DNA from: an uncultured Gelidibacter sp.
GTDB taxonomy: Bacteria; Bacteroidota; Bacteroidia; Flavobacteriales; Flavobacteriaceae
Reading direction: 5' to 3'
Length of the DNA: 64,000 nt
Assembly (NCBI RefSeq): GCF_947500795.1
Contig: NZ_CANMTE010000001.1
Location: 1,054,001-1,118,000, forward strand
Shown here one piece after another: positions 1 through 64,000 of this stretch (its first letter is position 1; each line of letters begins with the position of its first letter). Made by a program: the position numbers and the translations under genes. A model generated the notes under the pieces. The model was not told the DNA's origin. It did not search any database and saw only the letters and a list, made by a program, of their open reading frames with translations.

Positions 1-50
1 CTGTTTTTGCGTCTGCATGATTCGCACAAGATTCCAACCACTATAAAAAT

Positions 51-80
51 GCCGAAAAGTAACTCTCGGCTTTTCACTTT
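51..80. terminator. Short hairpin, possible terminator of an upstream gene
   Basis: GCCGA (51-55) pairs with TCGGC (66-70). The stem is flanked by AAAA on the left and TTTT on the right, so it could end transcription in either direction. It lies upstream of the first complete gene and probably belongs to a gene outside the window. Confidence 0.4.
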
Positions 81-172
81 TAGTTTATTTCAATATCAAT
101 ACACACAGATTAAATAATCAATCGAAAGCAAAGCTCTGATCAAAGTTATGCTTTCCTATAAAATCAAATATC

Positions 173-778
173 ATGAAAAAAGTACCCTATTCTAAAACAT
201 ATCGCCTCATACATTGGGCGATAGCTATTGCGTTTCTGCTCTTATTAATCACCATTTTCTTACGGTTAACGTGGATGAACAAATTCAATATGGCAGCAAT
301 CATACAAGAGTCTCTTATTAACACAGGCCAAGTATTATCTGAAGATCAACTCATTACCCTAGCTAAGAAGATAAGACAACCTATGTGGGATTGGCATATT
401 TACATGGGCTATGTATTGGTTGGATTATTTGGTATTCGATTCATCCTACCTGCATTCGGAAAAATGAAGATTCAAAATCCGTTAGCCAAAAATCTATCCA
501 CAAAGGAGAAATTTCAGAAATGGACTTATATTATTTTTTATATCTGTGTGATTGTGTCATTAGTCACCGGATTGATCATAGAGTTAGGACCAAAAGAATT
601 GAAAAAACCGATGGAAGACATCCATATTTTCGGTATTTACTACCTGGTAGCTTTTATTGGCATTCACTTCTCTGGAGTCTTAATAGCTGAATTCACAGAA
701 CAAAAAGGTATTATTTCAAGGATTGTAAGTGGCTCCAAAAAGAATGATTCTAATCATAAAAAGAACACAAATAGCTAA
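173..778 (+). CDS. Cytochrome b561-like (cytochrome b/b6 domain) membrane protein
   Basis: This is a 201-residue integral membrane protein of the prokaryotic cytochrome b561 / Ni-Fe hydrogenase b-type family. Such proteins carry electrons between quinol and a partner through two b haems in the inner membrane. Four hydrophobic segments are visible at about residues 12-32, 77-95, 117-137 and 152-173. His14, His75, His151 and His165 lie at or beside the helices and are good haem-ligand candidates. A polar insert of about 40 residues follows helix 1. The C-terminus is Lys/Asn rich and soluble. No partner oxidoreductase is adjacent, so its electron donor or acceptor cannot be named. Confidence 0.75.
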   Translation: MKKVPYSKTYRLIHWAIAIAFLLLLITIFLRLTWMNKFNMAAIIQESLINTGQVLSEDQLITLAKKIRQPMWDWHIYMGYVLVGLFGIRFILPAFGKMKIQNPLAKNLSTKEKFQKWTYIIFYICVIVSLVTGLIIELGPKELKKPMEDIHIFGIYYLVAFIGIHFSGVLIAEFTEQKGIISRIVSGSKKNDSNHKKNTNS

Positions 779-998
779 TTTCATGAAATGTTAGCACTAA
801 ATTAATTCACTCATAAGTATAAAAGTTGAGCTATTATTTAGGTTTTTTAAGGATTACACCCCTATGTTGGTTGCTTATTACGATTTGGATGTTGTACCAT
901 GTGATGGATTATAACAACATCTGCTTAAATCAGCATTTCGTAATGATTTGTTTCGGTATAAGGATTGAAATTTTTAGATTTAACCACAATGACAACCT

Positions 999-1850
999 AT
1001 GGAAAACCAAGTATATATTAAGAAAAGCAATGGAGACACGGAACTGTTCTCCTTTAAAAAACTTCGAAGATCATTACAATCGGCTGGTGCCAACCAAGAT
1101 ATGATAGAGACTATTGTAGATAAAATACAAGGTCAGATTTACGATGGCATGTCGTCTAACGCGATATACAGAAAAGCATTTAGCTTATTAAAAGACACTA
1201 ATAAAACCTCCGCCTCACGCTACAGTTTAAAACGCGCTATTTTTGAATTGGGCCCAACGGGTTATCCTTTTGAAAGATTAATTGGGGCCTTATTAAAGGA
1301 AAGAGGATTCGACACCAAAGTAAGTGTCACCTTGCAAGGCGCCTGTGTAACTCACGAAATTGATGTATTGGCCGAAAAAGACGGGAATGTTTATGCCATA
1401 GAATGCAAATTCCATTCTGATGCCAGAGCAACCAGCAATGTAAAAATACCATTATATATAAATTCGCGGTTTTTAGACATTCAACAGCAGTGGAATTCCA
1501 ATCCAAAAAACACCACACATTTAAAACAAGGATGGCTAGTGACAAATACCCGATTTACCGAAGATGCCGTGAATTATGGGAAATGTGTGGGATTAACGCT
1601 GATGAGTTGGGATTACCCAAAAGATAACGGTCTGAAAGCACAAATTGATTCCTTGGCCTTATATCCAGTAACGGCCCTAACAACTCTCAACAAAAGGGAA
1701 AAGCATTTGCTTATAGAAACGGATGTTATTTTAGTAAAAGAATTGTTTAACGCTACGGATAAATTAAAAAATATTGGATTATCAGACCGAAAGATACAAC
1801 GCGTTTTGGCTGAAGTGAAACAATTATGTCGTTTGGATTGTAACGAATAA
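999..1850 (+). CDS. ATP-cone domain fused to Mrr-like restriction endonuclease
   Basis: This 283-residue protein has two parts. Residues 1-85 resemble an ATP-cone, the nucleotide-binding module of ribonucleotide reductases and NrdR (start IKKSNGDTELFSFKKL, later SRYSLKRAIFELGP). Residues 88-210 resemble an Mrr-like PD-(D/E)xK nuclease: Asp122 in EIDVLAEKDG, then Glu135 and Lys137 in AIECKF, preceded by a helix with GYPFERLIGALL. About 70 residues of unknown helical sequence follow. The inferred role is a DNA-cleaving enzyme gated by (d)ATP binding. The gene stands alone, with no methyltransferase or other restriction-modification gene beside it, so a defence or DNA-repair role is only a hypothesis. 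Confidence 0.8.
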   Translation: MENQVYIKKSNGDTELFSFKKLRRSLQSAGANQDMIETIVDKIQGQIYDGMSSNAIYRKAFSLLKDTNKTSASRYSLKRAIFELGPTGYPFERLIGALLKERGFDTKVSVTLQGACVTHEIDVLAEKDGNVYAIECKFHSDARATSNVKIPLYINSRFLDIQQQWNSNPKNTTHLKQGWLVTNTRFTEDAVNYGKCVGLTLMSWDYPKDNGLKAQIDSLALYPVTALTTLNKREKHLLIETDVILVKELFNATDKLKNIGLSDRKIQRVLAEVKQLCRLDCNE

Positions 1851-1967
1851 GGCAGCATGATCGATTTCTAAAAGATATTACGGATCAGGAAAAGAGTCCT
1901 CATAAAAAATTGATACTTTTGATAAAGATCTATTGTATCTAATTATAATCTCAAATATAAAATTACT

Positions 1968-2333
1968 ATGAAAAAATTAATCCTACTCCTCGTTTTGGTA
2001 AGCTTTTCCTGTAAAGAGCAAGGCAGTGAGGCCACTGCGCAATCTGAAGTTTTAACCGCAACGGAATATAAAGCTGCTATTGCTGAAAAAAAGGTGCAAT
2101 TAGTTGATGTGAGAACCCCGGAAGAATTTGAAGCAGGCCATATTGAAAATGCTGTAAATATTGATTTCTTCAGAGAAGATTTTAAAACTGCATTTACAAC
2201 TTTGGACAAAGATGAACCTATCTATATTTACTGTAAAAGTGGAAACAGAAGTGGTAAAGCTGCAAAAATTCTAACAGAATTAGGCTTTAAAGAAATTTAT
2301 GACTTAGAAGGCGGTTTTTCAAACTACAATTAA
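1968..2333 (+). CDS. Rhodanese-like domain lipoprotein
   Basis: This is a 121-residue lipoprotein. A hydrophobic signal ends in the lipobox VSFSC, with Cys15 the lipidated residue. One rhodanese domain follows (residues about 28-120). The active-site Cys89 lies in the loop CKSGNRSG, and the usual DVRTPEEFEAGHI signature is at residues 47-59. Rhodanese domains transfer sulfane sulfur or act as persulfide carriers; here the protein would face the periplasm. It is a single gene ending at a strong hairpin shared with the convergent mscS gene. The sulfur substrate cannot be told from sequence. Confidence 0.88.
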   Translation: MKKLILLLVLVSFSCKEQGSEATAQSEVLTATEYKAAIAEKKVQLVDVRTPEEFEAGHIENAVNIDFFREDFKTAFTTLDKDEPIYIYCKSGNRSGKAAKILTELGFKEIYDLEGGFSNYN

Positions 2334-2344
2334 ATCCTTAAAAT

Positions 2345-2404
2345 TAAAAAAAGCTGTGCTACTAGAATGGATTCTAAATCTGTTTTAGTAGCACCGTTTT
2401 TTTT
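2345..2404. terminator. Bidirectional intrinsic terminator between rhodanese and mscS genes
   Basis: GTGCTACTA (2356-2364) pairs perfectly with TAGTAGCAC (2386-2394). A T run follows at 2397-2404 and an A run precedes the stem, so it can serve both convergent genes. Confidence 0.85.
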
Positions 2405-2410
2405 AAACTA

Positions 2411-3535
2411 TTATACTTTTTGCTTCTCCTCTACCTTAACTTTCTCATTGGTATCGCTAACCATATAAATTGTGCGGGTTGGGTAAGCCATTTCGATATT
2501 CGACTCATCATAGCGTTTTATCACACTTTCGAAAACATCACATTTCAAATTGAACGTGTCGGTAAAATTCCGGCCCCATGCCCAAGCTCTAATAGTGTAC
2601 GACGAATCATTAATTTTGGTAAGCGCCGTTCTCACGATAGGTTTTCCATTCTGTTTGTCAAGTTCCGAGCGGTTATCGTAGATTAATGGATGTTTCTCAC
2701 ATTCTTCTTGCAAAATCCTTTTTGCATCTTCGATATTGCTGTCATAGGAAATTCCCACTTCTATATGTTCACAACATTTAAGTTCGCCCAAATCGTAATT
2801 GATCAATTTTTCCTTATTGATGACGGCATTGGGGATAACAATCATCTTATTTTCGAAATTTCGGATAACCGTATGTCGTAAGGTAATGTCCGTAACCGTG
2901 CCCACCATGGTATCGCTTAATTTGATGACATCGCCAATTTTAAAAGGCTTAAAGGAAATTATGAACACACCGCCTACTAAATTGGATAAAGCCTCTTGAG
3001 ATGCCACACCAGCGATAATGGCAATTACACCAGCGCCTCCTAAAGCAGTTTGCGCAACACCCTTGAGCGATGGAAATGCTAACAGGCCGAAAAGCACACC
3101 TACAAAACAAATGGTAAAAACCGCAACATAACGTAAGAATTTGTAGCTCGTTGGGTCGTACTGGAAGGCTATTTTTTCCTCGATCTTGCGTTTAAACCAC
3201 ATATTGGCCACAGTAGCCAACACAATGGTGGCAACAGCGACTAGGCCTAAATGAACTGCCAATCTAAAATATTCTTTTAAGGTGTCAGACTTATCGCTAT
3301 CAACAAAAATAAAACTAAAGGCAATCACACCTAAAACCACCCACAATGTATTAAGTGTCTTTTTTAAAATTTTTAATGGCTTTAATGGAACGCCGGGCTG
3401 CTTTTCTGCTTCCTTCTTTAACAACCATCTATTTATTAAATTAGTAAGAATAAATAGTACGGATACAGTAATAATTACCACCGCCCCATAAATAATGTGG
3501 GCTCTATAAGTTTCAACAAAATCAGTCATTTGCAT
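2411..3535 (-). CDS. MscS-family mechanosensitive ion channel
   Basis: This 374-residue protein is a small-conductance mechanosensitive channel that opens on hypo-osmotic membrane tension. Hydrophobic segments lie at about residues 12-34, 62-79, 88-111 and 133-153. The pore-lining helix at about 158-195 is rich in Gly and Ala (ALGGAGVIAIIAGVASQ) as expected for TM3. The beta domain follows (FKIGDVIKL, then GTVTDITLRHTVIRNFENKMIVIPN), and the C-terminal alpha/beta domain continues to about residue 355. It has one more N-terminal helix than minimal E. coli MscS. It lies in a region with other osmotic and ion genes (nhaA, cls). Confidence 0.92.
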   Translation of the reverse strand: MQMTDFVETYRAHIIYGAVVIITVSVLFILTNLINRWLLKKEAEKQPGVPLKPLKILKKTLNTLWVVLGVIAFSFIFVDSDKSDTLKEYFRLAVHLGLVAVATIVLATVANMWFKRKIEEKIAFQYDPTSYKFLRYVAVFTICFVGVLFGLLAFPSLKGVAQTALGGAGVIAIIAGVASQEALSNLVGGVFIISFKPFKIGDVIKLSDTMVGTVTDITLRHTVIRNFENKMIVIPNAVINKEKLINYDLGELKCCEHIEVGISYDSNIEDAKRILQEECEKHPLIYDNRSELDKQNGKPIVRTALTKINDSSYTIRAWAWGRNFTDTFNLKCDVFESVIKRYDESNIEMAYPTRTIYMVSDTNEKVKVEEKQKV

Positions 3536-3850
3536 TATTAATTAATTAGGATCGCTATTATATGCCACTAAAATACCATTAGCACAATGAATATATGTAA
3601 ATATCCAATAGAATTCTATAAGAATTAAAGGAAGGGTTCCATATATTCAAATTCATAGCGATGACAAGCGTTTATCTGGGTTCAAAGATATAGAAATTAC
3701 ACTTTTTATTATTTTGGTTCGAACAAATTTGAAGGATATAACAACACTTAGTGCTGGGATGTGTTCATTTGGCTATTTCAGCAAAAAAGAAAGGCTAAAT
3801 TCAAATTACTATTGAATTTAGCCCTTTCAAAAATTAATGTAACGTGAGGT
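3536..3850. other. Intergenic region between dps and mscS
   Basis: These 315 bases hold the 5' flank of mscS and the 3' flank of dps, both read on the minus strand. Apart from the dps terminator at its right end no coding signal is seen. A short palindrome GTTCGAAC sits at 3717-3724 without further structure around it. Confidence 0.6.
3782..3823 (-). terminator. Intrinsic terminator of dps
   Basis: GGCTAAATTCAA (3793-3804) pairs with TTGAATTTAGCC (3812-3823), a perfect 12-bp stem. On the minus strand it is followed by a T-rich run (plus-strand A run at 3782-3792). Confidence 0.85.
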
Positions 3851-4327
3851 TTACTTAGCGATTGTAGCTCTAAGCATCCAAGCCATTTCTTCGTGCTCCA
3901 TCATAATTCCGGTTAAGAAGTCAGCAGTACCTGCATCTTTAAAATCGTCTTCTACTTTTGAAATATTGTCACGGATGTACTGGATGATGGTGTCATGATC
4001 TTCCAATAATGCTGCTGAATAATCATGACTTGTATTAGTGCCTGTGTACTTTTCAGAAAGATGCGTCAAGTCTAAAAACTCCTTTAAAGTTCCAGGTGCA
4101 TAATTTCCGATTTTTCGAATTCTTTCAGCCACGGTATCAATAAAAACTTTGATAGCGTTGTAATGCTCTTCAAAGAATAAATGTTTTGTATGGAAGTCAT
4201 GTCCTTCCAAATTCCAATGTGCTCTTAATGTTTTGGTATAAAGTACGAATTCATCTGCCAATAATTGAGACAGCACTTCAGTTACCTTTTCTCTATTTGC
4301 TTTTGTAATTCCGATGTTTGTTTTCAT
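3851..4327 (-). CDS. dps: Dps-family DNA-binding ferritin-like protein
   Basis: This 158-residue protein belongs to the Dps mini-ferritins, which form dodecamers, oxidise and store iron with peroxide, and protect DNA during starvation and oxidative stress. The inter-subunit ferroxidase ligands are present with the usual spacing: His37 (in AHWNLEG), His49, Asp64 and Glu68. The length matches the family. The N-terminus is short, with few lysines before the helical bundle, so DNA binding by a lysine-rich tail is uncertain. It is a single gene with its own terminator. Its neighbours encode a mechanosensitive channel and a type II NADH dehydrogenase. Confidence 0.93.
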   Translation of the reverse strand: MKTNIGITKANREKVTEVLSQLLADEFVLYTKTLRAHWNLEGHDFHTKHLFFEEHYNAIKVFIDTVAERIRKIGNYAPGTLKEFLDLTHLSEKYTGTNTSHDYSAALLEDHDTIIQYIRDNISKVEDDFKDAGTADFLTGIMMEHEEMAWMLRATIAK

Positions 4328-4482
4328 ATTATAATTTAAATTGTTTACTAATGGGTGTTGATTTTAAGCTTTAAATCGACTGATTTTTGCTTTCCCACAT
4401 AATACCAATTTTCATTCGTATTTCAGTGCTTGATTCCTATCATTATTAACTGTTTCAAGTTCAATTACCTTCTAAATACTGT

Positions 4483-5766
4483 TTAATCCAGAGCATTAGG
4501 ATCAGTTGCCGTTTGACCTACCATAACACCTTGCGAATGCCCTTCCCCTAAATAGGCGTTAAACCAATTCCAAAAGGTCCTGAATTTATTCCTATAACTT
4601 ACCAATAGGAATAAGTGTACAAACAACCAAGAGAACCATGCAATCCAACCGGTCAACGTGGTTTTTGGAAAGGTCATATCGGCCACCGCTTTCTGATCGC
4701 CAATAATGGCCATGGCACCCTTATCTTTATATTTAAAGGGTTCCCAGTTTTTATTCTTGGTCATGGCAATAAAATTTTCTGCCAATGCTTTGCCTTGCTG
4801 TTGTGCAACGCTTCCCAATTGTGGATGTCCCTCTGGAAATTCTGGATCGGTTTTTTGAATGCATGCATCGCCTATAGCATATATATTTTTGTAGTGTGCC
4901 ACCTTATTAAAGGCGTCCACGGTGAGCCGGTTACCTTTTTCATAAGCATCCTCCATAATGCCATTAATCTTAAAACCGGTTACTCCAGCGGTCCATATTA
5001 AGGTTTTAGTCTCAATAGTTTCGTCATTTTTAAAATATACCTTATCGTCTTTGTAATCAGACACCATGGTGTTTAATTTAAGGTTGATGTGTAAATCTTT
5101 AAGCGCTTTATGTGTGTATTGTTGCGATTTTTCGCTCATAGGCGGAAGAACTGTAGGTGCCGCATCTACCAAGTAAATATTGAGGCGTTCATTCTTTAAT
5201 TCCGGATAAATTTCTTTGAGTTTTCGCTTACGCATTTCGGCAATCATCCCTGCAATTTCGACACCTGACGGACCAGCACCTGAGATCACGATGTTACGCA
5301 TTTTACGTTTTTCATTTTCATCAGTACAAAACGTGTATTTTTCGCTTTCCATAATGAGATAGTTTCTCAATTTTATGGCATCATTGACATTCTTCATCGG
5401 CAAGGCATTCTTTTCAATATTCTCCATGCCGAAATAATTAGTCTTTGTACCCGTAGCAATCACTAAATAATCATAGGGAAGCGACCCAGTTGACAAGTGA
5501 ATGGTATTGGAGTCTGCATCTATTCGCTCCAACTCCCCTAACCGAAAATGTAGATTCTGTTTCTTAGTAAAAAGTGTCCGAAAAGGAATGGTGATACTCG
5601 CAACATCGAGCATTCCTGTTGCAACTTGATATAGTAAAGGTTGAAAAAAATTATAATTATTCCGGTCAACCAAAGTCACTTGCAGACTGTTTTCTCCACT
5701 CAACTTTTTAGCCATATTGACACCTGCAAATCCACCACCGATAATAACAATCTGTTTGTCTTTCAT
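4483..5766 (-). CDS. ndh: Type II NADH dehydrogenase (NDH-2), FAD-dependent
   Basis: This single-subunit NADH:quinone oxidoreductase feeds electrons to the quinone pool without pumping protons. The start is placed at 5766 (MKDKQIVIIGG), giving 427 residues. The longer reading frame to 5901 adds 45 residues with no family likeness, and the flavin-binding fold should begin near residue 5. The FAD motif GGGFAG is at residues 10-15. The NADH-binding motif is ISGAGPSGVEIAG, and the second flavin contact is IYAIGDAC. The C-terminal part contains the hydrophobic amphipathic stretch (WIAWFSWLFVHLFLLVSY) by which NDH-2 enzymes attach to the membrane. Confidence 0.9.
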   Translation of the reverse strand: MKDKQIVIIGGGFAGVNMAKKLSGENSLQVTLVDRNNYNFFQPLLYQVATGMLDVASITIPFRTLFTKKQNLHFRLGELERIDADSNTIHLSTGSLPYDYLVIATGTKTNYFGMENIEKNALPMKNVNDAIKLRNYLIMESEKYTFCTDENEKRKMRNIVISGAGPSGVEIAGMIAEMRKRKLKEIYPELKNERLNIYLVDAAPTVLPPMSEKSQQYTHKALKDLHINLKLNTMVSDYKDDKVYFKNDETIETKTLIWTAGVTGFKINGIMEDAYEKGNRLTVDAFNKVAHYKNIYAIGDACIQKTDPEFPEGHPQLGSVAQQQGKALAENFIAMTKNKNWEPFKYKDKGAMAIIGDQKAVADMTFPKTTLTGWIAWFSWLFVHLFLLVSYRNKFRTFWNWFNAYLGEGHSQGVMVGQTATDPNALD

Positions 5767-5973
5767 TTTGATTGAATATAAATAAATGCATCTTAAATAG
5801 ACCGTTGGGTAGTTTTCGTATTTCGCAAACATGACAGCCTTGCACCCTTGACGGTTGAAGTTAAATCTTTTGGACAGTGTAATTTGACGTATTTCAGACA
5901 ACTATTAACGCCATTGAAGTTAGACTCTAAAATTCAAGTGAATTTTAATTCATCTCAGTCTTGACATCATAAT

Positions 5974-6026
5974 AAAAAAAGTGCTTATTACAGTTCTTCT
6001 TTTATCGAAGAATGCAATAAGCACTT
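5974..6026 (-). terminator. Intrinsic terminator of nhaA
   Basis: AAGTGCTTATT (5979-5989) pairs with AATAAGCACTT (6016-6026). The plus-strand A run at 5974-5980 gives a U tract on the minus-strand transcript leaving nhaA. The loop is long (26 bases) and contains a second small hairpin, TTCTTC with GAAGAA. Confidence 0.75.
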
Positions 6027-6064
6027 CATAAATACTTAAAGGATAGTTTAAATTTCCCCTACTT

Positions 6065-7378
6065 TTAAGAAACTTTCTTGACGTTATCTGATGATCCCAT
6101 TCTTAAAATGGTATATCCAATTATTGCCGATATAAATGAGCCAATAAGAATACCAATTTTAGCAGAATCTATATATTCTGGATGTGTTGCAAAGGCTAAA
6201 CTCGCAATGAATATTGCCATTGTAAATCCGATACCTGCTAAAAATGAAACGCCTAATATTTGCTTGAAATTGATATCACTTGGCACTTCAATAATCCCGA
6301 CCATTTTGGCCAACATGACAAATGACGACACACCAACACCTTTTCCAATAATTAAACAGATAATAATATTAATTACCAGGGCGGTGTCTAAATCTACCGA
6401 ACTATCTATCAATACACCGGCATTCGCAAGTGCAAATATTGGAATAATAAAGTAGGCCACCCAACCATGAAGACTATGCTCTAAATGCTGTAAAGGCGAT
6501 CTGAATTTGTAAGTCCAATTCTGTAATTCATAGACGTTTTTGATTTGCTCGTCAGATAAAATAGGTGTCTGTAAAACACTTGAATTTTTAATGTTATTAT
6601 AAACAACATCAAGATGACTCAAGAATGTTGAAGTGTCAATTTTTTGACGGATAGGCACTGAAAACGCTAGTAAAATACCTGCTACCGTTGGATGGATTCC
6701 GGATTTCAGGAACAAGAACCAGATGACTACACCAACAAAAAACATTAGAAATTTTGAATAGTACCCTTTATATGATAGGAAATATAAGAAGCCTAATAAG
6801 GCCAATGCAATCAATAATAACGTGGTATTAATGGTGCCACTATAAAATATAGCAATTACCAAAACAGCCCCAATATCATCAACAATGGCAAATGCCGTCA
6901 AGAATATTTTAAGACTCAGAGGCACACGTTTTCCTAAAACATTTAAAATGGCCAAGGAGAACGCAATGTCTGTAGCCATCGGGATTCCCCAACCTTTAAC
7001 AGTTTCTGGATTTTGATTTAATACTAAAAAGAAAACAACAGGTATGACCATCCCTCCTAAAGCACCAACTAAAGGAAACATGATTTTTCTGGTAGAATTG
7101 AGCTCTCCAATTAAAAGTTCTCGTTTTATTTCGAGACCAATTAAGAAAAAGAACACGGCCATTAAGCCATCATTTATCCAAAGGATTAACGGTTTTTTGA
7201 ATTCAAAACTTTCTGTGACAATTCCGAGATCATATTGCCAAAGTTCTCGGTAAGAATCTCCAAGCGGTGAATTTGCCCATATAAGAGCGAGGACTGTACT
7301 AAGCATCAGCAATATACCACTGAAACTTTCAATTTTAATAAACTTCTGTAATGGTGTAAGGAATAGCTTTCTAATCAT
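6065..7378 (-). CDS. nhaA: Na+/H+ antiporter NhaA
   Basis: This 437-residue inner-membrane protein has the NhaA fold, which exchanges internal Na+ for external H+. The three functional aspartates are visible: Asp137 in MATDIAFSLAIL (E. coli Asp133) and the Asp167-Asp168 pair in AIVDDIGA (E. coli Asp163-164). The early family signature FFFLIGLEIKREL is at about residues 76-88. A hydrophilic loop of about 50 residues near 245-295 separates the two halves. It is a single gene with its own terminator. Its presence fits life in saline water and high pH. Confidence 0.95.
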   Translation of the reverse strand: MIRKLFLTPLQKFIKIESFSGILLMLSTVLALIWANSPLGDSYRELWQYDLGIVTESFEFKKPLILWINDGLMAVFFFLIGLEIKRELLIGELNSTRKIMFPLVGALGGMVIPVVFFLVLNQNPETVKGWGIPMATDIAFSLAILNVLGKRVPLSLKIFLTAFAIVDDIGAVLVIAIFYSGTINTTLLLIALALLGFLYFLSYKGYYSKFLMFFVGVVIWFLFLKSGIHPTVAGILLAFSVPIRQKIDTSTFLSHLDVVYNNIKNSSVLQTPILSDEQIKNVYELQNWTYKFRSPLQHLEHSLHGWVAYFIIPIFALANAGVLIDSSVDLDTALVINIIICLIIGKGVGVSSFVMLAKMVGIIEVPSDINFKQILGVSFLAGIGFTMAIFIASLAFATHPEYIDSAKIGILIGSFISAIIGYTILRMGSSDNVKKVS

Positions 7379-7400
7379 TTATAATTCATTTTCGGTAAAG

Positions 7401-8855
7401 TTAAAGAAAAGGTGATAGTAATCGAACAATTTTTTCCCGCAATTGAACAATTTTTGGTCGATTTGCCCACAAATTTGGGTTAATTTTAACAGATTCCTGC
7501 AGGTCACTCACAAAGGCATCTTTGAGCTGTTTTGCTATTTTTGAACTATAAACCATAGCGTTAACCTCAAAATTCAAATCAAAACTGCGGTAGTCCATAT
7601 TTGCTGACCCAATAATAGCCAAATTATCATCAATGACCATGGTTTTTGCATGTACAAAGCCTTTATTATATTGATAAATCTCGGCTCCAAACTGCAATAA
7701 TTCCGTATAATACGCACTAGCTGCGGCATTTACCATTTTTGAATCTGAAATGCCAGGAACTAAAATTTTAACATCCACCCCACTTTGACACGCAATAATT
7801 AAAGCGTCCATTAAACTCTCTCCAGGAATAAAATACGGACTTGTGATGTAAATATTTCTTTTTGAAGCTGCGATGGCTTCCAATAAGGAATAAAAGATAA
7901 CCGGCTGTACGCTATCGGGGCCTGATGCCACCATTTGCACAACTTCATTTTCTATGGTTTCTTGTGGCGTTTGGTCAGGGAAATAGGTCTTATTAAATTC
8001 GAGATGTGCAGTGCTACAAAAATTCCAATCGCCTATAAAGAGATATTGAAGATAGGCCGTCCCTCTACCTTTGATCATTAAATGTGTATCTCGCCAAAAC
8101 AGATGATTTTCTGATCTTAGGTCATTTCTGTAACGATCGCTCATGTTAATCCCTCCAACAAACCCTATTTCTCCATCAATGATGATTATTTTTCGATGGT
8201 TTCGATAGTTTAGACGATTGGCCAAGGCATACCATGTAATTTTATAAAAAGGCGCAGCTTCAACACCTGCATCTTTTAATCTTTGTATAAACGCTTTTCC
8301 AAGACCGTGGCTTCCAAAATCATCATATAAAAATCGGACTTCTACACCTTCTTTTGCTTTTCTGACGAGAATATCAGCCACAGAATTCCCGGTAACGTCA
8401 TTTTCAAAAATATAATATTCGATATGAATGTGCGATGTAGCACTTTCTAATGCCTTAAGTAATTCAGGAAACTTTTCTTCGCCATTAATCAATAACTTAA
8501 CCAAATTATTGGATGTTAATGGACTGTTGCCTGCCTGACGGATGTAGGCCGATAATTTATCATATTGCCGAGGCACCAATCCAGAATCGGCAACCCTTTG
8601 CGAATATGCGTTTAAACGTCCTCTCAGACTATTGCGCATCTCTGCATCTTGAACAATTTTCTTGGAATATAATTTACGCTTCCGATAGTTTATTCCGAAA
8701 GAAAAATAGAAGATCATTCCAATTATGGGAACAAATATGATAAAAAGAATATAGGCCAAAGCTTTGACACTGCTCCGCGTATCATTTATCACCCGTAAAA
8801 TCACGATAATGATAACTAAAACATATGCTATTTCCGCAAGCAGCAACCAATTCAT
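7401..8855 (-). CDS. cls: Cardiolipin synthase (phospholipase D family)
   Basis: This 484-residue membrane enzyme condenses two phosphatidylglycerol molecules to cardiolipin. Two N-terminal helices (about residues 2-22 and 31-53) anchor it to the inner membrane. Two HxKxxxxD catalytic motifs of the phospholipase D superfamily are intact: His220-Lys222-Asp227, followed by GFVGG, and His402-Lys404-Asp409, followed by IIGSANMDYRSF. The length matches ClsA-type enzymes. The gene lies 22 bases upstream of nhaA on the same strand, so the two are probably co-transcribed; raised cardiolipin is a known response to salt and osmotic stress. Confidence 0.93.
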   Translation of the reverse strand: MNWLLLAEIAYVLVIIIVILRVINDTRSSVKALAYILFIIFVPIIGMIFYFSFGINYRKRKLYSKKIVQDAEMRNSLRGRLNAYSQRVADSGLVPRQYDKLSAYIRQAGNSPLTSNNLVKLLINGEEKFPELLKALESATSHIHIEYYIFENDVTGNSVADILVRKAKEGVEVRFLYDDFGSHGLGKAFIQRLKDAGVEAAPFYKITWYALANRLNYRNHRKIIIIDGEIGFVGGINMSDRYRNDLRSENHLFWRDTHLMIKGRGTAYLQYLFIGDWNFCSTAHLEFNKTYFPDQTPQETIENEVVQMVASGPDSVQPVIFYSLLEAIAASKRNIYITSPYFIPGESLMDALIIACQSGVDVKILVPGISDSKMVNAAASAYYTELLQFGAEIYQYNKGFVHAKTMVIDDNLAIIGSANMDYRSFDLNFEVNAMVYSSKIAKQLKDAFVSDLQESVKINPNLWANRPKIVQLREKIVRLLSPFL

Positions 8856-8952
8856 TTACGAGTATATTTAAATTTAGCCAGGTTTTTACGCATCGAAAAG
8901 AGGGTCTTTATGATCAATTTCTGTTTCGCAAGATAAGGTATTCTCTTTTTAT

Positions 8953-9047
8953 TTTTTTTATCCGTAGGATCGTTTTGAAGTTGAGATGAATACGGATAAA
9001 AAAAGACCTCACTATTTTTAGATTTTACTGCTAAAAACGGTGATGTC
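8953..9047 (-). terminator. Nested inverted repeats 3' of the broken tmm gene
   Basis: The inner stem pairs 9005-9021 with 9031-9047 (17 bp with two mismatches). On the minus strand it is followed by seven T, so it should terminate tmm transcription. The run TACGGATAAAAAAA (8991-9004), which encodes that U tract, is itself an exact inverted match of TTTTTTTATCCGTA (8953-8966). A second, mutually exclusive hairpin is therefore possible. Confidence 0.65.
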
Positions 9048-9067
9048 TAATAAAGATAAATAGGTTT

Positions 9068-10530
<1,463 letters not shown>

Positions 10531-10746
10531 TTATTCTTTTTTGGAAAAAGCTTCGTTATTGAAACTTCAGAAAAAATGTGTAGCTCTAGCTATTAAGAGC
10601 ATAAAACATGAGTTTTACCTCACATTTGTGATGCGAAGAATATAACCTTTTGCAGGTGATTTTCCTAATTTTAACTTGGAAAAATTCAAGAACTATTGGA
10701 CACGTTTACGGAGGAAAAGTAACGCTGTCCATTTTGAAAACGTAGT

Positions 10747-11211
10747 CTAAGAATTGAAGGGTCTGGAAATCAGCTTTTTCTTCATAAGAAACCGGGGCTC
10801 ATTTGGGCCGTAATACCCATCATCGAATTTTGAATTTTCAAATCCGAGGGCTTCATATATCCTAATGGCCGAAGTATTATCAGGATGAACGGTCAAGCAG
10901 ATTTCAGAGCTGAAACTAGATTCCAACGCTTCCACAAGCTTTTCAGATAATTGTTTGCCAATATGTTTTCCACGATATTCCGGATGCACTCCTAAAGACA
11001 GCATCCATCCTTGATTCATATGCTTTGTTAGGTTTCCGAGCGCATAGCCCACAACATTCTGATGTTCTTCAGCTACATAAAAATAATCATTAGAGATATC
11101 GAAAAGCTGCCTTAAAACGAAGAGAGGATAACTGCCCTCCTTAAAACTTAAGGTTTCAATATGATGTATGCTTTCAAGATCTTCTAAAGTTGCTTTTCTT
11201 ATGGTAATCAT
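10747..11211 (-). CDS. GNAT family N-acetyltransferase (RimI-like)
   Basis: This 154-residue protein has the GNAT acetyl-CoA-dependent acetyltransferase fold. The acetyl-CoA-binding motif A is clear (LGVHPEYRGKHIGKQLSE, with the R-G-x-x-I-G-K loop), followed by LTVHPDNTSAIRIYEALGF, as in RimI-type N-terminal acetyltransferases. The substrate, a protein N-terminus or a small amine, cannot be told. It is the last gene of a minus-strand run, 44 bases after the DUF2141 gene. Confidence 0.85.
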   Translation of the reverse strand: MITIRKATLEDLESIHHIETLSFKEGSYPLFVLRQLFDISNDYFYVAEEHQNVVGYALGNLTKHMNQGWMLSLGVHPEYRGKHIGKQLSEKLVEALESSFSSEICLTVHPDNTSAIRIYEALGFENSKFDDGYYGPNEPRFLMKKKLISRPFNS

Positions 11212-11255
11212 GGGGTTTGATTTTGATGGAAATTTAAAAGTTTCAGATATAGTTT

Positions 11256-11672
11256 TTAATTCAGCATTTTTATGGCCAAAGTCGTGTCTTTAGTAAGTAC
11301 AAATTTACATTCATTATAGGTTGGTGCCGCGAATTTAGGTTTGACGTTATTCGAAAAACCATAGCCTTCCTTAGGTATTCCGAGGAAATTACGATTGCAT
11401 TCCTCATCAGAATTTTCATCATGATACATTGAAATAGCGTACTCTCCTTTGGGTAAATCTGAAATAATGATCTGTTTAGATGTCGCATCCACCTTATAAG
11501 TATAGGTTTTTATGGCCGATCCATCTTTCAAAAAATTGTCTGCAGTGTTAAATACACCAATTACAATGTTCCCTTTAACAGATTCAATATCTGTAATATT
11601 TAAGGTCAATTTCGGGTTATCAGTAGCAAAGAAGCTAAGAGTGAATGCTATATAAAGAATGAGAGTATTCAT
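11256..11672 (-). CDS. DUF2141 domain protein, secreted
   Basis: This 138-residue protein has a short N-terminal signal sequence (about residues 1-18) and then a DUF2141 domain. The family hallmarks are visible: LTLNITDIESVKGNIVIGVF, the DLPKGEYAISMYHDEN strand pair, and the ending GIPKEGYGFSNN. DUF2141 proteins are small secreted beta-sandwich proteins of unknown function, common in Bacteroidota. It begins 9 bases after the upstream epimerase gene, which implies co-translation or a shared operon. Confidence 0.88.
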   Translation of the reverse strand: MNTLILYIAFTLSFFATDNPKLTLNITDIESVKGNIVIGVFNTADNFLKDGSAIKTYTYKVDATSKQIIISDLPKGEYAISMYHDENSDEECNRNFLGIPKEGYGFSNNVKPKFAAPTYNECKFVLTKDTTLAIKMLN

Positions 11673-11681
11673 AGGTTATGT

Positions 11682-12689
11682 TTAATTAAAATAATGTTGC
11701 ATTAATTGTTGATTATTGTCTTTATAGGCTTGATACGGCTCTGATTGCTGCAACAGATACCACTTAATAGGTCTTTTAAAAATTGAAGCTGCTGTTTTCT
11801 TGATGGCCGATACTTTTTCAGCTTCCATCGCAAAATAATCGTCTAAAGTATCTTGTCTAAATTTTACAATGGCTTCCAGCTTATCTCCATCAGCATAATA
11901 ACCACAATGAAAGTTTTTGTCTGCAAAACTACGTTCCGGGAAATTCAATTTACCCAATCCGAAAATGGCAAACGAGCGCTCTAAAAATTCGTCGTAACGC
12001 ATTCTACAAGTTTCACCACCACCTAAATTGAATATTTGTTTTGAAAGCTCATGCTGTTTTGAAATGGCGTTGACAAATGCTCTCGCCGTATCTCGCGGAG
12101 TAGCAATTTCCAAGGCCGTATGTAATGGCTGATGAAACATCAATTTCGACATTTTATGATTTCCCATTATGGCGGCCAACCTGAATATAGTCCAATCTAA
12201 GGAGCTGCTTTTGATGCTTTGTTCGGCCGAAATTTTCGTCTCTGCATAAACATCACCTGCACTTGGAATTAACGCATCATCTACAGTGATATACGGATTT
12301 TCAATACGGTCTCCATATACAGAAATACTGGAACTATAAATAAAGAATGCATTTGGGGACTGTTGCTCTAATTGTGATATTAGATGCTGCGTGCCGCTAA
12401 CATTTACGCGTTTGGCAAGTTCGGGATTATCATCAGCCAATGGCGGAATGATGGCTGCTAAATGGATAACCGCATCAATATCGGCAAGCTCTTCTAAATC
12501 TTTAGGATTGGTAATGTCACCAAATATTAAGGTTACCTGATCTTTAAAAGGCAGCAATTTTGCTTCAGATTGTGGTGTTTTTTTGTCAAATACAATCACA
12601 TGATACAGCTTAGCATCGAGCAACTGCTTTAAGGCTTCAAAACCTACGGTTCCCGAAGCTCCTGTCAATAAAACATTTTTCTTTTTCAT
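11682..12689 (-). CDS. NAD-dependent epimerase/dehydratase (extended SDR)
   Basis: This 335-residue protein is an extended short-chain dehydrogenase/reductase. The NAD(P)-binding glycine motif GASGTVG is at residues 10-16. The active-site YxxxK is in the segment SAGDVYAETKISAEQ, and an SSSISVYGD stretch supplies the catalytic Ser. Members act on nucleotide sugars or related carbonyl and hydroxyl substrates; the substrate here is not evident. It lies between the DUF488 gene (29-base gap) and the DUF2141 gene (9-base gap) in one minus-strand operon. No glycan genes are nearby to suggest a pathway. Confidence 0.87.
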   Translation of the reverse strand: MKKKNVLLTGASGTVGFEALKQLLDAKLYHVIVFDKKTPQSEAKLLPFKDQVTLIFGDITNPKDLEELADIDAVIHLAAIIPPLADDNPELAKRVNVSGTQHLISQLEQQSPNAFFIYSSSISVYGDRIENPYITVDDALIPSAGDVYAETKISAEQSIKSSSLDWTIFRLAAIMGNHKMSKLMFHQPLHTALEIATPRDTARAFVNAISKQHELSKQIFNLGGGETCRMRYDEFLERSFAIFGLGKLNFPERSFADKNFHCGYYADGDKLEAIVKFRQDTLDDYFAMEAEKVSAIKKTAASIFKRPIKWYLLQQSEPYQAYKDNNQQLMQHYFN

Positions 12690-12718
12690 TAAGGACTAAA
12701 TACTGATTAAACTATTTT

Positions 12719-13249
12719 TTAGTTGGAGTGATAGAACAGCTTTCCGTTTTTTATTTGCGCAGGTTTTGTGTACGGATGTTCCTGATGTTGGTCTGGCCCC
12801 AATATATGAATCACTTCCCAACCATTTGCTTTAAGCTGATCTGAAATCATGGAGCGATGGCAACGCCACCAAACGGCTTCTGAACACATTATGGCAGCAC
12901 GTTTTTTAGACGCCAAAACCTCTAAGTTGATGTAAGCTTCCTTGAAGTCCGTAGTTTCCATATAATCTGCATAGCCTCTAAATGAAGGATGGTTCCAGAT
13001 TGTATTTTTAGAATCTTGGGAAGCCTTTCGTCGGCCTCCCAAGGTTTCTAAATGTGTATATAATAGTCCTTGTGCGACTACTGCAGATTGCAGATTCTCC
13101 AAGTTAAACTGTGGAAATTTTCGCGATCCGGGAAAACGCCTTACGTCAATAAGATGCTGAATATCATCCGCCTTAAGCAAATCCATAAACTCATCCAAAG
13201 TTCTGGTGGAATGTCCAAGCGTCCATATTCGTTTTTTCGTTTTCAACAT
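12719..13249 (-). CDS. DUF488 family protein
   Basis: This 176-residue protein matches the DUF488 family. It begins with the typical IWTLGHSTRTLDEFMDLL, then LIDVRRFPGSRKFPQF, and it has the conserved cysteine segment CSEAVWWRCHRSMI near residues 130-145. Function is not established for the family. It is the first gene of the operon DUF488 - epimerase - DUF2141 - GNAT, and follows the META-domain gene after a 96-base gap that could hold its promoter. Confidence 0.88.
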   Translation of the reverse strand: MLKTKKRIWTLGHSTRTLDEFMDLLKADDIQHLIDVRRFPGSRKFPQFNLENLQSAVVAQGLLYTHLETLGGRRKASQDSKNTIWNHPSFRGYADYMETTDFKEAYINLEVLASKKRAAIMCSEAVWWRCHRSMISDQLKANGWEVIHILGPDQHQEHPYTKPAQIKNGKLFYHSN

Positions 13250-13345
13250 CGTTTTAGGTACTACTTAAAACAAACACTTAAGTATTCGTTTCAATTTTTT
13301 GTTTAACCGAAGTCCGAATAGCGAATGGATCTACGCAATAATTAC

Positions 13346-14164
13346 TTAGAAATAAATCGCTTCAAAGACTGCCAACGGCGCTCTTCTACCAACGTTTAAA
13401 CTTAGCACATCATCAACGATTGTATAATTATCAGCGATTTCAAAAATTTGTAAAAATTCAGATTCGTTGACGTCAACCTCTGGACACATTTTTAATGTGG
13501 TTGCCATATTGTGAAAACGGATTCTATTGCCTTCCTCCAATGTATATTCTCCACTGATGTGGTTACATCCAGCAAATCCTGTCACTCTATTGTCTTGCGA
13601 TTTTAAGGTAAAATAGATTTCACGCTCCTGATTGTCTGCCATCCTAACATCCTTTCCTTCCAAAGTTTTCAGTTTCCAATATTTTTCAACGATTGGCGCA
13701 AGCTCCATATCTCCCTTTTTAAAGATTGCCAATGGCGCTCTCTTAGCCTTATTAAGTGCTAATTGGTCTCCCGCAATTGTAAAGTTGTCCGCAGTTTCAA
13801 AAATGCTCAAGAGTTGTTGCTCATTGAAATCCGCATCAGGACACGCCATTCGCGTTGAAGCCATTTGAGAGAATGAAATTCGGTTGCCTTCTTCTAATTT
13901 GTAAGTCCCCATAAAGGTATTACATCCAGAAAAACCGGTGATTCTATTGTTTTCTGAATTCAATATAAAGTGTATCTCTTTTCCGTTTTGTTCCTTATTG
14001 GCCACATCCTGACCTTCCAACCTATTAATGATCCATTTGGTATTTTCAATAGTTGACATGTTGACTTTATTTTCAGTGTTATCTACTGTAGGTTCCGTAA
14101 TTGTTTTTCCGGTATTACAACTCATGATGGTTAATGCGATGATAGCAAATGCAGTTATTTTCAT
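13346..14164 (-). CDS. Lipoprotein with two tandem META domains
   Basis: This 272-residue lipoprotein has a signal ending in the lipobox LTIMSC (Cys16). It then carries two META/HslJ-like domains, about residues 41-152 and 162-270. The copies align along their whole length: each has TGF(S/A)GCN, EEGNRI, a second Cys in (A/M)CP, a LxIFExADN(F/Y)TI segment and a closing RAPLA(I/V)F. They are an internal duplication. META domains occur in heat-shock protein HslJ, where loss raises novobiocin sensitivity; the molecular role is unknown. Location should be the periplasmic face of a membrane. Confidence 0.9.
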   Translation of the reverse strand: MKITAFAIIALTIMSCNTGKTITEPTVDNTENKVNMSTIENTKWIINRLEGQDVANKEQNGKEIHFILNSENNRITGFSGCNTFMGTYKLEEGNRISFSQMASTRMACPDADFNEQQLLSIFETADNFTIAGDQLALNKAKRAPLAIFKKGDMELAPIVEKYWKLKTLEGKDVRMADNQEREIYFTLKSQDNRVTGFAGCNHISGEYTLEEGNRIRFHNMATTLKMCPEVDVNESEFLQIFEIADNYTIVDDVLSLNVGRRAPLAVFEAIYF

Positions 14165-14679
14165 TGTGATTCGTTCTTTGGTTTTCTTTATTAGTAATCA
14201 AAGGCTATTCCGATGATTTTGTGACATTAAACCTGACCTGATTCAAGAACTATGCCTAAGTAAGAAAATTGACCATTTAAAACCCGAAACAACCCCTACT
14301 TCACTGAGGTTCAATCAACTTAAATTTACGCATAATTTGAGTCTATTAATAAAGGGTCACATAGAATTTAAAATCATCATTAAACAGAGTCAAATTTTAA
14401 TGTGACTGATAGCCGAATTTTTAGAAAATTTTAATAAAATCTTAATAAAATCTTAATTTGAATAGTGTAGCATATTTTAAATCGTTTATCACATATATTT
14501 CAAATGACTCGCGATTTTGTTGAAAAAAATAAGAAAAACAAACACTTTTATCGTTAATTTTTTAAGGATAAATTCCCACTATAGCATAAATAAATACAGA
14601 AAATCATTTAAACTATTTCGTTTTAGTATGCAATCCAATTTTGTAATAGTATATTTGCTTTTTTAAATCAAAATAAAAG
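14165..14679. promoter_or_regulatory. Divergent intergenic region with an 11-bp tandem repeat and a gltB-like promoter
   Basis: These 515 bases separate the META lipoprotein (minus) from the flavoprotein gene (plus). At 14431-14457 the 11-mer TTAATAAAATC occurs twice in tandem and is followed by TTAAT. A -7 box TATATTTG of the Bacteroidota type is at 14650-14657, 22 bases before the ATG at 14680; the matching -33 element is not clear. No open frame here looks coding. Confidence 0.55.
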
Positions 14680-16269
14680 ATGAAAGTTCGCGAAAAATTT
14701 ATTTTAATTTCGATTATTGTTACAGTAGTCATTGTTGGAATCTCATTGGTCTGGAGCCCCATATTATGGGCTTTCATTTTGATATTCCCACTCATAATGT
14801 TGGGTGTTTTTGACATCTTTCAAAAGAAACATACCATCCGAAGAAACTTCCCTTTAATTGGCCGTTTCAGATATATTTTAGAGTCGATTCGTCCAGAAAT
14901 CATGCAGTATTTTGTTGAAACTGACACGGAAGGAAGACCTTTAAATCGTATCCTGAGATCTTTAGTCTATAGAAGAGCAAAAGGAGAAAATGATACAGAG
15001 CCTTTTGGAACGCAAATGGATTTGTACCATTCCGGTTATGAGTGGTTGGAACATTCTATGTATGCGAAGCAAAATCCTCAAGAAATTGGAGAATTCCCTC
15101 GACTATTAATTGGTGGTAAGGAATGTAAACAACCTTATTCTTCAAGTTTATTGAACATCTCAGCAATGAGTTTTGGTTCTTTAAGTAAGAACGCGATTTT
15201 AGCATTGAATAAAGGTGCCAAAATGGGGAATTTTGCCCATAACACTGGTGAAGGTGGAATTAGTGATTACCATTTAGAACATGGAGGTGACCTTATCTGG
15301 CAAATTGGAACTGGATATTTTGGATGTAGAAACGACGATGGTACTTTTAACGAAGTGACGTTTAGAGAAAACGCATTACGTCCGCAGGTTAAAATGATTG
15401 AAATCAAATTATCTCAAGGTGCTAAACCAGGACACGGTGGAATCTTACCTGCTTCTAAAAATACTGAAGAGATTGCAAGAATACGTCACATTAAACCAGG
15501 TGTTGCGGTACATTCGCCACCATCCCACTCTGCTTTTGCTGACCCAATTCAGTTCATGTATTTTATTAAGCGACTTAGAGAACTGTCTGACGGGAAACCA
15601 ATCGGATTTAAGTTATGTTTAGGTAGAAAACAAGAATTCATGGATTTCTGTGAAGCCATGATCTATACAGGTATCCGTCCTGACTTTATCACTATTGACG
15701 GTGGTGAAGGTGGTACAGGTGCTGCACCGGTAGAATTCTCAAACTCTATGGGTATGCCATTACGTGAAGGGTTGATATTTGTTCACGATACGTTGATTGG
15801 TTTTGGTTTAAGAGAAGACATCAAAGTTATTGTTGCAGGAAAAATCATTACAGGATTCCATATGGCTCGCGCTATAGCATTTGGAGCTGACGGCTGTAAC
15901 AGTGCACGTGCTATGATGTTGGCGGTTGGTTGTATCCAAGCGTTACAGTGTAACACCAATACGTGTCCTGTAGGTGTGGCAACACAAAATCCATCATTGA
16001 CAAAAGGATTGGTTGTAGATGATAAAGCACCTAGAGCTAAGAGATACCATGAGGCAACAATCCATAGTTTCTTGGAACTTGTTGCTGCAGCTGGTTTAAA
16101 TGATCCAAGCGAATTGACACGTGGTCATATTAGTAAAAGAATCGGACTATTGGATGTTAAAACGTTCGACGAGATTTACCCTCCAATGGAACCTGGATCG
16201 TTATTGGATATTAATACTATTCCTGAAAGCTACAAGAAATTCTTCCAACTAACACGCATCATGAAATAG
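14680..16269 (+). CDS. Membrane-anchored FMN-binding glutamate synthase-like protein
   Basis: This 529-residue protein consists of two N-terminal helices (about 7-28 and 30-46) and then one FMN-binding glutamate synthase central domain. It has the barrel segments SAMSFGSLSKNA, NTGEGG, GAKPGHGGILPA, DGGEGGTGAAP and GADGCNSARAMM. The 3Fe-4S cysteines of glutamate synthase are present: Cys418, Cys424 and Cys429, followed by PVG. The glutaminase and C-terminal beta-helix domains of true GltB are absent. Such stand-alone proteins are widespread but their reaction is not settled. Calling it glutamate synthase outright would overstate it; a membrane-bound flavin/Fe-S oxidoreductase is the safe reading. 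Confidence 0.88.
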   Translation: MKVREKFILISIIVTVVIVGISLVWSPILWAFILIFPLIMLGVFDIFQKKHTIRRNFPLIGRFRYILESIRPEIMQYFVETDTEGRPLNRILRSLVYRRAKGENDTEPFGTQMDLYHSGYEWLEHSMYAKQNPQEIGEFPRLLIGGKECKQPYSSSLLNISAMSFGSLSKNAILALNKGAKMGNFAHNTGEGGISDYHLEHGGDLIWQIGTGYFGCRNDDGTFNEVTFRENALRPQVKMIEIKLSQGAKPGHGGILPASKNTEEIARIRHIKPGVAVHSPPSHSAFADPIQFMYFIKRLRELSDGKPIGFKLCLGRKQEFMDFCEAMIYTGIRPDFITIDGGEGGTGAAPVEFSNSMGMPLREGLIFVHDTLIGFGLREDIKVIVAGKIITGFHMARAIAFGADGCNSARAMMLAVGCIQALQCNTNTCPVGVATQNPSLTKGLVVDDKAPRAKRYHEATIHSFLELVAAAGLNDPSELTRGHISKRIGLLDVKTFDEIYPPMEPGSLLDINTIPESYKKFFQLTRIMK

Positions 16270-16307
16270 TGCTGTCAGTTTAAACTGAAAGACTTCAGAT
16301 TATTATA

Positions 16308-16763
16308 TTAATCTTTACGCATTTTGCCTGTGATATCATCAATCTTAATGATGAAAATCATAGGCAAATTGTCGTTTATGACCTTACTTGAAAATTCACT
16401 TATAAAGCTTAACTCCTTCTGTTCTTTTTTCACAACCAATGCTTTAATCCCCAAAGAGAAGTCGTGTAAATAGGACTTCGCTTCAGTAGCAAAAAGCTGC
16501 TCAAAGGTTCCATGGACCAATACAGACTTCCATTTGGTAAGCGCGTCCACATCAATAACATTCATGGCTACCTGATTATTTTGACGCATCGCATTCATTT
16601 TATGGCCTTCCCCAGAATAACAGATGATGACATTTTTTTTGGCGTCAAAAAAATAGGTGATCGGAACTACAAAAGGTTTGTTTTGATATATGTAGGACAG
16701 ATGCCCTAAATAATTGTTTGACAATACAAACTTACTGTCCTTAGCGTCGAGATTGATATACAT
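16308..16763 (-). CDS. Pyridoxamine 5'-phosphate oxidase-fold flavoprotein
   Basis: This 151-residue protein resembles the split-barrel PPOX-like flavin-binding family (VLSNNYLGHLSYIYQNKPFVVPITYFFD, then IICYSGEGHKMNAMRQNNQVAMNV). Related small proteins bind FMN or F420, or act as nitroreductase-like or haem-related oxidoreductases. It is too short and divergent to be PdxH. It is convergent with the flavoprotein gene and lies 93 bases after the thioredoxin gene on the same strand. Confidence 0.8.
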   Translation of the reverse strand: MYINLDAKDSKFVLSNNYLGHLSYIYQNKPFVVPITYFFDAKKNVIICYSGEGHKMNAMRQNNQVAMNVIDVDALTKWKSVLVHGTFEQLFATEAKSYLHDFSLGIKALVVKKEQKELSFISEFSSKVINDNLPMIFIIKIDDITGKMRKD

Positions 16764-16856
16764 AATTGCACGGTTTAGAGAACAAGGTAATTGTATTCGC
16801 GCTACATCACAATGATATTAATCAGCTAACTGATTAATACTAAAGTAATTCAATTG

Positions 16857-17153
16857 TTAATGCGATTTGATTACGTTGATCAAATCGTCTTTTTGAAGGA
16901 CTCCAGATTGTCTCCACACTGGATTACCATTCTTAAAAAGCACCATTGTAGGCACGCCCCTCACCTGGTAATTAGCGGCCAATAACGGATTTTTATCGAC
17001 GTCTATTTTTACTATTTTGACAGCATCACCCATTTCTGCCTTGACATTTTCCAATATAGGCGCCAATGTTTTACAGGGTCCGCACCAAGTTGCAAAAAAA
17101 TCAACAAGCACTGGTGTTTCTGAATCAATTATGGTGTTAAAACTACTTTTCAT
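16857..17153 (-). CDS. Thioredoxin
   Basis: This 98-residue protein is a minimal cytoplasmic thioredoxin. The active site WCGPC is at residues 23-27 (Cys24, Cys27), the cis-proline loop is RGVPTMVLF, and the buried lysine/aspartate region KIDVDKNP is present. There is no signal peptide. It reduces protein disulfides using thioredoxin reductase, which is not in this window. It probably has its own promoter in the 172 bases before it and may be co-transcribed with the PPOX-fold gene. Confidence 0.93.
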   Translation of the reverse strand: MKSSFNTIIDSETPVLVDFFATWCGPCKTLAPILENVKAEMGDAVKIVKIDVDKNPLLAANYQVRGVPTMVLFKNGNPVWRQSGVLQKDDLINVIKSH

Positions 17154-17325
17154 CTAAATGTATTTTAATTTGAAATAAATGCGCCACCGCCAAATTTTCA
17201 ATCATAAGTCCGTAAACAATGTTAATGGGGTGCCGCTATTTGTAAAGATATCTTAAGAATATAAATAAGAAAAGTTCTCAAACGTAGTATTTGAGAACTC
17301 TTCCATTAAAAATCGATATGGATTG

Positions 17326-17511
17326 CTACCAGTTATCGATTTCATCTTTTAATTGTTCTTTAGATTTGCCGTAGCGTTCTTGAATTTTACCAGCTAACTT
17401 TTCAAAGTTTCCTTCAGCTTCCGTGTATTCATCATCAGTGATTTTACCATATTTCTTTTTAAAATCACCTTTAATCTGTTTCCATTTACCTGCAAATTGA
17501 TCTGAATTCAT
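17326..17511 (-). CDS. CsbD-family general stress protein
   Basis: This 61-residue, highly charged protein matches the CsbD family (MNSDQFAGKWKQIKGDFKKK, then EGNFEKLAGKIQERYG). CsbD-like proteins are small, probably helical and induced by general stress in Bacillus and many other bacteria; their action is unknown. It is a single gene. Its location beside thioredoxin fits the stress-gene content of this part of the window. Confidence 0.92.
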   Translation of the reverse strand: MNSDQFAGKWKQIKGDFKKKYGKITDDEYTEAEGNFEKLAGKIQERYGKSKEQLKDEIDNW

Positions 17512-17812
17512 AATATCTTAGTTTTATGGTTTATATTAATTTGTTTGATAAAATTACAGGGATAACCTATGCGCCTTTGACTCTAAAAATCAAAAAATTA
17601 ATGCGATTACTAATTTGTGAAATGTTTAACAAACAGAATAACAGATCATTGCATCATACGTTGAGATTTAAAAAAATATCATCTTGTTAGGATGAATATA
17701 AATACCTTTGAGCCTTAGTATGTTTTAAGTGTCAAATCTTTTGAATCTCGGTTAGGCTTTTATTTTGACCCTTCAACACACTTAAACCCACATCTCGATT
17801 AAAATTTACTAT
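17512..17812. promoter_or_regulatory. Divergent intergenic region with candidate promoter and leader inverted repeat
   Basis: A plausible Bacteroidota promoter reads TTG (17684-17686), a 17-base spacer, then TACCTTTG (17704-17711). It is directed toward the small membrane gene at 17813. Within the predicted leader, TTTAAGTGT (17725-17733) is inverted as ACACTTAAA (17778-17786), which would close a long loop. Nothing coding is seen. Confidence 0.5.
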
Positions 17813-18152
17813 ATGAAACGTGTTTTTATTATTCTAGGATTGATTTCAGCAGCTTTGGCCTTGACTTTGTCGGTTACGCCTCAATTTCAATTAGCTTTTA
17901 TACCTGCAGCTGCGGCACTGATTTTCGCACTGGTTGCCTTTTTTATCGCCAAAAATCAGGACCACTCTAAAAAAAACCATTCATCTCGTTTTCCTTTTGA
18001 GTTGTATCGCCTTAGCACTGACTTCTTATAAATCAATTTTTAATCCCATTAAAGTCGAGAATCTTGAAGCGACAGAATTAAAAGACGATACCTCATCCGA
18101 TGATTCAGAAGAAGTTTATGATTATGGAAGGGAACCTTTATTAAACGAATAA
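17813..18152 (+). pseudogene. Small multi-pass membrane protein, frameshifted at an A8 tract
   Basis: The first frame (17813-18031) encodes two hydrophobic helices (about residues 4-21 and 26-46) followed by KNQDHSKK, and then runs into unrelated sequence and a stop. The +1 frame continues the protein as KKTIHLVFLLSCIALALTSYKSIF, a third helix, and an acidic tail (EELKDDTSSDDSEE-like) ending at 18152. The switch lies in an eight-A run at 17969-17976. With seven A the two parts join into one protein of about 112 residues with three helices and an acidic C-terminus, which looks like a natural flavobacterial protein. I do not recognise a function. The break could be a sequence error, a true mutation or slippage. 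Confidence 0.75.
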
Positions 18153-18287
18153 TATAAACTTCTGAAGATTCATGCATCTCTAATGAATTAATCTCGATAA
18201 TTCATAAAGCAGAACACTACAAAACAGCAGGAATGCTTCTCTAATTCCTTTTTTTTAGTTTTATTTGAGAGTATTAATACATCTCAA

Positions 18288-19328
18288 ATGAAAGCCCTCA
18301 TCATCGCTTCTGCGCTATCGCTAGTTGGTTCTTGTGCCACGACCAGTTACACTCAGAAAATTGAAAACTTAAAAGAAAGCATTGTTTTTGAACGTCCTGA
18401 AGCTGTTATCAAATATGGCAATACCATTACACCCGATGAACTCAGTGCACATGTTTATAAACTTTCATCTAATGATTTTGAAGGGCGACAAACAGGCCGC
18501 AACGGATTTCACAAAGCTTCAAAGTATCTAAAAGACTTCTATATCAGTAATGATGTGCCGTCGCCATTAGGCAGCGATAACTATTATCAAAGCATCCCAA
18601 AATCGTATTTTACGAAAGATAGTCTTGCCTCGCAAAATGTAGTGGCTTTTATTGAAGGTTCAGAACATCCAGAAGAGATCATTATTCTTTCTGGACATTT
18701 AGATCATCTTGGTACATCTGAAGAGACTACTTATTATGGTGCTGATGACAATGCTTCAGGCACAGCGGCACTTATGGAAATTGCCCAAGCTTTCATCGCT
18801 GCAAAAAAGGAAGGTTACGGTCCTAAACGAAGCATTTTATTCTTGCATTTAACGGCTGAAGAGTCTGGACTTTTAGGCTCTAGTTATTATGTGAAACATC
18901 CTATATTTTCGCTCAATAATACTGTTGCCAATTTAAACATAGATATGATAGGCCGTGTGGACCCTAAACATGACCGACTTCAGGACGACAACTACATCTA
19001 TATTATTGGTGCTGATAGAATCAGTACAGAACTCCATTACATCTCTGAAGCGGCGAATACGTGGTTTACAAATTTAAATCTTGATTATAGCTATAATAAA
19101 GAAGATGAGCCCAACAGATACTATTATCGGTCAGATCATTATAATTTTGCCTACAAAGGCCTTCCGGTTATCTTCTATTTTAATGGCGAACATGAAGATT
19201 ATCATAAACCGACAGACACACCGGACAAAATCAATTATCCGCTACTTCAAAAGCGAAGCCAACTTATTTTTGCAACCGCGTGGTATTTAGCAAATAGTAA
19301 ACACAGATTAAACCCTAATAAGTTATAA
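18288..19328 (+). CDS. M28-family metallopeptidase lipoprotein, short form
   Basis: This 346-residue lipoprotein (lipobox LVGSC, Cys16) is a zinc aminopeptidase-like protein of family M28. All di-zinc and catalytic residues are visible: His137 and Asp139 in GHLDH, Asp153 in GADDNASG, Glu191-Glu192 in TAEESGLLG, Asp219 in NLNIDMIGR and His284 in YYRSDHYNFA. The protease-associated insert found in its neighbour is absent, so the N-terminal region passes directly into the catalytic domain (residue 104 to 116). It is 61% or so identical by eye over the core to the next gene and ends at its own terminator. Confidence 0.9.
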   Translation: MKALIIASALSLVGSCATTSYTQKIENLKESIVFERPEAVIKYGNTITPDELSAHVYKLSSNDFEGRQTGRNGFHKASKYLKDFYISNDVPSPLGSDNYYQSIPKSYFTKDSLASQNVVAFIEGSEHPEEIIILSGHLDHLGTSEETTYYGADDNASGTAALMEIAQAFIAAKKEGYGPKRSILFLHLTAEESGLLGSSYYVKHPIFSLNNTVANLNIDMIGRVDPKHDRLQDDNYIYIIGADRISTELHYISEAANTWFTNLNLDYSYNKEDEPNRYYYRSDHYNFAYKGLPVIFYFNGEHEDYHKPTDTPDKINYPLLQKRSQLIFATAWYLANSKHRLNPNKL

Positions 19329-19367
19329 TTACAGAGTGTTTATTGTTAAAGTTTGTTAAATGAAGAG

Positions 19368-19397
19368 ACGGCAAATGTTAAAATGTGCCGTTTTTTT
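19368..19397 (+). terminator. Intrinsic terminator between the two M28 genes
   Basis: ACGGCA (19368-19373) pairs with TGCCGT (19386-19391), followed by seven T (19391-19397). It lies 40 bases after the first peptidase gene and 40 before the second, so the paralogues are separate transcription units. Confidence 0.8.
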
Positions 19398-19436
19398 GTA
19401 TTATCGCAAATCATTAAAACACATAATCATATATCA

Positions 19437-21017
19437 ATGAAAAAGCTATTCATTATTGCAGGTATTGCCCTGACCACAATAAGTTGTGGTACCTCACCGC
19501 AACAGTCCACAAAAGTAGAGACCGTAAAAACGATATTACCTGTTGATCCAACGGTGTATGCAAACAGCATCACTTCTGATGAATTAAAAGAAATGCTATA
19601 CACATTTGCTTCTGACGAGTTTGAAGGCCGTCATACTGGAGAAAAAGGTCAGAAAATGGCTGCTGAATATTTAAAACAACACTATGTGGCCCTGGGCATT
19701 CCATCGCCTATCTCTGAAGATGATTACTATCAAGAAGTGCCTTTATTGAATCAAAAATCGCCTGAAACAGAAATTACGGTTAATGGTGTGACATTCAAGA
19801 ATTATGAAGATTTAGTAATGTCTGGTGCTTCTGCCACACAAACGATTAATGCTTCAGATATTGTATATGCAGGATATGGCATTGAGGATGAAAAATACTC
19901 CAGCTATAAAGGTTTAGATGTTGAAGGAAAGATCGTTTTAGTTAAAAAAGGAGAACCTAAAAATCAGGATGGCACTTATGTGACTTCAGGAACTAAAGAA
20001 GATACTAAATGGTCAGTAGGAAGACAGGCACTAGCTTCTAAAAGAGATGTTGCACGCAAAAAAGGCGTGAAAGCACTTCTTTTTATGGACGAGGCTTATT
20101 TGAAAATGGCAGCAAATTATATGAAGTCTGCTGCAACTTCTGGTAATGACGGACGTATTACGCTTAAAGACAAGCAAGATGGCATGCTTCAAATCTTAAT
20201 CAGTGAGAAGTTAGGAAAAGCGCTTTTAGCTACTATTGATACTGACGATACTTCAAAATCCATTAAATCAAATTTAAAGATTGACGTGACCAGCAATTCT
20301 GAAGAAGTACATTCAGAAAACGTGGTAGCGTTTATCAAAGGCTCTGAAAAACCAGACGAGATTATTGTGCTTTCTGCGCACTTAGATCATGAGGGTATCA
20401 AAAATGGTGAAATCTATAATGGTGCTGATGATGATGGATCTGGAACTGTTGCTATTTTGGAAATTGCAGAAGCATTTAAAAAAGCTCAAGAAGCAGGTCA
20501 TGGTCCAAAACGTTCTATTTTATTTTTACACGTTACAGGTGAAGAAAAAGGGTTGTTAGGGTCTAGCTATTATGCAGATATTGATCCTATATTCCCATTG
20601 GAAAACACTGTTGCCAATCTTAATATTGACATGATTGGAAGAATTGATCCTAAGCGTGAAGGCGAAAGAAACTACATCTATTTAATTGGATCTGATAAAT
20701 TAAGTACGGAGCTTCACAATATTTCTGAAGAAGTAAACAAGAAATACACAAACATTGAATTAGACTACACGTTTAATGATGACAATGATCCGAATCGTTT
20801 TTACTACAGATCTGACCATTATAACTTTGCTAAAAACAATGTGCCAATTATTTTCTATTTTAATGGAACGCATGACGATTACCACAGACCTTCTGATACT
20901 CCAGATAAAATTGAATATGATTTATTGGAGAACAGAACACGTTTGGTGTTTTATACCGCTTGGGAATTGGCCAATAGAGCGGACCGAATTATTGTTGACA
21001 AAGCAACTGAAAAATAA
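19437..21017 (+). CDS. M28-family metallopeptidase lipoprotein with PA-like insert
   Basis: This 526-residue protein is an M28 zinc peptidase. The start is placed at 19437, where a signal with lipobox TTISC follows. The frame upstream to 19353 runs back through the preceding terminator and is not credible. The order is a lipoprotein signal, an N-terminal segment shared with the upstream paralogue (SDELKEMLYTFASDEFEGRHTG), a protease-associated insert of about 160 residues (NASDIVYAGYGIEDEKYSSY, then GKIVLVKKGEP), and the catalytic domain with SAHLDHEG, GADDDGSG, GEEKGLLG, NIDMIGR and YRSDHYNFA. It probably degrades peptides in the periplasm. It arose by tandem duplication with the previous gene. 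Confidence 0.92.
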   Translation: MKKLFIIAGIALTTISCGTSPQQSTKVETVKTILPVDPTVYANSITSDELKEMLYTFASDEFEGRHTGEKGQKMAAEYLKQHYVALGIPSPISEDDYYQEVPLLNQKSPETEITVNGVTFKNYEDLVMSGASATQTINASDIVYAGYGIEDEKYSSYKGLDVEGKIVLVKKGEPKNQDGTYVTSGTKEDTKWSVGRQALASKRDVARKKGVKALLFMDEAYLKMAANYMKSAATSGNDGRITLKDKQDGMLQILISEKLGKALLATIDTDDTSKSIKSNLKIDVTSNSEEVHSENVVAFIKGSEKPDEIIVLSAHLDHEGIKNGEIYNGADDDGSGTVAILEIAEAFKKAQEAGHGPKRSILFLHVTGEEKGLLGSSYYADIDPIFPLENTVANLNIDMIGRIDPKREGERNYIYLIGSDKLSTELHNISEEVNKKYTNIELDYTFNDDNDPNRFYYRSDHYNFAKNNVPIIFYFNGTHDDYHRPSDTPDKIEYDLLENRTRLVFYTAWELANRADRIIVDKATEK

Positions 21018-21076
21018 ATGTTAAAGTTTTAATAACGAGACGTTTATATAAATAAATTTTATTAAATTTACAGAAC

Positions 21077-21153
21077 GTATTGGGGTGCCCATTTCATTAT
21101 GAGCTGAGATTATACCCATTGAACTTGCTGGATAATGCCAGTGAAAGGAATAC
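21077..21153 (+). ncRNA. TPP (thiamine pyrophosphate) riboswitch aptamer
   Basis: The THI-element hallmarks are present in order: GGGGTGCCC (21082-21090), CTGAGA (21104-21109), ACCC (21114-21117), GAAC (21121-21124), and CTGGATAATGCCAG just after, then TGAAAGGA. The outer helix P1 is GTATT (21077-21081) with AATAC (21149-21153). Such aptamers bind thiamine pyrophosphate and switch off downstream genes. Here a strong terminator begins six bases later. No recognisable thiamine synthesis or transport gene follows; the next frame starts about 215 bases downstream and encodes an unknown protein. Confidence 0.93.
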
Positions 21154-21158
21154 AACAG

Positions 21159-21207
21159 GCAAAGGGAACAAACGATTTAAATATTGTTGTTCCCTTTGTT
21201 ATTTTTA
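21159..21207 (+). terminator. Terminator of the TPP riboswitch expression platform
   Basis: AAAGGGAACAA (21161-21171) pairs with TTGTTCCCTTT (21187-21197), extended by C-G and G-U pairs. It is followed by TTATTTTTAT. Its position six bases after aptamer helix P1 is typical of a transcription-terminating riboswitch. Confidence 0.88.
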
Positions 21208-21369
21208 TAAAATTCCGATCAATAGATGATAAATGATCCTGATTTATTCATTTCATCTGAAATAACTTCCCTAAGTCGTTCAAATAAGGTTATTTAAAAT
21301 AAAACTTGTAGCTTTAAGTAGAAATCAAATCCTTGATTGACGCGTTAATCTTAATCTACTGTTTTTGAA

Positions 21370-21963
21370 GTGAGAGATATTTTATACCATATTGTTCCGA
21401 AATTAGAACCCTTTGATTATTCATTGCATCACGATACGCAATTTATAAATCAGGAATGGGTATTAATTAATGGTATTGAAAATACCAAGGCGATGTATCT
21501 CTTTAAGCCAAATAATGAATTGGTGATTTCTGAAAACAACAACGTCACCAAAACACGGTGGAGTTTTATAAATTCTAACTTCCTTTCGATTACTACAGCA
21601 GATGGAATTGTGCTTATAAAAGCATTTTACAAAGACAAGGATATGTTGGTTTTAAATCAGAAAGCTTCAGACGATTATGCGTTTTTCATTAATGCCAGTG
21701 TTTATAATACTACTATCGACAGTAAGGAAGACATTCAAAAGTATCTGAAGGAAAAATATTTAAAAAAAGCATCACAGCTCATTTCAGAGCATCAGTTTTA
21801 TTATATCCAAAGGTTTAAGGAATATGGGCCATATACCATGAAAGAACTCTTTAACAAGGTTAAAAACAAGGCGGTAAACGCTTATTGCTTGGTAAGAGAT
21901 GTCAATGAGGCGGATTACACTAAGAAACTTCGAATTAAAGATTTAATGCACGAACTAAATTAA
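21370..21963 (+). CDS. Hypothetical protein downstream of the TPP riboswitch
   Basis: This 197-residue soluble protein has no signal peptide and is not recognised. The start is GTG at 21370; no in-frame ATG lies near. Residues about 30-110 look like a beta-rich domain. The last 50 residues (YYIQRFKEYGPYTMKELF and after) weakly resemble the GYF_2/DUF4339 module, with its Y-Y and G-P-x-(S/T)-x-x-E-L pattern. It sits about 160 bases beyond the riboswitch terminator and ends in a terminator shared with lpdA. By position it would be the riboswitch-controlled gene, but nothing in the protein links it to thiamine. Confidence 0.7.
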   Translation: MRDILYHIVPKLEPFDYSLHHDTQFINQEWVLINGIENTKAMYLFKPNNELVISENNNVTKTRWSFINSNFLSITTADGIVLIKAFYKDKDMLVLNQKASDDYAFFINASVYNTTIDSKEDIQKYLKEKYLKKASQLISEHQFYYIQRFKEYGPYTMKELFNKVKNKAVNAYCLVRDVNEADYTKKLRIKDLMHELN

Positions 21964-21994
21964 AAAAGGCAAACATATTAATGTTTGCCTTTTT
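21962..21994. terminator. Bidirectional terminator between the hypothetical gene and lpdA
   Basis: GGCAAACAT (21968-21976) pairs with ATGTTTGCC (21981-21989), flanked by six A on the left and five T on the right. It lies between convergent genes. Confidence 0.9.
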
Positions 21995-22019
21995 ATATAA
22001 TCCTTAAAGATTTTAATCT

Positions 22020-23420
22020 TTAGATATGCAATGCTCTATCTTCAGTAGCTGCTAAGGCTGCTTCTTTAAGCGCTTCAGTAAATGTTGGATGTGCATGAGA
22101 CATTCTAGAGATATCTTCCGCAGAAGCTCTAAATTCCATAGCAACAACCGCTTCAGCAATCATATCTGCCGCACGCGCGCCAATCATATGAACTCCTAAG
22201 ATTTCGTCAGTAGCTTTATCCGCAAGCACTTTTACAAATCCATCCAAATCCATACTTGCTCTACTTCTACCTAGTGCACGCATTGGGAATTGACCTGTTT
22301 TATAGTCTACACCTGCTTCTTTTAACTCCTCCTCTGTTTTACCAACAGATGCAACTTCTGGCCATGTATAAACAACACCAGGAATTAAATTATAATCAAT
22401 ATGAGGTTTTTGTCCTGCTAAGGTTTCCGCTACAAAAACTCCTTCTTCTTCCGCTTTATGCGCCAACATTGCACCTTTAACAACATCACCAATAGCATAA
22501 ATATTTTTTACGTTAGTCTGTAAGTGCTCATTCACTTCAATTTGACCTCTGTCTGTAAGTTTTACACCCGCAGCTTCAGCATTCAAACCATCAGTATATG
22601 GACGACGACCAACAGAAACTAAGCAATAATCGCCTTTAAACTCAACTTCCTCACCTTTTTTGTTGTCCGCTTTTACGATAACTTCATCACCATTACGTTC
22701 AACAGATTTTACTTTATGGGAAACGTTAACGTTGAATTTAGCTTTCTTGAAAACTTTGTTCAACTCTTTAGACAATCCCGAATCCATTGTTGGGATAATA
22801 CGGTCCATATATTCAATAACGGTTACTTCTGAACCTAATCTTCTATAAACTTGACCAAGCTCTAAACCAATAACACCACCACCAATAACGATCAGATGTT
22901 TTGGAATCTCTTTAAGTTTTAAAGCTTCAGTAGAGGTAATAACACGTTCTTTATCTAAAGTGATAAATGGTAAACTTGATGGTTTACTACCGGTAGCGAT
23001 AATAGTATATTTCGCTTCAATTTCTTCAGTTTTTTCACCTGTAATAGTGATATGGGTAGCATCTTTAAACGCTCCCAAACCTTGGTAAACATCGATTTTG
23101 TTTTTGTTCATCAAATAATCGATACCACCAGTAGTTTGATCAACTACGGCTTGTTTACGAGCAATCATTTGCTTCAAATTCACTTTAATTTCACCTGGAA
23201 TATCAATACCATGCTCTTCAAAATGTTTAACAGCATCTTCATAATGATGCGAAGAATCTAAAAGTGCTTTACTTGGAATACATCCAACGTTAAGGCAGGT
23301 GCCTCCAAGGGTTGCATATTTTTCAATAATTGCAGTTTTCATGCCTAATTGTGCGCAACGAATTGCGGCTACATATCCTCCAGGACCTGAGCCAATAATG
23401 GCTACATCATATGAATTCAT
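22020..23420 (-). CDS. lpdA: Dihydrolipoyl dehydrogenase (E3)
   Basis: This 466-residue flavoprotein reoxidises dihydrolipoamide in the pyruvate and 2-oxoglutarate dehydrogenase and glycine-cleavage complexes, making NADH. The start is set at 23420 (MNSYDVAIIGSGPGG), as the FAD-binding fold should begin here; the longer frame to 23456 adds 12 unconvincing residues. The redox-active pair is Cys42 and Cys47 in GGTCLNVGCIPSK. The NAD motif is GGGVIGLELG, and the C-terminal catalytic HPTFTEALKEA is intact. No acyltransferase genes are adjacent. A -7-like box (TATTTTTG on the minus strand, 23463-23456) lies about 36 bases upstream. Confidence 0.96.
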   Translation of the reverse strand: MNSYDVAIIGSGPGGYVAAIRCAQLGMKTAIIEKYATLGGTCLNVGCIPSKALLDSSHHYEDAVKHFEEHGIDIPGEIKVNLKQMIARKQAVVDQTTGGIDYLMNKNKIDVYQGLGAFKDATHITITGEKTEEIEAKYTIIATGSKPSSLPFITLDKERVITSTEALKLKEIPKHLIVIGGGVIGLELGQVYRRLGSEVTVIEYMDRIIPTMDSGLSKELNKVFKKAKFNVNVSHKVKSVERNGDEVIVKADNKKGEEVEFKGDYCLVSVGRRPYTDGLNAEAAGVKLTDRGQIEVNEHLQTNVKNIYAIGDVVKGAMLAHKAEEEGVFVAETLAGQKPHIDYNLIPGVVYTWPEVASVGKTEEELKEAGVDYKTGQFPMRALGRSRASMDLDGFVKVLADKATDEILGVHMIGARAADMIAEAVVAMEFRASAEDISRMSHAHPTFTEALKEAALAATEDRALHI

Positions 23421-23531
23421 AAAAATTGTTTTTTGATGTTTGTTAAATTCAAGCACAAAAATACGATTTTGATTTACGTTTTACGAATTACGACCTACGA
23501 TTTTAAAAAACTTTGAGCAGAGGTTCAAACC

Positions 23532-24158
23532 TCAATCTGGAAAGCCTAACATCTGCCCCATGCCCACCGTAAACAACCAACAGCCATAAATGGCATGCTC
23601 AATGGATACCAACAGCGTCGATTTTGTTTTATCATAAGTTAAGGCGAAAAGGATGCCGCCCAGAAAGGTCATGAGTAATACCAAAGAATTTCTATAAAAC
23701 ATATGAGCCATAGAAAACACTATGGCATTGATAAAGACGAAAAGGGTTCTACTTTTAAAAAAAGAGGCGTAGCGTTGAAAATATAAGGTGCGATAAATTA
23801 ATTCCTGTGGATACACTGAAAACATGGCATAGGCAAACAAGATAACGACCCAAAGCTTGGGTTTTTGGTAGAGCACATGGAATAAATCGGATTTGGCAGT
23901 GAGTAACACATATCCAATGGTGAAGAACGCAATGATAACCAGTTTAACAAAAACCGATATCCAAAAAGACTTCCAACGGAGATTGGGCGCAATTTTAAAT
24001 GTGTTGCCTTCCACTTTTACAAGTACAAAAACGACATAGGTAAATCCGGAAATGGCCAGAAATGCTTTAATCAGAAATGGGTACTCTAAGACAAAACTCA
24101 CTGGCAAGATTATAAAAATCAAGAAAAATTCAGTGAGCTTGTAAGTAACCGATTGCAT
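23532..24158 (-). CDS. CPBP-family intramembrane metalloprotease homologue with altered motif 1
   Basis: This 208-residue membrane protein has six or so hydrophobic segments and the CPBP (CAAX protease and bacteriocin-processing) motifs. Motif 2 is F148-x3-His152 and motif 3 is His188 in EHAIYG. Motif 1, normally EExxxR, reads QELIYR at residues 118-123, so the first glutamate is Gln. In the archaeal Rce1 structure the first Glu acts in catalysis, so activity is doubtful unless Glu119 substitutes. It starts 4 bases after the Lrp-family regulator gene and is surely co-transcribed with it. Confidence 0.8.
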   Translation of the reverse strand: MQSVTYKLTEFFLIFIILPVSFVLEYPFLIKAFLAISGFTYVVFVLVKVEGNTFKIAPNLRWKSFWISVFVKLVIIAFFTIGYVLLTAKSDLFHVLYQKPKLWVVILFAYAMFSVYPQELIYRTLYFQRYASFFKSRTLFVFINAIVFSMAHMFYRNSLVLLMTFLGGILFALTYDKTKSTLLVSIEHAIYGCWLFTVGMGQMLGFPD

Positions 24159-24162
24159 TTTC

Positions 24163-24621
24163 TTACATATTTATAGCTGTTGTATGTTTAACTTCATTGA
24201 TGACAAACATGCTATGAGTGCTGCCAATATGATTAATAGACGTTAATTTAGTGACCATAAATTCCCTGAAAGCTTCCATGTCAGATACAATGACCTTTAA
24301 GAGGTAGTCATAATCACCACTAATATGGTAACATTCCATCACTTCTGCAAGATTCGCGACCTCTTTCTCAAACTTAATCACATAGTCCTGTGTGTGTTGC
24401 ACTAATTTTATATGACAAAACGCCACAAAATTCTTGTTTGCTTTTTCCTTTTGGATTAAGGCAACATAATTTGAAATCACGCCTTCCTTCTCCAACTTCT
24501 TTATACGTTCATATACTGCGGTAACGGACAGATTCAATTTATTGGACAGTTCCTTGTTGGTCTGTTTACTATTGGCCTGAAGAAGTTTCAAAAGCTTTTT
24601 ATCGATTGCATCAAAATTCAT
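24163..24621 (-). CDS. Lrp/AsnC family transcriptional regulator
   Basis: This 152-residue protein has the Lrp/AsnC layout. An N-terminal winged helix-turn-helix covers residues 1-60 (DAIDKKLLKLLQANSKQTNK, then LNLSVTAVYERIKKLEKEGVI). A C-terminal RAM/effector domain follows (CYHISGDYDYLLKVIVSDMEAF). Such regulators sense amino acids. It is divergent from the methionine gamma-lyase-like gene, the usual arrangement for an Lrp-type regulator and its target. The intergenic region contains a perfect inverted repeat that may be its operator. Confidence 0.93.
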   Translation of the reverse strand: MNFDAIDKKLLKLLQANSKQTNKELSNKLNLSVTAVYERIKKLEKEGVISNYVALIQKEKANKNFVAFCHIKLVQHTQDYVIKFEKEVANLAEVMECYHISGDYDYLLKVIVSDMEAFREFMVTKLTSINHIGSTHSMFVINEVKHTTAINM

Positions 24622-24694
24622 AAAAGAAAATTTTTCTAGGGAAACAAAATAATCGAATCAAAAACAGATTCATTATCTACAAATTTAATCATAT

Positions 24695-24711
24695 TTAGAT
24701 TTATAATCTAA
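24695..24711. promoter_or_regulatory. Candidate operator between the Lrp and methionine lyase genes
   Basis: TTAGATT (24695-24701) and AATCTAA (24705-24711) form a perfect 7-bp inverted repeat with a 3-base spacer. A second inverted pair, GAATC (24655-24659) and GATTC (24667-24671), lies 30-40 bases to the left. This fits binding by a multimeric Lrp/AsnC protein. Confidence 0.5.
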
Positions 24712-24788
24712 CTTCAACAACATCCATTGACAAATCATCTAAAAAAGGAGATATTTGAATAGATTTTTCACTTTTAAAAACAATTATA

Positions 24789-25991
24789 ATGGCATTTAAA
24801 CCCGCAAACAACATACAAGATTTACAATATTTCGGAGAATTTGGAGGCGTCAACCCTTCAATTTCTGACTCGTCAACCTACACCTTTCTTTCAGCAAAAA
24901 CAATGTTCGATACATTTGAAGGAAACGCCGATGGTTGCTATTTATATTCCCGTCACTCCACCCCTTCCAACCTTTATTTAGGTCAGGCTTTAGCAGCTAT
25001 GGAAGGTACTGAAACCGCTAATGTGACCGCTTCTGGAATGGGCGCGATTACGGCAGTTTTGATGCAATTATGTGGTGCTGGCGAGCATATCGTATCCAGC
25101 AGAACCATTTACGGCGGTACGTATGCCTTTCTAAAAAACTTTACACCACGATTTAATATTGAAACATCGTTTGTAGACATCACAAAATTAGATGTTGTCG
25201 AAGCGGCTATAACGCCAAAAACAAAGGTTTTGTATTGTGAATCTGTCAGCAACCCATTATTGGAGGTCGCTGATATTGCTGGACTCTCAAAACTTGCCAA
25301 AAAACACAATCTGAAATTGGTTGTCGACAACACCTTCTCACCATTATCAATTTCTCCAACACAATTGGGTGCGGATATCGTAATCCACAGTTTAACAAAA
25401 TTCATCAATGGTTCTAGTGATACTGTAGGCGGTGTGGTTTGTGGTACTCAAGAATTCATTGACGACTTAAGAAACGTAAATGACGGCGCTTGTATGTTAT
25501 TGGGCTCAACAATGGATAGTTTAAGAGCGGCTTCAATTTTGAAGAATTTGAGAACATTACATATCAGGATGCAACAACACAGTTATAATGGAAACTATTT
25601 AGCGGAAAGATTTGAGAAAGACGGTTTAAAAACAGTTTATCCAGGATTAGCATCTCATCCATCCAACGAATTGTTCAAATCTATGATGAACGAAAAATAC
25701 GGATTTGGCGGCATGTTAACAGTTGATGTGGGCTCTTTGGATAAAGCGAATGCATTAATGGAATTGATGCAAAAACGAAACCTTGGCTACTTAGCTGTAA
25801 GTCTCGGATTTTACAAAACATTATTCAGCGCTCCTGGAAGTTCAACATCCTCTGAAATTCCAGCAGATGAACAAAAAGAAATGGGCTTAAGCGATGGATT
25901 AATCCGTTTTTCTATCGGTTTAGATGCCGACATTGAGCGCACATACACGATGATGCACGCGTGTATGAAGGAACTTGAGATCCTAAAATAA
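24789..25991 (+). CDS. Cys/Met metabolism PLP enzyme, probably methionine gamma-lyase
   Basis: This 400-residue protein is a fold-type I PLP enzyme of the Cys/Met metabolism family (cystathionine gamma-synthase, cystathionine lyases, methionine gamma-lyase). The PLP-binding lysine is Lys204 in SLTKFINGSSDTVGG, and Asp180 in LVVDNTFSPL contacts the PLP ring. The YSRHSTPSNLYLGQALAAME segment holds the family Tyr and Arg that contact the neighbouring subunit's phosphate. Degradation of methionine to methanethiol, ammonia and 2-oxobutyrate is the best guess because an Lrp/AsnC regulator is divergent, but a cystathionine enzyme is not excluded. It ends at a clear terminator. Confidence 0.85.
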   Translation: MAFKPANNIQDLQYFGEFGGVNPSISDSSTYTFLSAKTMFDTFEGNADGCYLYSRHSTPSNLYLGQALAAMEGTETANVTASGMGAITAVLMQLCGAGEHIVSSRTIYGGTYAFLKNFTPRFNIETSFVDITKLDVVEAAITPKTKVLYCESVSNPLLEVADIAGLSKLAKKHNLKLVVDNTFSPLSISPTQLGADIVIHSLTKFINGSSDTVGGVVCGTQEFIDDLRNVNDGACMLLGSTMDSLRAASILKNLRTLHIRMQQHSYNGNYLAERFEKDGLKTVYPGLASHPSNELFKSMMNEKYGFGGMLTVDVGSLDKANALMELMQKRNLGYLAVSLGFYKTLFSAPGSSTSSEIPADEQKEMGLSDGLIRFSIGLDADIERTYTMMHACMKELEILK

Positions 25992-26092
25992 ATCATTTTT
26001 TAATTGCAGTATTTCGAAACGGTTGTACAAAATTTGAAGATTTCAAAATTTTAAAACAACTCGAAATTTCGACATCACATAATAACTTTGTT

Positions 26093-26126
26093 CAAAACCA
26101 GTGTTTAACGCACTGGTTTTGTTTGT
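26093..26126 (+). terminator. Intrinsic terminator after the methionine lyase-like gene
   Basis: CAAAACCAGTG (26093-26103) pairs perfectly with CACTGGTTTTG (26111-26121), followed by TTTGTTT. Confidence 0.85.
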
Positions 26127-26320
26127 TTAAGGCTTCGGGTGTACTCAAAACACCCCAAGAACTGCAAAATTTCACCGCGAATTATTCAATAAAATCGAAA
26201 GCCTCAATCTACTCAAATCCAAGTGCTATTGAAGTTGCTCTTCAATTTCATTTGCATAGGTTTGTCTAAAATCGTAACATTACGTATTCGAAAAAAACCA
26301 AACCGACTAACCCCTTCTTA
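26127..26320. other. Intergenic leader region before nhaC
   Basis: Together with the terminator to its left this gap is 329 bases. It holds small hairpins, GGGTGT (26137-26142) with ACACCC (26150-26155) and TTGAAG (26229-26234) with CTTCAA, but no recognisable promoter or RNA family. No coding frame is evident. Confidence 0.45.
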
Positions 26321-27820
26321 ATGGAAAGCCAAGACATTAAACCTAAATTACCTAAAGACGAACAAATAGTTGAAAACAGAGAATTAGGCATTTGGGAAGC
26401 ACTCATACCAGTGTTTGCCCTAATTGCTATGCTCGCTTACAATGTTTACGTCTACGGAAGTGATGCTTTATCTGGCTCCAATCAGTTTATATTATTAATG
26501 GGTGGTGCAGTTGCCGCGATTGTAGGCATCTATAACAAAGTGACCTTCGATCAGATGCTCGAAGAAGTTTCAGAGAACATCAAATCTACGGGAGGCGCCA
26601 TTTTAATCCTTCTTATGGTAGGTGCACTTGCAGGAACTTGGCTCGTGAGTGGCATTATTCCTACAATGATTTATTACGGTTTGCAGATATTAAATCCGAC
26701 CATATTTTTAGCGGCCTGTGTGATTATATGTGCTATTATTTCTGTAGCCACGGGAAGCAGCTGGACCACTTCAGCAACTGTTGGTATCGCATTAATAGGA
26801 ATTGCCGATGCTTTGGGGGTGTCCTTAGGGATGACCGCTGGCGCTATTCTATCGGGTGCTTATTTTGGAGATAAGATTTCTCCAATGAGTGACACTACTA
26901 ATTTAGCACCTGCTATGGCTGGGACGGATTTGTTTACGCACATCAGATATATGCTATACACCACCATTCCGACACTTGTTATAACCTTAATCGTCTTTAT
27001 CATTATTGGATTAAATTTAGATACCACGGGATCTGCAACAACACAAAGTATACTTCAATCGGTCGATGAAGCGGTCAATGTGAGTCCATGGCTATTTATT
27101 GTCCCAATCGTAGTTATTGTTTTAATCGTAAAGAAAACACCGCCTTTGGTTGCCCTTTTAATAGGAACCTTATTAGCCGCTGTAGCCGCACTTATTTTTC
27201 AACCGAATATTGTAGCGTCAATTGGTGGTTCAGACAGTTTAACTTTTGCGTCAGGCTATAAAGGACTTATGGACGCTATAACTATAGATACTGCAATCCC
27301 TACAGATAATGACGCCTTAAAGGATCTCTTTTCGTCTGGAGGCATGTCGAGCATGTTAGGTACAATATGGCTCATTCTATGTGCTATGGTTTTTGGCGGA
27401 ATCATGGACGGCATTGGTGCTTTAGCAGTAATCAGTAAAGCACTTTTAAAATTATTTCATACTACTTTCGGACTTTTTGCAAGTACGGTTGCCAGCTGTT
27501 TAGCGCTAAACTTAACGGCGAGCGATCAATATTTGGCTATTGTTGTTCCTGGTAAAATGTATTCTCAAGCGTATAAAGATAAAGGCCTCGCCCCTGAGAA
27601 CTTATCTAGAACCTTAGAAGACAGTGGAACCGTAACGTCTGTATTGGTGCCATGGAACACCTGTGGCGCTTACCACAGTGGTGTACTTGGTGTAGATACG
27701 ATGCATTATGCAGGTTACGCTATTTTTAACTGGTTGAGTCCATTTATGACCCTCCTTTTTGCTGCTTTCAGAATCAAAATTAGACAACTCAGTACTCCTA
27801 ATGCAGAAGTTGCCAAATAA
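26321..27820 (+). CDS. nhaC: Na+/H+ antiporter NhaC
   Basis: This 499-residue membrane protein matches the NhaC family of Na+/H+ antiporters, with about 11-12 hydrophobic segments. Family stretches include VGALAGTWLVSGIIPTMIYYG, ATGSSWTTSATVGIALIGIA, GAILSGAYFGDKISPMSDTT and LEDSGTVTSVLVPWNTCGAY. It is a single gene with its own leader. NhaC-type proteins may also exchange malate, lactate or amino acids, and the neighbouring methionine lyase gene leaves that open. With NhaA at 6-7 kb the cell has two Na+ extrusion systems in this window. Confidence 0.92.
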   Translation: MESQDIKPKLPKDEQIVENRELGIWEALIPVFALIAMLAYNVYVYGSDALSGSNQFILLMGGAVAAIVGIYNKVTFDQMLEEVSENIKSTGGAILILLMVGALAGTWLVSGIIPTMIYYGLQILNPTIFLAACVIICAIISVATGSSWTTSATVGIALIGIADALGVSLGMTAGAILSGAYFGDKISPMSDTTNLAPAMAGTDLFTHIRYMLYTTIPTLVITLIVFIIIGLNLDTTGSATTQSILQSVDEAVNVSPWLFIVPIVVIVLIVKKTPPLVALLIGTLLAAVAALIFQPNIVASIGGSDSLTFASGYKGLMDAITIDTAIPTDNDALKDLFSSGGMSSMLGTIWLILCAMVFGGIMDGIGALAVISKALLKLFHTTFGLFASTVASCLALNLTASDQYLAIVVPGKMYSQAYKDKGLAPENLSRTLEDSGTVTSVLVPWNTCGAYHSGVLGVDTMHYAGYAIFNWLSPFMTLLFAAFRIKIRQLSTPNAEVAK

Positions 27821-27923
27821 TTAAGATTACTCTTACATATTATTATCTCTTCACTATAGATAAAACTTATAGCGATATAACTTTATATCATAAATTACTA
27901 TAGCTTTTATTGAAGTAAAACGA

Positions 27924-27931
27924 TAGTTTTG
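27924..27931 (+). promoter_or_regulatory. -7 promoter box of the peroxiredoxin gene
   Basis: TAGTTTTG fits the Bacteroidota TAnnTTTG consensus and lies 37 bases before the ATG at 27968. No -33 TTG is seen at 17-23 bases. Confidence 0.45.
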
Positions 27932-27967
27932 TAGGAGAAAATAATAGTAATCTTTAAATTATATAAT

Positions 27968-28612
27968 ATGGCATTTGTAGGAAAAAAATTCCCAAATTTA
28001 TCAGTAAACGCAATGAACGAAATGGGTGATACATTCAAACTTAACGTTCTTGAAGAAGCGAAAAAAAACAACAAAAAAGTACTTTTATTCTGGTATCCAA
28101 AAGATTTCACATTTGTATGCCCAACAGAATTACATGCATTTCAAGCAGCTTTAGGCGAATTTGAAAAACGTAACACAATGGTAATTGGTGCATCTTGTGA
28201 TACTGCTGAAGTTCACTTTGCATGGTTAAGCACATCAAAAGATAACGGTGGAATTGAAGGTGTTACTTACCCAATTTTAGCTGACTCTAACAGAAACTTA
28301 GCGTCTTCATTAGGTATTTTGGACATTACCAATGAAACTTATGATGAAGAAACTGGAATTGTAACTGTAGATGGTGACAACGTAACTTACAGAGCAACAT
28401 ACATCATTGATGAAGAAGGAACTGTTGTTCACGAAAGCATCAACCATATGCCATTAGGTAGAAACGTAAATGAGTTTTTACGTTTAATTGACGCTTACAC
28501 ACACGTACAAGAAAAAGGTGAAGTTTGTCCTGCAAACTGGGAAGAAGGTAAAGAGGCAATGCAGCCTAACGCTAAAGGTACAGCTGAGTACTTAAAAGCG
28601 CATTTAAACTAA
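27968..28612 (+). CDS. Typical 2-Cys peroxiredoxin (AhpC/TSA family)
   Basis: This 214-residue cytoplasmic peroxiredoxin reduces hydrogen peroxide and organic hydroperoxides. The peroxidatic Cys51 is in FWYPKDFTFVCPTEL and the resolving Cys187 is in GEVCPANW, which defines the typical 2-Cys class. The PxxxTxxC active-site pattern is intact. It is followed by a terminator and then by a thioredoxin-like gene that is a plausible reductant. The sequence near the active site is closer to Prx1/AhpC proteins than to thiol peroxidase. Confidence 0.94.
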   Translation: MAFVGKKFPNLSVNAMNEMGDTFKLNVLEEAKKNNKKVLLFWYPKDFTFVCPTELHAFQAALGEFEKRNTMVIGASCDTAEVHFAWLSTSKDNGGIEGVTYPILADSNRNLASSLGILDITNETYDEETGIVTVDGDNVTYRATYIIDEEGTVVHESINHMPLGRNVNEFLRLIDAYTHVQEKGEVCPANWEEGKEAMQPNAKGTAEYLKAHLN

Positions 28613-28637
28613 TATAGATTGTTATAAAGAGTGCAGA

Positions 28638-28682
28638 GAGGCAATCTTATGTTAGCTATTAAGATTGCCTCACTCTGTTTTT
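28638..28682 (+). terminator. Terminator or attenuator between peroxiredoxin and thioredoxin genes
   Basis: GAGGCAATCTTA (28638-28649) pairs with TAAGATTGCCTC (28660-28671), followed by a T run at 28678-28682. Partial read-through would couple the two genes. Confidence 0.85.
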
Positions 28683-28704
28683 ATTAACCTTTAAAAAATT
28701 TATT

Positions 28705-29019
28705 ATGGTACAAGAATTAGAAAAAGATAATTTAGAACAATTGGTATCAGATAATGATACAGTAGTTGTTCAATATTCTGCTAGCTGGTGTGGTAATTGT
28801 AGAATTATGAAACCAAAATTCAAAAAGCTAGCATCAGAAAACGAAAACATGACATTTGTTATGGCAGATGCTGAGAAGTTTCCAGAATCGAGAAAATTAG
28901 CAACTGTAGATAATTTACCTACGTTCGCTATTTTTAAAAATGGAGCTTTTGTAAATCAGATCCAGACCAACAAATACGAAGTTTTAAAAGATTTAGTCAA
29001 TGAAGTTACCAGTAATTAA
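28705..29019 (+). CDS. Thioredoxin-family protein (WCGNC)
   Basis: This 104-residue thioredoxin-fold protein has the active site WCGNC (Cys29, Cys32) rather than WCGPC, and the cis-proline loop NLPTFAIF. It lacks a signal peptide. The x-N dipeptide between the cysteines changes redox potential relative to classical thioredoxin. Directly after the peroxiredoxin gene, it may recycle that enzyme. It overlaps the next gene by 20 bases. Confidence 0.9.
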   Translation: MVQELEKDNLEQLVSDNDTVVVQYSASWCGNCRIMKPKFKKLASENENMTFVMADAEKFPESRKLATVDNLPTFAIFKNGAFVNQIQTNKYEVLKDLVNEVTSN

Positions 29020-29257
29020 ACACTTGACTCAATTTATTGAGGAAAATGATGAGGATTTCGTAGTTGAAACTATTGAAACTCTTGAAAATCTTACAGAAGT
29101 ACCTTCATTAAAAGATGAAGAACTAGATGTTATTGGAGAATTGATCTCTAATATGTACGGCGCTTTAGAAGTCCACAAGATGGTAAAAGAAGGCTCCCCT
29201 AAAAAAGAAGCATTAAATAGTTTTATGTCTCGTGTATTAGGATCGATTGACAAATAA
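29000..29257 (+). CDS. Small protein of the DUF6952 type
   Basis: This 85-residue acidic, helical protein (LKDEELDVIGELISNMYGAL, then HKMVKEGSPKKEALNSFMSRV) looks like the conserved flavobacterial family I know as DUF6952. Function is unknown. The ATG lies inside the end of the thioredoxin gene, a 20-base overlap in another frame, which implies translational coupling. Its strong tie to a thioredoxin and peroxiredoxin suggests a role in peroxide or thiol stress. Confidence 0.8.
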   Translation: MKLPVIKHLTQFIEENDEDFVVETIETLENLTEVPSLKDEELDVIGELISNMYGALEVHKMVKEGSPKKEALNSFMSRVLGSIDK

Positions 29258-29271
29258 ACATTCTAGGATTA

Positions 29272-29313
29272 AAAACACAAAACCACTTCCATCGAAGTGG
29301 TTTTGTGTTTTAT
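29272..29313 (+). terminator. Long perfect terminator hairpin after the DUF6952 gene
   Basis: An 18-bp perfect stem pairs 29272-29289 with 29294-29311, with a four-base loop (CATC). The A- and T-rich ends let it act in both directions. Confidence 0.88.
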
Positions 29314-29500
29314 AACAGTTCCAAATGTCGTTGTATTCTGCTTTACAATCTCAGTATATTCAACATGATTATAACAGTGCTGTTTTCAAAATAATCAGCA
29401 GTCATGTCGTCGAGCGATGTCAAAAATCGCTCATAAATAGGATATTATGTTATTTTTTGTAACTTCCTAGTTCAATATATCTCACTTAAAGACATTAAAT

Positions 29501-29752
29501 ATGCATGACGATAATTATGTAAGAGTCTTCTCAGGATCATTCATTTATGTGCAAATGATCATAAATCGTTTGGAAGAAGCTGGCATTAAAGCTATTGTAA
29601 AAGACGAAACAGAATCTGGAAGATTGGCAGGATTTGCACCTTCCATTCAGGGTTTTCAAGACGTATATGTTTCAGAATCCGAACTGACAAAGGCCGTTCC
29701 TATTGTTGAAATCGCTAAATCAGAATTAGAAGTACAAAAAAACCCTGAATAA
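29501..29752 (+). CDS. DUF2007 domain protein
   Basis: This 83-residue protein matches DUF2007 (putative signal-transducing protein). It has the family pattern of an N-terminal VRVFSGSFIYVQMIINRLEE and then DVYVSESELTKAVPIV. The domain resembles a small ferredoxin-like fold and is found next to many unrelated genes. Its final codons lie inside the shared terminator stem. It is a single gene. Confidence 0.88.
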   Translation: MHDDNYVRVFSGSFIYVQMIINRLEEAGIKAIVKDETESGRLAGFAPSIQGFQDVYVSESELTKAVPIVEIAKSELEVQKNPE

Positions 29753-29766
29753 TTTCAGGGTTTTTT
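29737..29766. terminator. Bidirectional terminator overlapping the end of the DUF2007 gene
   Basis: CCCTGAA (29743-29749) pairs with TTCAGGG (29754-29760), with A and T runs on either side. It lies between convergent genes and the DUF2007 stop codon is in its loop. Confidence 0.85.
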
Positions 29767-29785
29767 ACTTTATATAGAAATTCGA

Positions 29786-31411
29786 TTATGCGTTTACCGT
29801 ATACATCTTCTCTCTTAATTCCTTAATTTTCTTATCGTCCATATATTCATCGAACGTCATGTAACGATCTATCGCACCATTTGGCGTCAACTCAATAACA
29901 CGGTTTGCTACCGTTTGTGCAAACTCATGGTCATGAGTTGTAAATAAAACCGTTCCTTTAAAATTAGCTAAGGAATTATTAAAAGCTGTAATACTTTCAA
30001 GATCCAAGTGGTTGGTCGGCTCGTCCAACATTAATACGTTAGCTCTCATCATCATCATTCTACTTAGCATACAACGTACTTTTTCTCCTCCAGATAATAC
30101 ATTTGAAGTTTTTAAAGCTTCTTCCCCACTAAAGATCATTTTACCCAAGAAGCCTCTAATGTGTACTTCTTCACGCTCTTCTTCTGTGGTAGCCCATTGA
30201 CGTAACCAATCTACAAGAGTTAAGTTATTATCAAAAAACTCACTGTTATCTAACGGTAAATAGGATTGTGTTGTGGTAATTCCCCAGTTATATTCGCCTT
30301 TATCTGCTTTTTCCTTTCCATTAAGGATTTGATAAAACGCAGTGGTAGCTCTAGAATCTTTAGAATAGATTACTACTTTATCACCTTTTGCCAAATTGAT
30401 ATCCACATTTTGAAAAAGGATATCGCCATCCAATGATGCTGCAAGGTTAGTAATATTTAAAATTTGATCTCCTGCCTCTCTTTCACGCTCAAAAATAATA
30501 GCTGGATAACGACGGCTAGATGGTTTAATATCAGAAATATTCAATTTCTCAATCATTTTCTTTCTACTCGTAGCCTGTTTAGACTTCGCAACGTTAGCAG
30601 AGAAACGACGGATAAATTCTTCCAATTCCTTTTTCTTTTCTTCAGCTTTCTTGTTTTGTTGTGAACGTTGTCTTGCCGCTAATTGAGAAGATTCATACCA
30701 GAAGGTATAGTTTCCTGAATAATGATTAATCTTTCCAAAGTCAATATCAGAAATGTGTGTACAAACTGAATCTAAAAAGTGTCTATCGTGAGAAACCACA
30801 ATCACACAGTTTTCATAGTTTGCCAAGAAGTTTTCCAACCAAGCGATCGTTTCATAATCCAAGTCGTTGGTAGGCTCATCCATAATTAACACATCAGGAT
30901 TCCCGAATAACGCTTGTGCCAACAACACACGTACTTTCTGTTTTCCATCTAAATCTTTCATCAAAGTATAGTGGAACTCTTCTTTAATACCCAAGTTAGA
31001 TAACATTGCTGCAGCATTACTATCGGCATTCCAACCGTTCATCTCCTCAAACTGCACTTGCAACTCTCCTATCTTGTCAGCATTTTCATCAGTATAATCA
31101 GCATAAAGCGCATCCATTTGCGTTTTAAGCTCGTACAATGGTTTGTTCCCCATAATAATGGTTTCCAAAACTGTGTGCTCATCATACAAGTTATGGTTTT
31201 GCCCTAAAACCGACATACGTTTTCCAGCTTCCAAATGAACATGACCAGATGTTGGGTCCATTTTTCCCGCTAATATTTTTAAGAAAGTTGACTTCCCTGC
31301 ACCATTAGCGCCAATAATACCATAGCAATTTCCTTGATTGAAAGAAGTGTTTACTTCATCAAAAAGGATGCGTTTGCCAAACTGAACTGAAAGATTAGAA
31401 ACTGATAACAT
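29786..31411 (-). CDS. ABC-F family ATPase with one canonical and one degenerate ATP site
   Basis: This 541-residue protein has two ABC ATPase domains joined by a charged linker (about 240-300) and no membrane part, as in ABC-F proteins that act on ribosomes. The start is set at 31411 (MLSVSNLSVQFGKR); the frame to 31474 adds 21 unsupported residues. Domain 1 has an intact Walker A (GANGAGKST, 34-42) but its signature reads LDGKQ (154-158). Domain 2 has the signature LSGGE (439-443) but its Walker A region reads YSKDSRATTAF (349-359), without the P-loop Gly and Lys. Both Walker B motifs (MDEP, LDEP) remain. A -7 box TACTTTTG (minus strand 31441-31434) lies about 23 bases upstream. Confidence 0.92.
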   Translation of the reverse strand: MLSVSNLSVQFGKRILFDEVNTSFNQGNCYGIIGANGAGKSTFLKILAGKMDPTSGHVHLEAGKRMSVLGQNHNLYDEHTVLETIIMGNKPLYELKTQMDALYADYTDENADKIGELQVQFEEMNGWNADSNAAAMLSNLGIKEEFHYTLMKDLDGKQKVRVLLAQALFGNPDVLIMDEPTNDLDYETIAWLENFLANYENCVIVVSHDRHFLDSVCTHISDIDFGKINHYSGNYTFWYESSQLAARQRSQQNKKAEEKKKELEEFIRRFSANVAKSKQATSRKKMIEKLNISDIKPSSRRYPAIIFEREREAGDQILNITNLAASLDGDILFQNVDINLAKGDKVVIYSKDSRATTAFYQILNGKEKADKGEYNWGITTTQSYLPLDNSEFFDNNLTLVDWLRQWATTEEEREEVHIRGFLGKMIFSGEEALKTSNVLSGGEKVRCMLSRMMMMRANVLMLDEPTNHLDLESITAFNNSLANFKGTVLFTTHDHEFAQTVANRVIELTPNGAIDRYMTFDEYMDDKKIKELREKMYTVNA

Positions 31412-31607
31412 TTTATAGATTTTAAATAAGTTGCAAAAGTAGAAAATTACTCCCATTTTATGAAACTTATACACCTATATTTAAGACCCGAAATAACACG
31501 CTCCAATTTGTAAAAATATCAGTATTTACCTGAGATAAAACGCACTTCGATACCGGCATCATAAAACATTTAACAACGCCTTAACAACATACTGTATAAA
31601 CAAGTTT

Positions 31608-31615
31608 TATTTTTG
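31608..31615 (+). promoter_or_regulatory. -7 promoter box of the thioredoxin-fold lipoprotein gene
   Basis: TATTTTTG fits TAnnTTTG and lies 37 bases before the ATG at 31652. Confidence 0.45.
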
Positions 31616-31651
31616 TTTGCAACACAACCAGCACCATTAATCTATTAGTTT

Positions 31652-33079
31652 ATGAGAATCTACATTATGTCATTAATGCTTTTGTCAACGCTCTTTGGTT
31701 GCAAAAAAAATACTAATGAGACAAATGGTTCTGCATATTTTGGGGGAGAAATCATAAACCCCACCAATGATTATGTGCTGTTGTACGCTCCAAACTCGCA
31801 GTCAGAAACCGCTGACACCTTACTCTTAAACAATAACAACCGATTCTCTACGAAGTTAGATCCATTAAAATCTGGACTTTATACGTTTGTTCATGGCGGA
31901 CAATACCAAATGGTGCTTCTTGAACCACAGGACAGTGTTATGTTAAGATTAAATACTATTGATTTTGATGAATCATTAGTATTTACGGGAACTGGCGCTA
32001 AAAAGAATAATTTTCTAGTCAAAATATTTCTTGAGAATGAAGCCGATCAAAGCAACTTCATGAATACTGCTCAAATGGAACCTGAACGATTTGAGAGTTA
32101 TATTGATTCTCTTCGCTCAAAACGATTGATTGAACTTAAGGATTTTGCCCAGGAAAGACAGCTGTCCAGCCTTTTTGACAAGGTAGCGGAAACCAGCATC
32201 AACTATAATTACTACAGCACAAAGGAAATGTATCCTTTTGCATATTACGGTTATAGAAACCTAAGAAATTATAAAAATTTACCATCGCAATTTTATGCGT
32301 TTAGAAATGAAGTGGATTACAATATAGGCTCACTGAGCGACTTCTTTATTTATAATCGATTCCTATATTCCCATTTCAATAATATGGCATTGGAAGGATT
32401 CTATGCGAATGCTCCAGAAGACGCCATCTTCAATAAAAATTCGGTGAAATACAATCTAGAAAAGCTAAGATTGATGGACGACCGCGTATCAAACGACACT
32501 ATCAAAAATAAGTTGCTCAAAAATACAGCGCGCGATTTTATAGCAATGTGTGAAGATTCTGTAGCTGTTAAACAAATCGTGGCTTCCTATCTTGAAAAAA
32601 GTACGAATCCTGACGACAAATCGTATATAGAAGGCTTATCAAACTCAATAAACAAACTGAAACCGGGTAAAATTATTCCGGATGTGGAATTGGTCAATTT
32701 TAACAATGAGGTTCTTAAATTAAGTAGCCTTGTTACTAAACCGACCGTAATTTATTTCTGGACTACCAACCTAAAAGTCCATTATAAAAATAGCCATCAC
32801 AAAATAATGGATCTTAAGAAAAAGTATCCAAATATTGATTTCATTGCCATCAATCTCAACGATAATGATAAAAAATATTGGAAGAAGACTTTAAATGAAT
32901 TTAATTTTTCCACTGCAAATGAATACCAGTTTAAAGATCCGCATACAGCCAAGCAAACGTTGGTCATAAATACGGTTTATAAAATGATTGTTATTGACAA
33001 AGACATGCGCATTGTAGACTCCTACTACAACATGTTCCACCACAAGTTTGAAGATCATTTAAAAGAACTCAACAAATAA
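31652..33079 (+). CDS. Lipoprotein with DUF4369-like N-terminus and redox-dead thioredoxin fold
   Basis: This 475-residue lipoprotein has the lipobox LFGC (Cys17). An N-terminal beta domain of the kind found before TlpA-like domains in Bacteroidota follows (FGGEIINPTNDYVLLY, then KSGLYTFVHGGQYQM). A long helical middle and a C-terminal thioredoxin fold come last (about 340-475; TKPTVIYFWTTN, then KYPNIDFIAINL). The expected WCxxC reads N373-L-K-V-H377, so neither redox cysteine is present. It cannot act as a thiol-disulfide oxidoreductase; binding or scaffolding is more likely. It is a single gene with a shared terminator. Confidence 0.8.
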   Translation: MRIYIMSLMLLSTLFGCKKNTNETNGSAYFGGEIINPTNDYVLLYAPNSQSETADTLLLNNNNRFSTKLDPLKSGLYTFVHGGQYQMVLLEPQDSVMLRLNTIDFDESLVFTGTGAKKNNFLVKIFLENEADQSNFMNTAQMEPERFESYIDSLRSKRLIELKDFAQERQLSSLFDKVAETSINYNYYSTKEMYPFAYYGYRNLRNYKNLPSQFYAFRNEVDYNIGSLSDFFIYNRFLYSHFNNMALEGFYANAPEDAIFNKNSVKYNLEKLRLMDDRVSNDTIKNKLLKNTARDFIAMCEDSVAVKQIVASYLEKSTNPDDKSYIEGLSNSINKLKPGKIIPDVELVNFNNEVLKLSSLVTKPTVIYFWTTNLKVHYKNSHHKIMDLKKKYPNIDFIAINLNDNDKKYWKKTLNEFNFSTANEYQFKDPHTAKQTLVINTVYKMIVIDKDMRIVDSYYNMFHHKFEDHLKELNK

Positions 33080-33107
33080 AAAAAAGGCTCCCATAAGGAG
33101 CCTTTTT
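33080..33107. terminator. Bidirectional terminator between the lipoprotein and transaldolase genes
   Basis: AAAAAGGCTCC pairs with GGAGCCTTTTT (core 33086-33091 with 33097-33102), with A and T runs on the flanks. It lies between convergent genes. Confidence 0.9.
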
Positions 33108-33127
33108 AATTTATATAGAATAAAGGA

Positions 33128-33781
33128 TTAGTTTCCTTTCTTGTAATCTGCTAAGAATTTCTCTAAACCAATATCAGTTAATGGGTGATTCAATAAGCCA
33201 GTAATAGAGCTTAAAGGACCTGTCATAACATCAGCACCTAATTTAGCACAATCAATAACGTGCATCGTGTGACGTACTGAAGCAGCTAAAATTTCAGTAT
33301 CAAATCCGTAGTTATCATAAATCATTCTGATTTCAGCAATAAGGTTTAAACCATCTGTAGAAATATCATCCAAACGACCAATAAAAGGCGAAACATAAGT
33401 AGCGCCTGCTTTTGCGGCCAATAACGCCTGACCCGCAGAAAACACTAATGTCATGTTTGTTTTGATGCCTTTATCGCTGAAATATTTACAAGCTTTCACA
33501 CCATCTTTAATCATTGGTAATTTCACTACAATTTGACTGTGTAGATCAGCTAAAGCTTCACCTTCTCTCACCATGCCTTCGTAATCTGTAGAAATAACCT
33601 CTGCACTCACATCACCATCTACCAATTTGCAAATGTTGACATAATGCTTCATGATATTGTCAGTTCCTGTAATGCCTTCTTTAGCCATTAATGACGGATT
33701 AGTGGTAACACCATCTAAAATCCCCATGTCTTGGGCTTCTTTAATTTGCTCTAAATTAGCGGTATCAATAAAAAATTTCAT
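33128..33781 (-). CDS. Transaldolase, short (TalC/fructose-6-phosphate aldolase-like) form
   Basis: This 217-residue protein belongs to the short transaldolase family. The Schiff-base lysine is Lys87 in IVVKLPM. Other family segments are FIDTANLEQIKEA, DGVTTNPSLMAKEG, NMTLVFSAGQALLAAKAGA and SPFIGRLDD. Short forms act as transaldolase in the pentose phosphate pathway in most bacteria, and as fructose-6-phosphate aldolase in a few; the two cannot be separated here with certainty. A small leader hairpin lies 16 bases before the start codon. Confidence 0.92.
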   Translation of the reverse strand: MKFFIDTANLEQIKEAQDMGILDGVTTNPSLMAKEGITGTDNIMKHYVNICKLVDGDVSAEVISTDYEGMVREGEALADLHSQIVVKLPMIKDGVKACKYFSDKGIKTNMTLVFSAGQALLAAKAGATYVSPFIGRLDDISTDGLNLIAEIRMIYDNYGFDTEILAASVRHTMHVIDCAKLGADVMTGPLSSITGLLNHPLTDIGLEKFLADYKKGN

Positions 33782-33797
33782 AGAAATATTGTTTTTG

Positions 33798-33820
33798 ATT
33801 CCCCTTTTAAATTGGGGAAT
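33798..33820 (-). other. Leader hairpin upstream of transaldolase
   Basis: ATTCCCC (33798-33804) pairs with GGGGAAT (33814-33820). It ends 16 bases before the transaldolase ATG. A similar TCCCTT/AAGGGA hairpin lies at the same distance before the 3-hydroxybutyryl-CoA dehydrogenase gene (56150-56165). Confidence 0.5.
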
Positions 33821-33902
33821 TTTGTTGTGTTATATTTAGCGCGAATTTACAACTTTTAATGAGCTTTGAAAGGACTAATTTTCTAGAATATATTAACAGG
33901 AA

Positions 33903-34316
33903 TCAATTAATTATAATGCTATACTTTTTAGAAGTAGATTTTGAACACAATCCATCTTTATATTTATCAGATTCTTCATCATAATATTCTGGACCTTCAA
34001 CATACAAATAAATAGTAAAGTTGAAAGTTCCTGGAGCGCTTGGCATCCCTTCTATCACAAGCGTTCTATTAGTTGTGGTGACGCTTAAACCGTCAGGCAA
34101 GTTTCCATTGATGTCGAAATTATAGCTATAATTATCGTCACGAGGTTCGTTTTTAATTTCCGCAGTTAATTCTTGATAATAATAACCATTCACATTCCCT
34201 ACTTTGAACGACGTATCCGGTAGTTCCGGCCGTTTATTTACGATACATTCTACAATCGTATCACAACTTAAGAACATACATAACACTCCTAAAAACAGAA
34301 ATTGAACTATTTTCAT
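33903..34316 (-). CDS. Small lipoprotein with a putative Ig-like domain
   Basis: This 137-residue lipoprotein has the lipobox FLSC (Cys18). The rest looks like a single putative Ig-like domain of the He_PIG type (NGNLPDGLSVTTTNRTLVIEG, then PSAPGTFNFTIYLY). Three more cysteines are present (one near 24, two near the end). It follows the SDR gene by 11 bases and is probably co-transcribed. Function is unknown; a surface or periplasmic binding role is plausible. Confidence 0.75.
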   Translation of the reverse strand: MKIVQFLFLGVLCMFLSCDTIVECIVNKRPELPDTSFKVGNVNGYYYQELTAEIKNEPRDDNYSYNFDINGNLPDGLSVTTTNRTLVIEGMPSAPGTFNFTIYLYVEGPEYYDEESDKYKDGLCSKSTSKKYSIIIN

Positions 34317-34327
34317 TGGTTTTGTAG

Positions 34328-35131
34328 TTATAACTTATAATGATTCATCAACATTTTCTCGTAGACTTTATCTGGCAAAATTCGTTTTAAGACGATGGAA
34401 AATTTCTGCATGAACTCCCCTACTTTATAATGGATTTTTGGATTGTCAGTCGTGATAACTTTATAGATGGCATTTGCCATGAGCTGCGGATCTTTACCGC
34501 CACTAACATGGGCATCCATAAGATTTAAGGTATCTCCGTAAGGTTTTTTATAAGGTGAATCCTCCAAAATTGGTGCGTGGTAACGCCCGGCCGCAATATT
34601 TGTAGCAAAATCGCCAGGTGCAACATTGGTCATGTGAATGTTGAAATCCTTGATTTCCATTCTGAACGCTTCAGTAATTAATTCCAAAGCGCCTTTACTG
34701 GCACTGTAAACACCTCTATAAGGCAAGCCCATATACCCAGCAATGGATGTCACATTAATAATAAGACCTCCTTTTTGCGCTCTCATTTGTGGCAGAACCG
34801 CTTTAATAACACGAATAGGTCCGAAAAAATTAGTCTCGAAATTTCGTTGTATTTCAGCATCAGGAATTTCCTCAATTGGCCCCGTAATTCCAGCGCCAGC
34901 ATTATTGATCAATACGTCCAAACGTCCGCTTTTTTCCAATACAGTTTTAAAGGCATCTTCAATTGATACGGCATCGGATACGTCTAATTTTACAAGATTG
35001 AATTTACTTTCTGGATAACGCTCCGGATTTCGGCTGGTGCCGTACACGGTAAACCCTTTTTGGGATAAAAATTCGCCAATAGATTTTCCAATTCCTGAAG
35101 AACCACCTGTGATTAATACAACTTTAGACAT
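34328..35131 (-). CDS. Short-chain dehydrogenase/reductase (SDR)
   Basis: This 267-residue protein is a classical SDR. The cofactor motif TGGSSGIG is at residues 8-15, the NNAGAG motif follows, and the catalytic Ser in NVTSIAGYMG is followed by Tyr and Lys in YSASKGAL. Residues after the first strand (TSRNPERYP) favour NADP(H). It resembles membrane-associated retinol/steroid dehydrogenase-like SDRs with an extended C-terminus (KFSIVLKRILPDKVYEKMLM). The substrate is unknown. It is followed by the small Ig-like lipoprotein gene. Confidence 0.9.
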   Translation of the reverse strand: MSKVVLITGGSSGIGKSIGEFLSQKGFTVYGTSRNPERYPESKFNLVKLDVSDAVSIEDAFKTVLEKSGRLDVLINNAGAGITGPIEEIPDAEIQRNFETNFFGPIRVIKAVLPQMRAQKGGLIINVTSIAGYMGLPYRGVYSASKGALELITEAFRMEIKDFNIHMTNVAPGDFATNIAAGRYHAPILEDSPYKKPYGDTLNLMDAHVSGGKDPQLMANAIYKVITTDNPKIHYKVGEFMQKFSIVLKRILPDKVYEKMLMNHYKL

Positions 35132-35247
35132 GTATGAAAACTAATTAAAAAATGAAAAATTGAACGTTAATACGTTTCGGAAGGCTAAAATATGAAGAAG
35201 ATATTTAAAAGAAGTTTCCTTTAGAAAGGATTTCACTATAGCGCATA

Positions 35248-35351
35248 AAAAAAGGCAAGCTACCTACATCACACCGCTACGACCACTTACCTTTGCTGCG
35301 TTCCCGCCCTGGAGGGTTCAGCAGGAGCTGGTTGTGTAGGACTTGCCAGGT
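35248..35351 (-). ncRNA. ffs: Signal recognition particle RNA (small, Bacteroidota type)
   Basis: Read on the minus strand, GGCAAGTCCTACACA pairs with TGTAGGTAGCTTGCC to close a long hairpin of about 100 bases. The apical region contains AGGGCGGGAACGCAGCAAAGG-like sequence, matching the conserved SRP loop with its GGAA-type tetraloop and asymmetric internal loop (about 35298-35318). A T run follows directly on the minus strand (plus-strand A run 35247-35253), giving a terminator. A consensus promoter lies immediately upstream. SRP RNA works with Ffh to target membrane proteins. Confidence 0.9.
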
Positions 35352-35352
35352 G

Positions 35353-35382
35353 CAAAGATACAATCTTTTACTACTTTTGCAA
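35353..35382 (-). promoter_or_regulatory. Consensus promoter of the SRP RNA gene
   Basis: On the minus strand TTG (35382-35380) is followed by exactly 19 bases and then TATCTTTG (35360-35353). This is a full match to the Bacteroidota primary-sigma consensus. Transcription would start within a few bases of the SRP 5' end. Confidence 0.85.
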
Positions 35383-35436
35383 TGATTTTTTAAACTGAAT
35401 TTAATTAAATACCTTGCCTTAAAATTCACAAAAACT

Positions 35437-36471
35437 ATGTCTTCAAGTAAACTTTTTATAATCACGGTTTTAAGTCTTTTATTATGGACTTGTGGCGACA
35501 ATCCTAATGGTAAAAAAAGCAACTTTTCTTTACGTACTGATGCAAAAAACAACACAATTGCACTTGGTGAGACCGTTAAACTCTCTATAGAAAACCCTAA
35601 AAACAAGACCGTCAATAGCATCACCTATCAATTAAATGATAAACCTATTGATGAAAATTTTACGGCTTCCGATCTTCCGTTAGGAATTCACACCCTAACT
35701 GCCAAAGTAGCCTATGATAATACGACTGAGGAGACTTCAACAAATTTGACGATTTTAAACAATGAAGCTCCGGTAATTTACAGCTATAAAATAATTAACG
35801 AGTATCCTCACGACATTACTTCCTACACCCAAGGACTGGAATTTCATAACGGTTTTCTATATGAAAGTACCGGACAATATGGCGAATCTAAACTTCGTAA
35901 AGTAAAACACGACACTGGCGAAGTCCTAAAAAGCATCAATATTGGCAATCAGTTTTTTGGCGAAGGACTTACCATCATGAACGACAAGCTTTACCAGCTC
36001 ACTTGGAAAGAAAACATAGGATTTGTCTATAATGCAGAAACCTTAGAGAAAACCGGTAGCTTCAATTATGGCAAAAGTAAAGAAGGCTGGGGCCTTTGTA
36101 ATGACGGAAAGGTGATTTACAAATCAGATGGCACCAACAAAATATGGAAACTTAATCCAGAAACGTTGGCTGAAGAAGATTACATTCAAATTTACACCAA
36201 CGCGGGCAAAATTGAGAGTTTAAATGAATTGGAATATATTAATGGTAAGATTTACGCAAATATCTATCAGCGTAATGGCGTCTTGATCATCAATCCTGAA
36301 AATGGTGCTGTGGAAGGGGTTATCGATTTTTCACCACTTCAAAAATTAGTTAAGCAGCATCCAGAATTAGATGTTTTGAATGGTATTGCCTATAATCCAA
36401 CAACAAATACAATATTTGTAACAGGAAAAGATTGGGACAAACTTTTTGAAGTTGAAGTGTTTGTGAAATAA
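35437..36471 (+). CDS. Glutaminyl-peptide cyclotransferase lipoprotein
   Basis: This 344-residue lipoprotein (lipobox LLWTC, Cys17) has a beta-sandwich-like N-terminal region (about 25-105) and then the five-bladed propeller of plant/bacterial-type glutamine cyclotransferase. Family segments include EYPHDITSYTQGLEFHNGFLYESTGQYG, LTWKENIGFVYNAETL, WGLCNDGKVIYKSDGT, LNELEYINGKIYANIYQRN and VLNGIAYNPTTNTIFVTGKDWDKLFEV, each listed in order. The enzyme converts N-terminal Gln of proteins to pyroglutamate, probably at the periplasmic side. A thioesterase gene follows after 38 bases. Confidence 0.92.
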   Translation: MSSSKLFIITVLSLLLWTCGDNPNGKKSNFSLRTDAKNNTIALGETVKLSIENPKNKTVNSITYQLNDKPIDENFTASDLPLGIHTLTAKVAYDNTTEETSTNLTILNNEAPVIYSYKIINEYPHDITSYTQGLEFHNGFLYESTGQYGESKLRKVKHDTGEVLKSINIGNQFFGEGLTIMNDKLYQLTWKENIGFVYNAETLEKTGSFNYGKSKEGWGLCNDGKVIYKSDGTNKIWKLNPETLAEEDYIQIYTNAGKIESLNELEYINGKIYANIYQRNGVLIINPENGAVEGVIDFSPLQKLVKQHPELDVLNGIAYNPTTNTIFVTGKDWDKLFEVEVFVK

Positions 36472-36509
36472 ATCAAAAATCCCCCATTAATCAAACCTCG
36501 AAGTTAAAC

Positions 36510-36899
36510 ATGCAAACATTTGATATACAGATTACCGTAACTCAAGACGACTTGGACCACCTCAACCACGTTAATAATGTACGCTACGTGCAATGGGTTC
36601 AAGATATTGCCGAGCAACATTGGCATGCAAAAGCAACAGATGACATCCTTTCGGATTATTTTTGGGTGCTTCTAAGTCATACCATTGAATATAAGAATCC
36701 AGCAGTTTTAGGCGATGAACTCACTCTTAAAACCTACATCAAAGAGGCTGGTGGTGTTACTTGCTTAAGGATGGTTGAAATTTATGATAAGCATTCTGAG
36801 AAACTTCTAGTAACTTCAGAAACCAAATGGTGTTTAATCTCCCAAGAAAAGATGAAACCAGCACGCATCACGGACGAGATCAGATCGTTATTTAGTTAA
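36510..36899 (+). CDS. Acyl-CoA thioesterase (4HBT hotdog fold)
   Basis: This 129-residue protein has the 4-hydroxybenzoyl-CoA thioesterase-like hotdog fold. The catalytic region is DLDHLNHVNNVRYVQW, with Asp16 or nearby residues as the base. The later strands VLLSHTIEYKNPAVLGDELTL and SETKWCLIS also fit. It probably hydrolyses an acyl-CoA, but the chain is not known. It is 38 bases after the glutaminyl cyclase gene and likely shares its transcript. Confidence 0.88.
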   Translation: MQTFDIQITVTQDDLDHLNHVNNVRYVQWVQDIAEQHWHAKATDDILSDYFWVLLSHTIEYKNPAVLGDELTLKTYIKEAGGVTCLRMVEIYDKHSEKLLVTSETKWCLISQEKMKPARITDEIRSLFS

Positions 36900-36991
36900 A
36901 GTTAGATTAAATTCGCTGTTAAAGTGTCTTAACAAAACAGCTCTCAAGGCTTTTATTGTTTTAATTTGATAACAACCAACCCAAAAGCCTA

Positions 36992-37738
36992 GTGACCAAA
37001 ATTACGATTCTCTTCTGTCTATTCACTACACTGACGTTTTCGCAACGTATTTCGGGCACACTCTATGACGCGGAAGCTCCTATTTCTGGCGCCAAACTCA
37101 TGAATGTGACCTCAAAAAGTATCACAACAACTGATGGCTCAGGCAATTTTGAAATTTATGCAAAACTGAATGACACCCTACTTTTTAGCTCTTTGTTCCA
37201 CCATACAAAACAAATTGTCGTTAAGGCATCACACCTCGAAGGAACTCAGGTGTTTGAACTTAAAAAAATTCTAAACGAATTGGATGAAGTTGACATTCAA
37301 GGCCCCATAAGTTCAAAAGAAATTGACGAAGAAGTACTTACGAGCAACTTAAACCAACAATTTAAAGCCGATCTTAAGAAAAATGCGCATCTATATAAAA
37401 AACCAAATACAGGGGCTTTAGATATTATTGCTATTGGCGAAAGTATCGTCAAACTATTCAAACGGAAAAATCCCAAAGAAGAAAAAATTGTTGAAACAAC
37501 TATTACAGCATCGCATCTTGACACCCTTTTTAAAACTGATCCTTTTTTGAATGACACCTTTTTAGTATTGGATTTAAACATCACTAAAGATTATAAGCAT
37601 CTCTTTTTTACCTATTGCGAAACGAAAGACATGTCCTCTTTTCTGTTACTTCCCGCTAACAAAATCTATCTTATTGATAACTTTTTGGAGTACAGCAAAG
37701 AGTTTAGGGCTATTCTATTGGAGAGTCAAAATCAATAG
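36992..37738 (+). CDS. CarboxypepD_reg-like domain protein, secreted
   Basis: This 248-residue protein starts at GTG 36992 and has a cleavable signal (about 1-17, ending TFSQ). Residues 18-90 form a carboxypeptidase-regulatory-like beta domain (ISGTLYDAEAPISGAKLMNV, then TTDGSGNFEIYAKLNDTLLFS), the kind that opens many TonB-dependent receptors and DUF5686 proteins. The remaining 160 residues have no recognised domain and include a basic stretch (KLFKRKNPKEEKI). No plug or barrel is present, so it is not a receptor. Function is unknown. Confidence 0.78.
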   Translation: MTKITILFCLFTTLTFSQRISGTLYDAEAPISGAKLMNVTSKSITTTDGSGNFEIYAKLNDTLLFSSLFHHTKQIVVKASHLEGTQVFELKKILNELDEVDIQGPISSKEIDEEVLTSNLNQQFKADLKKNAHLYKKPNTGALDIIAIGESIVKLFKRKNPKEEKIVETTITASHLDTLFKTDPFLNDTFLVLDLNITKDYKHLFFTYCETKDMSSFLLLPANKIYLIDNFLEYSKEFRAILLESQNQ

Positions 37739-37809
37739 CATTTTATTGCTAACGACAGCACTATTAAATTAATTAAAGGATTCAGGTGATTTCATAATTT
37801 CAAAAGTTA

Positions 37810-37817
37810 TATTTTTG
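37810..37817 (+). promoter_or_regulatory. -7 promoter box that fixes the next start codon
   Basis: TATTTTTG fits TAnnTTTG. Transcription starting near 37824 leaves a leader of about 20 bases before ATG 37844 and excludes the upstream in-frame TTG at 37826. Confidence 0.5.
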
Positions 37818-37843
37818 AATGTAATTTGATATTGCGTATCACA

Positions 37844-39406
37844 ATGAAAAGAAGCCTTTACTTTAGTCTCACCTTACTTATGTTGATCTTTTGGAGTTCA
37901 TGCCGAAAGGATTTTGAATTTCAACCAAGTCAAGGCGCTCTTACGTTTTCAAAAGATACGGTGTACTTAGACACGGTTTTTACGAATATTGGTTCGAGCA
38001 CCTACAATCTAAAGGTATACAACCGTTCAAATACTGACATATCCATTCCGACGTTAAGACTTAGCCAAGGTCAAGCATCTAACTATCGGCTTAATGTTGA
38101 TGGTGTTGCAGGAAAAGAGTTTCAGAATGTTGAGATTCTAGCGAAGGATAGTATGTACATTTTTATTGAAACCACCTTCGATATTCAGAATGTTGTTGCG
38201 TCAAAAAACCAATTTTTATACACCGATGCCATCGAATTTGATAGTGGATCGCATTTACAAAAAGTAGAATTAGTCACTTTAGTGAAGGATGCCGTTTTTA
38301 TTTATCCGAATAAAGATTCGCAAGGCATTGTTGAAACTTTGAGTTTTGATGTTGATGACGATGGAGTTATCGATTCTACAAACATCCAAGGCCGATTTTT
38401 ATCAGATGCCGAACTCACCTTCACAAAAGACAAACCTTATGTTATTTATGGTTACGCAGCTGTGGGCGAGAATAAAACGCTGACCATCAATGCTGGTGCG
38501 CGCGTTCACTTCCACTCCAATTCTGGATTACTCATTACAAATAATGCGTCTTTAAAAGTGAATGGGAAGTTTAGTCCTAATCAAACTACACTTGATAACG
38601 AAGTCATTTTTGAAAGTGACCGGTTAGAACCACTATTTGAAAACATACCAGGACAATGGGGAACAATTTGGTTGTTTCAAGGAAGCAAGGAAAATAACAT
38701 CAATTTTGCGACCATTAAAAACGCCACTATTGGCATTTTAGCAGAAAACGACCCGAATACCAGCATTCCAAAATTGACTATTAAGAATTCTAAAATCTAC
38801 AATTCCAGTAATTTCGGAATTTTAGGACGTGCCACTTCCATCACTGCAGAAAATGTGGTAATCAATAACGCCGGACAATCATCATTTGCTGGCATTTACG
38901 GAGGCAACTACAACTTTACACATTGTACACTCGCTAATTATTGGTCGAGCAGTTTTAGACAATTCCCGGCTCTCTATATTAGTAATTATCAAGTTTTGGA
39001 GGATAACAAAGTCGTCACAAATGCTTTAACTGCAGCCAACTTCAACAATTGCATCATTTATGGAAATGATAATCCGGAGATGCTTGTAGAACAGGAAGAA
39101 GGCGCAGCTTTTAATTTTAAATTCAACAATTGCCTGATTAAGTTTGATGATCCCAACAATCGTTTTGGAGCAGATCCAAATTACGATTTCAGCAACAGCG
39201 CTTTATATGACAATGTGATATTCAATAAAGATCCTGATTTTGAAGCGCCCTTCAAAAATAAACTGATGATTGGCGATGATTCTGCTGCAATTAATGTGAT
39301 TGGAAACAACATATATTCAAATCGAGTGCCATTGGATCTCTTAAACATTTCTAGAACGGCTTCACCCGATTTGGGTGCATATCAGCATGTTACTTTTAAA
39401 GAGTAG
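37844..39406 (+). CDS. Lipoprotein with predicted parallel beta-helix
   Basis: This 520-residue lipoprotein (lipobox FWSSC, Cys20) starts at ATG 37844. The N-terminal third (about 25-150) is a beta-sandwich-like region of the choice-of-anchor kind (LDTVFTNIGSSTYNLKVYN). The rest is rich in short strands with repeated N, G and I/V (NFATIKNATIGILAEND, LTIKNSKIYNSSNFGILG, ITAENVVINNAG), typical of a right-handed parallel beta-helix. The chain ends in a DLGAYQ motif common in such proteins. It is likely exported; ligand and role are unknown. Confidence 0.8.
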   Translation: MKRSLYFSLTLLMLIFWSSCRKDFEFQPSQGALTFSKDTVYLDTVFTNIGSSTYNLKVYNRSNTDISIPTLRLSQGQASNYRLNVDGVAGKEFQNVEILAKDSMYIFIETTFDIQNVVASKNQFLYTDAIEFDSGSHLQKVELVTLVKDAVFIYPNKDSQGIVETLSFDVDDDGVIDSTNIQGRFLSDAELTFTKDKPYVIYGYAAVGENKTLTINAGARVHFHSNSGLLITNNASLKVNGKFSPNQTTLDNEVIFESDRLEPLFENIPGQWGTIWLFQGSKENNINFATIKNATIGILAENDPNTSIPKLTIKNSKIYNSSNFGILGRATSITAENVVINNAGQSSFAGIYGGNYNFTHCTLANYWSSSFRQFPALYISNYQVLEDNKVVTNALTAANFNNCIIYGNDNPEMLVEQEEGAAFNFKFNNCLIKFDDPNNRFGADPNYDFSNSALYDNVIFNKDPDFEAPFKNKLMIGDDSAAINVIGNNIYSNRVPLDLLNISRTASPDLGAYQHVTFKE

Positions 39407-39443
39407 TATTTTTTTGTCGCAGCTGCTCGATTGAACTATTATC

Positions 39444-39483
39444 AAATAAAAAGGCCTCACTTGTAGAAATTACATGTGAGGCC
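39444..39483 (-). terminator. Intrinsic terminator of glyA
   Basis: GGCCTCAC plus TGTA (39453-39464) pairs with TACA plus GTGAGGCC (39471-39483), with one T-T mismatch. The minus-strand transcript then meets a U tract from the plus-strand A run at 39444-39452. Confidence 0.85.
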
Positions 39484-39508
39484 TAATAATTTATTGATAG
39501 TCTATCTG

Positions 39509-40780
39509 TTATGAAAATAAAGGTTTTCCTTTCATCATCTCATTTACTTTTTCACCTACAGCATCAAGCGTAGCTTCATTATCATGATGGTTAAGAACCT
39601 CATCAATCAAGCCTACAATGGTGTCCATATCATCTTCCTTTAAACCTCTAGTCGTAATTGCAGGTGTACCAATACGGATTCCTGAAGTTACAAAAGGCGA
39701 TTTATCATCAAATGGAACCATGTTTTTATTCACGGTAATATCAGCTTTTACCAATGCTTGCTCAGCATCTTTACCTGTAATATTTTTATTTCTCAAGTCG
39801 ATCAACATCATATGGTTGTCCGTTCCACCAGAAATAATATGGTAATCTCTATCAACAAATGCTTTTGCCATTGCAGCCGCATTGTTTTTAACTTGTAACA
39901 TATAATGCATAAACTCATCAGTTAAAGCTTCACCAAACGCAATAGCTTTAGCTGCAATAATATGTTCTAATGGTCCACCTTGATTTCCTGGGAATACGCC
40001 AGAATCCAATACAGAAGACATCATTCTTAAGTTGCCTTTTGGAGCTTTCAATCCGAATGGGTTTTCAAAATCTTCACCCATTAAAATCATGCCTCCTCTT
40101 GGACCTCTTAAGGTTTTATGTGTAGTTGTAGTAACAATATGACAATGCGGAATTGGATCGTTCATAATTCCTTTTGCAATCAATCCTGCAGGGTGTGAAA
40201 TATCTGCCATTAGCACAGCTCCTACTTTATCAGCAATTTCTCTAAACGCTTTAAAATCCATATCACGAGAATATGCCGAAGCTCCCGCAATAATTAATTT
40301 TGGTTTCTCTTTTTTAGCAGTTTCCTCTAATTTATCACAATCGATAAGTCCTGTCTCTCTGTCTACGCCATAAAAAGAAGGTTGGTAAAGTTTTCCTGAA
40401 AAATTCACCGGAGACCCGTGGGTCAAATGTCCACCATGAGACAAATCGAAACCAAGAATTTTATCTCCAGGATTTAAACACATGGAATACACAGCTGTAT
40501 TAGCCTGACTTCCTGAATGTGGCTGCACATTAGCATACGCCGCACCAAATAATGCTTTAGCACGATCAATTGCTAATTGCTCTACCTCATCTACAATTTC
40601 ACAACCACCATAATAACGCTTCCCAGGATAACCTTCGGCATATTTATTAGTCAAAACTGATCCTGCGGCTTCCATGACCTGATTGCTCACAAAATTTTCT
40701 GAAGCAATAAGTTCTAAACCGTGTAATTGTCTTTGTTTTTCAGCTTCTATAAGCTCAAATATTTGTTGGTCGCGTTGCAT
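39509..40780 (-). CDS. glyA: Serine hydroxymethyltransferase
   Basis: This 423-residue PLP enzyme interconverts serine and glycine and supplies one-carbon units on tetrahydrofolate. The PLP lysine is in [14 protein letters not shown]. Other family segments are [40 protein letters not shown] and the [14 protein letters not shown] near the C-terminus. The length matches bacterial GlyA. A -7-like box TATTTTTG (minus strand 40847-40840) lies about 60 bases before the start, and a TTG lies 23 bases further (40873-40871). Confidence 0.97.
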
Positions 40781-40969
40781 AAGTGTTGTGTTTTTTAGCC
40801 CTTTTAAAATAAGGATTTAATGAATGTTTTAAATTTCTCCAAAAATAGTAAATACAATAGTTAATTCAGACAAAAAATGAAACTTTCATATGAATTTAAT
40901 AGAACCTCAAATTGACCCTCAGCAATGCAATTTTAAGTGTTTTTTTAGATTTTAATTAAAAAAAATATG

Positions 40970-40977
40970 TACGTTTG
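40970..40977 (+). promoter_or_regulatory. -7 promoter box of fah
   Basis: TACGTTTG fits TAnnTTTG and lies 36 bases before ATG 41014. It also rules out the in-frame TTG at 40975 as the start. Confidence 0.5.
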
Positions 40978-41013
40978 AATAGATTTAATCATAAACTAAT
41001 TAATCGCAACTCT

Positions 41014-42303
41014 ATGCCTTTATCAGCTAATAACCCCGATAGAACATCGTGGCTTCACGTGGGAAAAAATTCTGATTTCCCAATTCAGAACATCCCTTTT
41101 GGTGTTTTCTTAACACGAGATGACATCATTACCATTGGTACACGAATTGGCGATACCGCCATTGACCTTGGAGCCTTACATCAATTAGGATATTTTGAAG
41201 GCATACCACTTACTGACGATATTTTTCTTCAGGATACTTTAAACGATTTTATTGCTGATGGCCGTAAAACATGGCGTGCCGTTAGAGATAGAATCGCTGA
41301 GATTTTTGATAGCAATAACACCACTTTAAAAAATAATACCAAGCATAAGGAAATTGTCCTTTTTAGATTGGATGAAATTGAAATGCAATTGCCGGTTCAA
41401 GTAGGTGATTACACAGATTTCTACTCGAGCATTGAACACGCAACTAATGTGGGGACCATGTTTAGAGACCCAGAAAATGCGCTGATGCCGAATTGGCTGC
41501 ATATTCCTGTAGGTTACCACGGTCGTAGCTCATCGATTATTCCTTCTGGAATTCCAATTCACAGACCACAAGGACAAACCATGCCTGAAGGTGCTACAGA
41601 ACCTGTTTTTGGTCCGTCAAAATTGGTAGATTTCGAATTGGAAATGGCATTCATCACTACAGATGCGAACGATTTGGGTGAACCAATTCCGGTAAACGAA
41701 GCAGAAGAATATATTTTTGGATTGGTACTTTTTAACGATTGGTCTGCACGTGATATTCAGAAATGGGAATATGTGCCATTAGGACCCTTCTTGGCTAAAA
41801 ACTTCGCTTCATCGATGTCGCCTTGGATTGTGACATTAGATGCTCTTGAACCTTTCAAGGTTGAAAGTCCAAAACCTATAAAACCACTTTTACCATATTT
41901 ACAGTCTAAAGGCAAAAAAGGCTATGATATTAATCTGGAAGTAGCTATTCGTCCAAAAAACGCTAAAGAAACAATTGTCAGCAAATCCAATTTCAAACAT
42001 ATGTATTGGAATATGGCGCAACAATTGGCACATCACACCGTTAACGGATGTCCTGTAAACGCTGGAGACATGATGGGAAGTGGCACCATTTCAGGGCCAA
42101 CACCAGATTCTTATGGATCCATGTTAGAATTGACTTGGAGAGGAGAAAAACCTATCACTATGAAAGATGGTACGGAGCGTAAATTTATCAATGATTACGA
42201 TACCGTGATTATGAGAGGCCATTGTGAAAAAGACGGTACCAGAATTGGTTTTGGTGAGGTTTCAACACAATTATTACCAATTTATAATCCGAAGAAAAAA
42301 TAA
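41014..42303 (+). CDS. fah: Fumarylacetoacetase
   Basis: This 429-residue enzyme makes the last step of tyrosine and homogentisate breakdown, splitting fumarylacetoacetate to fumarate and acetoacetate. The start is set at 41014 (MPLSANNPDRTSWLHV), where family likeness begins. The N-terminal SH3-like domain is about 1-115. The catalytic domain has DYTDFYSSIEHATNVG, then HIPVGYHGRSSSI, FELEMAFI, FNDWSARDIQKWEY and the closing GSGTISGP. Metal-site acidic residues in these motifs appear intact. No other gene of the pathway is adjacent. Confidence 0.95.
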   Translation: MPLSANNPDRTSWLHVGKNSDFPIQNIPFGVFLTRDDIITIGTRIGDTAIDLGALHQLGYFEGIPLTDDIFLQDTLNDFIADGRKTWRAVRDRIAEIFDSNNTTLKNNTKHKEIVLFRLDEIEMQLPVQVGDYTDFYSSIEHATNVGTMFRDPENALMPNWLHIPVGYHGRSSSIIPSGIPIHRPQGQTMPEGATEPVFGPSKLVDFELEMAFITTDANDLGEPIPVNEAEEYIFGLVLFNDWSARDIQKWEYVPLGPFLAKNFASSMSPWIVTLDALEPFKVESPKPIKPLLPYLQSKGKKGYDINLEVAIRPKNAKETIVSKSNFKHMYWNMAQQLAHHTVNGCPVNAGDMMGSGTISGPTPDSYGSMLELTWRGEKPITMKDGTERKFINDYDTVIMRGHCEKDGTRIGFGEVSTQLLPIYNPKKK

Positions 42304-42325
42304 TTCACTCGTAATATAAAATGTG

Positions 42326-42368
42326 AAGCACGAAGCATAGGATCCATCTATCTTCGTGCTTTTTATTT
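42326..42368 (+). terminator. Intrinsic terminator of fah
   Basis: AAGCACGAAG (42326-42335) pairs with CTTCGTGCTT (42352-42361), with a further inner ATAG/CTAT helix, followed by TTTTTATTT. Confidence 0.85.
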
Positions 42369-42460
42369 GGAATAATATCAAAGCATTCTAAAAAACTTGA
42401 TGGTTGAATTTGGCATGTGTTTTGAATCCCGTTAACTTTAACCTCATAACGACCAGAAAT

Positions 42461-43642
42461 ATGAAAACAAAATTACTCTTTATAGCCTTCATAGTACTAT
42501 TAGCGTCATGCAGTAGTAAAAAGCAATTGGAAAAGGCGCTTTATTCTGGGAATTATAACCAAGTGATTCAAGATGCCTTACGAAAACTTGAAAACAACAA
42601 GGATAATGAACGTAAGCAAGATTTTGTTGTAATGTTACAAACAGCTTATGAAAAGGCTAATGAGCGCGATCTGAAAAGCATTAAACATCTTAAGAAAGAT
42701 GGTAATCCTGAACATTACAATTCCATTTATAATCTTTATCTCAACCTGGATGCGCGTCAAGAAGCCATTAAACCTGTACTGCCTTTAAAAGTAAATGGCA
42801 AAACCATACAATTGGATTTTACAGATTATACCAATGACATTGTTGACGCTCGCCTAGCCCTTTCTGATTATTCATATAACCAAGGATTAGCGTTACTTAA
42901 TTCACATTATAAAAACGATATTAAGGAAGCCTATAAAATCTTTAAATACATAGATCAGATCAATCCGAAATTTAGAGATGTCCGCAAATTAATGCAAGAG
43001 GCGCACCACCGAGGCACCGATTACGTTATTGTAACCATCGAAAACCAAACCAGGCAAATTATTCCGAGGCAACTGGAAGATGATTTGTTGAATTTTGATA
43101 CTTATGGTTTAAACCAATTCTGGACGGTTTATCATGCCAATCCTGCTTCTGATATTGATTATGACTATGCAATGGCATTGCAACTAAAACAGATTAATAT
43201 TTCTCCGGAGCGATTTCATGAAAAAGAATTTCTAAGAGAAAAAGAATTCGTGGATGGGTGGACTTACAAATTAGATCGGGCTGGCAATGTGATGAAGGAC
43301 AGCTTAGGTAAGGATATTAAAATTGATAAAATTGTGAAAGCGAGAGCGAGATACATTGAATACCGACAATTAAAATCGACTCAAGTGCTCGCGGATGTGG
43401 TGTATGCCGATTTGAAAAACAACCGAACCTTGGATGTGTTTCCAATTAAAAGTGAATTTGTTTTTGAAAACCATTATGCCATTTATAGAGGTGATAAACG
43501 AGCATTAAATCAAGCAGATTTTGATTTACTTCGTTTTAAACAACTCCCATTCCCATCCGATGCCGATATGGTTTATGATACAGGAGAAGACTTGAAACTG
43601 CAGTTAAAGCAAATTATTAATTCCTATAAAATTCGGAACTAG
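42461..43642 (+). CDS. Lipoprotein of unknown function, helical
   Basis: This 393-residue lipoprotein starts at ATG 42461, where a signal with lipobox LLASC (Cys16) follows; the 19 residues upstream in frame are not signal-like. Residues 20-175 are strongly helical with TPR-like spacing (KQLEKALYSGNYNQVIQDAL, then YNQGLALLNSHYKNDIKEAY). The C-terminal half is mixed (VIVTIENQTRQIIPRQLEDD). No catalytic motif is seen. It is a single gene ending in a strong terminator. Confidence 0.8.
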   Translation: MKTKLLFIAFIVLLASCSSKKQLEKALYSGNYNQVIQDALRKLENNKDNERKQDFVVMLQTAYEKANERDLKSIKHLKKDGNPEHYNSIYNLYLNLDARQEAIKPVLPLKVNGKTIQLDFTDYTNDIVDARLALSDYSYNQGLALLNSHYKNDIKEAYKIFKYIDQINPKFRDVRKLMQEAHHRGTDYVIVTIENQTRQIIPRQLEDDLLNFDTYGLNQFWTVYHANPASDIDYDYAMALQLKQINISPERFHEKEFLREKEFVDGWTYKLDRAGNVMKDSLGKDIKIDKIVKARARYIEYRQLKSTQVLADVVYADLKNNRTLDVFPIKSEFVFENHYAIYRGDKRALNQADFDLLRFKQLPFPSDADMVYDTGEDLKLQLKQIINSYKIRN

Positions 43643-43680
43643 CAATTGTCTAACAGCACATTACAATATCTATCTCAATT

Positions 43681-43717
43681 AAAAAATCTTCAGCCCGAAA
43701 ACGACTGAAGATTTTTT
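43681..43717. terminator. Bidirectional terminator
   Basis: AAAAAATCTTCAG (43681-43693) pairs with CTGAAGATTTTTT (43705-43717). It lies between convergent genes and both flanks are A or T runs. Confidence 0.88.
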
Positions 43718-43756
43718 TATAGTTCATAAATTGGATGTAATAACTATTTTCTTCCA

Positions 43757-44233
43757 TTATAGCTGTCGCAAATCCAATGACTTCTTAAAATTGTTGCGCA
43801 GCCGATTCTTAAAAAACATTCCTAACAGATAAAATAAAACACCGACTGCAACACTAATGATTCCAAAAATTAAGGTACTCTTATTTTGGTGAGTGGATTG
43901 TGCGACTATGATGGTAATTACTCCAAGCAAAACAGTTAAAATAGGAAAAACGGATATCACAGGATTTGGTTTAAGATCTAACGTTACCAAGGTGCCTTTT
44001 TCTGACGTTCTAAGTTCGCCTTTCAAATAAGCCGTTTTCCTTTTAAAATTAGGGACGTTCCAGGTGATATAGGTCCATTTATCATAGGCTGCAAACTCAT
44101 TTTCAGCTGTGAATTTTCCAACAAAGCTTAAGCCACTTTGCCCAAAGACCGCTTCAATATTTTGTCTTAAATGATCACCATTCAAGTTTGAAGCGTACTT
44201 TGTTTTGTCAATATTAAATAGTTTTTCAAACAT
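43757..44233 (-). CDS. Hypothetical membrane protein
   Basis: This 158-residue protein has a soluble N-terminal domain of about 85 residues (YDKWTYITWNVPNFKRKTAY, then LKGELRTSEKGTLVTLDLKP) and two adjacent helices (about 88-108 and 116-138). The C-terminus is basic and ends at residue 158. I do not recognise a family. It lies about 100 bases after ytxJ on the same strand. Confidence 0.75.
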   Translation of the reverse strand: MFEKLFNIDKTKYASNLNGDHLRQNIEAVFGQSGLSFVGKFTAENEFAAYDKWTYITWNVPNFKRKTAYLKGELRTSEKGTLVTLDLKPNPVISVFPILTVLLGVITIIVAQSTHQNKSTLIFGIISVAVGVLFYLLGMFFKNRLRNNFKKSLDLRQL

Positions 44234-44334
44234 TTTATATCATTCTGTTTTTCAATATACTATTTATTATCAACGTAGTTAAGCTTGCAAACCGACTAAT
44301 TTTGGAAATGCAGTGAAACTTTAATTAATGTGTA

Positions 44335-44745
44335 TCAAATATAAGTTTCAAGCTTCAAATTATTAATCGCACCATGACTATCATGTTTTACCACTACTCC
44401 ATTTTTAACGACGAGTAATTGAGGCGATTCATGCATCACGTTAAATTGTTCCGCAATAGCATTTGAAATATTACGGTGATTCAACAAGTCCAAATAATAC
44501 AAATCTGCTGCAGTTTCTTCTAGCTGATAGTCCTTTTTAAATTGGCTCATCACCATTCTACTAATTCCACAACGTGTGGAATGTTTAAAAATGAATTGTG
44601 GTTTTGTTTTGGAGCGTTCTTTTATTTCCTCCAGTTGTTCCATCGTATTCAAGTCAATCCAAGACAACTCGCCTGAGCTTTTAGCGGCATCTCCACCTTT
44701 ATTCGCACTTGACGATGCATTAAATAATTTATCAAATAATCCCAT
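44335..44745 (-). CDS. ytxJ: Bacillithiol-system redox protein YtxJ-like
   Basis: This 136-residue thioredoxin-fold protein resembles YtxJ, a monothiol protein assigned to the bacillithiol system. One active-site cysteine, Cys59, is in FKHSTRCGISRMV. The later strands YYLDLLNHRNISNAIAEQF and ESPQLLVVKNGVVVKHDSHG match the family. The N-terminal 30 residues are low-complexity. It suggests that this organism makes bacillithiol; the bsh genes are not in the window. The start at 44745 is preferred because an upstream frame to 44834 is another reading frame without family likeness. Confidence 0.85.
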   Translation of the reverse strand: MGLFDKLFNASSSANKGGDAAKSSGELSWIDLNTMEQLEEIKERSKTKPQFIFKHSTRCGISRMVMSQFKKDYQLEETAADLYYLDLLNHRNISNAIAEQFNVMHESPQLLVVKNGVVVKHDSHGAINNLKLETYI

Positions 44746-45074
44746 TTTAATTTATTTTGTTTAATTCCGAAGGATCGGAATACATTAATTTCAAAGTTAT
44801 ATTTTATCACTAAATCAACGGAAGAACTTTCCAATTTTAGCTACCTTTATAATAATCAGTCGCAACTCATTATAAATCTTACAAACTGACTAAATGTCTT
44901 GCTATTACTGAGTTTAACTGACTTTTTGTCCCCCATTTCCAATTGGTAAGGTAATTGACTTATCCAGTATAATCACATACTAAATTAATCAAAAGTTGTG
45001 GTTAAACAGAGAAAAACAAGATACAACATAGTTATTAACCTATAAAAAAATTACCCGCTATTGGGGATACAATT
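44746..45074. promoter_or_regulatory. Divergent intergenic region between ytxJ and clpB
   Basis: These 329 bases must hold the clpB and ytxJ promoters. No clear TTG/TAnnTTTG pair, CIRCE-like inverted repeat or other known heat-shock operator was found by eye. Confidence 0.4.
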
Positions 45075-47684
45075 ATGAATTTTAACGATTATACCATAAA
45101 ATCACAAGAGGCCATTCAGCAAGCGCAACAACTAGCGCAGAGTTTTGGCCACCAACAAATAGAAAATGAGCATATTTTTAAGGCTATTTTTGAAGTTGAC
45201 GAAAACGTATTGCCATTCCTTCTTAAAAAATTGAATGTCAATATCAACCTATTACAACAAACCTTAGACAAGCAATTAGAAAGCTATCCTAAAGTTTCTG
45301 GAGGCGATATTATGCTGTCCAGAGAAGCCAACAAAGCACTTAATGAAGCTTCCATCATCGCAAAAAAAATGAAGGATGATTATGTGTCTATTGAACATTT
45401 GATATTAGCTGTTTTTAAATCGAACAGTAAAATTGCACAAATGCTCAAAGATCAAGGCGTCACTGAGAAAGCACTTACTGCAGGCATTGATGAATTGCGT
45501 CAAGGCGACCGTGTAACATCACAAAGCCAGGAAGACACTTATAATTCATTGAACAAATACGCCAAAAATCTTAATGAAATGGCGAAAAGCGGCAAGTTGG
45601 ACCCTATTATTGGTCGTGACGAAGAGATCCGAAGAATTCTTCAGATTTTATCGCGCCGTACAAAAAACAACCCAATTCTTGTAGGAGAACCAGGAACCGG
45701 TAAAACTGCTATTGCTGAAGGATTGGCACACCGTATTATTGATGGCGACGTCCCTGAAAACTTGAAAGACAAACAGGTTTTTGCTTTAGATATGGGAGCC
45801 TTAATTGCCGGTGCTAAATATAAAGGCGAATTTGAGGAGCGTCTAAAAGCAGTCATCAAAGAAGTGACGTCTAGCGAAGGCGATATTGTTTTATTTATTG
45901 ATGAAATCCACACTCTTGTTGGTGCTGGTGGTGGTCAAGGCGCAATGGACGCGGCGAACATCTTAAAACCTGCTTTAGCAAGAGGAGAACTTCGTGCTAT
46001 AGGAGCGACCACGCTTGATGAGTATCAAAAATATTTTGAAAAGGACAAAGCTTTGGAGCGTCGTTTCCAAAAGGTAATGGTCGATGAGCCTGATACCGAA
46101 AGCGCCATTTCTATTCTGCGAGGAATTAAGGAAAAATATGAAACCCATCATAAAGTTCGCATTAAAGACGAAGCTATTATTGGTGCTGTAGAGTTATCGC
46201 AACGTTATATTACCAACAGATTCTTACCAGACAAGGCCATTGACCTCATGGACGAGGCAGCGTCTAAATTACGTATGGAAATCAATTCCAAACCAGAAGA
46301 ATTGGATGTTTTGGATAGAAAGGTCATGCAGCTGGAAATTGAAATTGAGGCCATAAAGCGTGAGAAAGACGAAAACAAACTCAAAATATTACGTTCAGAA
46401 TTAGCGAATCTTAAAGAAGAACGCAATGAGATCAATGCAAAATGGAAAAGCGAAAAAGAAGTTGTAGATAATATTCAAATCGCGAAATCCAGCATTGAAG
46501 AATTTAAAATGGAAGCTGAACGTGCGGAACGTGACGGCGACTATGGTAAAGTAGCTGAGATACGCTATGGAAAAATCAAGGAAGCCCAAGAGCAGCTTGA
46601 AAAACTTCAAAAAGAATTACAAGCTAATCAATCTGGAAGCTCCTTAATTAAAGAGGAAGTTACCTATGAAGATATTGCAGAAGTTGTAGCTAAATGGACC
46701 GGAATTCCAGTCACAAAAATGCTACAAAGTGATAGAGAAAAACTTCTAAAATTAGAAGAGCAATTGCACAAGCGTGTGGTTGGCCAGGAAGAAGCTATTA
46801 CAGCGGTTAGTGATGCTGTTAGAAGAAGTCGCGCAGGACTGCAAAATCCGCAGAAACCGATTGGTACATTCTTATTTTTAGGAACTACCGGTGTTGGTAA
46901 AACGGAGTTGGCAAAAGCTTTGGCGGAATATCTTTTTGACGATGAAAACTCGATGACGCGTATTGACATGAGTGAATATCAGGAACGTCATAGTGTGAGC
47001 CGTTTGGTTGGTGCGCCTCCAGGATATGTAGGCTATGATGAAGGCGGACAGTTAACTGAAGCCGTTAGAAGAAAACCGTATTCTGTGGTATTGCTGGACG
47101 AAATTGAGAAAGCGCATCCTGATACCTTCAACATTTTATTGCAAGTATTAGATGAAGGTCGTTTGACAGATAATAAGGGTCGCGTTGCCGATTTTAAAAA
47201 CACGATTATCATTATGACTTCCAATATGGGAAGTTCGATAATTCAAGAGCGTTTTGAAGCCATTAAAGATATCGAAACTGCTATAGAATCGGCCAAAGTT
47301 GATGTTTTAGGATTACTGAAACAAAGTGTACGTCCGGAGTTTTTAAACAGGATTGACGACATTATTATGTTTACGCCCTTATCCAAAGAAAATATTGTGG
47401 AGATTGTCGGCCTTCAATTAAAAGGATTGACTCGCATGCTTGCGCAACAAGGCATTACTTTTGACGCTACCAATGAGGCAACGGCCTATTTAGCAGAAAA
47501 AGGTTACAACCCTGAATATGGCGCTCGACCAGTAAAACGAGTTATTCAAAAAGAGGTACTGAACGAACTCAGTAAGGAACTTCTTTCTGGGAATATTACT
47601 TCAGACAGCATTGTTCTGTTAGACTCCTTCAATGACAAACTGGTGTTTAGAAATCAGAGTCAATTGGTTGATGAAGTAGAGTAA
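45075..47684 (+). CDS. clpB: ATP-dependent disaggregase ClpB
   Basis: This 869-residue Hsp100 protein dissolves protein aggregates with DnaK. The Clp N-domain covers residues 1-145. AAA domain 1 has Walker A GEPGTGKT (204-211) and Walker B VLFIDEIHT. A coiled-coil M-domain lies at about 405-530 (ELDVLDRKVMQLEIEIEAIKRE and on), which separates ClpB from ClpA and ClpC. AAA domain 2 has Walker A GTTGVGKT (603-610) and VVLLDEIEKAHP. The C-terminal D2 small domain is complete (GYNPEYGARPVKRVIQ). It is a single gene with a terminator about 80 bases downstream. Confidence 0.97.
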   Translation: MNFNDYTIKSQEAIQQAQQLAQSFGHQQIENEHIFKAIFEVDENVLPFLLKKLNVNINLLQQTLDKQLESYPKVSGGDIMLSREANKALNEASIIAKKMKDDYVSIEHLILAVFKSNSKIAQMLKDQGVTEKALTAGIDELRQGDRVTSQSQEDTYNSLNKYAKNLNEMAKSGKLDPIIGRDEEIRRILQILSRRTKNNPILVGEPGTGKTAIAEGLAHRIIDGDVPENLKDKQVFALDMGALIAGAKYKGEFEERLKAVIKEVTSSEGDIVLFIDEIHTLVGAGGGQGAMDAANILKPALARGELRAIGATTLDEYQKYFEKDKALERRFQKVMVDEPDTESAISILRGIKEKYETHHKVRIKDEAIIGAVELSQRYITNRFLPDKAIDLMDEAASKLRMEINSKPEELDVLDRKVMQLEIEIEAIKREKDENKLKILRSELANLKEERNEINAKWKSEKEVVDNIQIAKSSIEEFKMEAERAERDGDYGKVAEIRYGKIKEAQEQLEKLQKELQANQSGSSLIKEEVTYEDIAEVVAKWTGIPVTKMLQSDREKLLKLEEQLHKRVVGQEEAITAVSDAVRRSRAGLQNPQKPIGTFLFLGTTGVGKTELAKALAEYLFDDENSMTRIDMSEYQERHSVSRLVGAPPGYVGYDEGGQLTEAVRRKPYSVVLLDEIEKAHPDTFNILLQVLDEGRLTDNKGRVADFKNTIIIMTSNMGSSIIQERFEAIKDIETAIESAKVDVLGLLKQSVRPEFLNRIDDIIMFTPLSKENIVEIVGLQLKGLTRMLAQQGITFDATNEATAYLAEKGYNPEYGARPVKRVIQKEVLNELSKELLSGNITSDSIVLLDSFNDKLVFRNQSQLVDEVE

Positions 47685-48192
47685 CGCATCATGTTGACAG
47701 ATACCTGTCGGCATAAAAAAGACTAATTAGATTTTTATAATTAGTGATTGGTTGGTTAGGAACAGCACAAGTCTTGAAAAAGATGCGTGCTGTTTTTTTT
47801 TGCGATGAAATTAAAGAATTGAGCCTTCCATGGTAATTTTGTAATTGCTATAGCGACAAATATCCAAGCAACCAAATAATTAAGAAATCGACCCTAGCTT
47901 ACCTGTTATTGATATTGCAAAATCACCCTGTTTAAGCATTTTTATAATGTTAAACATATTATAAATGTAGCTAAATTCTGAATTAATCTTGTTCTTTTTG
48001 TAGTGGTGACACGTTATTATTAAACATCTATCTATTCTTTTAAGAACACACAATTATCACTAGAAACCTCATTAAAAGATAATTAAAAAATTAAAGAAAA
48101 TTATTTGTTACCGTTCATCTAAAAAATTGAAATAAACTTAGAAAAAATAACCGTTTATCGTACTTTTACGACACTTAACCTAATAAATTGTT
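47685..48192. other. Intergenic region between clpB and deoC
   Basis: These 508 bases contain a small GACAG/CTGTC hairpin just after clpB, the clpB terminator, and then about 390 AT-rich bases up to deoC. A weak -7-like TACTTTTA lies near 48161. No coding frame or known RNA was recognised. Confidence 0.5.
47761..47801 (+). terminator. Intrinsic terminator of clpB
   Basis: AACAGCAC (47761-47768) pairs with GTGCTGTT (47787-47794), followed by nine T (47793-47801). Confidence 0.82.
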
Positions 48193-48849
48193 ATGGACAT
48201 CAATAAACATATTGAACATACGCTGCTAAATCCGAGCACAACCGAAAGACAAATCATCGACCTTTGTAATGATGCTGAAAAATTTAAGTTTCACGCGGTT
48301 TGCGTTAGTAGTTGTTATGTTTCATTGGCCCAACAATTACTTGCGGAATCTGCAGTAAAAATTGTATCAGTCGTTGGATTTCCTTTAGGATCTATGTCGA
48401 CAGAAGCCAAGGTTTTTGAGGCTAAAAATGCAATTAAAGATGGTGCCGATGAAATCGATATGGTTATTAATATCGGTCTATTGAGAAGCAAAAACTATGT
48501 GGCCGTATTTAAAGACCTTTCTGATGTTAAGTTGGCTATTGGTGATGTTCCGCTAAAAGTTATTCTTGAGATCAGTGATCTTTCTAAAAATGAAATCGTA
48601 AAAGCGTGTGAAATTTGTGTAGACGCAAAAGTAGATTTTATCAAGACCTCAACAGGTTTTTCTAAAAGCGGCGCCACACTTACTGCAGTTAAGATTATCA
48701 AAAAGATTGTTAAAGATAAAGCCCGAATCAAAGCTTCAGGTGGCATTAAAGATTTGGAAACCGCAATCAAATATATCGAAGCTGGCGCTGACAGAATCGG
48801 TACCTCTTCTGGCGTTGCAATGATGACAGGCAAAACTGTTAAAGCCTAA
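48193..48849 (+). CDS. deoC: Deoxyribose-phosphate aldolase
   Basis: This 218-residue class I aldolase splits 2-deoxyribose 5-phosphate to acetaldehyde and glyceraldehyde 3-phosphate. The Schiff-base lysine is in [16 protein letters not shown]. Other family segments are [46 protein letters not shown] and [14 protein letters not shown]. It opens an operon with deoD (35-base gap) and a histidine phosphatase (24-base gap), a nucleoside salvage set. Confidence 0.96.
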
Positions 48850-48884
48850 AATTAATTTATATCTTTAGGGTTTTAACACACCCC

Positions 48885-49583
48885 ATGAGTATACATATTG
48901 CTGCTAAAAAAGGAGAAATTGCAGAAACAATTCTTCTCCCAGGAGATCCATTACGAGCAAAATGGATTGCCACTGAATATTTTGAATCACCTAAACTCTT
49001 TAATGATGTAAGGGGCATGTACGGTTATACCGGCACTTATAAAGGTAAACCCATCTCTACAATGGGCACAGGAATGGGCGTACCCAGCATTAGCCTTTAT
49101 GCTCATGAACTGATTACTGAATATGGTGTCAAAAACTTAATACGAGTTGGCAGCGCAGGATCATACCAAAAAGACATCAAAATAAGGGATATCGTATTGG
49201 CCATGGCGGCTTCTTCTACCTCAGGCGTAAACAAATTACGATTTGGTGGTGCTGATTATGCGCCGACGGCCAATTTTGCACTCTTTAATAAAGCTATGGA
49301 GGTTGCAAAAACCAAGAACATCACCATAAAAGCTGGCAATGTCTTAACCAGTGATGAGTTTTATAATGATGATGAAGAAGCTTATAAAAAATGGTCTGAA
49401 TTTGGAGTGCTATGTGTAGAAATGGAAACCTCCGGACTTTATACAGTGGCTGCCAAGCACAGAGTGAATGCTTTAAGCATTTTGACCATTTCCGATTCTT
49501 TGGTCACGGGTGAACACACAACTGCTGAGGAAAGAGAAAGTACTTTTAAAGAAATGATTGAAATTGCACTCGAATTAGCGTAA
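48885..49583 (+). CDS. deoD: Purine-nucleoside phosphorylase DeoD
   Basis: This 232-residue protein is a high-molecular-mass type purine-nucleoside phosphorylase. It phosphorolyses purine (deoxy)ribonucleosides to base and (deoxy)ribose 1-phosphate. Family motifs are [50 protein letters not shown] and [11 protein letters not shown]. It works just before DeoC through a phosphopentomutase that is not in the window. It sits in the middle of the deoC-deoD-phosphatase operon. Confidence 0.95.
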
Positions 49584-49607
49584 ATTAACACTCTGATACC
49601 TTCTCTT

Positions 49608-50117
49608 ATGTTTCGATCTTTTATAATTGTTTGCTTTACACTGTTCTCTTTAAATAGTTTTTCCCAATCGAAAAGCGCCACAGAAACCACGACCTACTAT
49701 TTTATTCGTCATGCCGAAAAAGACCGCAGTGACACTTCTGAGAAAGATCCACACTTAACCGAAGTAGGTCATCAAAGAGCTCAAAATTGGAGTTCAATCT
49801 TTCAACACATTTCTTTTGACGCTGTCTATTCAACCAATTACCATCGCACCAAAGAAACAGGTCAACCCACTGCAGAAAAAAACAATCTTGAAATCACCAT
49901 TTACAATACGAATACTTATTTTGATGAGGATTTCAAATCAGCTACAAAAGGCAAGACAGTCCTCGTGGTAGGCCATAGCAATACCATTCCGGAATTTGTT
50001 AACGCTGTGATTGGTTCAGAGAAATACGAACATATAGATGACGGCAACAATGGCAACCTCTATATTGTGACTTTAATTGGTGAGACAGTAAATGATATCG
50101 TGCTCACAATTAATTAA
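49608..50117 (+). CDS. Secreted histidine phosphatase (phosphoglycerate mutase-like)
   Basis: This 169-residue protein has a signal peptide (about 1-20, ending NSFSQ) and a compact histidine phosphatase domain. The phospho-accepting His is in FIRHAEK, followed by LTEVGHQRA, STNYHRTKETGQPTA and the second catalytic His in VVGHSNT. It resembles small SixA-like or general phosphomonoesterases rather than glycolytic mutase. It is last in the deo operon and could release phosphate from nucleotides outside the cytoplasm, feeding nucleoside salvage. It overlaps the convergent lipoprotein gene by 8 bases. Confidence 0.88.
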   Translation: MFRSFIIVCFTLFSLNSFSQSKSATETTTYYFIRHAEKDRSDTSEKDPHLTEVGHQRAQNWSSIFQHISFDAVYSTNYHRTKETGQPTAEKNNLEITIYNTNTYFDEDFKSATKGKTVLVVGHSNTIPEFVNAVIGSEKYEHIDDGNNGNLYIVTLIGETVNDIVLTIN

Positions 50118-50871
50118 GCGGCTCTACAACTACATTTTGGAGCTCTATTTTTGAAAGAAGTTCAAGTTCATCCTTGTTAAACATCAAACCTATATCTTCA
50201 AAATTGAAATCCAACTGCGTTGATTTGTAATTGTTATAATCCACAAAACGCAAGCCATTCACTACCCTATCGTTATAAGCTTCTCTAAAACGATAGCCCA
50301 TTCCCTCAAGTTCCTCATAAGAATAGGCCAGATAATCTACGTGATAAGAAGTCTTGTCAATCCAATATAAAAACTCATCCTCATAATCTTCACCCCCGCC
50401 GTCTTCAGAAAAAGTGACCTTTATTTTATGATAGTCTTTACCTTTTATGGCTTCCGTTCCCAAATATTCTTTATGCACAGCCTTCCCATCTAAACCATAA
50501 GGAAGTACTGAAAAATAATGTACAGAATTGACTGAAGCGCTATATAGTGACACCAGTGAATCCGATAGTTCTACTTTCACATCACGTTGATAGCGTTCAA
50601 ATCCGTCGTTGTTCAGCACATCCTTAATCTGAGATACTGAATCTTTTAAATAACGTTCCAATTGAAATTTGCCGCCTTTTCGATGTGCCTTGTAATGGAT
50701 GTCCCTAAAATCAAAACTAATATTGGAATACTTAAAAACATCGCCTCCAGCAACTTCTATGGATTTTGCAATGATCTCTTCAGCAGATTCAGTTGCAATG
50801 TTTTCCTTTTTCTCTTGCTTACAATTGAAAAGCGTTAACAGTAGGGTTAAAAAGAGAGCGTTTCGTAACAT
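50110..50871 (-). CDS. DUF6503-like lipoprotein
   Basis: This 253-residue lipoprotein starts at ATG 50871 (MLRNALFLTLLLTLFNC, Cys17); the nine upstream residues in frame are lysine-rich and not needed. The mature part is a single beta-rich domain (GGDVFKYSNISFDFRDIHY, HKIKVTFSEDGGGEDYEDEF, YWIDKTSYHVDYLAYSY), which matches outer-membrane-lipoprotein-sorting-like proteins and, I believe, DUF6503. The role is unknown. Its tail overlaps the phosphatase gene by 8 bases on the other strand. Confidence 0.78.
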   Translation of the reverse strand: MLRNALFLTLLLTLFNCKQEKKENIATESAEEIIAKSIEVAGGDVFKYSNISFDFRDIHYKAHRKGGKFQLERYLKDSVSQIKDVLNNDGFERYQRDVKVELSDSLVSLYSASVNSVHYFSVLPYGLDGKAVHKEYLGTEAIKGKDYHKIKVTFSEDGGGEDYEDEFLYWIDKTSYHVDYLAYSYEELEGMGYRFREAYNDRVVNGLRFVDYNNYKSTQLDFNFEDIGLMFNKDELELLSKIELQNVVVEPLN

Positions 50872-50946
50872 ATTATTTTTTTTTATATGAATTAGCAAAT
50901 TTAAAGATTACAGATGGGTCTTCTTTAAAAGTTATCGTAAATGTTT

Positions 50947-50954
50947 TACCTTTG
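50947..50954 (+). promoter_or_regulatory. -7 box of smpB, giving an almost leaderless transcript
   Basis: TACCTTTG fits TAnnTTTG and ends only 8 bases before ATG 50962. A T-rich stretch lies at the -33 position. The box overlaps the in-frame ATG at 50941, so that upstream codon cannot be the start. Confidence 0.6.
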
Positions 50955-50961
50955 GCTTCCT

Positions 50962-51420
50962 ATGCAGAAAAACATTAACATACAAAATAGAAAAGCCCGG
51001 TTCCACTATGAACTGATGGATAAATATATAGCTGGCATCGTTTTAACGGGTACAGAAATAAAATCTATTAGAAGCGGTAAAGCTTCGATTGCTGAAAGTT
51101 TTTGTGAATTTAATGAAAAAGGTGAGCTTTTTGTCATCAACATGAACATTGAAGAGTATGCATTTGGAAATTACTACAACCACAGGCCAAAAGCTGAGCG
51201 CAAACTTCTGTTGAATAAAAGGGAGCTCAAATCCTTACATAAGGATGTTCAAACGAAAGGGTTTGCAATTATTCCACTACGCTTATTTATTAATGATAGA
51301 GGATTTGCTAAAGTAGAAATCGCTTTAGGAAAAGGTAAAAAACTCTACGATAAGCGAGATACCATTAGAGATCGTGAGAATAAAATCAACCTGGACAGGA
51401 TTAAAAAAATCTACAAATAA
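50962..51420 (+). CDS. smpB: SsrA-binding protein SmpB
   Basis: This 152-residue protein binds tmRNA and brings it to stalled ribosomes for trans-translation. Family segments are INIQNRKARFHYELMD, GIVLTGTEIKSIRSGKASI, ESFCEFN, YNHRPKAERKLLLNK and ALGKGKKLYDKRDTI, plus the basic C-terminal tail. The start at 50962 is chosen because the -7 promoter box overlaps the upstream ATG. tmRNA itself was not found nearby. Confidence 0.96.
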   Translation: MQKNINIQNRKARFHYELMDKYIAGIVLTGTEIKSIRSGKASIAESFCEFNEKGELFVINMNIEEYAFGNYYNHRPKAERKLLLNKRELKSLHKDVQTKGFAIIPLRLFINDRGFAKVEIALGKGKKLYDKRDTIRDRENKINLDRIKKIYK

Positions 51421-51492
51421 GTAGTTTCCTTAAACAACAATGGGAATCAATAATTTAAGATTGTTATAACAAGCAAGCGTCCTTTTTATAGT

Positions 51493-51500
51493 TAAGTTTG
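51493..51500 (+). promoter_or_regulatory. -7 promoter box of the DUF5686 gene
   Basis: TAAGTTTG fits TAnnTTTG, 62 bases before the ATG at 51562. Confidence 0.4.
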
Positions 51501-51561
51501 AAAGACCTATGAATTGCGATTCCATAAGAATCAACGTAATGAGGCAATTAAAACTAACTAA

Positions 51562-54042
51562 ATGACCAAAAATCTACTCACGCTTTTTTTTGTTTTTCTC
51601 AGTTTTCAAGCGTTTTCACAACTCAAAGGACGCATTACCGATCAAAATAACAGCCCACTACCTTTTGTGAATGTTTATATCGAAAACTCCTTTACAGGAA
51701 CCACCAGTAATGATGAAGGCTATTATGAACTCAACCTCAGCAAACCTGACACTTACACCATTGTCTTCCAGTTTTTAGGCTATAAAACAGTTAAAAAAGA
51801 AGTCGAGATAACGCAATTTCCCTATCAATTAAATGCTACACTTAGTGAAGAGCAAATTTCACTAAATGAAGTGGTGATTAACGCTGATGAAAATCCGGCA
51901 GATATCATCATGAAAAAAGCCATCGCTTCTCGGAAAGCAAATCTGGAAAAGATAAATGCCTTTAAAGCAGATTTTTATTCCCGCGGATTGATTCGGATAA
52001 AAAATGCGCCTGAAAAGTTTTTTGGACAAGAAATGGACGATTTTCTAATAGGATTGGATTCGACAAGAAGTGGTATTTTATATTTATCTGAAACCATCTC
52101 AGAAATTGAATACCTACGCCCAAATAAACTCAAGGAAAAAATTATCGCTTCAAAAGTTAGTGGAGACAATAACGGTTTCAGTTTTAACACAGCGAGTGAT
52201 GTCGATTTCAATTTTTATAACAACACTGTTGAATTGGGAAATCAAATCATTTCGCCAATTGCGGATTATGCTTTTAATTATTACAAGTATAAATTGGAAG
52301 GTGTTTTTTATGATGATAAAGGCAACCTCATCAACAAAATTAAGGTGATTCCGAGACGTGAAAACGATCGTATTTTTTCAGGAACCATCTATATTGTGGA
52401 CAACCAATGGACTATTTATGCTTTGGAACTCGACATTACAGGGATTCAGGCACAAATTCCGCCAGCGGAAGTGATCACCATCACACAAAATTTCTCTTAC
52501 TCTGATAAAGATCAACTTTGGGTCATCATTTCTCAGGGCATTGATTTTAGTTATTCCATGTTCGGTTTTAAAGGCGATGGACGCTACACAGCGGTTTATA
52601 GCAATTATAACTTCACTCCAGAACTCACAAAAAAATCATTCGGTAAGGAGATTTTATCATTTGCGAATGAAGCCAATAAAAAGGATTCCACCTATTGGAA
52701 AAGCATTCGGCCTGTGCCTTTAACTGACGAAGAAATCAGTGATTATTTAATAAAAGACAGTATTCAGACGGTTAGAGAATCAAAACCCTATCTCGATTCT
52801 ATCGATGCCAAGAACAATCACTTTAAACTCCGAAACATAGTATTCGGTTATAGTCATCGCAATTCTTTTGAAGATTGGTCTATGGGCTATAGTTCACCGC
52901 TCTCCGATTTTCAGTTCAATACCGTTCAGGGTTATAATTCAAAATTAAATTTTTATTATCGAAAAAATGAAGACGAGTTCCGTCGGTACTTTTCTGCTAA
53001 TGCAACCTTTCAATATGGCGTATCGGATGAGCGTTTAAGAGCTACAGCATCTTTCAGATACAAATTCAACAACATTAGTAAACCGTTTTTGACTCTTTCA
53101 GGCGGTGTACAAACACAACAATTTAATGAAGCGCAACCGATTTCACCACTGGTAAATTCAGTAAGTTCCTTGTTTTTTGAGAACAATTATCTGAAGCTCT
53201 ATGACAAGAGTTTTGCAGAAGTGGGCTACTCTCAAGAAATATCGAATGGCATTAACTTGTACAGCAACTTGGCTTATGAGCGACGCAAAGCCTTGGTAAA
53301 CACTACAGATCAAGTGTTTCTCAATGATCAGAACGACATTTACTCGAGTAACAATCCTCGAAACCCGAACGCTTTTGGTATTCCTGCTTTTGACACGCAC
53401 CATATTCTAAAATTTAACCTCAATGCGCGTTTCAATTTTGGACAGGACTATTTGAGTTATCCGGACAGTAAGGTTAATATTCCAAATAGCAGTTACCCAA
53501 CACTTTTTGTAGGGTATGAAAAGGGATTTTCTGCTTCAGAAAATCAGTATAATTTCGATCAGGTTAAAGTCCGATTGACGCAACGTTTTAATATAGGAAA
53601 CAAAGGCGATTTTAAATACAACGTTAAGGCTGGGACATTTTTTAACGCAGATGACATCGGTTTCATGGATTATTACCATCCTAATGGAAATCAAACCCAC
53701 ATTGGAACATCAAGCACTTATTTAAACGTGTTCAACAATTTGCCGTATTACGCCCTGAGCACCAACAATTCTTATTTAGAAATGCACGCCGAACATGATT
53801 TCAAAGGTTTAATTTTAAGCAGGGTGCCATTGATCAACAAATTGAATTACAACCTAGTAATTGGCGCACATGCATTTTCAACAGAACATCAAAAACCGTA
53901 TCAGGAGTTTTCTATTGGTATTGACAACATCGGTTTTAAGAAATTCAGATTTTTAAGAGTTGATTATGTGCGTTCTTATCAAAACGGGTATCAAGGTGAC
54001 GCTGTGATATTTGGGTTGAAGTTTCTAAATATTATTGAATAA
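51562..54042 (+). CDS. DUF5686 outer-membrane protein with CarboxypepD_reg-like domain
   Basis: This 826-residue protein has a signal peptide (about 1-19), an N-terminal CarboxypepD_reg-like domain (about 20-105; LKGRITDQNNSPLPFVNVYI, then SNDEGYYELNL), and a long DUF5686 region. The last 350 or so residues alternate polar and aromatic residues in strands and end in Glu after FGLKFLNII, as expected for an outer-membrane beta-barrel. The family has no established function; it lacks a TonB plug. It is a single gene followed by a repeat island. Confidence 0.9.
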   Translation: MTKNLLTLFFVFLSFQAFSQLKGRITDQNNSPLPFVNVYIENSFTGTTSNDEGYYELNLSKPDTYTIVFQFLGYKTVKKEVEITQFPYQLNATLSEEQISLNEVVINADENPADIIMKKAIASRKANLEKINAFKADFYSRGLIRIKNAPEKFFGQEMDDFLIGLDSTRSGILYLSETISEIEYLRPNKLKEKIIASKVSGDNNGFSFNTASDVDFNFYNNTVELGNQIISPIADYAFNYYKYKLEGVFYDDKGNLINKIKVIPRRENDRIFSGTIYIVDNQWTIYALELDITGIQAQIPPAEVITITQNFSYSDKDQLWVIISQGIDFSYSMFGFKGDGRYTAVYSNYNFTPELTKKSFGKEILSFANEANKKDSTYWKSIRPVPLTDEEISDYLIKDSIQTVRESKPYLDSIDAKNNHFKLRNIVFGYSHRNSFEDWSMGYSSPLSDFQFNTVQGYNSKLNFYYRKNEDEFRRYFSANATFQYGVSDERLRATASFRYKFNNISKPFLTLSGGVQTQQFNEAQPISPLVNSVSSLFFENNYLKLYDKSFAEVGYSQEISNGINLYSNLAYERRKALVNTTDQVFLNDQNDIYSSNNPRNPNAFGIPAFDTHHILKFNLNARFNFGQDYLSYPDSKVNIPNSSYPTLFVGYEKGFSASENQYNFDQVKVRLTQRFNIGNKGDFKYNVKAGTFFNADDIGFMDYYHPNGNQTHIGTSSTYLNVFNNLPYYALSTNNSYLEMHAEHDFKGLILSRVPLINKLNYNLVIGAHAFSTEHQKPYQEFSIGIDNIGFKKFRFLRVDYVRSYQNGYQGDAVIFGLKFLNIIE

Positions 54043-54099
54043 TTTGGCAACCTCGAGTTTATTCCAAGAGTGTATCGATTGAAAAATGTCACCCACCTT

Positions 54100-54150
54100 G
54101 TCACTTCGAGTGTTTTTCAAGACCCTCAGGGATTGGAAAATGTATCGAGA
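54100..54150. repeat. Inverted partner of the 56-bp repeat
   Basis: The ends match the reverse complement of the units at 54191-54302. The left end is GTCACTTCGAGTGTTTT, against GTCAGTTCGAGTGTTTT in the units, and the right end is AAAATGTATCGAGA. The centre differs and carries its own small hairpin (ACCCT/AGGG). The result is a large imperfect palindrome downstream of the DUF5686 gene. Confidence 0.75.
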
Positions 54151-54190
54151 AGCTAACAAAGAAATAATCAAAATCTACATGAACACGGTT

Positions 54191-54302
54191 CTCGATACAT
54201 TTTAAACAGCTTTCATTCTGAAGCTATTTAAAACACTCGAACTGACCTCGATACACTTTAAACAGCTTTCATTCTGAAGCTATTCAAAACACTCGAACTG
54301 AC
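54191..54302. repeat. Two adjacent copies of a 56-bp repeat
   Basis: Unit 1 (54191-54246) and unit 2 (54247-54302) are directly adjacent and differ at only two positions, both T to C. Each starts CTCGATACA and ends AACACTCGAACTGAC. Each contains an internal hairpin, AGCTTTCATTCTGAAGCT. The character is that of a REP/BIME-like intergenic element. No gene lies within it. Confidence 0.9.
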
Positions 54303-54330
54303 ATGATTTGATTTATTTTAAATGAAGGGC

Positions 54331-54972
54331 TTAATTTTTATCTTCCAATAGTGGCACAAATCGGAACTCACCAAATTCATGTTTCTCAAAATCTTTTGGT
54401 CCTTTTCTGATAAACAAAGTCATGGTTTGCACCTGATCTCCAACAGGAATTACCAATCGGCCACCAATTTTCAACTGACTCATCAAAGGTTTTGGAACAA
54501 ATGGCGCTCCTGCCGTTACAATAATACTATCATATGGAGCCTCTTCCTTCAATCCTTTATAACCATCACCAAAAATGAGTTTTTTAGGACGATAGCCAAG
54601 TTTCGGCAAGAATTTACTCGTGATTTTAAACAACTCCAATTGACGTTCAATACTATAGACCTTCGCGCCCAACTCGCATAAAACTGCGGTTTGGTAGCCA
54701 CTTCCTGTGCCTATTTCAAGAACATTATCTCCAGGTTTAATCTGCATTAGTTCCGTTTGAAAGGCTACAGTATAAGGTTGCGAGATAGTTTGATCAGCCG
54801 CAATAGGGAATGCTTTATCTTGATACGCATGATCCAAAAAGCTAGAATCCATAAATAGATGTCTTGGAATTTTACCGATTGCTTTAAGCACTTTTTCATC
54901 AGTAATTCCCTTATCCTTTACAATGCCAACAAGTTGCTGGCGCAAGCCTTTATGTTTAAATGTATCTTTCAA
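54331..54972 (-). CDS. pcm: Protein-L-isoaspartate O-methyltransferase
   Basis: This 213-residue enzyme methylates isoaspartyl residues in aged proteins with S-adenosylmethionine and so starts their repair. The SAM motif VLEIGTGSGYQTAVL is clear, and so are the pre-motif DQTISQPYTVAFQTEL, the segment VYSIER and the post-motif IIVTAGAPFVPKPLM. Length matches the family. It is a single gene between the repeat island and the divergent Gfo/Idh/MocA gene. Confidence 0.95.
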   Translation of the reverse strand: MKDTFKHKGLRQQLVGIVKDKGITDEKVLKAIGKIPRHLFMDSSFLDHAYQDKAFPIAADQTISQPYTVAFQTELMQIKPGDNVLEIGTGSGYQTAVLCELGAKVYSIERQLELFKITSKFLPKLGYRPKKLIFGDGYKGLKEEAPYDSIIVTAGAPFVPKPLMSQLKIGGRLVIPVGDQVQTMTLFIRKGPKDFEKHEFGEFRFVPLLEDKN

Positions 54973-55110
54973 AGCGGTTGTGTTTGCTGGCTAAATTAAC
55001 CCAAACAAAAGGAAGTTACAAGGATTTTTAGGAGATGTTTATCACCAAATCGTTCCGTTAATGGCGGAATACTTCCGTATATTATTTCTTTTTTCTGCCT
55101 TAAAAAAAGC

Positions 55111-55118
55111 TATTTTTG
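55111..55118 (+). promoter_or_regulatory. -7 promoter box of the Gfo/Idh/MocA gene
   Basis: TATTTTTG fits TAnnTTTG and lies 18 bases before the ATG at 55136; the -33 position is a T run. Confidence 0.5.
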
Positions 55119-55135
55119 TATAAAACGTACAACCT

Positions 55136-56095
55136 ATGTTAAAAGCAGGAGTTCTTGGTGCTGGTCATCTTGGAAAAATTCACTTACGCCTTCTAAATCA
55201 ATCAGAAAAATATGATTTAGTTGGATTTTATGATGCTGATGAAACCAATGCCAAAAAGATTGAGGCAGAATTGGGATACAAATATTTTAATACCATTGAA
55301 GGCCTTATAGACGCTGTAGATGTTGTGGATATTGTGACCCCAACTTTATCTCATTATGACTGTGCTAAATTGGCCATTTCTAAAGGCAAGCACATTTTTA
55401 TTGAAAAACCGATTACCAATACTGTTGAAGAAGCAGAAACCATCCGCACACTTGTGGCCGAAAACAATGTAAAAGGTCAAGTGGGACATGTGGAACGTTT
55501 CAATCCGGCCTTTACAGCAGTGAAACATCAAATTCACAATCCGATGTTTATCGAAACCCATCGATTGGCAGAATTTAATCCACGCGGAACCGATGTTCCT
55601 GTGGTGTTAGATTTAATGATCCATGATATCGATATTATATTGAGTGTCGTAAAATCGAAAGTCAAAAACATATCCGCAAGTGGTGTGTCTGTTATAAGTG
55701 ACACGCCTGATATCGCCAACGCACGTATTGAATTTGAAAATGGCTGTGTTGCTAATTTAACGGCGAGTAGAATCTCTTTAAAAAACATGCGTAAGACACG
55801 TTTCTTCCAAAAGGACGCTTACATTTCTGTAGACTTTTTAGAGAAAAAGTGTGAAGTGGTTAAGATGAAAGATGCGCCAGCTAATCCTGGGGATTTCGAT
55901 ATGATCCTCCAAAATGCTGAAGGTGTGAAGAAACAAATCTATTTTGACAACCCTGATGTTGCTGATAATAATGCAATTTTGGACGAATTAGAAACCTTTG
56001 CAGACGCTATAAACAATAACACAAAACCAGTAGTTACTCTTCACGATGGCACCGAAGCGTTACGTGTAGCAACCATGATTATTGAACAATTTTAA
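55136..56095 (+). CDS. Gfo/Idh/MocA family oxidoreductase
   Basis: This 319-residue NAD(P)-dependent oxidoreductase has an N-terminal Rossmann domain (GVLGAGHLGKIHLRLL) with the EKPITNTVEEAE motif, whose Lys-Pro is catalytic. The C-terminal alpha/beta domain includes GHVERFNPA and DLMIHDIDIILS, with the His-Asp pair typical of the family. Family members act on sugars or biliverdin-like substrates; the substrate is unknown here. It begins a co-directional run that reaches miaA and may be the first gene of that transcript. Confidence 0.9.
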   Translation: MLKAGVLGAGHLGKIHLRLLNQSEKYDLVGFYDADETNAKKIEAELGYKYFNTIEGLIDAVDVVDIVTPTLSHYDCAKLAISKGKHIFIEKPITNTVEEAETIRTLVAENNVKGQVGHVERFNPAFTAVKHQIHNPMFIETHRLAEFNPRGTDVPVVLDLMIHDIDIILSVVKSKVKNISASGVSVISDTPDIANARIEFENGCVANLTASRISLKNMRKTRFFQKDAYISVDFLEKKCEVVKMKDAPANPGDFDMILQNAEGVKKQIYFDNPDVADNNAILDELETFADAINNNTKPVVTLHDGTEALRVATMIIEQF

Positions 56096-56149
56096 GTTCA
56101 GAGCGTACTTGCTAAGCGCAATTCCGAATAATAAACTAACAAACAAGAC

Positions 56150-56165
56150 TCCCTTTTTCAAGGGA
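56150..56165 (+). other. Leader hairpin upstream of the 3-hydroxybutyryl-CoA dehydrogenase gene
   Basis: TCCCTT (56150-56155) pairs with AAGGGA (56160-56165) with a four-base loop. It ends 17 bases before the ATG. It resembles the transaldolase leader hairpin in sequence and distance. Confidence 0.45.
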
Positions 56166-56182
56166 ATTAAAATAAAATTTTA

Positions 56183-57070
56183 ATGAAAAATATAGCAGTA
56201 ATTGGCGCAGGAACCATGGGCAATGGTATTGCGCACACCTTTGCACAAAGTGGATTTAACGTTCAACTGATTGACATCAGTGACGCGTCACTTAAAAGAG
56301 GAATTGACACCATCACGAACAATTTAGACCGTATGGTTGCCAAAGAAAAGATTAGTGAAACTCAAAAGAACGATACTTTAAGCAATATCACCACGTTTAC
56401 TGATATGACTGAAGGTGTTAAAAACGCAGATTTAGTTGTAGAAGCAGCCACTGAAAATAGTGAGTTGAAACTTAAAATATTCAAACAATTGGACGAGGTT
56501 TGTTCAGCAGACACCATTTTGGCCACGAACACCTCCTCTATTTCAATTACGCAAATTGCGGCGGCAACTTCACGACCTAAACAGGTAATAGGAATGCACT
56601 TTATGAACCCTGTGCCAATTATGAAATTGGTAGAAATCATTCGTGGGTATAACACGAGCGATCAAGTGACCAAAACTATTATGGACCTTTCTAAAAAATT
56701 AGGAAAAGACCCTGTTGAAGTCAATGATTATCCAGGTTTCGTAGCTAACAGAATCCTTATGCCAATGCTTAATGAGTCTATTGAAACATTATATAATGGT
56801 GTTGCTGGTGTTACAGAAATTGATACCGTTATGAAATTAGGAATGGCGCATCCAATGGGTCCGTTACAATTGGCAGATTTTATCGGATTGGACGTTTGTC
56901 TTTCTATTTTGAATGTGATGTATGACGGCTTCAAAAACCCTAAATACGCACCTTGCCCACTATTGGTCAATATGGTTCGTGCAGGAAAATTAGGCGTAAA
57001 ATCTGGTGAAGGTTTTTATGACTATTCTGAAAGTAGAAAAGCTGAAAACGTATCGAAACAATTTTTATAG
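56183..57070 (+). CDS. 3-hydroxybutyryl-CoA dehydrogenase
   Basis: This 295-residue enzyme oxidises or reduces the 3-hydroxyacyl-CoA/3-oxoacyl-CoA pair with NAD(P). The cofactor motif is VIGAGTMGNGIAHTFA. The catalytic His is in IGMHFMNPVPIMKLVEII and the matching Glu follows. The C-terminal helical domain (NRILMPMLNESIETLYNGVA and on) is complete. It is a free-standing short form, not the fused fatty-acid oxidation protein. It could act in fatty-acid or polyhydroxybutyrate-like metabolism; no partner gene is adjacent. Confidence 0.94.
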   Translation: MKNIAVIGAGTMGNGIAHTFAQSGFNVQLIDISDASLKRGIDTITNNLDRMVAKEKISETQKNDTLSNITTFTDMTEGVKNADLVVEAATENSELKLKIFKQLDEVCSADTILATNTSSISITQIAAATSRPKQVIGMHFMNPVPIMKLVEIIRGYNTSDQVTKTIMDLSKKLGKDPVEVNDYPGFVANRILMPMLNESIETLYNGVAGVTEIDTVMKLGMAHPMGPLQLADFIGLDVCLSILNVMYDGFKNPKYAPCPLLVNMVRAGKLGVKSGEGFYDYSESRKAENVSKQFL

Positions 57071-57143
57071 TCGGAAATTTTCAGTGCTCTCCTTATGCGA
57101 TTATTTTGCTGAGCACTAAATAACAACGACTAAAAACTATCTA

Positions 57144-58382
57144 ATGGCAAATATCATCCCCTTTAAAGCAGTACGACCAACGCGAGACAAAGTGAGTTTA
57201 GTGGCGGCGCGTTCCTATCAAAGTTACACATTAGAGCAACGTGAGTCGCGCTTAAGGGATAATCCGTTTTCGTTTTTACACATTGTCAATCCAGGTTATA
57301 AATTTGACAAACAGATTTCTGGTGAAGCCCGATATAATTTGGTGAGAAATCGGTTTTTAGAATTTAAAGAAGATTCCATATTTATTCAAGACGAACAACC
57401 TTGTTATTATATTTATCAAATTACTGATAGAGATCAACAGGTATTTAATGGCATTGTGGCGGCGGCAAGTGCTCTCGATTATGAAAATGACGTGATTAGG
57501 AGACATGAAGACACTATTGAATTCCGTGAAGTTGTTTTTAAGGATTACCTTAAAACGGTCGGATTTAATGCTGAACCCGTGCTCCTCACCTATCCGGATA
57601 ATGACGTTATAGCACAGATTATTGCAGAGGTTCAAAAGGAGCGTTCTGAATATGAATTTACAACAACATATAGAGACACGCACTTGCTTTGGAAGGTTGA
57701 TGATGCATCTCAAATTCAAAAGATAGCACATGAATTTCAGCAAATGAAGACGGTTTATATTGCTGATGGGCATCATAGATCCTCGTCATCCTATTTGCTT
57801 TATAAAGATTTAAAGGATCAAAATCCACAGCATACCGGGAATGAACCCTATAACTATTTTATGAGTTATTTGATTCCTGAATCCGATTTGAAAATTCATG
57901 AATTCAACCGGGTAATCAAAGACCTGAACGGATTGACGAAAGAGGAATTCCTGATTCAATTGGATATGACGTATCGCATTGAAAACAGAGGTCAAACGCC
58001 TTATCATCCAACTAAAAAACACCATTTTAGCATGTATTTGGAAGGTGAATTCTATTCGCTATATTTGAGAAAAACGAGTTATAATTTTAAAACCTCGATA
58101 GATGCTTTGGATGCTCAAATTTTATATAAAACCATTCTAGATCCTATTTTAGAAATAAAAGATTTGAGAAACGACGATCGCATTGGTTATATCAACGGAA
58201 AGAAAGATATAGTATCCATGAAATCAGCTATCGATAATGGAAATTACAGGGTTGGTTTTGGTATGGTTCCTGTGTTCATTGAGGAAATGAAAACGATTGC
58301 TGATGACGGTTTTAAAATGCCACCTAAAAGCACGTTTATCGAACCAAAACTGAGATGTGGCGTCACGATTTATGAATTTTAA
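57144..58382 (+). CDS. DUF1015 family protein
   Basis: This 412-residue soluble protein matches DUF1015 (IIPFKAVRPTRDKVSLVAAR at the start, then the conserved YIADGHHRSSSSYLLY near residue 195-210). The His-His-Arg segment suggests a catalytic or metal/phosphate site. Members are common next to serine biosynthesis genes in Bacteroidota, but none is present here. No function is established. It is 73 bases after the 3-hydroxybutyryl-CoA dehydrogenase gene and 56 before yggS. Confidence 0.92.
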   Translation: MANIIPFKAVRPTRDKVSLVAARSYQSYTLEQRESRLRDNPFSFLHIVNPGYKFDKQISGEARYNLVRNRFLEFKEDSIFIQDEQPCYYIYQITDRDQQVFNGIVAAASALDYENDVIRRHEDTIEFREVVFKDYLKTVGFNAEPVLLTYPDNDVIAQIIAEVQKERSEYEFTTTYRDTHLLWKVDDASQIQKIAHEFQQMKTVYIADGHHRSSSSYLLYKDLKDQNPQHTGNEPYNYFMSYLIPESDLKIHEFNRVIKDLNGLTKEEFLIQLDMTYRIENRGQTPYHPTKKHHFSMYLEGEFYSLYLRKTSYNFKTSIDALDAQILYKTILDPILEIKDLRNDDRIGYINGKKDIVSMKSAIDNGNYRVGFGMVPVFIEEMKTIADDGFKMPPKSTFIEPKLRCGVTIYEF

Positions 58383-58392
58383 ATTAAAACCT

Positions 58393-58424
58393 GTTTGTAG
58401 AGAAATACCAATTTCACTACAAAC
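58393..58424 (+). other. Intergenic hairpin between the DUF1015 and yggS genes
   Basis: GTTTGTAG (58393-58400) pairs with CTACAAAC (58417-58424), and GAAA with TTTC inside it. No T run follows, so it is more likely an mRNA-processing or stability element than a terminator. Confidence 0.5.
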
Positions 58425-58438
58425 ACAAATTTATTGAA

Positions 58439-59107
58439 ATGAGTATACAAGAGAATCTTCAACATATAAAAGCATCACTACCGGAACATGTCACCTTAGT
58501 GGCGGTATCAAAAACTAAACCGGTTAATGAAATCATGGAAGCTTATGATGCTGGGCAACGCATTTTTGGAGAGAACAAAATCCAGGAAATGGTCGATAAA
58601 GAAGCCCAAATGCCAAAAGACATTCAATGGCATATGATTGGCCATGTACAGCGCAATAAAGTGAAATATATGGCGGAATTTGTCAGCCTCATCCATGGGG
58701 TTGATAATTTTAAACTTTTAAGGGAGATCAACAAACAAGCGAAAAAACACAATAGAACAATCAAGTGTTTGCTTCAGATTAAAATTGCAGATGAGGACAC
58801 TAAATTTGGTATGACATCTCAAGAAGCGCAGCAGATTTTACAATCTGATGAATTTTCAGAATTGAAAAACATATCAATTGAAGGCGTTATGGGAATGGCA
58901 ACATTTACGGATGATGAACAGCAAATTAAAAACGAATTTGATAGATTAAAATCCATTTTTGAAGCGCTTAAAAATCTGGATATTGAAGGCAGCAACTTCA
59001 ACACTGTAAGTATGGGCATGAGTGGTGATTACCAAACTGCAATTGCGTGTGGCAGCACCATGGTTAGGGTCGGAAGTAGTATCTTTGGAGAACGCAATTA
59101 TGATTAA
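58439..59107 (+). CDS. YggS/PLPBP family PLP homeostasis protein
   Basis: This 222-residue protein binds pyridoxal phosphate and helps keep its level balanced; it has no known enzyme activity. The PLP lysine is in LVAVSKTKPVNEI. Other family segments are GENKIQEMVDK, WHMIGHVQRNKVK and SMGMSGDYQTAIACGSTMVRVGSSIFG, listed in order along the chain. Length matches bacterial YggS. It precedes the exonuclease gene by about 130 bases. Confidence 0.94.
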   Translation: MSIQENLQHIKASLPEHVTLVAVSKTKPVNEIMEAYDAGQRIFGENKIQEMVDKEAQMPKDIQWHMIGHVQRNKVKYMAEFVSLIHGVDNFKLLREINKQAKKHNRTIKCLLQIKIADEDTKFGMTSQEAQQILQSDEFSELKNISIEGVMGMATFTDDEQQIKNEFDRLKSIFEALKNLDIEGSNFNTVSMGMSGDYQTAIACGSTMVRVGSSIFGERNYD

Positions 59108-59239
59108 TCTGGTTGATTTATCAAAAAACAGACCACTCATTTAGCCACTGACAAGCATTATAAACATTAATAAAAGTATCATTCTTTTGTCATATTTCAT
59201 TAGAAAAACAAAACGAAGATCACATAAAACATCACGCTC

Positions 59240-60607
59240 ATTTACGCAATATTAGACATAGAAACCACTGGCGGTAAATTCAATGAAGAAGGAATCACTG
59301 AAATCGCTATATACAAATTTGACGGCCACACCGTGGTAGATCAATTTATCAGCTTGGTGAATCCGGAACGGGAAATCCAACCTTTTGTAGTTAATTTAAC
59401 GGGGATTAACAGTAATATGCTTCGCACAGCTCCTAAGTTTTATGAAGTAGCGAAACGCATTGTTGAAATCACGGAAGACTGCATAATTGTTGCCCATAAT
59501 TCCGAATTTGACTATCGCATTCTACGTACGGAGTTCAGCAGACTCGGATTTGATTTTGAGCGTAAAACGCTTTGTACAGTTGAGCTTTCAAAACAAATTA
59601 TGCCGGAGCAGGAATCCTATAGTTTGGGTAAACTTACCAGGGCCTTAGGAATCCCAGTAAGTGATAGACACCGTGCTTCTGGAGATGCATTAGCGACTGT
59701 AAAACTATTTAAAATTTTACTGGCTAAAGATCTCAGCAAGCAAATTATTCAAGATGCCGTAAAAGCGGAACCTAAATACAAACTGTCCACCAATCATAAG
59801 CACATAATTGACGATATACCGTCCATAACTGGTGTGTATTACCTTCATGACACTTATGGTAAAATCATATTTATAGGTAAGAGCAAGAATATTAAAAACC
59901 GAGTAAATCAGCATTTTACGAGTTCAAGTCCGAAATCAAAAAAACTGCAGAAACAAGTGGCCGCCGTCACTTATGAAGCTACCGGGAGTGAATTAGTAGC
60001 ATTACTTAAGGAAAGTGCTGAAATTAAAAGAAACAAACCTTCTTTTAATCGCTCCTTGAGAAAAAATTCGTTTACTCATGCCCTATATAGTTTTGTAGAT
60101 GCTAATGGTTATATTAATTTGAAAGTTGAAGCCGCAGATGGCAGAAAGAAAGCCATTACTACATTTACCAATTATCAAAGTGGGAAGCAATTTTTACTGA
60201 ACATGATTGAAAAATTTAACCTCTGCCCTAAGTTGGTGGGGTTAGATGCTACAAAAAAAGCGTGCTACAAATATGCAAATAACGAATGTGAAGGCGCTTG
60301 TATTGAAGAAGAATCGGCAGAAGCATATAACCTTAGAGTTCAGGAAGTCATAACCGCGAACAGTTTTGACAATCAAAATTTCATTCTAATTGATAAAGGT
60401 CGTGCGGTTGATGAACATAGTGTGCTTCTTATTGAAAATGGTATTTTTAAAGGTCTTGGTTATTACGACCTCAATTATCAAATTACCAATAGGAAAGTTC
60501 TGGAATCCATTATTACACCAATGGAAAACAATAGAGATACCTTGCACATTATTCAAAGTTTTCTCAGAAAAAATAAACAGATTAAACGCATCAACCTAAC
60601 TGAATGA
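59240..60607 (+). CDS. DEDDh exonuclease fused to a GIY-YIG nuclease (Cho/UvrC-like), non-standard start
   Basis: This protein of about 455 residues has a DnaQ-like 3'-5' exonuclease domain (LDIETTGG; Asp6 and Glu8, then AHNSEFDYRIL and HRASGDALATV). A UvrC/Cho-type GIY-YIG domain follows (GVYYLHDTYGKIIFIGKSKN). It then carries four cysteines spaced C-x12-C-x7-C-x3-C, like the Fe-S ligands reported for UvrC. The in-frame stop at 59225-59227 is followed by no ATG, GTG or TTG before the catalytic Asp. ATT at 59240 fits the usual family start; GTG 59333 would remove the active site. It probably trims or incises damaged DNA. It overlaps the next gene by 4 bases. Confidence 0.8.
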   Translation: MYAILDIETTGGKFNEEGITEIAIYKFDGHTVVDQFISLVNPEREIQPFVVNLTGINSNMLRTAPKFYEVAKRIVEITEDCIIVAHNSEFDYRILRTEFSRLGFDFERKTLCTVELSKQIMPEQESYSLGKLTRALGIPVSDRHRASGDALATVKLFKILLAKDLSKQIIQDAVKAEPKYKLSTNHKHIIDDIPSITGVYYLHDTYGKIIFIGKSKNIKNRVNQHFTSSSPKSKKLQKQVAAVTYEATGSELVALLKESAEIKRNKPSFNRSLRKNSFTHALYSFVDANGYINLKVEAADGRKKAITTFTNYQSGKQFLLNMIEKFNLCPKLVGLDATKKACYKYANNECEGACIEEESAEAYNLRVQEVITANSFDNQNFILIDKGRAVDEHSVLLIENGIFKGLGYYDLNYQITNRKVLESIITPMENNRDTLHIIQSFLRKNKQIKRINLTE

Positions 60608-62562
60608 AACACCTCTGCCTTGCCTCGTTCCTCCTACTTACCTCATTTGCCTTTTCACAATCAACGTTTAATGCTGACACCTATTCTGTTAGTAGAAATG
60701 ATATTGCTACCAACACCTATACAAATGATTCTACTGCCGCTGCATTAGTAATTTATGAATATGGCAATAGTTACATTGATCGGGATACTTACACTCTTAA
60801 AACGGAGATTAAGAAAAAAGTAAAAATTTTAAATAGAAATGGCTTTGACAGGGCCACAGAAACTATATATCTCTACAATAACTCTAAGGGCAAAGAAAAG
60901 GTGTCTAAAATTTTTGCGACCACTTATAATTTAGAAAAAGGTGCGATTACAAAAACAGAACTCAAGCGTAATGAGATTTTTGAAGAACACTATAATGATC
61001 AATACACATTGGTGAAATTTACCCTGCCTAATATTAAAGAAGGATCAGTAGTGACTTATAGTTATCAGTTGGAAACTCCGTTTATTTACAAATATCATCC
61101 GTGGGAATTTCAGGACGATATTCCGAAACTATACAGTGAATACAACACTAGTATACCTGGTAATTATGACTACCATATTAAGTTAGTAGGCACTCAAAAA
61201 TTAGACAAATCAGAATCTAAAATCGTTAAGAACTGTCTTAGCGCGTTCAATGGATCCACTGCAGATTGTGCGAATACAATTTATGTAATGACCAATATTC
61301 CTGCTTTTATAGAGGAAGATTACATGACTGCCAAAACAAATTATCTTTCAAGATTAGAGTATGAACTTAAAGTGCTTAGAGGTTTTGATGGCCATGTAGA
61401 TAACATCACAAAATCGTGGAAAGATGCCGATAACGAGCTCAGATCAGATCCAAACATAGGAAGGCAATTACGAAAGAGCACATCATTAAAAGAAGAGGTA
61501 GCTAACCTTTTAACAGACACTCAAAACAGCTTCACCGTTGCAAAAGAGCTCTATACATATGTGCAAAACAACTACACATGGAATGGCGATCATAAAATAT
61601 TCTCGGATGTTTCGATCAAAAATTTAATAAAAATGAAATCCGGAAACGTATCAGACATTAATATTCTACTCCACAACCTGCTCGACGAATATGGCATTGA
61701 TGTCAAACCTGTCTTGTTGTCAACAAGGGAGAACGGGCTGCCTACGCAGCTGTTTCCTATAATTTCTGAGTTTAATTATCTTATCGTTCAAGCCAATATT
61801 AATGGCGAAACCTATTTATTGGACGCTACTGACCCCTATTTAGGATTTGGAGAATTGCCTTTTAAATGTTTGAACCATTATGGGCGTCTCTTAGATTTTG
61901 ACCATGGCAGTTCATGGGTTCCTATTGAAGCCAGCATCCCGTCTAGCACCCATTATCAAGTAGACCTTAAAGTATTAGGCGAAACGGTAAAAGGAGACGT
62001 AAAAGCGCGGTATATAGGCTATGATGCACTGAGCAGAAAGAAAGCATTCTTTGCAAATAAGAATGACTATATCAATCATAACGCTGATCGTCAATCTGAA
62101 ATTACGGTAACAAACCATGACGTACAAGTCTCAGATAAAAATTCAGAAAAGTTTCACGAAACCTTTGATATCACCTTGAATGATAGCAATATCACTCAAG
62201 ATATGGTCTATCTAAATCCATTTATTTTTAAATTTTTTACAGAAAATCCGTTTAAACTGCAACAACGCACATATCCAATAGATTTTGGTCATAAAAAATC
62301 ATACCTATACAGTGTTCAAATAGATTTTGGAGACACCTACGACATTGTTGAAGTACCAAAACCAATCCAAGCCAAACTGCCAAATGATGGTGGAGATATC
62401 ATCTTAAACACTACGGTAAACGCACAAAAATTAATGTTGTTCTTTAAGTTTAGTCTAAAAAACAGCTTATATGATCCTGAGCATTATGAATTGTTTAAAC
62501 AATACCTAAACAAGGTATTGGAGGTGCAGCAAAATTCATTAGTCGTATTAAGGAAGAAATAG
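60604..62562 (+). CDS. DUF3857 protein with degenerate transglutaminase-like domain
   Basis: This 652-residue secreted protein has a signal peptide (about 1-19), an N-terminal DUF3857 domain (about 60-200; YTLVKFTLPNIKEGSVVTYSY) and a transglutaminase-like domain (about 270-430). The position of the catalytic Cys reads V349 in SGNVSDINILL, and the His strand reads FNYLIVQANINGETYLLDAT without His, so the triad is lost. The C-terminal 200 residues are beta-rich. It starts inside the stop of the exonuclease gene (ATGA overlap), so the two are translationally coupled. Function is unknown. Confidence 0.87.
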   Translation: MKHLCLASFLLLTSFAFSQSTFNADTYSVSRNDIATNTYTNDSTAAALVIYEYGNSYIDRDTYTLKTEIKKKVKILNRNGFDRATETIYLYNNSKGKEKVSKIFATTYNLEKGAITKTELKRNEIFEEHYNDQYTLVKFTLPNIKEGSVVTYSYQLETPFIYKYHPWEFQDDIPKLYSEYNTSIPGNYDYHIKLVGTQKLDKSESKIVKNCLSAFNGSTADCANTIYVMTNIPAFIEEDYMTAKTNYLSRLEYELKVLRGFDGHVDNITKSWKDADNELRSDPNIGRQLRKSTSLKEEVANLLTDTQNSFTVAKELYTYVQNNYTWNGDHKIFSDVSIKNLIKMKSGNVSDINILLHNLLDEYGIDVKPVLLSTRENGLPTQLFPIISEFNYLIVQANINGETYLLDATDPYLGFGELPFKCLNHYGRLLDFDHGSSWVPIEASIPSSTHYQVDLKVLGETVKGDVKARYIGYDALSRKKAFFANKNDYINHNADRQSEITVTNHDVQVSDKNSEKFHETFDITLNDSNITQDMVYLNPFIFKFFTENPFKLQQRTYPIDFGHKKSYLYSVQIDFGDTYDIVEVPKPIQAKLPNDGGDIILNTTVNAQKLMLFFKFSLKNSLYDPEHYELFKQYLNKVLEVQQNSLVVLRKK

Positions 62563-62574
62563 GCATTCTTTTAG

Positions 62575-62582
62575 TATTTTTG
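62575..62582 (+). promoter_or_regulatory. -7 box immediately before the K+ channel gene
   Basis: TATTTTTG fits TAnnTTTG and ends 5 bases before ATG 62588. The resulting transcript would be leaderless or nearly so. A -33 TTG is not evident. Confidence 0.45.
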
Positions 62583-62587
62583 AAGCT

Positions 62588-63454
62588 ATGCGTGATAAAA
62601 ATCAAAAACGAGATTGGAGGTTTAGACTTCATGAAATTATCTATGAAGCTGATACGCCAACGGGTAAGCTATTTGATGTCGTTTTACTTATAACGATCAT
62701 CGCAAGTATTCTATTTGTAATGTTAGAAAGCGTCAAGGAGTTTGATGCCCAGTACCACTCTTTTTTGAACATTGCAGAATGGATTGTTACCATCATTTTT
62801 ACAATAGAATACATTCTTAGAATAATATCCGTAAAAAAGCCATGGAGCTATATTTTCAGCTTATATGGAATTATAGATTTTCTATCCACAATTCCAAAGT
62901 ACCTATCCTTAATTTTTATGGGTACGCAAGTATTGATAGCGCTTCGTGCACTGCGACTTCTTAGAGTCTTCCGGATTTTAAAATTGGCAAGATATGTTGG
63001 CGCATCCAACTTATTGGCCAATTCCTTAAAAGCGAGTCGCGCAAAAATTCTAGTGTTTCTATTTACGGTTTTAATTGTGAGCGTCATATTTGGTACGATC
63101 ATGTATTTTGTTGAAGGCGATCAAAGTGGCTTTACCAGCATCCCAGTGAGTGTGTATTGGAGTATTGTTACCTTAACAACGGTAGGTTTTGGAGATATAG
63201 CACCTGTAACACCTATCGGGCAATTTATAGCCTCCATGATTATGATTTTAGGTTATGGTATTATTGCTGTTCCTACAGGCATTGTATCGGCAGAATATGC
63301 CGCGCAACACAGAGGCCAACTACCTCACATTCCTCAATCAGATCCACAAGTTGATATGAACACTGAGGCCTGCCCTAATTGCTCTGCTGAAAGACATAAG
63401 GATAAGGCTAAGTACTGTTACAATTGCGGCCATATCTTAAATGACCGTGTTTAA
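62588..63454 (+). CDS. Voltage-gated K+ channel-like ion transporter with C-terminal zinc ribbon
   Basis: This 288-residue membrane protein has six helices. S4 is ALRALRLLRVFRILKLAR, with arginines every third residue. The selectivity filter is TTVGFGD in the pore loop SIVTLTTVGFGDIAPVTP. This identifies a single-pore-domain K+-selective channel of the Kv/KvAP type. After S6 the short cytoplasmic tail ends in a treble-clef-like zinc ribbon, with CPNC and CYNC about 20 residues apart, which is unusual for such channels and may be regulatory. It is 25 bases after the DUF3857 gene. Confidence 0.92.
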   Translation: MRDKNQKRDWRFRLHEIIYEADTPTGKLFDVVLLITIIASILFVMLESVKEFDAQYHSFLNIAEWIVTIIFTIEYILRIISVKKPWSYIFSLYGIIDFLSTIPKYLSLIFMGTQVLIALRALRLLRVFRILKLARYVGASNLLANSLKASRAKILVFLFTVLIVSVIFGTIMYFVEGDQSGFTSIPVSVYWSIVTLTTVGFGDIAPVTPIGQFIASMIMILGYGIIAVPTGIVSAEYAAQHRGQLPHIPQSDPQVDMNTEACPNCSAERHKDKAKYCYNCGHILNDRV

Positions 63455-63477
63455 AATCTAATGAAAAGTAAATTTCT

Positions 63478-64000
63478 GTGAATCAAAAATATCTCATCAG
63501 TATTATTGGGCCTACGGCTATTGGTAAAACCAGTTTAAGTATTGCCGTTGCAAACCACTTTAAAACTGAAATTATCTCTGTCGATTCACGACAATTTTAT
63601 AAGGAGATGCAGATTGGTACTGCAGCACCAAGCATTGCGGAACTAAATGCAGCGCCGCATCATTTTATTCACCATAAATCTATTTTGGAAGATTATAATG
63701 TTGGAGCCTTCGAAAAAGATGCACTCAAGAAATTGGAGGAACTTTTCGAGAACCATACTTATGTAGTTATGGTTGGTGGCTCCGGACTTTATATTGATGC
63801 CGTTACGAAAGGACTGGATGAATTCCCTCAAGTAGATCCTGCAATCCGTGAAGAATTAAACGCAGAACTTGACTCACTGGGTTTGGAACATCTACAAAAC
63901 ATGCTCAAAACTTTAGATCCAAAATCGTTCGAAACTATTGCCATAGATAATCCGCATCGGGTTATTAGGGCACTAGAAATTTCTATAGGCAGTGGTCAAC
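63478..64000 (+). CDS. miaA: tRNA dimethylallyltransferase MiaA, partial (cut by window end)
   Basis: The first 174 codons of MiaA are present. The enzyme adds a dimethylallyl group to A37 of tRNAs that read codons starting with U. The start is GTG at 63478; the ATG at 63461 is in another frame and stops at once. The P-loop GPTAIGKT is at residues 11-18, followed by the family segments ISVDSRQFYKEMQIGTAAPS, HHFIHHKSI and VVMVGGSGLYIDAV. The chain then runs out of the window near DNPHRVIRALEIS. Confidence 0.94.
   Translation, partial: MNQKYLISIIGPTAIGKTSLSIAVANHFKTEIISVDSRQFYKEMQIGTAAPSIAELNAAPHHFIHHKSILEDYNVGAFEKDALKKLEELFENHTYVVMVGGSGLYIDAVTKGLDEFPQVDPAIREELNAELDSLGLEHLQNMLKTLDPKSFETIAIDNPHRVIRALEISIGSGQ

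Follow-up and report, generated by a model that had tools for sequence, protein, structure and literature searches.

A TPP-class aptamer with an adjoining terminator as a candidate free-standing small RNA gene of Flavobacteriaceae

Riboswitch-class small RNAs and the element in the window

SroA is the TPP leader of thiB and belongs to a thiamine transport operon. In the accessible part of one review, SroA is counted as an enterobacterial small RNA with riboswitch features, the Listeria SAM riboswitch RNAs SreA and SreB are described as acting in trans, and the cobalamin-riboswitch RNAs Rli55 and EutX as sequestering EutV (PMC8383071). Rfp18 and other flavobacterial sRNAs represent small RNAs of the bacterial family studied here; the accessible part of the source links none of them to a TPP aptamer (PMC9723704). 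A survey of 2007, in its accessible part, foresaw both readings of orphan aptamers. Searching the open-access literature by title and abstract opening, we found no description of a free-standing TPP-aptamer sRNA in flavobacteria.

The window analysed here comprises 64,000 nt from a 1.17-Mb contig of an uncultured Gelidibacter sp. (NCBI: GCF_947500795.1; contig: NZ_CANMTE010000001.1) and contains a TPP-class aptamer with an adjoining intrinsic terminator (Table 1). The element resembles the RF00059 TPP riboswitch in its aptamer fold and pyrimidine-pocket motif, but differs from it in that no recognised thiamine gene lies in cis and no switching platform was found, the terminator being apparently constitutive. 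Like SreA and SreB, it would be a riboswitch-class RNA working as a small RNA in trans; however, SreA is a terminated leader whose gene is controlled in cis, whereas the element appears from its sequence to have no recognisable cis gene. Similarly, a metabolite-sensing aptamer inside a non-coding RNA that controls other genes is found in Rli55 and EutX and may be present here, but in these RNAs the ligand governs the release of the sequestering RNA, and the folds of the element gave no ligand-dependent termination. SroA is likewise a TPP-class RNA observed as a small RNA; in contrast to the element, it leads thiamine genes in cis. The known trans-acting riboswitch RNAs (SreA/SreB, Rli55, EutX) are leader-derived or ligand-dependent in their release.

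Table 1. Positions of the element and its neighbours in the window
Feature	Position	Strand	Basis
M28 peptidase, neighbour outside the element	19353..21017	+	Peptidase_M28 E 1.1e-42 (Pfam)
TAnnTTTG-like putative -7 box, TAAATTTA	21063..21070	+	inferred from the box in 35/41 copies
TPP-class aptamer	21071..21166; core P1-to-P1 21077-21153	+	RF00059 match, covariation over 41 copies
CUGAGA, presumed thiamine-pyrimidine (HMP) pocket motif	21104..21109	+	CUGA[AG]A in 41/41 copies
Intrinsic terminator	21159..21208 (pairs 21159-21171/21187-21199 + U-rich run)	+	direct reading; arms covary in relatives
Whole free-standing element as modelled (aptamer + terminator, 135 nt)	21072..21206	+	R1 156.6, R2 138.6 bits (both models trained with the window copy)
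197-aa protein, neighbour outside the element, own conserved upstream region	21370..21963	+	
lpdA	22020-23456	-	name from the sequence-only reading and look of the sequence

A covariance-model search (Rfam cmscan) aligned the aptamer with the full RF00059 model (1-105); its score of 58.9 bits (E 5.3e-9) exceeds the family's gathering score of 54.3. A sequence-only reading of the window had described an aptamer with the TPP consensus elements, followed six bases later by a 13-bp terminator, and both descriptions were confirmed. Direct reading identified P1 (GUAU/AUAC, 21077-21080 paired with 21150-21153), GGGGUGC from 21082, CUGAGA and ACCC at 21114-21117. The assignment of CUGAGA to the HMP pocket is taken from known TPP structures. 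The terminator hairpin starts six bases past P1 with a perfect 12-bp stem, CAAAGGGAACAA/UUGUUCCCUUUG (21160-21171 with 21187-21198); the G21159-U21199 wobble adds the thirteenth pair, and a U-rich run follows up to 21208. A simple terminator scan did not report this hairpin, because its loop measures 15 nt and the scan was limited to 8 nt. As an exact pattern, the hairpin occurs at a single site in the 3.46-Mb genome.

The stop codon of the M28 gene lies 54 nt upstream of the modelled element. This gene and the one before it (18288-19328) are similar and adjacent, the first being an M28 paralogue by eye. Downstream, the next frame begins 164 nt beyond the modelled element and encodes 197 residues, as the earlier reading had noted, and lpdA follows on the other strand, again in agreement with it. 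The GYF_2-like C-terminus that had been suggested for the 197-aa protein is a weak likeness that falls short of a family match (12.1 bits against a threshold of 25.8, E 0.17). Three other TPP matches were detected in the source genome; two precede thiC genes and one precedes a TonB receptor, which are usual settings, unlike that of the window aptamer. In the first thi operon of this genome (L055) thiC has 619 aa, in the second (L056, 3689-5547) it is split over two overlapping frames of 164 and 469 aa, and a cis TPP aptamer is present at both operons. The window also contains a Small SRP RNA on the minus strand (35249-35355; RF04183, 103.4 bits).

Copies across the Flavobacteriaceae

A covariance model built from eight Gelidibacter copies only (R1) was searched against 397 evenly drawn Flavobacteriaceae genomes and gave 32 matches of at least 77.3 bits, 28 of them outside the training set. 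The next scores were 65.8, 63.8 and 63.6 bits, also from free-standing sites, and then 60.1 bits from a site before a TonB receptor. Fifty R1 sites (the best 30 loci and 20 of those following) were read in context for a hairpin directly 3' of the aptamer, and 13 of them (L110-L117, L119-L123) were left out: six with Pfam-confirmed TonB receptors, six resembling thiS/thiC leaders, and the ambiguous L116. Under R1, L118 and L124 (53.9 and 52.6 bits) do not outscore cis riboswitches; they were retained by eye. The kept sites, together with L047, L059, L061 and L070, form a set of 41 copies, from all of which a second model (R2) was built.

In the same 397 genomes R2 recovered 37 copies of at least 78.5 bits, in 35 genomes and 25 genera; all 37 belonged to its training set, so this result is a census without new copies, and the score gap below them arises partly by construction. 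Among the lower R2 matches listed (n=35, 58-71 bits), 34 stand in front of genes on their own strand (thiS/thiC, TonB-like receptors and, at L185, a methyltransferase-like gene), and the remaining one is L116. Samples of 395 genomes each from the class and from the order contained no match of at least 78.5 bits outside the Flavobacteriaceae: the two matches at this level in the class sample and the five in the order sample are all from this family. The best scores outside the family, 69.6 bits in the class (L125) and 66.8 bits in the order (L180), belong to TonB-receptor leaders by eye. These genome searches were run with strict filters, which weak copies may escape. Only nine of the 41 copies reach the RF00059 gathering score and 32 lie below it; together with annotation that takes function from the downstream gene, this accounts for the element having been missed.

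Several sites deserve separate mention. L116 (2001-2130, G253; 70.5 bits under R2), which we kept outside the 41-copy set, has a TPP aptamer with a GGGGAATA/TATTCCCC hairpin behind it, and then an MRJP/SMP-30-like gene (Pfam) on the same strand; it is possibly a further free-standing member or a cis-controlled offshoot. Two free-standing copies per genome were observed in G239 (L105 and L094) and in G295 (L100 and L106), and L106 lies upstream of genes whose translations suggest, by eye, that they belong to a conjugative transfer cluster. An opposite-strand tRNA gene stands just 3' of the element in two genomes from a single genus (L079, 1806-1879; L080, 1688-1761). In another family of the class, L140 (G641) shows a TPP aptamer with a CCTCCGG/CCGGAGG hairpin and an opposite-strand next called gene, possibly an independent free-standing case outside the Flavobacteriaceae. 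Canonical-type TPP aptamers at L185 (G280) and at L152 (G777, other family) precede similar methyltransferase-like genes that share an EWFFNR..DTYE motif by eye and are possibly thiamine-linked.

Conservation, neighbouring genes and termination

In the alignment of the 41 copies, which was fitted to the same structure and contains related, non-independent species, so that its covariation figures are upper-end values, 90.4% of the pair cells are standard pairs, 28 of the 34 base pairs show both-sided changes, and the cells with such changes number 157 versus 46.2 (sd 6.3) in shuffles, a number that none of 500 shuffles reached. With the partners shifted by 1-3 columns, 15-27 such cells were counted. 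P1, P2, P4 and P5 covary, as do the terminator arms, in which A-U replaces G-C at two columns, in 4 and in 6 copies. P1 is lengthened toward its 5' end by about three more varying pairs.

Within Gelidibacter, the aptamer and hairpin are located 3' of the M28 gene in four genomes (G000, G001, G005, L070). Five genomes, G004 and G006 among them, show by eye a plain hairpin at that site and no unit. Three genomes without the unit behind M28 (G003, G007, G008) carry the same hairpin with a diverged aptamer at a second locus, flanked by a 5'-nucleotidase-like gene on one side and by pncB or a beta-eliminating lyase gene on the other. The unit of G. algens (G002, L047) adjoins genes that follow M28 in G003; its contig stops just upstream of the unit, and any M28 neighbour would lie off the contig. 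The element is dispensable, since in G004 and G006 (two of nine same-genus genomes) no TPP match above 24.5 bits was detected.

One option left by the sequence-only reading was a remnant from which the thiamine genes had moved away. Elsewhere, the source genome does hold two thi operons, each with a cis TPP aptamer, and the window aptamer scores lower than these aptamers (58.9 bits versus 80.9 and 74.6). However, an alignment of four Gelidibacter genomes gave 88% identity for the element against 50% for the upstream and 35% for the downstream flank, covariation extends over copies from 25 genera, and the bearers mostly lack a ThiC match. We regard decay after loss of a neighbouring thiamine gene as most improbable, and for the free-standing flavobacterial elements the data speak against the 'recently orphaned' reading.

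A TAnnTTT[ACG] box is present directly upstream of the element in 35 of the 41 copies, in 34 of these 17-23 nt before the GGGG of P2; 500 mononucleotide shuffles gave a mean of 9.1 and a maximum of 16, and windows further upstream 3 of 41. We take TAnnTTTG to be the flavobacterial promoter -7 consensus. Judged by this motif, the element probably has a promoter of its own, and the covarying hairpin with its U-run is its predicted own terminator. The unit could instead be a 3'-UTR element of the upstream gene, in the window the M28 peptidase gene, that ends and perhaps stabilises its mRNA. This would agree with the lack of a further visible terminator between the M28 stop codon and the aptamer, with the upstream gene sharing the strand of the element in 27 of the 40 copies where one was called, and with the plain hairpins in the five Gelidibacter genomes that lack the unit at this site. 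But the upstream genes differ between copies, 13 of the 40 copies have a divergent gene upstream and are therefore not the 3' end of its mRNA, and the promoter-like box stands directly before the aptamer. A 3'-UTR origin seems quite unlikely to us, although the element possibly doubles as the M28 terminator.

Genes were called mechanically (ORF of at least 90 aa; doubtful calls include those downstream of L104 and upstream of L091). On these calls, the next downstream gene lies on the opposite strand in 27 of the 41 copies, within 20 nt of the element end in 19 of the 27, and on the same strand in 14. Nine of the same-strand genes were tested against Pfam and proved unrelated to one another: four matched NAPRTase, beta-eliminating lyase, fatty acid hydroxylase and GHL10, and five matched no family, so that for these five an unknown thiamine link is possible. 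The other five are homologues of the tested ones by eye. A recognised thiamine gene follows none of the 41 copies (Pfam for nine of the 14 same-strand genes, the remainder by eye); a thi gene directly 3' of the aptamer in relatives, which the sequence-only reading had named as counter-evidence, was therefore not encountered. With regard to coding, element lengths range from 129 to 145 nt and fall into the three residues modulo 3 with 18, 12 and 11 copies.

The earlier suggestion of a new thiamine-linked gene directed attention to the 197-aa protein. Homologues are present in all eight other same-genus genomes compared and in three of the remaining 50 genomes of the sample; the named relatives carrying one are four Gelidibacter loci and one Mangrovimonas. 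The region upstream of the gene contains a TAGCTTTAA-like box and is conserved in four sequences with the aptamer and in four without. In G. algens the aptamer lies about 2.5 kb from the 197-aa gene, with other genes in between; the gene it faces belongs to the MotA/ExbB family and lies on the opposite strand. The 197-aa gene is an unlikely target of the aptamer, because its upstream region is kept in genomes without the aptamer and because the G. algens aptamer faces a different, opposite-strand gene; we find the suggestion unsupported. Between the element and this gene (21235-21330), CATTTCATCTGAAA..CTAAGTCGTTCAAAT..GTAGCTTTAA is common to eight Gelidibacter sequences with or without the aptamer, possibly as a promoter or operator.

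Fold predictions for the 41 copies gave an average pairing probability of 0.88 for the terminator. When the RNAs were cut after the terminator 5' arm, this arm was paired at 0.17 on average and had no shared partner, so a common antiterminator was not found in these folds. Pairing of CAAAGGG, from the 5' arm, with ACCCAUUG of the aptamer was considered and rejected: the arm reached a mean pairing of 0.17 in the truncated folds, and the variants CAAAGGA and CAAAGAG occur without a matching change in the aptamer by eye. A ligand-free alternative fold was also discarded, as the mean pairing over 41 copies gave mainly the P1 extension and a one-base shift of P2. Since there is no common antiterminator partner and P1 and the terminator do not overlap, termination looks constitutive in these predictions, unlike that of a transcriptional riboswitch.

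These folds bear on a cis attenuator, in which the ligand would determine whether transcription ends at 21159-21208 or continues into the 197-aa gene, or, at other copies, into whatever follows, antisense to a convergent gene included. A strong terminator directly 3' of the aptamer is what such a device would show, read-through into a same-strand gene is possible in 14 of the 41 copies, and L116, with its different hairpin and close same-strand gene, may be an example. Nevertheless, the folds offer no antiterminator with a common partner, the downstream genes differ and none of those tested is a recognised thiamine gene, and the upstream region of the 197-aa gene is kept even where the aptamer is missing. 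We therefore consider attenuation in cis unlikely. On this evidence, the element is very probably a small RNA gene with a TPP-class aptamer.

Ligand pocket and possible function

The pyrimidine-pocket motif CUGA[AG]A is kept in all 41 copies and reads exactly CUGAGA in 39. The canonical J4/5 and J5/4 motifs, which we assume to represent the two strands of the pyrophosphate site, were detected in 5 and 1 of the 41 copies, the window copy not among them, by a crude test that applied one pattern and segment to all sets and does not measure binding. With this test each motif was found in 10 of 10 thiC-type aptamers and in 25 of the 28 taken from other families, of which 27 were located. The TonB-type aptamers of flavobacteria (L110-L112, L117, L122, L123, L057, L063-L065) gave 2 of 10 and 0 of 10. 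As the pyrophosphate motifs are mostly absent, binding of TPP itself may be weak or lacking; however, an altered site need not mean lost TPP binding, because the same change is seen in TonB-type leaders that presumably work. Among Flavobacteriaceae, TPP aptamers with a remodelled phosphate site may be common, and the ligand of the element may be TPP bound in such a site, thiamine or a thiamine precursor.

The missing pyrophosphate-loop motifs would also suit an aptamer that senses nothing and serves as a stable scaffold round a hairpin binding a protein or an mRNA, and the terminator arms are conserved at least as well as the aptamer. A mere scaffold, however, has no need to retain a ligand pocket, whereas CUGA[AG]A is invariant and P1, P2, P4 and P5 covary. 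We hold a purely structural role to be very improbable.

ThiC (PF01964) was found in 4 of 38 bearers versus 9 of 42 non-bearers, the latter being the first of the genome list and not a random draw. This distribution gives no clear association of the element with thiamine synthesis. With ThiC in only 4 of 38, a recognisable pyrimidine synthase is missing from most bearers. In 11 of the 38, no TPP match at E 0.001 was found besides the free-standing copy.

Read from sequence, the element is a conserved aptamer-terminator unit with a promoter-like box that recurs across the family and appears to lack a recognisable cis target. From this we infer transcription as a discrete unit, ligand binding and trans action. 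Transcription would start at or slightly 5' of P1, from the promoter ending in TAAATTTA. The polymerase would copy the aptamer and halt at the terminator a few bases on, whether or not ligand is bound, and would release an RNA composed of a ligand-binding domain, a 3' hairpin and a U-tail. TPP or a related thiamine compound would then lock the aptamer fold and thereby alter the stability, pairing or binding partner of the RNA, which would act in trans on other genes. The terminator loop varies across copies and thus offers no obvious conserved pairing seed.

On balance, the probable explanation as a whole is a free-standing sRNA gene of about 130 nt that is no gene's leader, works in trans and senses a thiamine compound. 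The short regulatory RNA among the options of the sequence-only reading is thereby supported as an sRNA gene of its own, and given up as the aborted leader of a thiamine gene. More tentatively, and with less confidence than we would need to favour it, the copies could form a Flavobacteriaceae family of dedicated metabolite-sensing sRNA genes, in which a phosphate-altered aptamer, mostly in genomes without ThiC, would relay the level of TPP or a precursor to distant genes in trans, with no gene controlled in cis.

In these bacteria the orphan state is a conserved state, kept in copies from 25 genera together with a promoter-like box and a terminator, and the question of orphan aptamers thus becomes directly testable. 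Our results suggest that annotation based on the next gene overlooks free-standing aptamers. If the RNA does sense such a compound, flavobacteria that need thiamine or its precursors from outside may use it to link their metabolism to the vitamin supply.
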